IMG/VR virus record: IMGVR_UViG_3300025769_013847
Location: 1-22,019 of that record
DNA length: 22,019 nt
Source: a virus
Strand: one strand, 5' to 3'
In this document: positions 1-22,019 of the stretch, piece by piece
Numbering within the stretch: the first letter of the stretch is position 1
Layout: each line of letters starts with the position of its first letter
The notes under the pieces: generated by a model
The model's input: only the letters and a program-made list of their open reading frames with translations
What the model was told of the DNA's origin: nothing
The model's database searches: none
Translations under genes and position numbers: made by a program

Positions 1-57
1 GTATGCGAACCTGCTTCCCTATGTGAGCCTCCAGTAGACTCCTTAAGAGGGGGTGGG

Positions 58-372
58 TTAGCTCTCAATTTCGCCCCTTTTTTTACCTCTAAACCGCTCA
101 AAAAACGCCTTACGATTCATATAGATAACCTCTTTGGTGACCTTGGCCTCTGCTGCTGCCTCAACTGGCGTCATCTTCCCGATCATCGTTGCGATAGTGC
201 AAAACCTCGCGTATCGGTAGCTTGATCTACTCCCCTCTTTACCCCATACCCATAGGTACACTTCAGCCAGGTGATTAGCCGCTGCTGCTATCCTGATAGC
301 CTCCTCTTCCGCCGCTTCTGGCTCCTCATCATAGGAGCATTGCTCAACGATCTTGTGCTTGTAGTTCCTCAT
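58..372 (-). CDS. Hypothetical protein with a possible C-terminal HTH
   Basis: I do not recognise this 104-residue protein. Residues 1-30 are acidic (EEPEAAEEEA), and the middle has an aromatic patch (YLWVWG). Residues about 68-97 (TPVEAAAEAKVTKEVIYMNRKAFFERF) read like a helix-turn-helix of the kind seen in terminase small subunits or sigma region 4, but the match is by eye only. It ends a long leftward transcription unit, and its start overlaps the 3' end of the upstream gene by 29 bp with only a weak SD, so a later start is possible. No gene start is visible in the remaining 57 bases to the left, although an AAGGAG and a GGAGG motif occur there on the minus strand, which fits another leftward gene beginning just outside the window. 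Confidence 0.6.
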   Translation of the reverse strand: MRNYKHKIVEQCSYDEEPEAAEEEAIRIAAAANHLAEVYLWVWGKEGSRSSYRYARFCTIATMIGKMTPVEAAAEAKVTKEVIYMNRKAFFERFRGKKRGEIES

Positions 373-763
373 TTGTCTTGACAGCGCTTTTCTTGTGCTC
401 GATAGAATCGTCAGAACTCACTGATGGTCGTTCGTCCTCCTCTTGCTTTTTTCTCTTCATCTCTCGAATTGGCGACTCCTTTAAAAGGGTGAAATCTCCC
501 TCGTAATGCCAGGCGTTAATTGATTTTGGGTGATAAGGGAACCCCTCAATGGGTCCAGTTGTATAGCTTGGCGGAAGGTGTGTTCCCTCACGTTTCTCAA
601 CAATCACACCAACCCCCCCAGCCCTAAAAGACACCACATCGCCAACCTCATAAGATGGGGGGCCGATTCGCTGCCTGCTCATCCACTGAACATCGTTGAA
701 ATCTTTCCTGTGTTCGTCCCTTAAAAGGGCCAACATTTGCCCTATTGATAAACCCTCACTCAT
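344..763 (-). CDS. Hypothetical phage protein with an SH3-like segment
   Basis: This 139-residue protein has no family I can name. Residues about 39-58 (YEVGDVVSFRAGGVGVIVEK) resemble a small SH3/KOW-type beta barrel start. The C-terminal 40 residues are highly charged, Ser/Glu/Lys rich and probably disordered. The start ATG overlaps the stop of the upstream zinc-ribbon gene (ATGA), which supports this start and translational coupling. A nucleic-acid or protein contact role is conceivable from the SH3-like patch, but nothing in the sequence decides it. Confidence 0.65.
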   Translation of the reverse strand: MSEGLSIGQMLALLRDEHRKDFNDVQWMSRQRIGPPSYEVGDVVSFRAGGVGVIVEKREGTHLPPSYTTGPIEGFPYHPKSINAWHYEGDFTLLKESPIREMKRKKQEEDERPSVSSDDSIEHKKSAVKTNEELQAQDR

Positions 764-957
764 CTCATTAACCTTTCGTAGGCTTTCCTAACCCCCTCAT
801 TAGTCCGTGTGCTAACCACAAGCCCGCATCGGAATTGATCGGAGCACATGAAATAAGGATCACCGGTTCCCTGATCTGTTTGATTCATGGCGTTTGTATC
901 ATGCCAGGATAGCTTGCCAGTCAGGCAGATTGGGCACTTGATTTCTTTAGCGCTCAC
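760..957 (-). CDS. Small zinc-ribbon-like protein
   Basis: The start is chosen as GTG at 957: it forms a GTGA overlap with the stop of the upstream gene and has a strong purine-rich SD (GGGGGGAG) just before it. The longer reading from 975 would cover that SD. The protein is 65 residues. Cysteines occur as CPIC near the N terminus and as a second cluster C-x5-C (CSDQFRC) about 28 residues on, an arrangement fitting a small zinc ribbon, although the second knuckle is not a standard CxxC. It is probably a small DNA- or protein-binding accessory factor of the phage early operon. No enzymatic motif is seen. Confidence 0.65.
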   Translation of the reverse strand: MSAKEIKCPICLTGKLSWHDTNAMNQTDQGTGDPYFMCSDQFRCGLVVSTRTNEGVRKAYERLMR

Positions 958-1151
958 AGCTCCCCCCTTTTCCAAAGAATCAAACCTAAGGCAACCAAGG
1001 AGTGAAATATTGAAACCGCAAGAGTTATAATAAGCCCCCTCATGACCGCTCTAAGCTCTCCCAGCCTTGCTTCGTGCTGCTCTGTCGCTCGAGCCTCGCT
1101 AATGGCGTAGGCCTTAAGTAAAGCCGCTTCTTGCTCGGTTGGGCCGCTCAT
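954..1151 (-). CDS. Small single-TM protein (holin-like candidate)
   Basis: This 65-residue protein has a charged, helical N-terminal half (EQEAALLKAYAISEARATEQ), then one hydrophobic segment at about residues 39-59 (GLIITLAVSIFHSLVALGLIL) and a short basic tail (WKRGEL). The layout, a coiled-coil-like helix followed by one membrane span, resembles small XhlA-type holin or hemolysin accessory proteins, but no signature proves this. It starts in an ATGA overlap with the stop of the papain-like peptidase gene upstream, so the two are probably co-translated. That neighbour makes a role in envelope access or lysis possible. A second protein of similar design is at 17471-17689. Confidence 0.6.
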   Translation of the reverse strand: MSGPTEQEAALLKAYAISEARATEQHEARLGELRAVMRGLIITLAVSIFHSLVALGLILWKRGEL

Positions 1152-1969
1152 ACTACCACCCCGTAAGACTCGTTAAATGCCATTTTAGCATACTTCTCAG
1201 ATACCCAAATAAACCCTCGAATACCCCACCTTCGGCCCCAACTATTTTTGACCAGGAAGTTGCCTTGAGCGTCATAGCCAGCGATTACTACAGCATGACC
1301 GCCAAACATTCCGCCGCCATAGTTATCAATCACCCCTGTCATTCGGTTAGCAAACATGAACGCTTTATCAACTTCCAGACGCGCCACTATTGGCCCATGA
1401 TTCGCTAGCCAATACTTGAAGCCCTGCATGTTGAAGCCCTCGCCGTAAGGTGAGCAAGCGTGATAAGACTTGATCTTACGTTGCGCTGCCAGAGCATTGA
1501 ATTGCCCCTCTGGCATTGACACTCCTAAGCCATTCATTGGCAACACTCGATTAGTCACCGAACCATACTTCCTGGCGACGTCCAAACACGTCTTAATATA
1601 CGTCCCGCCAGCATCCAAAAACGTCGACGGCCAACTTGTAAAAGTATCTATCTCTTTAGACGCCATCCAGAGGTGCCGGAACGATGGTTTGTTACGTGCA
1701 GACCTTGAAACCAATCCCTCTTTGAAGAAGTGCCAGAAAAGGACCGTGCCGACAGCATGACCGACACAAGCCCCAGTATTCTTTTGATCCTCAGCAGTGC
1801 CCCACCATCTCATGTCGCCACTTCTAAGGTCGACAGCTTCGGGCAACCTGCTGATTGCCTTGGTAGCGTCTGGGGCGTCATCCCATCGCCAATCCCTTTC
1901 CCTGCCTTGCGATGGATTAACATTCAGTATTCGAGTCTCGTCTGCCTTTGTGTTTTTTCTAATTTTCAT
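1148..1969 (-). CDS. Papain-family (C1) cysteine peptidase
   Basis: The 273-residue product has all active-site elements of peptidase family C1 in the right order: the oxyanion Gln at 62 and nucleophile Cys at 68 in DQKNTGACVGHA, the catalytic His at 225 in GGHAVVIAGYD, and Asn at 242 in VKNSWGRRWG. The lead-in AVDLRS matches the start of the mature domain in this family. The N-terminal 45 residues are polar and basic, with no signal peptide or membrane segment and no obvious inhibitory propeptide. The ATG at 1969 has an AAGGA SD six bases upstream. It overlaps a small membrane-protein gene downstream (ATGA). An active cytoplasmic or virion-associated protease is expected. Substrates could be phage proteins, host proteins or envelope peptides; context does not decide. 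Such proteases are uncommon in tailed phages. Confidence 0.88.
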   Translation of the reverse strand: MKIRKNTKADETRILNVNPSQGRERDWRWDDAPDATKAISRLPEAVDLRSGDMRWWGTAEDQKNTGACVGHAVGTVLFWHFFKEGLVSRSARNKPSFRHLWMASKEIDTFTSWPSTFLDAGGTYIKTCLDVARKYGSVTNRVLPMNGLGVSMPEGQFNALAAQRKIKSYHACSPYGEGFNMQGFKYWLANHGPIVARLEVDKAFMFANRMTGVIDNYGGGMFGGHAVVIAGYDAQGNFLVKNSWGRRWGIRGFIWVSEKYAKMAFNESYGVVV

Positions 1970-2005
1970 TTGAATCCTTCTGTTTTATTTAGTCCCGTTT
2001 TGCTC

Positions 2006-2227
2006 TCATACAACGCAACCGTACGCTACATACTCATAGAGTTGTCTTTCCAGTTCTTTAACTTCCTCCTTCAGCGCATTGACTTGAGATTCCAAGTCTT
2101 CTTTTTCTCCCTCCAAGTTTTTGATTATAATCTCGATGTCAGGGAAGTTCTTGGACGCCGCGCTTGTAATGGCGTCTGTGATTGCGTCGATAACCTTGTT
2201 TTCCAGCTTGTCGTATTCTGTGCTCAT
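2006..2227 (-). CDS. Small coiled-coil protein
   Basis: This 73-residue acidic protein has a regular heptad-like stretch at about residues 36-66 (KNLEGEKEDLESQVNALKEE and following), predicting a coiled coil. The N-terminal part is amphipathic (DAITDAITSAASKNF). There is no catalytic motif and the family is unknown to me. An AAGGAAC SD lies about nine bases before the ATG at 2227. It sits between an unknown basic protein and the papain-like peptidase in the same leftward unit. Confidence 0.65.
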   Translation of the reverse strand: MSTEYDKLENKVIDAITDAITSAASKNFPDIEIIIKNLEGEKEDLESQVNALKEEVKELERQLYEYVAYGCVV

Positions 2228-2249
2228 AATTTCTTGTTCCTTGTAATTT

Positions 2250-2678
2250 TTAGCCCGTAGCTTTTGTTGATAATGACTCCCAATTCTTCTTTGCTGCGGT
2301 ATTAGCCGCTTTCAAATCATCGTCGCTCATGTTTGAGTATCTCCCGCCTGGAGCCAGCTTGTTGACCTTTCGGATTACCCTTGCTCTCTCGCTAGACGGC
2401 ATATCATCCAAACCCCGAAACAGAGCCTCGTAAGCCCACCGCCTTTTATTGTCATCATTAGACCTCTCAATGCGCTTTCGAAGCTTCTCGTTTCGAGCGT
2501 GCTGCCGCGCTAGATCTTTCTCACCCTCTCTTTTGTTCAGGATGTCCGCTTGAGTTACGACTACTTCTCGCACCGCCTCCTCTGTCGTGCATTGCTTCGG
2601 GAAATGATTAGGCAACTCTACTTCTGTAAATGTCCCCTCAGGAAAGAACCCGCTTGTCTCTCTAAAAAACGATCTCAC
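2250..2678 (-). CDS. Hypothetical charged helical protein
   Basis: The start is taken as GTG at 2678 because it overlaps the stop of the AP2-domain gene as GTGA and follows a perfect GAGGAGG SD at five bases. The longer frame up to 2807 would run antiparallel to no evidence of its own and through the AP2 gene. The product is about 142 residues: an N-terminal hydrophobic/aromatic patch (RSFFRETSGFFPEG), a middle that is very rich in Arg, Lys and Glu (likely helical), and a C-terminal region around residues 98-140 (SSERARVIRKVNKLAPGGRYSN). I know no family for it. The basic character and position next to replication genes would suit a nucleic-acid-associated protein, which is only inference. 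Confidence 0.6.
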   Translation of the reverse strand: MRSFFRETSGFFPEGTFTEVELPNHFPKQCTTEEAVREVVVTQADILNKREGEKDLARQHARNEKLRKRIERSNDDNKRRWAYEALFRGLDDMPSSERARVIRKVNKLAPGGRYSNMSDDDLKAANTAAKKNWESLSTKATG

Positions 2679-2938
2679 GATTTCCTCCTCGCCAACACTT
2701 CCTTGACCTTTCGTGCTGCCTTGTATGCTGCCGCCGCCTCCTCGCTTGTCGCGAAGTATCCAAGGTGCATCCGATTCTCCCCTGGCCAGCAAATTTGAGC
2801 CTTCCATTTGTTTCGCTTGGGCTCGAACGTAACACCTACAGCCTTGTCCTGAGCCCGATAGATACTCTCGCGCAATTCATCAAGCCTCTTCGATTCTTGC
2901 GGTGTTGGCATCTGCTTCACTTCAGTTGTTCTTTCCAT
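2675..2938 (-). CDS. AP2-domain DNA-binding protein
   Basis: The 87-residue product carries an AP2/ERF-type domain in its C-terminal half: GVTFEPKRNKWKAQI, then CWPGENRMHLGYFATSEEAA and AYKAARK. This is the family's three-strand sheet (with the conserved WxAxI and HLGxF positions) followed by a helix. In phages this domain normally accompanies an HNH or other homing endonuclease; no nuclease motif is present here, so this is a stand-alone form. The ATG at 2938 is preferred, with AAAGGA nine bases upstream; a GTG at 2980 would extend it by 14 residues but has poor SD spacing. The gene overlaps the preceding 43-residue ORF and ends in a GTGA overlap with the next gene. A regulator or a remnant of a homing enzyme are both possible. 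Confidence 0.8.
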   Translation of the reverse strand: MERTTEVKQMPTPQESKRLDELRESIYRAQDKAVGVTFEPKRNKWKAQICWPGENRMHLGYFATSEEAAAAYKAARKVKEVLARRKS

Positions 2939-3048
2939 TTTGAGTTTTCCTTTCTCTCTCGCTGCATTTTCCTTCTCCACACCCTTGCGCGTTTAGCCAG
3001 TCGAGCCTCACGCTCTGCCCACGTCTCGATCCTTTTCGGAGCTGCCAT
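2917..3048 (-). CDS. 43-residue strongly basic peptide
   Basis: A short ORF fills the apparent gap between the helicase and the AP2 gene. Its ATG at 3048 lies two bases after the helicase stop, and a strong AGGAGG SD within the last helicase codons sits about eight bases upstream, which is the main support. The peptide begins MAAPKRIETWAEREARLAKR and is dominated by Arg, Lys and Glu, predicting a single charged helix. It overlaps the chosen start of the AP2 gene by about 22 bases. The function is unknown; the charge would fit nucleic-acid contact or a helicase accessory role, which is inference only. Confidence 0.6.
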   Translation of the reverse strand: MAAPKRIETWAEREARLAKRARVWRRKMQRERKENSKWKEQLK

Positions 3049-3049
3049 C

Positions 3050-4414
3050 TCACAATCCTCCTATTTCTGATTGCTCTGGTATATCTTCCTCGTGAACAAC
3101 GCTTGCTGGGTCAATAAATCGAACCCTTGGAGCGTCAAAAGTGAGCCGTGCCGCCGCTGGACTACCATCCCTGACCTTAGCCATTGCAAGGACGGCATCG
3201 TCGCCGCGATAGCCTTGGTCGTTTTTTGGCCTATGCAACAGCATCACGATTTCAGCGTCTTTTTCGATTTGGTCCGAACCTGCAATCTCATTGATCTTGG
3301 GTGACCGATTTTCCTCTGCGGACTTTCGGTTGACTTGAGCAAGGGCGCATAAGTGCGGTCCATACCTCTTAGGGAGTGCCGAGAGCTTTTGAGATGTGTC
3401 TTTGATCTGCTCATGCGTGGCCGAAAGATTGCCCTGGTATCGAACGATCTGGATGTAATCCAAGAACACGCACGCCACCTGGTGCCGCTTAACTGCGGTG
3501 CGAATCAGCCTCTCGATATCGTCAACCGTGGCTCCAGGTGCAAAAGCAATCCAAAAGGGAGTAGTGCTTAGTTGCTCGTAAAAGGCTTTGACCTTCTCTT
3601 TCTGCTCTTGGGTAAGCTTTGCTCGCCTTATAACCCTGGCATCGATCCCTGTGGCATTAGCCGCTAGCCGGTTAATAATCGCATCCCTGGACATCTCAAT
3701 TGAGATAAACAGACAAGGGATTCGATGGGCAAAGCACATCTGATACAGGAACGACAAGCCAAGTGCCGTCTTGCCCTCTGACGGCCTCGCAGCAACCACA
3801 GACATCGTTTTCAAGGGGAGCCCGTCACACACCCCATCAACAGACCGGAAGCCAGTCGTCAAACCCGACAAGTCAGAGCCCTTTTTCATTTGCTCAACCA
3901 TGCTACGCTTCCAAGCCTCAGCCAAAGGCCCTCCACCCTCGATGAAAGCACCATGTTCAATTCCGATCTCTAAGCTATCTAGGATCGCTTTTAAATCGCT
4001 AGAGGTGTGAACACCCTCGGAAGCCGCGTTCAGGGCTTGCGCGGCAACCTGGACCACTTTACGGCGACTGTAGGACTCGGTGACGGCCTCAACTAGCTCG
4101 GGGTAGCACAAAGGGGAGCCGATTAGGTCTGGAGCCATCACCACAAAAGCGGGGCATCGGTCACCCGTTTTTTTGTGCCAAGCGACCATGAGCGAGGCGA
4201 TGTTGATTGGCAAAGATTCGCGAACCATCCCAGCCATAAGCTCGAACGCATCCCTCAGCCCTTGATGCTCGAAAACCTCAGCGTTCACCAGGTTCGAAAC
4301 CTCAAGGAAAATATCGAGCCCCCCGATAGCGCAGCAACCGATTAGAGCCATCTCTGCGGGGTGCTCTTTCGCTTCAGCAAGCTCAAGGGTAAATTTTGCC
4401 GGTTCGTGGGTCAT
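3050..4414 (-). CDS. dnaB: Replicative DNA helicase, DnaB type
   Basis: The 454-residue protein has the two-domain DnaB layout. Residues about 15-115 are the helical N-terminal domain (HPAEMALIGCCAIGG). The RecA-like motor starts near 185 with the Walker A motif ARPSEGKT at 209-216, IEMS at 239-242 with the catalytic Glu240, Walker B FLDY at 317-320, the sensor-like AQVNR at 359-363, the GSDQIEKDAE segment at 379-388, and KVRDG at 413-417 bearing the finger-type Lys/Arg. It unwinds DNA at the fork as a hexamer. The ATG overlaps the stop of the initiator gene by ATGA, so initiator and helicase are coupled, as in phages that load their own helicase. Codons 134-137 contain one copy of the 12-bp palindrome (4004-4015). 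Confidence 0.93.
   Translation of the reverse strand: MTHEPAKFTLELAEAKEHPAEMALIGCCAIGGLDIFLEVSNLVNAEVFEHQGLRDAFELMAGMVRESLPINIASLMVAWHKKTGDRCPAFVVMAPDLIGSPLCYPELVEAVTESYSRRKVVQVAAQALNAASEGVHTSSDLKAILDSLEIGIEHGAFIEGGGPLAEAWKRSMVEQMKKGSDLSGLTTGFRSVDGVCDGLPLKTMSVVAARPSEGKTALGLSFLYQMCFAHRIPCLFISIEMSRDAIINRLAANATGIDARVIRRAKLTQEQKEKVKAFYEQLSTTPFWIAFAPGATVDDIERLIRTAVKRHQVACVFLDYIQIVRYQGNLSATHEQIKDTSQKLSALPKRYGPHLCALAQVNRKSAEENRSPKINEIAGSDQIEKDAEIVMLLHRPKNDQGYRGDDAVLAMAKVRDGSPAAARLTFDAPRVRFIDPASVVHEEDIPEQSEIGGL
4004..4015. promoter_or_regulatory. Operator-like palindrome (inverse copy inside dnaB)
   Basis: GGTGTGAACACC on the plus strand is the reverse complement of the intergenic site. It lies in codons 134-137 (GVHT) of the helicase. 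Like the other intragenic copy it is a candidate dispersed repressor site. Confidence 0.5.
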
Positions 4415-5199
4415 GCCAGAAAATCTTTCAAGTCGATCTGGTCAGCCTGCTTCTCGGGCTTGCTCCTGGCCTGCTGAGCCATCGCCCTCTGATCGGGCTC
4501 GAAGATCCCTTGCCATTCGCACTCAAGCGACTTGGACACAGACGCGATTGCGCCAGCCGTCCCGAAGCTCGACAACTTTTTGAGCTGTCGACCGAAGAAA
4601 ACAGCGGGCTCTTGGGTGATCTTTTTGAGCCTAAATCGGAAGCTCACCCACTGCTCAAATAGCTCGACAAATTCAGGGTTGTTTTTCAGCCCTCCAGGCC
4701 ACTCCATTTCCAGCACCTCGAGCCAAGATTTTTCGGCAGTCCGTTTCGGTTTTGCCTTTGGCTTTTCCTCACGCGCTTCTTTATTCCTTAAGGGGATTAC
4801 TTTAAGGGGAGTACCTTTGTAGGTCTCATTTGGTAGGGGTCCCCTACCCTCATTTGGTAGGGGTGTCCTATCTACTTTGGTAGGGGTACCAAATAAGGGT
4901 ATAGGTCCATTTGGTAGGGGTGCTATACCCTCATTTGGTAGGGGTAAGGGTGTTTCCGCAATGCTGTAAACCGCTGTTTTCCCTGGCCGTTTTTGCACGC
5001 TGAGAACGTCCAAATCGACCAAGATTTTCAAGCTCGATCTGACTGTGTTTGCACTCAATCTACATGCCTCAGCAATGGTCGGGAGTGATGCGTAGCAACT
5101 CCCCCTTCTTGCCACATGACAAGCCACTCTGAACTCTTGAGATGTAAGCCTCATTTCGTCAATCCAAGCCGGAATAAATAGCGGTTCCCTTTTCATCAA
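4411..5199 (-). CDS. Winged-helix replication initiator
   Basis: This is a 262-residue protein. Residues about 15-80 form a winged helix-turn-helix (LTSQEFRVACHVARRGSCYA, then AEACRLSANTVRSSLKILVDLD), as in phage O-type or helicase-loading replication proteins. Residues about 85-125 are a Pro-rich low-complexity linker with repeated PLPNE units, encoded by five 15-bp DNA iterons. The C-terminal half (about 158-262) has the aromatic and charged pattern of DnaD- or O-like helicase-contact regions and ends in a short acidic tail. It lies between rusA and dnaB with ATGA overlaps on both sides. By analogy with lambda O, the protein probably binds the repeats inside its own gene and recruits the helicase. 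Family assignment rests on motif reading and context. Confidence 0.8.
   Translation of the reverse strand: MMKREPLFIPAWIDEMRLTSQEFRVACHVARRGSCYASLPTIAEACRLSANTVRSSLKILVDLDVLSVQKRPGKTAVYSIAETPLPLPNEGIAPLPNGPIPLFGTPTKVDRTPLPNEGRGPLPNETYKGTPLKVIPLRNKEAREEKPKAKPKRTAEKSWLEVLEMEWPGGLKNNPEFVELFEQWVSFRFRLKKITQEPAVFFGRQLKKLSSFGTAGAIASVSKSLECEWQGIFEPDQRAMAQQARSKPEKQADQIDLKDFLA
4788..4810. repeat. Pair of TTAAGGGGA direct repeats beside the iterons
   Basis: TTAAGGGGA occurs at 4788-4796 and 4802-4810, 14 bp apart, directly next to the iteron array and inside the initiator coding sequence. The pair may be a secondary element of the candidate origin or a by-product of repeat expansion in the linker codons. 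Confidence 0.45.
4826..4945 (-). repeat. Five 15-bp iterons, candidate replication origin
   Basis: On the plus strand the unit is TCATTTGGTAGGGGT. Copies lie at 4826-4840, 4850-4864, 4873-4887 (two changes), 4907-4921 (one change) and 4931-4945. Start-to-start spacing is 24, 23, 34 and 24 bp, i.e. roughly two helical turns apart or one extra turn. All point the same way and all sit in the linker region of the initiator gene, where they encode the PLPNE repeats. Phage lambda has its origin iterons inside gene O in the same way. No strongly AT-rich unwinding tract directly abuts the array, which is a weakness. Confidence 0.7.
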
Positions 5200-5627
5200 T
5201 CCACCAACTCAAGATAAATGAACACCCCTGGATGGACTTTAGCCCACTCCTTAGTAACGGCTAATGAAGTCAGATAAGAGTCATCATCAACCCGCCCAGA
5301 ATCGACCATTGCATCGATGACGGCCTTGGCTAGGTTGTCAACGTCGGGCTTTTGAGTGTGGACCCCTGGCGCGGCATCCCGCAGAATGTGGGCATTCTTA
5401 CCGGTCCTGTAGTGGGCCTTAGGTCTTGGCAAATGGAATTCCAAGGCTAGCTTGTAAGGCCCTTGACTAACGCCCATCTTGAGCCGTGTAAGAGACTTGA
5501 CAGCCGCTTTCCACATGTCAGCAGTGTCAGGAGTGTAAACTCTGGCTTGCTTTCCAAAAGATCTAGCCTTGACCCTTGGCTGAGCCACGGGGACGCCTTC
5601 GACGAAGTAAGACACTAAGTTACCCAT
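5196..5627 (-). CDS. rusA: RusA-family Holliday junction resolvase
   Basis: The protein is 143 residues, the usual RusA size. The diagnostic segment KPDVDNLAKAVIDAM lies at residues 93-107, followed by DDD at 114-116. Asp95, Asp97 and an Asp of the DDD run supply the metal-binding carboxylates of this family. The N-terminal part (FVEGVPVAQPRVKAR) matches the strand and basic patch usual in RusA. It should cut four-way DNA junctions formed during phage recombination or replication, before packaging. Its ATG lies within an 8-bp overlap with the preceding small gene, and its stop overlaps the initiator start by ATGA. Confidence 0.93.
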   Translation of the reverse strand: MGNLVSYFVEGVPVAQPRVKARSFGKQARVYTPDTADMWKAAVKSLTRLKMGVSQGPYKLALEFHLPRPKAHYRTGKNAHILRDAAPGVHTQKPDVDNLAKAVIDAMVDSGRVDDDSYLTSLAVTKEWAKVHPGVFIYLELVD

Positions 5628-5802
5628 TCTTCACCTCGCTTCGTTCACGTTCCTCGCGGTCGATCTTTCTTTGCCATGCTTTGACATTGACCTCTGAGTT
5701 GATCTGCTCAACTTGCTGCTTTTTGGGATCGAGTTTGAGTGACCCTCTTTCCCAGCACTTGTCAGCCGCTCTCCGATACTTCTCTAGCTCTATTTCGTCC
5801 AT
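5620..5802 (-). CDS. Small highly charged hypothetical protein
   Basis: This 60-residue protein is rich in Glu, Lys and Arg, with one helical block (WQRKIDREERERSEV) at the C terminus. There are no recognised motifs. It starts within the last codons of the 54-residue upstream ORF (13-bp overlap) and ends inside the rusA start, so its place in the coupled operon is the strongest evidence for it. Confidence 0.6.
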   Translation of the reverse strand: MDEIELEKYRRAADKCWERGSLKLDPKKQQVEQINSEVNVKAWQRKIDREERERSEVKNG

Positions 5803-5954
5803 TTGCTTGACTGGTTGTGCGTTCTTTTAATTCGCTTCCAAATGTCCCGCCCTAAGATCTTTGCGGTGTTCACACCTCGTCCAAGATAAGGCATAGGCCC
5901 CTGGTGATTGATAGCCGCCATTCGATCAAACTGTCCGTAGTAGTTTGTGCTCAT
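5790..5954 (-). CDS. 54-residue hypothetical protein
   Basis: A 54-codon ORF fills the apparent gap between two longer genes. The ATG at 5954 overlaps the stop of the upstream gene as ATGA, and the 3' end overlaps the next gene by 13 bp, the same packing as the rest of the operon. It starts MSTNYYGQFDRMAAINHQGP and has a basic C-terminal part (GRDIWKRIKRTHNQSSKWTK). The family is unknown. One perfect GGTGTTCACACC palindrome lies within codons 27-30 (5865-5876). Confidence 0.65.
   Translation of the reverse strand: MSTNYYGQFDRMAAINHQGPMPYLGRGVNTAKILGRDIWKRIKRTHNQSSKWTK
5865..5876. promoter_or_regulatory. Operator-like palindrome GGTGTTCACACC (intragenic copy)
   Basis: This is an exact copy of the intergenic palindrome, inside the 54-residue early ORF. 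It is a candidate dispersed repressor site within the leftward operon. Confidence 0.5.
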
Positions 5955-6409
5955 AGCCAGTTGTCTCCCTCTACAGCACGCACCGATGGTGCGCTCTTAG
6001 TTGTTTTGAATGTCCCTGAGAGCAATGCTCGACAATCCTGCTTGCTGGCTTCCGCTGAAGCCTTCTTGCCTGTCTTGGCGTGATAGACCTTCTCAAGGCT
6101 GGGAAGTGAGACCTTGACGCATTTCAAGAACTCTTCAGGAGTCATCCCAACATGAGTCTTGAGAAGCTCATAGGCTTTCCCTGGATTTACGCTAGCCACT
6201 CGCTCAACGCCTTCCTTCAGGAAGTAGCCGCTAACTAGTCCGCCTTCCATCAAGGTTTGTTTGACATGATTCTTTATGTTATCGATTAACTTTTGGGCTT
6301 CAATGGCTTGGCCGTAAAGCCTACCCAATGCTTGAGGGTCTGAAGGCAATCCTGATTCAGGGATTGCAAGTTCAACGGATGCGAATTTTTCTAATTCCTG
6401 ATCACTCAT
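5951..6409 (-). CDS. Hypothetical protein of the recombination module
   Basis: The start is set at ATG 6409; a TTG at 6421 in the same frame lacks a good SD. The product is about 152 residues. Residues about 30-60 are helical (LYGQAIEAQKLIDNIKNHVK), followed by a compact region (SVNPGKAYELLKTHVGMTPE) and a Ser/Lys-rich tail ending in VEGDNWL. It follows the SSB-like and Sak4-like genes, a position where phages often keep nucleases or recombination accessories, but I see no nuclease motif. The function is open. Confidence 0.65.
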   Translation of the reverse strand: MSDQELEKFASVELAIPESGLPSDPQALGRLYGQAIEAQKLIDNIKNHVKQTLMEGGLVSGYFLKEGVERVASVNPGKAYELLKTHVGMTPEEFLKCVKVSLPSLEKVYHAKTGKKASAEASKQDCRALLSGTFKTTKSAPSVRAVEGDNWL

Positions 6410-6421
6410 ATCAATTTCCAA

Positions 6422-6898
6422 TTACCAAGGGACGTCATCTTCTTCCGGTTTCTCACTTGCTGGGCTTGCTGAGGCTGTTACAGCGCTCGAGGCCTGCTTA
6501 GGCTTGCTTGACGCTGGCCATTGATCCTTTTTCAGGTAATCTTTCACAACGTTCTTGACTCCTTGTGTTCCGTCTTCTCGCGTGTATGGCTTTCGGTCAA
6601 GAACAACATAGCCTTGCACTCCTTGGCAAAACGAAGCGTCAATACTGCCATTCATGTAAGTCTCGCCAAGCCCGGTACCATAGCAGAAGTGTCGAAGCTT
6701 TGCTGCCATTGCCTCCAGCAGCCAATCACGCACGACAGTTGTTGACCCATCGCTAGATGATGCGTAAAGCTTCAACTCAATCATTTCATTGCCTGACTTG
6801 CTCACTTTGTCCTCTGCTGATGTCACTTGAAACGGGTAGGTTCCAGCAGGGAAAACATTAAACCCTAATTCTTCTTCTTTTTTTGGTGTGAACTGCAT
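6422..6898 (-). CDS. SSB-like ssDNA-binding protein (DUF669 type)
   Basis: The start is ATG 6898, two bases after the ATPase stop, with AAGGA about eight bases upstream; the open frame further upstream is a shadow of the ATPase gene. The 158-residue product begins MQFTPKKEEELGFNVFPAGT, typical of the DUF669 group of phage single-strand binding proteins, and has an OB-fold-like beta-rich body (MIELKLYASSSDGSTTVVRD). A Ser/Ala/Lys-rich linker leads to the acidic tip EEDDVPW, which resembles the DDDIPF tip of bacterial SSB used to recruit partners. It should coat single strands and work with the neighbouring RecA-like ATPase in strand annealing. Family naming is from memory of the sequence style. 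Confidence 0.78.
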   Translation of the reverse strand: MQFTPKKEEELGFNVFPAGTYPFQVTSAEDKVSKSGNEMIELKLYASSSDGSTTVVRDWLLEAMAAKLRHFCYGTGLGETYMNGSIDASFCQGVQGYVVLDRKPYTREDGTQGVKNVVKDYLKKDQWPASSKPKQASSAVTASASPASEKPEEDDVPW

Positions 6899-6899
6899 A

Positions 6900-7751
6900 T
6901 CAGTGTCCTTGTAAGTGCTTGATGATTTTCTCGACCTTCTCTTCCGATGCGTCTTGGAATGATTCCACCCCAAGCTTCTTAAGCCATCCCGCTTGCTTGT
7001 CTTCGGTAATCGAGAGTCGCTCAATAAGCGAATTGAGAACACCCAGTTGTTGCGCGGTGGCGTAATTGTAGGCAGAGACATTCGCCTCAAGCCTTCCCTT
7101 GCCAAACCTCTCGGCAAACTCTTCGTAACACCAGGGGAACCCTTCCCCAACGACAAAGCCTTCCTCTCGGCTTTTGATTGGGATTGCAAGTCTCTGCGGT
7201 CCCGTGTGTGTGATCTGCAAGGCAAGGTTGAGTTCGTAGTCTGTTTTGTCCCAGCCGTCAGCACCCCATCCTACTTGTTCGCCATTGGACCACTTAGCGG
7301 CCTGGTGGTGAATCAAGATAGTGTTCATGTCGAGCCTGTCACAAGCTGAAATCAGCGAGCGCATGAACGCAACAGGAGGTTTCTTGGACGCTCCGAATGC
7401 GTCTTTGTCCCCTAGCCTCTCTTGCTCTGCTGTAAGTATCGAGCCCCACAACTTAGAGACCGAATCTATCACAAGGGTTTTATAATCGTGACCCCCAAGT
7501 GAAAGCTCTCTAATCTCATTCAATACTTCTTTGGGTGCGTTCGCTCCTTCATCTGGTCCGAAGTACATGCCGCCATGCTCCTCTAGCCGCTTCATGTAGG
7601 CCGGAAGCTGGTTGCCTGGTTCTGTGCAAATGTAATAGACGCCAGGAAACCCCATTGCTCCCCAAGTTTTCCCGACACCCGGAGCCCCAAAAATTGAAAT
7701 CTTTGCTCTCGATTGTTTGGCCGCTGTTGGCTTAATTGCTTTTAATGGCAT
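6900..7751 (-). CDS. RecA-like ATPase, Sak4-type recombination protein
   Basis: The 283-residue protein has a Walker A motif at 22-29 (GAPGVGKT), a Walker B strand near 92-97 (KTLVIDS), and a conserved polar segment (NTILIHHQ) near residue 145, the minimal RecA-core layout of Sak4-like phage proteins. These ATPases support single-strand annealing together with a phage SSB, here encoded immediately downstream. The C-terminal 70 residues are helical (NSLIERLSITEDKQAGWLKK) and may contact DNA or SSB. The ATG at 7751 has AAAGGA about seven bases upstream. Confidence 0.85.
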   Translation of the reverse strand: MPLKAIKPTAAKQSRAKISIFGAPGVGKTWGAMGFPGVYYICTEPGNQLPAYMKRLEEHGGMYFGPDEGANAPKEVLNEIRELSLGGHDYKTLVIDSVSKLWGSILTAEQERLGDKDAFGASKKPPVAFMRSLISACDRLDMNTILIHHQAAKWSNGEQVGWGADGWDKTDYELNLALQITHTGPQRLAIPIKSREEGFVVGEGFPWCYEEFAERFGKGRLEANVSAYNYATAQQLGVLNSLIERLSITEDKQAGWLKKLGVESFQDASEEKVEKIIKHLQGH

Positions 7752-7775
7752 AATTTTTCCTTTGTTCTGTTATTC

Positions 7776-8234
7776 CTACACGTCTCCGAAGCACTTGCCG
7801 AAATATTGGCGAAACCAAACAAGCTTGTATTCTTCATCCTCAAGCTCTTTCCGTTTCTTCTCGATGCTTTTCTCAAGGTTCTTCTCAGCACTTGCTCGAA
7901 TCTCCCCTAACCCTTCGATGTCAATTTCTTCAGTTTTAACTATCTCAGCGTCATCAGTCTTGTTATTGATCGATTTGAATTTGATGTTTGTTCCCGAGTA
8001 ATCAGACTCAATATAGCAAACTGTGACCGTTGGCAGCTCACTGAACTTGTCGAAGTGGGAAATAATCCCGTTGTGAGCTTTGTAGTTGCTATACTCTTTT
8101 ACAAGTATACGAACATGGTCGCCAACCTTCAAAGCCTCATCGCTTTGACTGGATGACTTGATTCGAACGCCTTTAATTTCAACGCTACCACTCTCTAGCG
8201 TTCCTTCCATTTGTATCTTTGTCTCTATGCTCAT
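7776..8234 (-). CDS. Hypothetical protein, beta-barrel plus coiled coil
   Basis: In this 152-residue protein, residues about 34-85 (LKVGDHVRILVKEY, then AHNGIISHFDKFSE) look like an SH3/KOW-type barrel. Residues about 105-140 are a charged coiled coil (RASAEKNLEKSIEKKRKELE). It starts in an ATGA overlap with the upstream gene, with GAGGA just before. No enzymatic motif is visible. The tandem of barrel and coiled coil suggests an oligomeric binding protein, which is inference. Confidence 0.65.
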   Translation of the reverse strand: MSIETKIQMEGTLESGSVEIKGVRIKSSSQSDEALKVGDHVRILVKEYSNYKAHNGIISHFDKFSELPTVTVCYIESDYSGTNIKFKSINNKTDDAEIVKTEEIDIEGLGEIRASAEKNLEKSIEKKRKELEDEEYKLVWFRQYFGKCFGDV

Positions 8235-8452
8235 TGTTTTTCCTCTAGTTGAATTCGTAATTGTCTCTTGTCCTCTAGCAACTTGGCGTTCAAGTCGCTG
8301 TATTCCTCAATCGTCTGTTCAAGCCTCAAGATTTCCCGCCTTAGTGCTTGCTTGTCTGCTTCATGGGCGTCCTCATCATCCATGATAACCCGCTGGTCAA
8401 TCGCTTGCTCCTCGCTAAAAGACAAGGGCTTAAATCTATCCAGTCGTGCCAT
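8231..8452 (-). CDS. Small coiled-coil protein
   Basis: This is a 73-residue protein with a Met-Asp-rich middle (VIMDDEDAHEAD) and a clear coiled coil at about residues 35-72 (REILRLEQTIEEYSDLNAKL). It starts in a TAATG one-base overlap with the upstream gene and ends in an ATGA overlap with the next, so it is part of the coupled early operon. The function is unknown. Confidence 0.65.
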   Translation of the reverse strand: MARLDRFKPLSFSEEQAIDQRVIMDDEDAHEADKQALRREILRLEQTIEEYSDLNAKLLEDKRQLRIQLEEKQ

Positions 8453-8859
8453 TAGTCCTCTTTCGCTTCCTTCTCAAACTGCATTTGAATTTGGAAGTCT
8501 TGAGGGTTCATCGGAACAGTATCGACTCGTTCAAGCGTCTCTTCATCGTAGAAGTATTTCACTTTTCCTGGAGGGTTGAGAACAACCGCAAATTGCTTAA
8601 CCCTCATCTCACCGCCCTTACGAACCATTGCTGCAAGTGCGTTCTGATCTGCAATCAAGTTCTCAAGCTCCGCTTTCATAGTGGCTTTCATCTGTTTGAA
8701 CTTTTCCTCGTGATCTTGAGTCTGCCGCATTGCCTCAGCTAGCTCATCGCTGTTTGCAACTCTTTCCTCATCCGTGAATCGGTGTTCAACTTGAATATCC
8801 TCCCTGAGTAGTGGTTGGGGGACAATGTATAGGTCTTCGAGTTTCTTTGCTTTTGTCAT
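8452..8859 (-). CDS. Hypothetical early phage protein
   Basis: The 135-residue protein has a helical middle at about residues 38-80 (DELAEAMRQTQDHEEKFKQM) and a C-terminal beta segment (RVKQFAVVLNPPGKVKYFYD) followed by LERVDTVPMNPQDFQIQM. That C-terminal layout recurs in small phage early proteins, but I cannot name a family. No SD is visible before the ATG at 8859, so translation may rely on the short gap after the Gly-rich ORF. Confidence 0.65.
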   Translation of the reverse strand: MTKAKKLEDLYIVPQPLLREDIQVEHRFTDEERVANSDELAEAMRQTQDHEEKFKQMKATMKAELENLIADQNALAAMVRKGGEMRVKQFAVVLNPPGKVKYFYDEETLERVDTVPMNPQDFQIQMQFEKEAKED

Positions 8860-8883
8860 GATGTTTGTTTTTAGGTTGTTTAT

Positions 8884-9090
8884 TTATTCGCCATAGCCAG
8901 AGCCAGAGCCATCTCCAGAGCCAGAGCCATTGCCATCGCCATAGCCATCGCCATCGCCATAGCCATCGCCATCGCCAGAGCCATCTCCACAGCCAGAGCC
9001 ATAGCCATATCCAGAGCCATAGCCATAGCCAGAGCCAGAGCCATAGCCAGAGCCATCGCCATAGCCAGAGCCATCAATTATCTCGTCCAC
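8884..9090 (-). CDS. Gly-X dipeptide-repeat protein
   Basis: The 68-residue product starts at GTG 9090 (AAGG about seven bases upstream) and overlaps the end of the DUF6948-like gene by 13 bp. After a short DEIID lead, residues 7 to 67 alternate Gly with Ser, Tyr or Asp (GSGYGDGSGYGSGSGYGYGS and on). The DNA is a degenerate 6-bp tandem repeat, so two other frames are also open (Ala-Met and His-Ser/Arg repeats). The Gly-X frame is preferred for its placement in the operon, its SD and its natural stop. A flexible, tyrosine-bearing linker-like protein is expected; the function is unknown. It could also be non-coding repeat DNA. Confidence 0.55.
   Translation of the reverse strand: MDEIIDGSGYGDGSGYGSGSGYGYGSGYGYGSGCGDGSGDGDGYGDGDGYGDGNGSGSGDGSGSGYGE
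8888..9074. repeat. Degenerate 6-bp tandem repeat
   Basis: About 30 units of a CCATAG/CCAGAG/CCATCG-type hexamer run in register without a break. On the minus strand they read GGCTAT, GGCTCT, GGCGAT, i.e. Gly followed by Tyr, Ser or Asp. The strict hexamer phase means copy number can change by slippage without shifting the frame. Confidence 0.85.
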
Positions 9091-9467
9091 AAAGGCACCT
9101 TGCTTAAAGATTCTTGAGCCTTGCTAGTCATCGGGATGACCTCAATTGCTACAAGCTCAATTTCGTTGACAGCACAGGGAATCCTACAAGAATCCGGCTT
9201 GCTGGTGCCCTCCATTGCGAGCTGACTTAGCGATGCCGCCCCAGCCCATGCATGGACCCTTCTCGCTTGCCTCAAGGTCACTTCAATTCCCGCCAGTGTG
9301 CTTTCGCGCTTTGCTAGGTAGCCGTAGTGTACGCCTGCTGAGTAAGTGCGAATCATCACGAGATCGAGGCCGTCAACTTTACTTGCCATCTCGTCTCCCT
9401 CTGGAACGTAGGTGACTCCCTCTATTTCAATTTTATCAACTTTCATTTTATTCGTTTTTGCGTTCAT
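9078..9467 (-). CDS. DUF6948-like phage protein
   Basis: The 129-residue protein carries the string VMIRTYSAGVHYGYLAKRES, then LRQARRVHAWAGAASLSQLA and a C-terminal IELVAIEVIPMTSKAQESLS. This order of motifs matches what I remember as the DUF6948 family, common in the early regions of phages of many hosts. The fold is probably a small beta-rich domain; no activity is known. The start may be at 9467 or at the internal ATG 9446; the conserved part begins well after both. The stop overlaps the start of the Gly-X repeat gene. Confidence 0.8.
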   Translation of the reverse strand: MNAKTNKMKVDKIEIEGVTYVPEGDEMASKVDGLDLVMIRTYSAGVHYGYLAKRESTLAGIEVTLRQARRVHAWAGAASLSQLAMEGTSKPDSCRIPCAVNEIELVAIEVIPMTSKAQESLSKVPLWTR

Positions 9468-9484
9468 CGTTTTTGTTTTCAGGT

Positions 9485-9574
9485 TTAGAAGTAGCTTAGA
9501 ATCGTTGAGATGATTAGAAGCATAAGTGAGGCCCAGAATAGGCAGTTTTGAAAAGTATCCGACTTTCTACTCAT
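9485..9574 (-). CDS. 29-residue membrane peptide
   Basis: A 30-codon ORF lies in the gap between the excisionase-like gene and the DUF6948-like gene. Its ATG overlaps the upstream stop as ATGA, consistent with the operon pattern. The peptide has a polar N terminus (MSRKSDTFQN) and one hydrophobic segment from about residue 11 to 29 (CLFWASLMLLIISTILSYF), so it is probably a membrane peptide. Its length leaves real doubt, but position, overlap and hydrophobicity agree. Confidence 0.5.
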   Translation of the reverse strand: MSRKSDTFQNCLFWASLMLLIISTILSYF

Positions 9575-9771
9575 AGACTTGTGATTTTTTGAGGGTTGAT
9601 TGTTTTTGACTTGAGAACTTCGTTTACGTCGAATCTAACAATCTGCTTGTTGATTCGGATGAATGGAATTTTTCGTTGAGAAACCCATTCCGTTATTGTC
9701 CTCTCCGATACTTGCAGAATCTCTGCAAGCTGCTTTCTCTTCACGATTCGAGCGCCTTCAAGAAAACTCAT
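9571..9771 (-). CDS. Excisionase-family HTH protein
   Basis: The 66-residue protein is a compact winged/MerR-like HTH of the excisionase (HTH_17) type: RKQLAEILQVSERTITEWVS at about residues 12-31, then RKIPFIRINKQIVRFDVNEVL, where the family's strand-wing and arginine pattern is clear. Members direct excision by binding attP arms, or act as repressors. It starts in an ATGA overlap with the ribbon-helix-helix gene upstream and is separated from the integrase by about 0.8 kb. A role as Xis for the integrase is likely but not proven; a regulatory role is the alternative. Confidence 0.8.
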   Translation of the reverse strand: MSFLEGARIVKRKQLAEILQVSERTITEWVSQRKIPFIRINKQIVRFDVNEVLKSKTINPQKITSL

Positions 9772-9926
9772 TTCAAGCCCTCCTGAATGAATTGCCGAAT
9801 CACCGTGCTAACAGAGGAGTGCCCTTGCTTCTTGGCTAGTCCTAGTAGCTTTTTCCTCCATGCGCTAGGAGCCTTGAATGTGTAGGCGGCTAGCGTTGTT
9901 GGTTTTGTCGTTCTTCTGGTGGTCAC
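9768..9926 (-). CDS. Ribbon-helix-helix DNA-binding protein (GTG start)
   Basis: A 52-residue ORF reads from GTG 9926 to a TGA that overlaps the next ATG (ATGA). Its C-terminal 38 residues (AYTFKAPSAWRKKLLGLAKK then QGHSSVSTVIRQFIQEGL) have the CopG/Arc pattern: a short basic strand followed by two amphipathic helices with a polar turn. The N-terminal tail is basic and Thr-rich. An in-frame TGA lies just upstream of the GTG, so no longer form is possible; GAGG ends only one base from the GTG, an unusual spacing. One operator-like palindrome (9918-9929) overlaps its start codon. It is probably an auto-regulating repressor or anti-repressor. Confidence 0.68.
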   Translation of the reverse strand: MTTRRTTKPTTLAAYTFKAPSAWRKKLLGLAKKQGHSSVSTVIRQFIQEGLK

Positions 9927-9929
9927 ACC
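9918..9929. promoter_or_regulatory. Operator-like palindrome, one-base variant
   Basis: GGTGGTCACACC differs at one base from GGTGTTCACACC and lies 25 bp from the perfect copy, centre to centre. It overlaps the GTG start of the leftward ribbon-helix-helix gene, so binding here could block its translation start or promoter. Confidence 0.6.
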
Positions 9930-9942
9930 TCAACAGGTAATC

Positions 9943-9954
9943 GGTGTTCACACC
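9943..9954. promoter_or_regulatory. Operator-like palindrome GGTGTTCACACC (intergenic copy)
   Basis: This is an inverted repeat GGTGT-TC-ACACC with perfect 5-bp arms. It sits in the divergent region between two ribbon-helix-helix genes. A weak -35-like TTGCGC (minus strand, 9962-9957) would place this site in the spacer of a leftward promoter. Identical copies occur at 5865-5876 and, on the other strand, 4004-4015. Confidence 0.7.
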
Positions 9955-9969
9955 CAGCGCAAGAACTTT

Positions 9970-10005
9970 TATTACTTTTTAATAAAAAATATTACTTTTT
10001 GTAAT
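9970..10005. promoter_or_regulatory. AT-rich divergent promoter region with direct and inverted repeats
   Basis: TATTACTTTTT occurs at 9970-9980 and 9990-10000, exactly 20 bp apart, and the second copy is part of a perfect inverted repeat ATTAC-TTTTT-GTAAT (9991-10005). The tract is almost pure A/T and sits between the leftward and rightward regulator genes, so it probably holds one or both promoters plus a second class of regulator site. Individual -10/-35 boxes cannot be assigned reliably. Confidence 0.55.
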
Positions 10006-10073
10006 TCTTGAATCTGGTCGATTTGTGGTCTAGTGAGGAGGTGGACAACATTGGAGTTGTCACGACTAAGAGA

Positions 10074-10319
10074 ATGCCGAACCAAAGAAATCCAGAAAAA
10101 ACACAAGTAAACGTATGGCTCCCTGACCACCTCAGTGACAAGCTGGAGGAGTTCCGTAGAGAGAAAGGACTCAGCAAAGCTGAAGCTCTAGCGCTTTTAA
10201 TAGGGCAGTCTCTTCCTGGCGTAGATCAAGCTGAAGTGGATCGAGTGATGGGGTGGAATTCTGAGAAGAAAGACTCGCTAAAGAAGCCAAAGAAGGCACC
10301 CAAGAAGAAGGAACAGTGA
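10074..10319 (+). CDS. Ribbon-helix-helix regulator with Lys-rich tail
   Basis: From ATG 10074 the product is 81 residues. Residues about 10-16 (TQVNVWL) give the DNA-contact strand, followed by two helices (PDHLSDKLEEFRREKG and LSKAEALALLIGQSL), the CopG/Arc/MetJ pattern. The C-terminal 15 residues are almost all Lys and Pro (LKKPKKAPKKKEQ), an added non-specific DNA clamp or degradation handle. The start is uncertain: the frame is open back to TTG 10008, with a perfect AGGAGG at 10036-10041 that is eight bases before an in-frame ATT (10050) and directly abuts a GTG (10041). It is transcribed divergently from the other ribbon-helix-helix gene and convergently with the integrase, so it is a candidate lysogeny repressor. 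Confidence 0.75.
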   Translation: MPNQRNPEKTQVNVWLPDHLSDKLEEFRREKGLSKAEALALLIGQSLPGVDQAEVDRVMGWNSEKKDSLKKPKKAPKKKEQ

Positions 10320-10334
10320 TCGTAGCGTGGTTGT

Positions 10335-10364
10335 TTGTAGATGATTGTTGCATGCGCCTATACT
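10335..10364 (+). promoter_or_regulatory. Possible sigma-70-type promoter
   Basis: TTGTAG at 10335-10340 and TATACT at 10359-10364 are separated by 18 bases. This would be downstream of the rightward regulator and upstream of the 45-residue membrane ORF. It is a pattern match only. Confidence 0.25.
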
Positions 10365-10459
10365 ACAGGCACCCTAGGACATTAACAGACCAAGCATATA
10401 ACTTTTATTGGTATTTATAAGTGCCAATTTGCGAGCCGCGAATATACCATTTCAACCCT

Positions 10460-10597
10460 ATGACCACATTCTACCTATTTTTGTATATCGCTGGCTTCGC
10501 TTTTTCTTGCATCTGGCTTGCTTATCCGATAGTTGCAATGAACAGGCTCAAGAGCATTGACGAAAGCCTGAAACGCATCACTGGCGCGGAGAAATAG
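10460..10597 (+). CDS. 45-residue membrane peptide
   Basis: A plus-strand ORF begins MTTFYLFLYIAGFAFSCIWL, has one strong hydrophobic span (about residues 4-26) and a charged amphipathic tail (NRLKSIDESLKRITGAEK). Its end overlaps the 3' end of the convergent integrase gene by 20 bp. No SD is visible. The sharp division into membrane span and amphipathic helix argues for a real product, perhaps a lysogeny-expressed membrane peptide such as a superinfection-exclusion factor, but that role is only a guess. Confidence 0.4.
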   Translation: MTTFYLFLYIAGFAFSCIWLAYPIVAMNRLKSIDESLKRITGAEK

Positions 10598-11666
10598 CCA
10601 GCCAGCTTTCAGTATCCTCCTTGCTTACTAGCTCTCTGTAGACCCCTAGGAACACACTCGCAGAATGCCCTAGTTGCTCCGTTGCTTTCTCAATCCCATA
10701 CACGTTGTAGAAGTGGGAGGCCGCTGTTTTTCTCAGAGCATCATGAGGCCAGTTTTCAATCTCAGCGCTCTTTCTTAGAGCGTTGAATCTTCGCTTAAAG
10801 TTTGTAACCGGAACCCCATTGCCGGCCTTGATGCATTCCAGAGCTGGTTTTGTAAGGGTTACAATTCGACGGTTTCTAACTTTCGCCTTCTCGGCCTTCA
10901 GGAACACAAGCCCTCTCTTAATGTCGATTTCGCCCTCAGTGATCCTTAGGGCCTCCTCTGGTCTAATGCCACAAAACAAGGCCAGACCTAGATAGGTAAG
11001 CATCCCAAGGTCATCTACTGCTGCCACATCGACAAGCCTTTGACACTCCTCAACCGATAGGATCTGAGGGTCAACATGGGGCACCCTAACGCGCTCAACT
11101 CGCTGTGCTGGATTCTCGGCCAGATATCCCACTCGAACACAGTACGAAAAGAATGACGACAGCCGGTTGAGATGGGTTTGGCGAGTTGAAGGCGCTCCTT
11201 TTTTCGTGCTCAAATACTCTGAGACAAGCTTGTGATTGAGCTGGCTGATGTCCATCCCCTCCCGGTCCAGCACGAAAAGGCGAAGGCAAACACGCAACTG
11301 ATCAAGGTAAAGAGCCGAAAACCCTGCCGCCTTCTTGGCCTCTAAAAACTCATCTCGAGCATCCCCAAGCGTTCGGCCAGTCTTGGCGGCATGATGCTCT
11401 TTGAAAAAGGTCCAAACTTCGTCCAGAGAGACGTTTCGCTTGCTCATCTCTAAAAGCACCGTTGAGACCTTGGCTCGCTTTGATGGGGCCAATTGAGCCC
11501 ATACCCGCCCCGCTTCGTCCTTTTCCTCCTTGAAGAGCCGAAGAGCCGCTATTGCCTGCCCCTTGGTCTTGTAATACTTGCGCCGACGCTTGCCACCTAT
11601 CCTTCCAAAGTCTGCTTCCCAGCGAATCAGGGAGCCGTTAATGGTTACTTGAGTAGGCTTTGGCAT
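10578..11666 (-). CDS. int: Tyrosine-type phage integrase
   Basis: From ATG 11666 the product is 362 residues. The N-terminal part (TQVTINGSLIRWEADFGRIG) is an arm-binding-like beta region, residues about 100-190 a SAM-like core-binding domain (LGDARDEFLEAKKAAGFSAL), and the C-terminal half the catalytic domain with Arg235 (CGIRPEEA), HxxR at 308-312 (HDALR), His334 (LGHS) and the nucleophile Tyr343 (VYREL). It should recombine the attP beside it with a tRNA-Val gene. The frame is open to 11711, but those codons are the attP arm repeat (reading WSINGQ), so the internal ATG with an AGG eight bases upstream is preferred. It is transcribed leftward, convergent with the rightward regulator. Confidence 0.93.
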   Translation of the reverse strand: MPKPTQVTINGSLIRWEADFGRIGGKRRRKYYKTKGQAIAALRLFKEEKDEAGRVWAQLAPSKRAKVSTVLLEMSKRNVSLDEVWTFFKEHHAAKTGRTLGDARDEFLEAKKAAGFSALYLDQLRVCLRLFVLDREGMDISQLNHKLVSEYLSTKKGAPSTRQTHLNRLSSFFSYCVRVGYLAENPAQRVERVRVPHVDPQILSVEECQRLVDVAAVDDLGMLTYLGLALFCGIRPEEALRITEGEIDIKRGLVFLKAEKAKVRNRRIVTLTKPALECIKAGNGVPVTNFKRRFNALRKSAEIENWPHDALRKTAASHFYNVYGIEKATEQLGHSASVFLGVYRELVSKEDTESWLAISPRQ

Positions 11667-11680
11667 AATTGGCCTGAGAA

Positions 11681-11699
11681 ATTGACCATTTATTGACCA
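11681..11699. repeat. attP arm repeat, copy 1 (integrase side)
   Basis: ATTGACCATTTATTGACCA, itself two ATTGACCA units 11 bp apart. It is found just upstream of the preferred integrase start and is matched by two copies on the other side of the tRNA core, so it is a probable integrase arm-binding site. Confidence 0.7.
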
Positions 11700-11851
11700 C
11701 ATTGCGACCATTTTCTTGCTACCTAGCCGCTACCTCTCTCTAGCAAATGTAAGCAAGGGCAAATCGGAACACCCGCATAAGCAAAGGCGAAAGTCATTAA
11801 AGACCCGTAAATAAAGGCCATCGTCGACCTGTCCTGAAAAGAGACTAGGGC

Positions 11852-11899
11852 ACCTTGACACGGTAGGGGTCGGAGGTTCGAACCCTCCACCGCGCACCA
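11852..11899 (+). other. attP core: 3' part of tRNA-Val(GAC)
   Basis: The stretch reproduces the 3' half of a tRNA. It runs from the anticodon stem through the loop with anticodon GAC (11857-11859), the 3' anticodon stem, a five-base variable loop and the T arm (GGAGG, TTCGAAC, CCTCC at 11872-11888). The 3' acceptor strand follows (ACCGCGC, 11889-11895), then A and CCA (11896-11899). No matching 5' acceptor strand or D arm is present upstream, and base pairing stops after three pairs of the anticodon stem, so this is not a tRNA gene. Such a fragment next to an integrase gene is the standard attP core that rebuilds the target tRNA after insertion. Confidence 0.85.
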
Positions 11900-11968
11900 T
11901 TTTAACCCCATCTAAGCCAACGACTTAAATGCTTAGGCTGCCTGCCACACTCCGACCCCCTCTTAAGC

Positions 11969-11995
11969 CTATTGACCATTTATTGACCAAATTTG
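11969..11995. repeat. attP arm repeat, copy 2
   Basis: Contains the 19-bp arm repeat (11971-11989), and the identity with copy 3 extends to 27 bp. It lies about 70 bp beyond the tRNA core on the structural-gene side. Confidence 0.7.
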
Positions 11996-12261
11996 ATTGG
12001 TGGGAACCAAAGTCGTTCGATCTTTCACATTAAAAAAGAAAAAGCGCCACATCGATTGGATAGACCGATGGGACGCAGAATAGAGAGCCTGAAAGCCCTC
12101 AAAGTCGATGTTCAAGCCGACTGATATGAGGAGATAGATACTGCAGTTCTGGGCCGTTTTCAAGAGTGAATATTCATTTTTTGTATCCACGATTATTGAA
12201 GCTCTCTCCCGATCTGCCTTCCTTCACTTCCTTCCTTTGGGCTTAGAAAGCTCACTCAAGT
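11996..12261. other. Non-coding part of attP between arm repeats
   Basis: Between arm copies 2 and 3 I find no convincing gene. A 73-codon frame on the minus strand (12190 to 11969, GTG start) exists but has no SD, Phe-rich low-complexity stretches, and its last codons are the arm repeat. A short inverted repeat, CATCG and CGATG (12048-12068), and a GAATATTC palindrome are the only structures seen. The stretch may hold IHF- or accessory-protein sites. Confidence 0.45.
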
Positions 12262-12288
12262 CTATTGACCATTTATTGACCAAATTTG
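12262..12288. repeat. attP arm repeat, copy 3 (overlaps glycosyltransferase end)
   Basis: Contains the 19-bp unit at 12264-12282 and a 27-bp identity to copy 2. It also supplies the last codons of the glycosyltransferase gene (IWSINGQ, then stop), so the arm of attP and the end of a structural-side gene share DNA. Confidence 0.7.
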
Positions 12289-13383
12289 GTGCTTTTCCAG
12301 GGCTTGGAAGACCCCATCGACAAAGCTAGGCCAAGTAAATCTTTGCACGGAGCGAGAAGCCTTAGCGCCTATTCTGCGGCATTCCTTGGGGTTTTGATAG
12401 GCCCAACGCATAGCCTTGACGCCTTCTAAGGCAATCGGCATGGCCCAGTCTCCGAGGTTCCGGTAGTGGCTTTGGGCTCTTTCGATCTTGTAGCCTATCG
12501 GGATATGATTTCCGAATTCGAAATATTCTCGATGCCCGCCAAAATAGGTGCCTATTACCGGCCGGCCGGTTGCCATAGCGTGAAAAGGCCACATTCCCCA
12601 GCCTTCATAGGTCGATGCGTCGACGTAGCAATCTAGGGATCGAAGCCATTCCGCCGCTTGCTCATGCGGTAGGTTCTCACGAATAATCTCGATTCGTGGG
12701 TCATCGTCAAAGATCGGGTCACCCGACTTGTTGAGTTTGACGGTTAGCGATACATGAGGGTTGCCAGGGAAGGCAGCAAGAAACCACTCAATCACCCGAT
12801 CCATGCCCTTGCGCTCTCTTACGTGCCGGATATTCCCAGCCGTCCCGAATCGAAAAGTGGCCCCTGCCGTCTTTGCTGACGGCCTGTAAAGCGAATGATC
12901 TAGGCCGATGTTAACGACCTCGACTGGCGGCTTGAGTTGCTTTCGGAATTCGTGAGCGTTTTCGTCACAGGGAACAATCACAAGATCATACTTGTTAATT
13001 GCCTCAATCCAATTAGGGTCAAGGATGCCAGACTCGTGCATAGTAAATATAGCGTTCTTTGTCCCCATGGGGGGCAGAACATCGCACACAGACTGAATTG
13101 AGAATTGAGGCCCTGGAACCTCTCGCTCATCCGAGACAAGCTTAGAGCCTAGGCCGAGATCATGGATGATTCGATTGTGATAGTGGCGAAGTGCCTGGAA
13201 TTGCACAGGTGCGGATTTGGGAATCGATCGAGCTGCATTCTGAGAGATGTCCCCATATCCATCTGCCACCTCGTAGCCAGACCACCAAAAGAGGCTTCCG
13301 GGTTTATGTTTTGCCGTGTCCCATCGTTTCCCTCTGTGTTCTGGTCGCGTTCTACGCCGCTCAACAATAAGCCCCTTTACCAT
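12262..13383 (-). CDS. GT4-like glycosyltransferase
   Basis: The start is ATG 13383, which overlaps the upstream stop by 7 bp; an in-frame start at 13452 would run through the upstream gene. The 373-residue product has the GT-B shape: an N-terminal Rossmann-like half (SLFWWSGYEVADGYGDIS) and a nucleotide-sugar half with FRFGTAGNIRHVRERKGMDR and EGWGMWPFHAMATGRPVIGT at about residues 260-279. The usual second Glu of the E-x7-E signature is His here, which may alter activity. It probably modifies a virion protein or a host/phage surface glycan; a DNA-modifying role is less likely without base-modification genes. It is the last gene of the structural unit and ends within attP. Confidence 0.85.
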   Translation of the reverse strand: MVKGLIVERRRTRPEHRGKRWDTAKHKPGSLFWWSGYEVADGYGDISQNAARSIPKSAPVQFQALRHYHNRIIHDLGLGSKLVSDEREVPGPQFSIQSVCDVLPPMGTKNAIFTMHESGILDPNWIEAINKYDLVIVPCDENAHEFRKQLKPPVEVVNIGLDHSLYRPSAKTAGATFRFGTAGNIRHVRERKGMDRVIEWFLAAFPGNPHVSLTVKLNKSGDPIFDDDPRIEIIRENLPHEQAAEWLRSLDCYVDASTYEGWGMWPFHAMATGRPVIGTYFGGHREYFEFGNHIPIGYKIERAQSHYRNLGDWAMPIALEGVKAMRWAYQNPKECRRIGAKASRSVQRFTWPSFVDGVFQALEKHQIWSINGQ

Positions 13384-13622
13384 TTCCCGTCGATGCAATG
13401 CCAGGTTTCTAACCGAGCCTTGAAAGCCACGGGACAAGCACATAGGCCGCACCTAGTGCCGTCAAACTCATCGCATCCCTGGCAAATATTAAGGCGCCTT
13501 GCCTGTTCCTCATCCGTGGCCTTGGTCGAGTCCTTGAGGGCTCGAATTGCAGAGCCAACAAACTCCCTACCGATCTCAAGCGCTGAATACTTGCGTCTCG
13601 CTTCCCTGCTTCCGTAAATCAT
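13377..13622 (-). CDS. Cys-rich mini-protein (zinc-finger-like)
   Basis: The 81-residue protein has a helical, basic N-terminal half and a C-terminal metal-knuckle region: RLNICQGCDEFDGTRCGLCA, then CPVAFKARLE and a final CIDGKW. The spacing CxxC, CxxCxC, then Cys-x3-Lys-Trp at the very end is a pattern I have seen in small phage and bacterial proteins of unknown function. It is predicted to bind zinc. Its ATG overlaps the stop of the 1153-residue structural gene (ATGA), and its end overlaps the glycosyltransferase start, so it may serve either. Confidence 0.75.
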   Translation of the reverse strand: MIYGSREARRKYSALEIGREFVGSAIRALKDSTKATDEEQARRLNICQGCDEFDGTRCGLCACPVAFKARLETWHCIDGKW

Positions 13623-16600
13623 GTCAAAGGAACTCGGATATAGTTCTCGGCAATTGAGTTGATCCCAATCGATGAGATGACAGAGTTGCGAAGCTGAGCT
13701 CCGTTGCTTGCGTCAATATCAGCAGTCACCCCGATGATAGGCCCATTAGGTGGCGTCCCCGCTTCGAGCGTCCCGCTCTGGCCAATCATGCAACGCTCTG
13801 CGGGGTTCTCGATCACAACAATCTCACCAACATCATCAATGTCATCCCCTGGAGAAGGGTCTTTCAGCTTGCTTACTTGGCTCTTGATCGGGTCTTGAAT
13901 CAAGATCGGAGTTCCTAGACCAACACTGTCAACGTAAGACCGAAGAGCCAACGGAACGGCCTCAATAACTTTCGGATGCGGCCTGACCCTCCACTCAACC
14001 GACCGTCTAAAGAAGTAGGCTTTCAAGGTCCCGCCATCGCTCAAGATGTCAGACCAAGCCTCCGCTGACTCTGAGAAAGGTATTGAGTCTTGACCCCAAG
14101 CGCCTTGGGTTGCAGCCCCGCCTGGTTCTTCCCACGATAGGTTTTCGATAATTGAAAAGCCCTCTGAGTTAGTGATTGATACCTCTTTGAATCGAGACCA
14201 AGTGAGGGTTCGGCTTTCGAGGTAAACCGGCACCCCAAATCGCGAAGCAGTCAACAGATTGAGAACTTGCGCCATTTCTGCTTGTGCTGCCGCTCTCATG
14301 ATCGTATTGGGCAACACCCCGTAACCGCCTCGATCCTCTCCAGAGTTTCGGATTGCTAATCGGTCATCACTTGACCCAATCAAAGACAGCGCCTCTGCCA
14401 TCGTAAGGTCTCGGGAGTCTTGATTCCAGCAAAGCGAAGGTGGGCCAGCGTCATAAGTCAAAGTATCCAAGACCCTTTGCTCATCAAGAAAACCGCTCAC
14501 CGAAGCCCTAATGACGAACTCATGATATTGCCAGAGCTGGGCAATCGGCTTTGTGTCTCGGTCTGGCTGAATCTCGATGTCTGCATCGTCATAGACGTGA
14601 GGGGCAAGACGCTGAAAAAAGAAACGGCATAAGGCAGCGCCTTTTACTAGCGTTGGATCATAGTCAGCGTCAGCCGTGGCGCTAATGTCCCCAATCCGCT
14701 CCTCATCATCAACCCCGTCTATCTTCCACCGAAGGCAGGCTACTACAGTGTTCTCATCTGTTCTTGGCCCTGTATCGGTTGACAAGTAGGCAGACCGGCT
14801 AGCTGAAGAGTCAGCGATTGAAGAAGGAGCGCTCGAACTCTTGGTTAGTCGGCCATTAATGACAACCTCAACATTGTGGACGCTCGAGCCAGCACCGGTC
14901 TGAACTCTGATTGCCTTAACTAAGTATGGAGCCTTGAACACCTGGCAACTCTCATAATGTGCTGAGATACCATCACAGTCGCCACTCCCTACATCGTCAA
15001 TGCTGTGGTCTCCGAATGCGTCCCAAATCGAGTCTCTGCAAGTGCTTGAGCTTGCGCCGTCCGCCGTGTCAATCAAGTCGTTGACAAGGCGACTGGTAGT
15101 CGAATACGGGACGTCATCGCCCTCGTAGCGGTAACCTGGAGGGGTCTCCACTTTGGTCACCACATCAGGCAAGGTCGTCTGGCTTAATCCAAACTCATGA
15201 AAGTCCTTGCCCTTGCCTGTGCCGTCCGTCTTATCCATCGCGGAGCTGAACGTATGGCACCGATCATGGAAGGCACCTAATATGTCGCCGTAAGTATCGG
15301 GCTTGTAAGTGGCTGAGATGTTGTCTTTGTAAACTGTCTGCCCCCCTATCGACATGACCCACTCATTGGAAATCCATGTCTTCGGAATGTCGTCAATATC
15401 GATTAGGAAGTCTGACTCGTAAACCCCAAGGTCGGTTGCCCCTGTGAAGTCTAAATCTTGTGCCTGGTTGCCTCGAAAAGTCTCATCAATCTTGTAGTTG
15501 CTGCCGTCGTAATTAATGTCACCAGAAGGCGCGGCCCCGTCCGCTTTGACAATATAAAGGACGCCCTCTTGTATCTGAGTCACTGGCGTTGCGAGCGGTG
15601 CAAGGTTTTGAAAAATGTCAGCGTTGGAATCGCCCTTTCCTCGACGATCAAACACCAGCACCGAATTCCCGTCACCGTCTACATAGTAACCCTTGAGCCG
15701 GTCATAGTTCACAATCCGAAAGAACGAGATCAAGAAGTCCCTCATGGCCTGGTATGGGGCAAACTTGGCCAGGTTCGTCTCTGCCGGAAGGTCCGCGCTA
15801 GGCCCGTTCAGGATCATGCCCTTTGAGAAGTAATCGTCCGAAATGTCCTTAGCGTCAGACACGATCTTGCCACGGTAAATCGAAGGACTGCTTGAGCGAG
15901 CTGTTGCCATCCGAAGGTACACATAGAGGTCAAATACTTCCGGCTTGTGATCCATTAGCTGCGCTACTTCGACATATATATCGACGGGACTGGAAAAACC
16001 ATCGACAAGCTTAACTTTTAAATTCCCCTTGAACCCAACAGGAAACATCACAAAGTCTTGCGGCTTGGCCGCATTTATCAAAGTGGTGTGAACCACCACC
16101 CCATCAATCTCAAATTCCACTCGATGAAATGTCGTCACATTGACCCCCACAACAAGGAACCCGTAGAAAGAAAAGTCGTCGCCTGGATTGCTGACATTAT
16201 CATTGTTCCCGATGCTCCCATATGTCCCTGGCAATGATGGTGTAGCCCACTCGAACAAAGGGTATTCAGCCGACACTGCACCACCTGACCCTACTGAAAC
16301 GCCATAAGCAGGAGCCAGGAACCATTGAGAGTCAAGCATCTCTTCATAGGCAACGGTTAACTCTTTAGGATTCCAATCGCCAGCATCCTCCCGCTCGTCA
16401 TCAGTGCCCCTCCATTCATTCAAGAATTGGGTCATCATCTGATTCCACTGCTGACCCTTCTCATGGATCATCTCATCCGATGAGTCCTGAATTTTGCCGC
16501 CTAGTGTTTTATGGTAGGCATTCTTCGGGGTTATCCCTGAATTGATCGATTCGAAAATCCGAGCAACCTCCATTGCTGGAGCCTTGGAAAAGTCGGTTAG

Positions 16601-17080
16601 ATCGGAAGCCAGAATTGCGCCTCGTTGCTGCTTGCCTAAGTCCCACTCCTCAAGCGGGGTCGATGGTGCTGGAGCGCCTAGGAATTCTCTAAGCGGAATA
16701 TCCTCAGTCCTGGTGTGCTCTGAATCGTTCTTTCCCGGGTTACCGAAAAAGAACCCGACAGCAGGATTGCCTTGATTAAGCCCTTCGTAGTCACCGACAC
16801 CAGCCGTTGGCCAATTGTAAACGGTCTCTTTGTAAAGGCCGTAAAGTTGCCACCACTCATCTTCTGGCGGGTAGAGCGGCACAACATCATTTGAAGGGTT
16901 TCGAAGGTTACGTACAAAAGAATGCGCCGCCCATAGGCAGCGCCAGTGCATATCTCCCAGACCAGAGAGAATTCCTTGGTTGATCCTTTTAGCTACCTGG
17001 TTCGCCTGCCCTGAATGCAGGACATCATCAACCGCAACGGAATCAACCCTCGAAAAAGAGCCTGAAAAGGAGGAAGGCAC
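13619..17080 (-). CDS. Large virion protein, probably distal tail/baseplate
   Basis: The 1153-residue protein starts at GTG 17080, three bases after the previous stop. The first 250 residues have Trp-rich segments and an aromatic plate (EDEWWQLYGLYKETVYNW). The middle (about 300-900) is beta-rich with many short Gly/Ser/Asp turns (YVDGDGNSVLVFDRRGKGDS). The C-terminal part is compact and ends SIAENYIRVPLT. No enzyme motif is seen. Size, beta content and position, after the receptor-binding candidate and before glycosyltransferase, fit a central baseplate or tail-tip protein. The assignment is by context; no homology signature is recognised. Confidence 0.7.
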   Translation of the reverse strand: MPSSFSGSFSRVDSVAVDDVLHSGQANQVAKRINQGILSGLGDMHWRCLWAAHSFVRNLRNPSNDVVPLYPPEDEWWQLYGLYKETVYNWPTAGVGDYEGLNQGNPAVGFFFGNPGKNDSEHTRTEDIPLREFLGAPAPSTPLEEWDLGKQQRGAILASDLTDFSKAPAMEVARIFESINSGITPKNAYHKTLGGKIQDSSDEMIHEKGQQWNQMMTQFLNEWRGTDDEREDAGDWNPKELTVAYEEMLDSQWFLAPAYGVSVGSGGAVSAEYPLFEWATPSLPGTYGSIGNNDNVSNPGDDFSFYGFLVVGVNVTTFHRVEFEIDGVVVHTTLINAAKPQDFVMFPVGFKGNLKVKLVDGFSSPVDIYVEVAQLMDHKPEVFDLYVYLRMATARSSSPSIYRGKIVSDAKDISDDYFSKGMILNGPSADLPAETNLAKFAPYQAMRDFLISFFRIVNYDRLKGYYVDGDGNSVLVFDRRGKGDSNADIFQNLAPLATPVTQIQEGVLYIVKADGAAPSGDINYDGSNYKIDETFRGNQAQDLDFTGATDLGVYESDFLIDIDDIPKTWISNEWVMSIGGQTVYKDNISATYKPDTYGDILGAFHDRCHTFSSAMDKTDGTGKGKDFHEFGLSQTTLPDVVTKVETPPGYRYEGDDVPYSTTSRLVNDLIDTADGASSSTCRDSIWDAFGDHSIDDVGSGDCDGISAHYESCQVFKAPYLVKAIRVQTGAGSSVHNVEVVINGRLTKSSSAPSSIADSSASRSAYLSTDTGPRTDENTVVACLRWKIDGVDDEERIGDISATADADYDPTLVKGAALCRFFFQRLAPHVYDDADIEIQPDRDTKPIAQLWQYHEFVIRASVSGFLDEQRVLDTLTYDAGPPSLCWNQDSRDLTMAEALSLIGSSDDRLAIRNSGEDRGGYGVLPNTIMRAAAQAEMAQVLNLLTASRFGVPVYLESRTLTWSRFKEVSITNSEGFSIIENLSWEEPGGAATQGAWGQDSIPFSESAEAWSDILSDGGTLKAYFFRRSVEWRVRPHPKVIEAVPLALRSYVDSVGLGTPILIQDPIKSQVSKLKDPSPGDDIDDVGEIVVIENPAERCMIGQSGTLEAGTPPNGPIIGVTADIDASNGAQLRNSVISSIGINSIAENYIRVPLT

Positions 17081-17083
17081 ACT

Positions 17084-17452
17084 TTAGGAATTGTAGTTAG
17101 GACGTCGAATTGCTTTGACCTTTATTAGCTGGTCGCACTCAACAATCACGTTGCCGTCTGTGTTTTTGAAGTCGGTATGATAGTACCACGAAACAGGGGC
17201 ACCGCCATCAGCGATAGCAACTGTCTCATCTCCAACGGTCACGCCGCGAGCCGTTTGTGCTGCTGTTGGTTGGCCTTTGATCGTGATGTTTGCAGTCGCC
17301 GCAACTGGGTTGTCGAAAAAGACAAAGCCTAGCTTAGTTGTCGGAATTGCAAAACCGTTGCCCGCTCCAGTGGTAACAAGGGTTGTCATGTTGTCGGTTA
17401 TCGGTTCAGGGTTGACGTCGTGGTCTCGTAAGGTAATCGATTGTTCTGCCAT
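17084..17452 (-). CDS. Small beta-rich virion-type protein
   Basis: The 122-residue protein has alternating short strands (FAIPTTKLGFVFFDNPVAAT, then ANITIKGQPTAAQTARGVTV and APVSWYYHTD), resembling small decoration or head/tail accessory proteins. No named family. The gene lies just before the 1153-residue gene, with a three-base gap, and after the holin-like gene. Confidence 0.6.
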   Translation of the reverse strand: MAEQSITLRDHDVNPEPITDNMTTLVTTGAGNGFAIPTTKLGFVFFDNPVAATANITIKGQPTAAQTARGVTVGDETVAIADGGAPVSWYYHTDFKNTDGNVIVECDQLIKVKAIRRPNYNS

Positions 17453-17470
17453 GTGGTCGAAATGATTTGT

Positions 17471-17689
17471 TTAGTGCCTAGGTGCTCCGCTTATCCATTC
17501 AAGCGCCTTCGGGAATACAACACCAAGCGTAGTAGCGGCCCCGGCACCCCAAGCGACGACTTGAACCTTGAACGATTTAAGCTTTGAAACGTCTGCTCGA
17601 ATTTCACCAAGCTCTTTCTCCATGTTCCCCATTCTTTGGTCCACTCGATCAATTGTCTTGATTAAAAGCTTTGATTCAGAGCTAGTCAT
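17471..17689 (-). CDS. Holin-like / XhlA-type small protein
   Basis: In this 72-residue protein, residues about 5-40 form a coiled coil (LIKTIDRVDQRMGNMEKELG, then EIRADVSKLKSF). A weakly hydrophobic Gly/Ala/Val segment follows (VVAWGAGAATTLGVVFPKAL) and a short tail. A coiled coil before one membrane segment is the layout of XhlA-type hemolysin/holin accessory proteins. Its ATG follows the lipoprotein stop directly. Together with that lipoprotein it could be a lysis pair, but no endolysin is recognised nearby. Confidence 0.6.
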   Translation of the reverse strand: MTSSESKLLIKTIDRVDQRMGNMEKELGEIRADVSKLKSFKVQVVAWGAGAATTLGVVFPKALEWISGAPRH

Positions 17690-18157
17690 TTATTCGGAGC
17701 CCTCCAGAGCTTTTGCAATCCTTGCGATGTCCTCGAGCCTTGAGTCTAGCTCCTCCATCTTTGCTTGCAGTTCATCAGGCAGAGCAGTGGGGTTACTGTT
17801 GCCCTGGTAAGCCGCGAACGCTTGAACCGCTGCTGGCGCTAAGTCGCTAAGGAAATTTGCAATCACGCTATCAGGTGTCGCTGCTACTTCCGAAACGCCA
17901 ACGCCATAGTTCCAGCCATCCTTTCCAACTGACTCTTTGAGCTGGAGATCTTTCATTTCAAGCTTTTGACCAGCTATTCGAATTCCGCTTGAAAAGTCGA
18001 CATTGACAACCTTGTTGGTCTTTCCGTCGCCACCAATGTAAGCGGTTGACTGCTTAAGCGTGTGATGCCGATCACCACACGCAGACACAACAAGAAGCAC
18101 CAGGACGCAAAGCAAGACTGCTGTGAAATCGAAGATTGATAGGGCTCTTGCTTTCAT
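17690..18157 (-). CDS. Phage lipoprotein
   Basis: The 155-residue protein begins with a basic MKAR and a hydrophobic segment (IFDFTAVLLCVLVLLVVSAC) ending in a lipobox, VVSAC with Cys27, so it is expected to be lipid-anchored in the host envelope. The mature part has a beta-type middle (TNKVVNVDFSSGIRIAGQKL) and a helical C terminus (LQAKMEELDSRLEDIARIAK). Possible roles are spanin-like membrane disruption or superinfection exclusion. The unusual place, within the virion gene unit and just before a holin-like gene, favours the first. Lipobox recognition implies a bacterial Sec/Lsp pathway. Confidence 0.75.
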   Translation of the reverse strand: MKARALSIFDFTAVLLCVLVLLVVSACGDRHHTLKQSTAYIGGDGKTNKVVNVDFSSGIRIAGQKLEMKDLQLKESVGKDGWNYGVGVSEVAATPDSVIANFLSDLAPAAVQAFAAYQGNSNPTALPDELQAKMEELDSRLEDIARIAKALEGSE

Positions 18158-18158
18158 C

Positions 18159-18455
18159 TTAAAGGTCGGTAGGGGTGTCGCTTTCAGCCGATTCTAGGCC
18201 CGCAAGGATTGTAGCGTCGTCGGGAAGCGTGACTTGAACTTTGGCGTTGTGAGTCGCAACCGCTGCGCGCATCGACGCGATGACCTCTGGGGCCTTGCTG
18301 GCTGTCGGGTCTTCGCCGAGGACAATCTTTGCTTCCATCCTTTCCCGAAGTGGCTTGAACGATTCTCGAAGTTCGTTTGATGCCGCCCGATTGTCTGCCT
18401 GTGCTTGTGCGCCGTTTAGCAGGCTGATAACGTATTCAGTTTTTTTAAGAGACAT
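18159..18455 (-). CDS. Small helical protein of the tail module
   Basis: This 98-residue mostly helical protein (YVISLLNGAQAQADNRAASN and KPLRERMEAKIVLGED) has an acidic, Thr-rich end. No family. It lies between the LamG-type protein and the lipoprotein in one unit; fibre chaperone or small structural roles are possible but unproven. Confidence 0.6.
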   Translation of the reverse strand: MSLKKTEYVISLLNGAQAQADNRAASNELRESFKPLRERMEAKIVLGEDPTASKAPEVIASMRAAVATHNAKVQVTLPDDATILAGLESAESDTPTDL

Positions 18456-18460
18456 GGTGC

Positions 18461-19759
18461 TTATTTAGTTTCGTAGACGAAATCAAAGATTAGAATCGTG
18501 GTGTCCAAGAAGTTTGTGTCGTCCAAGACAACAACACCGCTAGCTCCTGTGTCGTAGAGCGTCGCCTGAGAGGAGTCCTTAGTGATAGTTGCTAGTGGCA
18601 TAGAGGTTAGTGACGCCATGTTATTGCCTCGCAATGGAAATACATTGGCATCAAGAGCCACATCGTCAGAAGTCTTTGGCATTCCTGTTAATACTGCAGT
18701 ACCCGTTGAACTCCCCTTCGCAGAGAATGTTATCCTTCCCCACACATGACAAGTCTTTGGGGCGATCATTCGGTAGTTGCCTTGACCTGCCGTGGTCATG
18801 CCTGTATTGCCACCACCAAATGTAATCGCGGGCGTGAACGTGCCTGCCTCCCTACTGTTATCAAATAAAGCAGTAGCGGAACCGGTTGCGGTCAACCCGT
18901 TTCCAGAGGCGTCTCTCCAGTCAGCGTCGTCATCAATGTTCTCGGAAAGAAGAGCGAGTGCAATATTCGCCCATTGGTCGGACGCTGCAATAACGCGGTC
19001 CTGGCTCCACCGCAAAGCCTCTGCTGACGTTAAGAGGCGTTTCCAGATCACCAAGTCACTAATGATTCCGGGCCAGAGCTTTGCACTGTTTTGGTGGCCA
19101 ATTTGAATGCCATTCGAGTTGTTGATTGTTAACGCAACCGCCGAAACGGAGTCAGCAGTGCCTTGGGGTATACCGTTTAGCCATCGCGTGGCGTTGCCGT
19201 TGCGGTCGACAGTAACCCCCAAAACATGCCAACCTTCCGGTATCACATCTCCGTCATCGGTTGAGGTTACGGTTGTTGTGCCATCCCCTAAGATGAATTG
19301 AACGCGACCAGTGGCAGAGTATCCAAGAAACCAACCGACAGCCCCGCCCCCACGGGACGACGCAATGCAATCATCGTTGCGTGTTCCGGGGTTGTAAACT
19401 GTGGCGAAGACTGAAAAATCGGTTGCAGTGCCAAAATCCAAAGACGCGCCATGAGCTGTTGAATGGATATTGCTAGACCCGTTGAACTCTAAACCGTTCG
19501 CAGGCTGGCGAGAATACGCCCTATCGTTTACGTCTGCGGTTGCCATCACGTCAAGGTTTGTTCTCGACGTTGCAGCACTCGAAACATCGGAAAGGTTATT
19601 CGCTGGCGTTAACCCTTCAGCCGCCCCAGGAACGCCTAGGGTTGCACGGATGGCCGCTTTCATGGATGAATCCACAACTACGCCGTGCTTGCGGACTAGT
19701 TTGCCGTCAAGCGAAAGAATGTCGCCATCGGTGTTGAATGCTAAGAAGTCTTTGGACAT
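18461..19759 (-). CDS. LamG-domain receptor-binding / tail fibre protein
   Basis: In the 432-residue protein, residues about 45-75 contain the fibre-type motif GLTPANNLSDVSSAATSRTN, widespread near phage fibre tips. Residues about 90-250 form a concanavalin/LamG-type jelly roll: LEFNGSSNIHSTAHGASLDF, then FSVFATVYNPG, WHVLGVTVDRNGNATRWLNG and WPGIISDLVIWKRLLTSAEA, the last being the conserved closing strand and helix of this fold. The C-terminal 180 residues form another beta-rich domain (TAGQGNYRMIAPKTCHVWGR). LamG domains bind sugars or surface polymers, so this is the best host-recognition candidate. Confidence 0.82.
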   Translation of the reverse strand: MSKDFLAFNTDGDILSLDGKLVRKHGVVVDSSMKAAIRATLGVPGAAEGLTPANNLSDVSSAATSRTNLDVMATADVNDRAYSRQPANGLEFNGSSNIHSTAHGASLDFGTATDFSVFATVYNPGTRNDDCIASSRGGGAVGWFLGYSATGRVQFILGDGTTTVTSTDDGDVIPEGWHVLGVTVDRNGNATRWLNGIPQGTADSVSAVALTINNSNGIQIGHQNSAKLWPGIISDLVIWKRLLTSAEALRWSQDRVIAASDQWANIALALLSENIDDDADWRDASGNGLTATGSATALFDNSREAGTFTPAITFGGGNTGMTTAGQGNYRMIAPKTCHVWGRITFSAKGSSTGTAVLTGMPKTSDDVALDANVFPLRGNNMASLTSMPLATITKDSSQATLYDTGASGVVVLDDTNFLDTTILIFDFVYETK

Positions 19760-19798
19760 TTGTTAAAATCTTTCTATGGATTAAGTTTTTCGCTAAAG

Positions 19799-20011
19799 CT
19801 AGCCCCACCTTGCAACGGTCGAACTTGACGCAGTAACCGACGCCACGCCTCGCTGTGATTGAGCTGTAGAAGTGACACCCCTAGACGTTCTTTTATGGAG
19901 CACTCCAACCGACCTGCCGGGGATGAAGCTATTTGAGAAGTCAATGAGCTGGTTGATTGCGTCTCGAATATCAGGCCAAGAGAATTTTGTCAGCTTGCGG
20001 ATTGGCTTCAT
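19799..20011 (-). CDS. Small basic hypothetical protein
   Basis: A 70-residue protein: an aromatic/basic start (MKPIRKLTKFSWPDIRDAIN), then a Ser/Arg/Thr-rich C-terminal half. The ATG overlaps the upstream stop (ATGA), the reason for accepting the gene. The helical start (INQLIDFSNSF) resembles short tail accessory proteins. Unknown function. Confidence 0.55.
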   Translation of the reverse strand: MKPIRKLTKFSWPDIRDAINQLIDFSNSFIPGRSVGVLHKRTSRGVTSTAQSQRGVASVTASSSTVARWG

Positions 20012-20871
20012 GAGTAGATAGTGTTTGTCGTTAGCTCTGGCTCATTGTCAACGTAGTTAGTCCATTCAGTGACCACTTCAAACTTCCCATTGCCAAGCGG
20101 GTTCGTGATCGGTGGTGACTTATACCAGTAGGAACCATCGAAAGCCGTTGCAACATCCCCGACAATATTGCGCTGAGTTATCACAGCGTCAGAAGCAGAC
20201 ATCAAAGAAACTAGCTTGTCGTTGCTCCACATTTGACCCGTTTTGAAATGGTCAATGGAGTTAGAAGTATTCCCAGGAACCGTCCTAATATTCCGCAAGA
20301 CGTGCCGCTCTTGATCTGCTGAATTCTGGCCAGAGACAAGGAGCCCGGCTAGTTCTTTTGCTAGTGCAATCTGGCTGGCGTCCCCGTCAGGATCAATGTA
20401 ATCATCAAGATCAAACTCAAGATTCTTGTTTGCGTCATTGGCAGCAATCCCACCTTGAACAACGGTTTTGTATCGCTCGACGGATTGGATGACTCGCTCA
20501 ATGTAGCCAGCTTTAACCGTTTCGAGTGCTCGATACTTCGGAAGCTTCCAAGGCTCTACTTGCCCCCGATTCTCAGAGAACATCCAATCATTAGAGAACT
20601 CTTTGATTGTTGGGTCGTCTACTGACTCAGCGTCCTCCTTTGACTCTGCCGCATAGGTGACAACTAGGTAGCCGTCGGATGCTGAGTTGCTAGCATACTG
20701 AGCTTGAAAGCTTGAAGCACCAGAAGTATAGAAGGCGCTATTCTTAGCAGCGTCAATATCGTCTCTGAGCCCGTGGTAAGTGTAAGTCGTTGCCCAGCCA
20801 GACTGCTGCCTCCAGCTTGAGTCTTTACGAACGAGCCGAACCGCTACGTTGCCTTTGAGTCTGTCAGCCAT
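20008..20871 (-). CDS. Hypothetical virion-module protein
   Basis: The 287-residue protein has no family I recognise. The N-terminal 80 residues look beta-type with aromatic contacts (WRQQSGWATTYTYHGLRDDI). The middle is helical (ALETVKAGYIERVIQSVERY) with an acidic Asp-rich stretch (FDLDDYIDPDGDASQIALAK) that might bind metal. The C-terminal part is beta-type again (GKFEVVTEWTNYVDNEPELT). Its ATG overlaps the tape-measure-like stop by one base (TAATG). Position after the tape-measure-like gene suggests a distal tail role. Confidence 0.65.
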   Translation of the reverse strand: MADRLKGNVAVRLVRKDSSWRQQSGWATTYTYHGLRDDIDAAKNSAFYTSGASSFQAQYASNSASDGYLVVTYAAESKEDAESVDDPTIKEFSNDWMFSENRGQVEPWKLPKYRALETVKAGYIERVIQSVERYKTVVQGGIAANDANKNLEFDLDDYIDPDGDASQIALAKELAGLLVSGQNSADQERHVLRNIRTVPGNTSNSIDHFKTGQMWSNDKLVSLMSASDAVITQRNIVGDVATAFDGSYWYKSPPITNPLGNGKFEVVTEWTNYVDNEPELTTNTIYS

Positions 20872-21890
20872 TATTCAACAAGCCCACTTGTATTGCTCGA
20901 TGTCTCATTCGATGAGTCGGCTATTTCCCTCAATAGCCGCTTTTGCTCCAATGTCTCCCGCAACTGCTTGGTCGTTGCACTCTCTAGGCTTTCAACAGCA
21001 ACGCCAAGCCGCTCCATTACCGACACTCCAATACCTGTTGCCACTTCGCCTGGGGTTCCAATTGCATTGAAAAAGCCCACCTCTGCTTCTGATTTGAAAT
21101 TGGAAAGCCCTTCGCCAGGTGTGTTTGCCTGGTTCTTTTTGATAGCTGCTCGACGCTGGTTTATCAATTGCGCGCGCCTGGTTTGATCCCTTGCCAGGAC
21201 GTCTTCCCCGGTAATAACCAAACCCTCTGCCCTGGCAACCTGCATCTGCTCTTTAAGCCCTTCGCGCATCAGTATCAAAAATTCAACACCAGCATCAGAA
21301 AACAAAGCATCCATTCCCTCCTTGATTTCGTCGCTCTCTTTAGTGCCTTTGAGCTTGTCCGCTATATGAAAAAGCAGTTCGGGCGATGTTTTATTTTTAA
21401 GATCATCTGTGGAGATTCCTAGCTTTCGAAAGCCTCTCAATTGGTCATTCTCGCGAACATTCCCAAACTTGTCTTTATTATCAAGCCCTTCTAATGCCTC
21501 AATTCTTCGCGTAGACAAATTTTGAAAAATATCATCAGCCCTATCACCTTTGACCCCAAATTGCTCCAAAGCAAAGTTCATTTGCTGGATCATCTCAATC
21601 GACTGCGCAAGCTTGTCTTGTTCGTCACCATCGAAGAGCCCCCCGATGTCAGCCCGCCGCGCTTGCTTCACAAGGTCACCGGCTTTCCCAATTGAATCTG
21701 TGAACTGATCGATTGAAGCTTGAGCGCCTTTGAGAATAGCCCCTATCGAGAAGGCTGCTAGCAAGTGGCCTTGAATCGACTTTGCGACCCCCGCTCCCCA
21801 CGTGTCAGCGTGCCTACTCGCGTCCTTTAGTCCGGCTCTCCACCGGGAACCGTCAAGGGTGATCCTTGTCTTTAGTTCAGGCTTTGACAT
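20871..21890 (-). CDS. Short tape-measure-like tail protein
   Basis: The 339-residue protein's N terminus has the usual tape-measure opening: a short strand (TRITLDGSRWRAGLKDASRH) and a helical region with a hydrophobic segment (HLLAAFSIGAILKGAQASID). Then comes a helical stretch with the phrase RKLGISTDDLKNKTSPELLF, typical of tail tape-measure N-terminal domains, and IKEGMDALFSDAGVEFLILM. At 339 residues it is far shorter than normal siphovirus tape measures (600 or more), so the phage may have a short tail, a split tape measure, or this may be a related tail scaffold. The ATG overlaps the upstream gene's end by 14 bp. Confidence 0.7.
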   Translation of the reverse strand: MSKPELKTRITLDGSRWRAGLKDASRHADTWGAGVAKSIQGHLLAAFSIGAILKGAQASIDQFTDSIGKAGDLVKQARRADIGGLFDGDEQDKLAQSIEMIQQMNFALEQFGVKGDRADDIFQNLSTRRIEALEGLDNKDKFGNVRENDQLRGFRKLGISTDDLKNKTSPELLFHIADKLKGTKESDEIKEGMDALFSDAGVEFLILMREGLKEQMQVARAEGLVITGEDVLARDQTRRAQLINQRRAAIKKNQANTPGEGLSNFKSEAEVGFFNAIGTPGEVATGIGVSVMERLGVAVESLESATTKQLRETLEQKRLLREIADSSNETSSNTSGLVE

Positions 21891-22019
21891 TCAACCCCTT
21901 CAAGATGTTGGCAATCTTTTCTTGCTTCGCTCCGATAATCCCAGAGCCAGCCATTTCTTCTTGAGCTGCCAAGTAATCCCAACGGCACTGCCCCCAAGGC
22001 TGATCGTTGATTGTGTCTG
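21877..22019 (-). CDS. Partial gene upstream of the tape-measure-like gene
   Basis: Only the C-terminal 46 codons are in the window (…DYLAAQEEMAGSGIIGAKQE, then KIANILKGLNVKA and a TGA at 21879-21877). It enters from the right edge, so its start is missing. The position directly upstream of a tape-measure-like gene is where tail assembly chaperones usually lie, but no homology can be claimed from this fragment. Confidence 0.6.
   Translation of the reverse strand, partial: DTINDQPWGQCRWDYLAAQEEMAGSGIIGAKQEKIANILKGLNVKA

Follow-up and report, generated by a model that had tools for sequence, protein, structure and literature searches.

A dispersed palindrome in the early region of a phage as the probable operator of a small ribbon-helix-helix repressor

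In the Cluster A mycobacteriophage L5, more than twenty asymmetric 13-mers, the stoperators, are found at promoters and in short intergenic spaces, and their orientation matters; they are predicted to be bound by a monomer, and the repressor of a relative uses two DNA-binding domains, as described in the excerpts of PMC9283540 that are cited here. The excerpts of PMC5569661 describe the archaeal-virus protein F55 as a repressor of promoters during lysogeny.

Here we analyse a palindrome in 22,019 bp of viral DNA (IMG/VR record IMGVR_UViG_3300025769_013847). This whole stretch, below called the window, is the entire record, which is classed as linear, and the palindrome search covered all of it. 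The integrase and a probable attP core derived from a tRNA gene are evidence that the phage is temperate; the best genome match of the 52-bp core (94%) lies within a tRNA-Val(GAC) gene. Rfam gave nothing for the window at its thresholds. The features that matter for the argument are listed in Table 1.

Table 1. Positions of the palindromes, predicted promoter elements and neighbouring genes in the window.
Feature	Position	Strand	Remark
O1, palindrome GGTGTTCACACC	9943..9954		in spacer of predicted leftward early promoter
O2, one-mismatch palindrome	9918..9929		25 bp downstream of O1; overlaps GTG start of RHH1
Predicted -35 hexamer TTGCGC	9957..9962	-	3/6 consensus bases
Predicted -10 hexamer TACCTG	9934..9939	-	2/6 consensus bases
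Dispersed exact palindrome in 54-aa gene	5865..5876		codons of GVNT
Dispersed exact palindrome in DnaB-like helicase gene	4004..4015		pattern match
RHH2, MPNQR-type RHH protein	10074..10319	+	contact residues Q-N-W; predicted palindrome reader
RHH1, short CopG-like protein, leftward operon gene 1	9768..9926	-	weak RHH_1 (E 0.12), phrog_7325 (E 0.0034)
Excisionase-like HTH_17 protein, operon gene 2	9571..9771	-	
54-aa gene bearing the 5865 site	5790..5954	-	
DnaB-like replicative helicase gene bearing the 4004 site	3050..4414	-	
Iteron-like repeats inside O-like initiator gene	4827..4945		repeat differs from palindrome
Probable attP core, 3' part of tRNA-Val gene	11852..11903	+	

Copies of the palindrome and the predicted early promoter

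According to the original prediction, this DNA holds three perfect copies of a palindrome and a one-base variant, two of them inside coding sequence, and the perfect copies are not due to chance. A search of the whole window with the pattern GGTGTNNACACC confirmed the sites: GGTGTTCACACC is found exactly, on either strand, at 4004, 5865 and 9943, the variant is at 9918, and the first two copies do lie in genes. The looser pattern GGTGNNNNCACC matches at these same four places only. Two mismatches to GGTGTNNACACC bring in four more matches, which is chance level only; the resulting total of eight compares with a mean of 5.6 in shuffled sequences, and 20 of 100 shuffles reached at least eight.

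For perfect copies, with ten fixed bases, Markov models of orders 1 to 4 give an expectation of 0.008-0.016 in the window, so that the 0.02 of the original prediction was slightly generous. The same models give 0.0014-0.0032 for the exact 12-mer, both strands counted. In eight whole bacterial genomes, about 27 Mb summed, GGTGTKMACACC has two matches and its reversed control pattern three. When the 17 early genes were shuffled synonymously, the mean number of coding copies was 0.04, compared with the two that are observed; two copies were reached in 1 of 3000 synonymous shuffles and in none of 3000 codon-order shuffles. The Markov, whole-genome and shuffle controls agree that three exact copies in the window are far above chance.

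The minus strand reads TTGCGC, 17 bp holding O1, and then TACCTG. Together these hexamers have 5 of 12 consensus bases, and a consensus scan of the window, which reported five promoter-like sites (a chance-level number), did not include the predicted early promoter among them. O1 and O2 look like promoter operators, with the palindrome filling the 17-bp spacer of the predicted RHH-gene promoter. They are located at the divergent promoter of RHH1, more than 110 bp before the start of RHH2.

Related phages and other RHH loci

Next, we searched viral contigs for relatives using the integrase, the Sak4-like protein, the helicase, RHH2 and a tail protein. These searches gave G001 and G002; the tail protein also found G010, and the helicase alignment includes the distant L011 (25%). 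The contig G001 is from the same phage and near-identical to the window (14 SNPs, the first at 17937), and the four sites that it keeps are therefore not independent evidence. G002 is a distant relative whose helicase is 71% identical to that of the window. Allowing up to one mismatch, its 34-kb record contains three exact copies of the window 12-mer and two variants (29098 and 22139), where the window has three and one.

One of the exact copies in G002 and one of its two variants are found at codons homologous to those of the window sites. At the place homologous to the 5865 site (L009:8516) all 12 bases are kept, in the sole run of at least four identical codons of the 54-aa gene; since codons for the same residue are identical in 0.41-0.47 of cases, the conservation there is, taken alone, only suggestive. 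At the helicase codons of the 4004 site G002 has GGTGGGAACACC, with 9 of the 10 fixed bases kept. The palindromes at the G002 promoter are GGTGCAAGCACC, GGTGCTTGCACC and GGTGATTCCACC and thus differ from its dispersed sites, which are the window 12-mer, so that a single reader of all of them is not certain; the two RHH2 paralogues of G002 (QINAW and NITVA) could split the promoter and the dispersed sites between them.

We found dispersed copies in the window phage and G002 only; in the Akkermansia phage and in the L013 and L015/L017 records the sites are in one place. What distinguishes these two phages from the related loci is that putative operators lie within early coding sequence, about 4-10 kb in. 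G010, with 49% identity in the tail protein, lacks GGTGNNNNCACC throughout its record, and RHH profiles found no RHH in 23,465 of its 37,419 bases. Searches with the tail protein gave no match in the genome contigs and 387 genomes, and neither megablast of the window nor tblastn of the tail protein found anything in the phages collection. A RusA search gave 42 loci including the window phage and G002. The other 40 have no homologue of the 54-aa gene and no GGTGNNNNCACC; there is one weak RHH match (L106, E 0.0016), and the helicase profile found seven clear DnaB-like proteins, one at E 1e-5 and one marginal.

To see the palindrome from the side of the protein, we examined 25 comparison loci chosen by RHH similarity, not by palindrome. 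GGT-armed palindromes in at least two copies are present at 6 of 10 loci that we read as MPxxR-type, three of these six being close relatives of one Akkermansia phage, and at none of the 15 others. The MPxxR-type loci L069, L072, L077 and L084 have no GGT palindrome family, and L013 has GGTGTTAACACC at its RHH promoter, yet no MPxxR match by profile. Any palindrome in at least three copies was seen at 5 of the 25 loci; of 600 control windows taken at unrelated phage loci, 1 had at least three copies and 71 had at least two. Counted over whole genomes, GGTGATTATCACC occurs three times in one of 4.7 Mb, and GGTGGTKMACCACC two, three and three times in three of 2.9-3.1 Mb (its reversed control 1, 1 and 0), in every case within the RHH locus.

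Each of the 11 RHH loci compared for promoter geometry can be read as a TTG hexamer, a 17-bp spacer with a palindrome and a second hexamer. The hexamers are good (4-6 of 6 for the second one) in L013, L065, L066, L067, L068, L073 and the Akkermansia phage; those of the window, G002, L015 and L078 are weak. Homologues of RHH2 have the operator at their own promoter in L015, the Akkermansia phage, L065-L068, L073 and L078. In L015, L068, L073 and the Akkermansia phage, additional copies are found within a gene further on or shortly behind it; L068 has one site in the gene and one after it. Several related Verrucomicrobiota-type loci combine an RHH2-like protein with a palindrome of their own, which stands before the RHH gene and recurs within or behind a gene that follows. 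Among viral contigs with close double sites, on the other hand, three of six are not at RHH genes (L012, L014, L016). A search of all bacterial genomes for such sites gave 35 loci, none of which matched four (narrow) RHH profiles, which gives no support for a general link between palindrome and RHH protein; many of these loci are coding repeats, and 14 were viewed by eye.

Proposed mechanism and alternative explanations

RHH2 has an RHH domain by profile: it matches the repressor family PHROG 4738 (E 3.4e-4), RHH_1 is matched by 4 of the 11 members of its family alignment, and the family profile matches SvtR (PDB 2kel, E 7.6e-8). Searched on its own, the window protein matched nothing in Pfam or NCBIfam. 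Its AlphaFold model is weak (mean pLDDT 57.6) and shows helices at 18-31 and 35-44 but no strand; both models obtained, with means of 57.6 and 66.2, are too weak for use. Proteins with Q-N-W contacts and GGTGTNNACACC occur together in the window, in L015 and, at the dispersed sites, in G002, which is a weak test because L015 was found via the palindrome. RHH2 is most likely the reader and a better candidate than RHH1. The original prediction of a multi-site repressor system, with the RHH proteins or the excisionase-like protein as readers, is supported in its RHH version by the operators in the promoter spacer, by other phages that share this design and by a relative that carries the 12-mer, while we found nothing that points to the excisionase-like protein.

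We consider it probable, with reasonable though not high confidence, that a small phage RHH repressor has the palindrome as its operator and that the dispersed copies bind the same protein and reinforce early-gene silence. The repressor, most likely RHH2, would bind O1 and O2 and turn off RHH1, the excisionase-like gene and the replication genes, which we infer to form one operon; with O1 between the predicted -35 and -10 and O2 at the RHH1 start, a bound protein would silence it. The exact copies 4.1 and 5.9 kb further along the leftward gene block would be extra sites for the same protein. Their likeliest role would be to stall polymerase that escaped from the promoter or reads in from elsewhere, which would reinforce the silence of the replication genes. 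Provided that the sites are bound, such a stoperator-like block of elongation has somewhat less than an even chance of being what they do, and a decoy or other role is unlikely.

Several other explanations have to be weighed. The lac auxiliary operators act through DNA looping, and RHH oligomers could in a similar way bridge O1/O2 and the distant sites and raise the local concentration. The arrangement in L015, the Akkermansia phage, L065, L066, L068 and L073, where two sites lie about 300-480 bp downstream of a promoter site (L067 has one downstream site), would fit this, as would the cooperative binding of RHH dimers to multiple sites that is stated in excerpts of PMC5569661. We nevertheless think looping improbable here, since a loop would have to span 4.1-5.9 kb in the window and, in G002, 3.6-10 kb, which is long, and the promoter and dispersed sites of G002 are unlike in sequence. 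We also think it improbable that the 5865 site is the operator of an internal promoter driving the RusA, O-like and DnaB genes: no good -10 follows it, the consensus scan reports nothing there (though it missed the predicted early promoter too), and no TTG stands at the corresponding place before the remaining four in-gene sites of the two phages, even if TTGGAC in the window and TTGCAC in G002 stand before this site with the spacing seen in the operator promoters.

There is only a slight chance that the palindromes are sites of a replication initiator or partition protein and not of a repressor. The in-gene copies of the window are in or near replication genes, some bacterial loci have tandem arrays, and L016 has an in-frame, iteron-like array of GGTGTTCACACC in a gene that resembles a replication gene by eye; however, the O-like gene of the window has its own, different repeats, that of G002 has another kind, and O1/O2 are located at an RHH gene. 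Finally, the in-gene copies may be chance, or merely reflect conserved GVNT-like peptides, as all six of them in the window and G002, including the one-mismatch copy at 29098, are in the same reading frame. This is very improbable, given that the counts are far above expectation and that the G002 helicase keeps its fixed bases while the peptide changes from GVHT to GGNT.

Preferring the repressor explanation, we think that one small protein probably keeps the whole early block silent through sites at its start and inside its genes. More tentatively, an RHH lineage of Verrucomicrobiota-type phages might use in-gene palindromes as elongation blocks, as an independent origin of stoperators, with arms and the three beta-strand contacts co-evolving (QxNxW with GGTGT) and a duplicated repressor in G002 divided between promoter and dispersed sites. 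If true, silencing by dispersed operators has evolved around a DNA-binding fold that is among the smallest, its sites being written into coding sequence. The window, G002, the Akkermansia prophages, L015, L068, L073 and L078 make up a comparative set for swaps of operators and contact residues, through which recognition and the specificity of immunity could be analysed, and they offer a simple way to ask if polymerase is stopped by an RHH protein bound to its palindrome.

Comparison with known systems

As in the MrpR/SPBRE system of SP-beta, one master repressor would act on one motif repeated across the prophage; MrpR, on the other hand, is folded like a tyrosine recombinase, and excerpts of PMC10516654 list promoter regions as its targets. 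SvtR, AvtR and F55 are likewise small viral RHH proteins with several sites in the viral genome, but the sites described in the excerpts of PMC5569661 are at or near promoters and have other sequences, and exact copies inside genes are not mentioned there. For a small regulator as an elongation roadblock, excerpts of PMC6237814 offer a precedent in the Kpn2I controller protein, which belongs to a restriction-modification system and is not a phage RHH protein.

With L5, as far as the cited excerpts go, the window shares sites at a promoter and further copies in the genome, and those of L5 are proposed to halt both initiation and elongation. Dispersed operator copies are found in the window and G002, whereas an asymmetric oriented site and a short intergenic location are not: the window sites are palindromic and lie in genes, the central dinucleotide occurs in both orientations (4004 is opposite on the coding strand), the two dispersed exact copies in 22 kb are far fewer than the more than twenty of L5, and the predicted reader is an RHH protein instead of the monomeric HTH repressor of L5. 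The comparison with stoperators made in the original prediction is therefore plausible as a way of working, while the site features of L5 are absent or inapplicable. Judged by these features, the palindromes of the window are not L5 stoperators but a different variant of the dispersed-operator idea.

Copies of the palindrome in the phage and its relatives

The original prediction was that a 12-bp palindrome occurs in three perfect copies and a one-base variant, more than chance allows, and that these sites belong to a dispersed repressor system. A pattern search in the window confirmed the positions: GGTGTNNACACC is exact at 4004-4015, 5865-5876 and 9943-9954 (O1) and has one mismatch at 9918-9929 (O2), and the excess also holds, as a Markov model expects 0.008-0.016 perfect copies in the whole window. 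O1 and O2 lie at the predicted promoter and start codon of RHH1 (the first gene of the leftward operon, encoding a ribbon-helix-helix protein), the 5865 site in a 54-aa gene and the 4004 site in the helicase gene. Within the window GGTGNNNNCACC is confined to the same four places; all these counts cover the window, which is the entire IMG/VR record (22,019 bases; linear class). In 586 kb from 40 other phage loci (L092-L131) GGTGNNNNCACC has 0 copies, and the eleven other spacings (0 to 11) average about 10.

Copies occur in G002, a distant relative, and none in G010, a contig sharing the tail protein. G002 (34,204 bases) has the exact 12-mer at 27226, 32780 and 33695; copies with a single mismatch lie at 22139 and 29098. 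The match at 22139, within the integrase gene and with a broken outer arm, was not counted as a site; the other four are on the early side of the G002 RHH region. The copy at 27226 is the counterpart of the 5865 site in the 54-aa gene, where RGVNT is the sole stretch of at least four codons identical between the two phages. The copy at 29098 corresponds to the 4004 site and keeps 9 of the 10 fixed bases despite a change from GVHT to GGNT. No counterpart of 32780 or 33695 was found in the window, and the window gene homologous (by eye) to the one bearing 33695 lacks the site. Judged from coordinates, the in-gene copies of both phages share one reading frame (6/6). GGTGNNNNCACC is absent from the whole G010 record, and no RHH profile match was found in the 23,465 of its 37,419 bases covered.

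Genes and candidate attachment core of the window
Feature	Position	Direction	Remark
DnaB	3050-4414	leftward	
O-like initiator gene	4411-5199	leftward	carries own repeats
RusA	5196-5627	leftward	
54-aa gene	5790-5954	leftward	
Sak4-like protein gene	6900-7751	leftward	
Excisionase-like gene	9571-9771	leftward	
RHH1	9768-9926	leftward	
RHH2	start ATG at 10074	rightward	
Integrase	10578-11711		
attP core, candidate	11852-11903		likeness to 3' part of tRNA-Val gene

The start of RHH2, the divergent RHH protein, was chosen because homologues begin with MP(N/S/R)xR. The phage is probably temperate, judging from its integrase and tRNA-Val-like core. Among 387 genomes from one phylum, 86 match this core (E up to 1e-5; best match 94% over 52 bp). 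Of six core-matching loci, the five analysed with ARAGORN are all tRNA-Val (anticodon GAC in four, CAC in one). A similar core occurs in G002 (92% over 61 bp). We infer that the phylum is Verrucomicrobiota, since three RHH loci there are near-identical to an Akkermansia phage; a host in that phylum is putative for the window phage itself. Three pairs of TTGACCA repeats, with the look of integrase arm sites, flank the core within 11682-12288.

Other repeats were noticed as well. Iteron-like repeats CATTTGGTAGGGGT lie at 4827-4945 within the O-like initiator gene, and the homologous G002 gene encodes another repeat. The ORF at 8884-9090 encodes little other than Gly/Tyr/Asp/Ser repeats, and its strand has a second repetitive frame there. 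Tandem repeats of the GGTGTNNACACC type, with a step of 21-23 bp, occur in L016 (in-frame, inside a gene resembling a replication gene), L033, L038, L027, L043, L032, L036 and L056.

Operators at RHH genes

On the minus strand of the window, TTGCGC, TG, O1, GAT and TACCTG follow each other as a predicted promoter (hexamers with 3/6 and 2/6 consensus bases), and O2 lies 25 bp past O1 on the RHH1 start codon. At the homologous place G002 has TTGTGC, GA, GGTGCAAGCACC, TAT and TACTTT (3/6 and 3/6) and two further palindromes spaced in 24-bp steps, all upstream of an RHH gene. L013, from an unrelated phage, has GGTGTTAACACC in the spacer between TTGACA and TATAAT, a second copy at +25 bp and an RHH gene downstream. 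In L015, GGTGTTAACACC stands upstream of an MPxxR gene, and the RHH gene that comes next bears two further in-frame copies close to its end; L017 has the same RHH proteins. L013 and L015 are biased examples, because the palindrome itself was the search query, and three other contigs from that search (L012, L014, L016) gave no RHH match.

If the predicted promoter (9918-9962) is correct, the RHH1 mRNA would have scarcely any sequence ahead of its GTG codon; likewise, the ATG lies close behind the -10 in L015 and the Akkermansia phage. The RHH mRNAs of all three may be leaderless.

A survey by RHH2 protein similarity, in which the palindrome was not used, yielded 25 loci in 17 of 387 genomes. 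Of the 10 loci classed, by reading, as having MPxxR-type proteins, 6 have GGT-armed palindromes in two or more copies, compared with 0 of the 15 others. Palindromes with at least three copies occur at 5 of the 25 loci and in 1 of 600 control windows from unrelated phage loci; at least two copies were seen in 71 of these 600. L065-L067 are closely related to the Akkermansia phage, and the independent cases are the Akkermansia group (GGTGGTKMACCACC), L068 (GGTGATTATCACC), L073 (GGTTTAACAAACC), where the promoter copy precedes the second of two MPxxR genes, and L078 (GGTGGNNNNCCACC). Whole-genome searches with GGTGGTKMACCACC and GGTGATTATCACC placed 11 of 11 copies inside the RHH locus in the four genomes having them.

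As to the reader of the palindrome, the three strand residues which we take to be the Arc contact positions are Q-N-W in the window RHH2, in G002 RHH2a and in L015, N-T-A in G002 RHH2b and Q-S-W in the Akkermansia phage. GGTGTNNACACC accompanies Q-N-W proteins in three records (window, G002, L015), although the palindrome itself led to L015 and the pairing in G002 is one we infer. The RHH2-family profile hits SvtR (2kel), a repressor of an archaeal virus, with E 7.6e-8. RHH1 is a possible alternative reader, and L013 shows that an RHH protein of another type can go with the same palindrome.

Possible action of the sites

The geometry, together with the known action of RHH proteins, suggests that a repressor on O1 and O2 would shut the early promoter. 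For the in-gene copies we favour a block to elongation: they sit downstream within the same leftward gene block, and those of G002 differ from its promoter operators, which suits independently acting sites better than loops. Possibly the 5865 site marks an internal promoter instead: a TTG lies at -35 distance from it in both phages, but a good -10 is missing. Operators within transcripts may be a general habit of such RHH systems, as L015, the Akkermansia phage and L073 each have a pair of copies in-frame in a gene further along, and in L068 one copy is inside a later gene and one directly after it.

The P1 C1 operators, the lac auxiliary operators and the matS sites of MatP are possible parallels. 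In the literature covered, mostly outside the subscription journals, the matches listed include neither a phage RHH repressor with dispersed in-gene operators nor operators of RHH proteins from Akkermansia or Verrucomicrobia phages. Dispersed operators in phages are already known from L5 (PMC9283540), whose stoperators the original prediction offered as a comparison, and from SP-beta (PMC10516654), and viral RHH regulators with multiple sites are known as well (PMC5569661).

Follow-up and report, generated by a model that had tools for sequence, protein, structure and literature searches.

Direct repeats in the linker codons of an O-like phage initiator gene as a putative replication origin

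Results

Gene context and architecture of the initiator

The window, by which we mean the whole stretch of DNA analyzed in this work, is a virus record of 22,019 bases with nearly all its genes on the minus strand. Three adjoining genes are relevant here:

5196 to 5627, minus strand: RusA-like Holliday junction resolvase (Pfam RusA, 1e-21)
4411 to 5199, minus strand: O-like replication initiator of 262 aa (start TTG at 5199 or ATG at 5196)
3050 to 4414, minus strand: DnaB-type replicative helicase (Pfam DnaB_C, 1.2e-49; phrog_19, 4.2e-61)

The resolvase gene is located directly upstream of the initiator gene, in operon, and the DnaB gene directly downstream with an overlap of 4 bp; the order of an initiator-type gene followed by a DnaB gene is also found in several Nostoc plasmids. 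In a profile search, residues 11-254 of the initiator matched PHROG 678 ("replication initiation O-like") with an E-value of 2.4e-16. A Pfam scan with E-values up to 1 returned HTH_36 (1.2e-6) and five weaker families, with weaker replication-initiation families also matching and the lambda O family (Pfam phage replication protein O) absent from the matches. No match was obtained by tblastn against isolated phages, and a sequence search of the PDB gave nothing meaningful.

The protein consists of an N-terminal winged helix, a disordered linker and a helical C-terminal domain. In the AF2 model, the winged helix spans residues 11-80, mostly at pLDDT 90+, with the recognition helix at residues 50-62 and the wing between strands 66-69 and 77-80. 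The linker (residues ~82-150) is of low confidence, while the C-terminal helices (155-227) are modeled confidently. A fold search recovered only the generic winged helix (best Z 9.8), the best matches being winged-helix transcription factors.

Five iterons in the initiator linker

The 12-mer ACCCCTACCAAA occurs five times on the minus (coding) strand and is invariant in all five repeats, its 5' ends falling at 4945, 4921, 4887, 4864 and 4840 (spacing of 24, 34, 23 and 24 bp). The repeats, hereafter iterons, are as follows:

4931 to 4945, minus strand: iteron 1, ACCCCTACCAAATGA, in the frame of TPLPNE
4907 to 4921, minus strand: iteron 2, ACCCCTACCAAATGG, in the frame of PLPNG
4873 to 4887, minus strand: iteron 3, ACCCCTACCAAAGTA, in another frame than the other four (GTPTKV)
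4850 to 4864, minus strand: iteron 4, ACCCCTACCAAATGA, in the frame of PLPNE
4826 to 4840, minus strand: iteron 5, ACCCCTACCAAATGA, in the frame of PLPNE

The array coincides exactly with the initiator linker and was also picked up by Tandem Repeats Finder (4825-4887, period 24). No further site for the 15-mer repeat was found in the 22 kb window with up to three mismatches. Among 20,000 synonymous recodings of the same protein using the window's own codon usage, none contained more than two copies of ACCCCTACCAAA (mean 0.015; five observed). A harsher null, restricted to the linker's own codons, is conservative because the iterons themselves bias the codon pool; even so, none of its 300 recodings attained the observed repeat score. 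A preliminary description of this DNA had reported five co-oriented repeats in the linker of a winged-helix initiator, directly before the DnaB helicase gene, and both the reality of the array, beyond chance and unique in the window, and its placement were borne out. It had also stated that the repeats dictate a PLPNE peptide repeat. This holds for copies 1, 2, 4 and 5, which encode PLPN followed by E or G, but not for copy 3, which encodes GTPTKV; since this copy lies in another frame, the repeats do not dictate a single peptide repeat.

Relatives retain DNA repeats and change frame

Protein-seeded scans returned few relatives. One contig (L002/L009) encodes the same protein with 100% identity. 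Among diverged relatives the nearest is L010, with an identity of about 50% for the full-length protein and 74% for its C-terminal part. A different repeat, (A)GTATCCAGAATGG / AGTATCCAGAATGG, encoding GSIQNG, is present in five or more copies in the linker of L010, whose recognition helix reads NTVLKL versus NTVRSS in the window. The preliminary description had proposed to compare DNA-level with protein-level conservation among relatives and would have been refuted by relatives keeping a Pro-rich linker devoid of DNA repeats. The opposite is seen in L010, which keeps DNA repeats and changes both the repeat sequence and the peptide.

In a scan of viral contigs, the window's core was found in the linkers of L003, L004, L006, L013, L014/L019/L020 and L016, whose initiators were not linked to that of the window by protein searches and which read it in the frames PTK, PLPN and others. 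In a Verrucomicrobiota genome (L085), the third frame (PYQM/PSQM) is used by CCCCTACCAAATGG and CCCCTCCCAAATGG, and the helix reads KTVRSSL. Taken together, diverged initiators read this core in each of the three possible frames (PLPN / PTK / PYQM). As a control, 84,980 bacterial and archaeal genomes were searched for a triple CCCTACCAAA; none of the 21 stretches obtained lies in an initiator.

For a family-wide survey, viral contigs were scanned with a DNA pattern covering the winged-helix N-terminus only, so that the choice of genes was independent of the iterons, and the set was extended with plasmid and genome homologues. The repeat score exceeded that of all synonymous recodings (40 per gene, 300 for the window) in 49 of the 74 genes with a usable linker. 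Three or more linker repeat copies were observed in 61 relatives, 55 of which use two or more frames, and 128 of the 212 repeat intervals in these 61 genes measure 21-25 bp, about two helical turns. The repeats persist across the family while the frames change, and it is the DNA of the linker, not its peptide, that is conserved.

The opposite explanation, in which a Pro-rich repetitive linker is selected as a peptide and the DNA repeat is a mere by-product of the peptide repeat or of slippage, can invoke the PLPN encoded by four of the five copies and the predicted disorder of the linker. It is hardly tenable given that copy 3 is in another frame, that the repeat is lost on synonymous recoding and that relatives alter the peptide yet retain DNA repeats, mostly in two or more frames. 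Selection at the peptide level was rejected on the grounds of the frame changes and the recoding, and slippage does not account for the covariation with the recognition helix reported below.

Besides these initiators, plasmids and phages encode short winged-helix homologues (L148, L149, L154, L155; 104-166 aa stop to stop) that end soon after the winged-helix domain, without linker repeats. They include the "replication initiation protein" of Escherichia phage 4MG and may be regulators rather than initiators.

Iteron sequence covaries with the recognition helix

Among 50 non-redundant proteins, iteron sequence was associated with the recognition helix when the rest of the domain was controlled for (partial Mantel 0.213, reached in 0 of 2000 permutations); the statistic of the reverse test was 0.117 (15 of 2000 permutations). 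In a scan of all 80 columns with overall identity regressed out, the highest score was that of N51 (z 5.97), ahead of R54 (z 3.49) and then R47, A43, T52 and K74; the top columns fall in the helix-turn-helix and K74 in the wing. N51 remained first in all three leave-out sets (without the window; without the cyanobacterial/Deinococcus group; without the window and its closest iteron-sharers). R54 dropped in two of the three and is thus less robust. In the same vein, at least two near copies of CCTACCAAAT were present in 9 of the 10 proteins of the [K/N]-x-x-R class (positions 51 and 54) versus 2 of the 43 others, the window being excluded (Fisher 1.2e-7). It is important to recall that this class was sharpened after part of the data had been seen, and that all these statistics ignore the tree relating the proteins, which are linked by descent.

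From these data, the initiator very probably binds its linker repeats, an inference drawn from covariation alone in the absence of binding data. The lack of direct binding evidence leaves room for a host protein or another phage protein as the binder of the iterons, in place of the initiator's own winged helix, but no result favors such a binder and we consider it very unlikely: the iteron sequence tracks the initiator's own helix, N51 and R54 come out at the top of 80 columns, and N51 is robust to leaving groups out.

Other helix classes were also inspected. The rule that any T-x-R helix means CCTACCAAA proved too broad and was discarded, D-T-x-R proteins having other iterons; two of them (L059 and L141) have a CCCCCGAAAC-type repeat in common. 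GTCCCCCCAAACGGGAC is common to the two E/D-T-x-F proteins L095 and L112. Four proteins with an extended helix-turn-helix insert (L108, L132, L140, L153) seem to share TAGTGA/TAGTAGTGA-type iterons.

A second, invariant element in the candidate unwinding region

Just beyond the iterons, a second element was observed in most members of the family, consisting of tandem AAGGTAATCC every 13-15 bp and identical whatever the iteron sequence. In the window, it lies within a locally unstable region:

4808 to 4817, minus strand: second element, copy 1, AAGGTACTCC (family consensus AAGGTAATCC)
4794 to 4803, minus strand: second element, copy 2, AAAGTAATCC, 14 bp on and in the other reading frame
4776 to 4835, no strand: candidate unwinding region holding the second element (nearest-neighbour stability)

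The TTAAGGGGA pair of the preliminary description is indeed present at 4788-4796 and 4802-4810, but has to be seen as part of this wider element of the AAGGTAATCC type. Two or more copies of AAGGTAATCC, with up to two mismatches each, were found on the sense strand in 43 of 66 linkers and on the opposite strand in none of the 66; recoded linkers contained the element in 18 cases on average and 23 at most. The copies occupy more than one reading frame in 28 of the 43 genes. A strict scan for the tandem in 2.9 million viral contigs yielded 10 stretches, of which seven are these initiators and the remaining three copies of one Lys/Pro-repeat gene. A relaxed scan is unspecific on its own, with 13 of 27 hits in initiators and the rest mostly simple repeats. 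Between about 2.3 and 6.3 kb, no 60-bp stretch is less stable than the region 4776-4835, which is only moderately AT-rich (62% AT) and, in the whole window, takes rank 14 among the least stable stretches.

The invariance of AAGGTAATCC leads us to infer that its reader is a conserved component, e.g. the C-terminal domain or DnaB. No description of the AAGGTAATCC element was found in the literature searched, which left out most subscription papers. Separately, a Zoogloeaceae MAG (L025, L036, L042, L043) contains 13-15 bp tandem arrays of the CCCTACCAAAGCG type outside any initiator.

Discussion

The interpretation that we favor, with a probability of about 0.86, is that a replication origin resides within the linker codons of the initiator gene, where the winged helix binds the iterons, the adjacent region is opened and DnaB is loaded. 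The iteron origin of the preliminary description is thereby supported by the O-like initiator together with DnaB, by the repeats of the relatives and by the covariation; binding, melting, helicase loading and origin activity remain inferences. The five iterons, which follow one another at about two helical turns, would be bound by the N-terminal winged helix with its recognition helix (N51, T52, R54 and neighbors) and its wing (K74). The assembled initiators may then strain or melt the adjacent 4776-4835 region, in which the tandem AAGGTAATCC-type repeats on one strand would serve as the unwinding and loading element, and the phage's own DnaB, encoded next door, would be loaded at the opened region. 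Since the sites sit inside the gene, initiator specificity and origin would always travel together.

Iteron initiators can autoregulate as well, and the repeats might instead be operators for repression of the operon by its own initiator, with replication starting elsewhere. Winged-helix proteins are often repressors, and the best fold matches of the initiator are transcription factors of this kind. We nevertheless find this improbable: the sites are internal to the gene, separated from its start by hundreds of bp and not placed at a promoter, the DnaB gene follows in the window as in the Nostoc plasmids, and the second repeat, independent of the iterons and always on the same strand, suits an origin and not an operator. 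The origin itself can be questioned on other grounds. There is neither wet-lab nor read-depth evidence for it, the 22 kb record could be a fragment and other origins are possible, and the candidate unwinding region, at its modest AT content, is surpassed in instability by other stretches of the window. GC skew, which had been put forward as a check, has no inflection at 4.8 kb and is uninformative where, as here, a 22 kb fragment has almost all its genes on the same strand.

The lambda ori is located inside gene O, and Stx phages possess six iterons, the extra ones adding residues to the protein (PMC7466680). As in these phages, where the initiator binds the iterons and an AT-rich tract lies alongside, iterons assigned to the initiator are found in the middle of its gene (PMC7466680). 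As regards its direct repeats, which are conserved as DNA and separate the DNA-binding domain from the C-terminal one, the window has the lambda-type layout. It differs from lambda in that its protein does not match the Pfam lambda O family, its iteron is asymmetric and of another sequence, its phage encodes a DnaB helicase instead of a P-type loader, and its flank is a conserved tandem repeat instead of a plain AT tract. Gene 12 of phage P22 codes for a DnaB-like helicase. The succession of an O-like initiator and a phage DnaB-type helicase is shared with P22 genes 18-12 (PMC3349717). The parallel to lambda ori drawn in the preliminary description is sound at the level of principle, which is lambda/P22-like; what we regard as a new variation is the arrangement in two elements, together with a specificity code that can be read.

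The RK2 origin is not known to lie in the linker of its initiator, and the RK2 Rep protein differs by its two winged helices. The likeness to RK2 is in the juxtaposition of iterons and strand-oriented tandem repeats of 13-15 bp. In RK2 oriV, the iterons are accompanied by four 13-mers in the unwinding region, which TrfA binds as single strand (PMC4081077). By analogy only, the second element resembles these 13-mers, without single-strand binding data for AAGGTAATCC. Finally, P1 oriL inside repL is a synonymous-sensitive origin sequence within an initiator gene that differs by an essential AT-rich region, with no comparable iteron array described in the abstract (PMC9948254).

A broader reading is that these are widespread phage and plasmid origins, located in the initiator linker, that combine iterons predictable from a few recognition-helix residues of that gene with an invariant tandem AAGGTAATCC read by non-variable machinery, i.e. 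the initiator C-terminal domain or DnaB as candidate readers. We see the chances of this joint proposal as evenly balanced. If it is true, each gene would be a self-labelled protein-DNA pair, metagenomes would provide natural data from which to decipher winged-helix recognition, and sequence alone would suffice to call origins. While lambda is already known for an origin inside its initiator gene, the principle here extends to dozens of diverged initiators from phages and plasmids alike. With binding site and reader covarying in one gene, winged-helix/DNA recognition becomes testable by statistics and residue swaps: if a specificity code exists, R54L together with neighboring changes should move preference from CCTACCAAAT towards ATCCAGAATGG, and the reverse is expected in the L010 protein. 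The origin of an uncultured phage would become recognizable from its sequence, and AAGGTAATCC offers a concrete candidate signal, shared across the family, for unwinding or helicase loading. A search that lacked most older subscription papers yielded no description of a broad family combining an invariant second element with frame-free iterons that covary with the helix, and the novelty of a family with two elements is not proven.

Other repeats were noticed in the window. Three direct repeats with a TATTGACCATTTATTGACCAAATTTG core (11672-11705, 11962-11995 and 12255-12288, about 290 bp apart) adjoin the integrase gene (10578-11711) and are possible integrase arm or attachment sites. Between them, a small ORF (11730-11900) encodes a GGGFEPPTP-type peptide of a kind known from ORFs overlapping tRNA genes, although no tRNA was found in the window. 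Another small ORF, encoding a Gly-Ser-Tyr-Asp-rich peptide, contains an 18-bp tandem repeat (GCCATCGCCATAGCCAGA) in about ten copies at 8890-9075.
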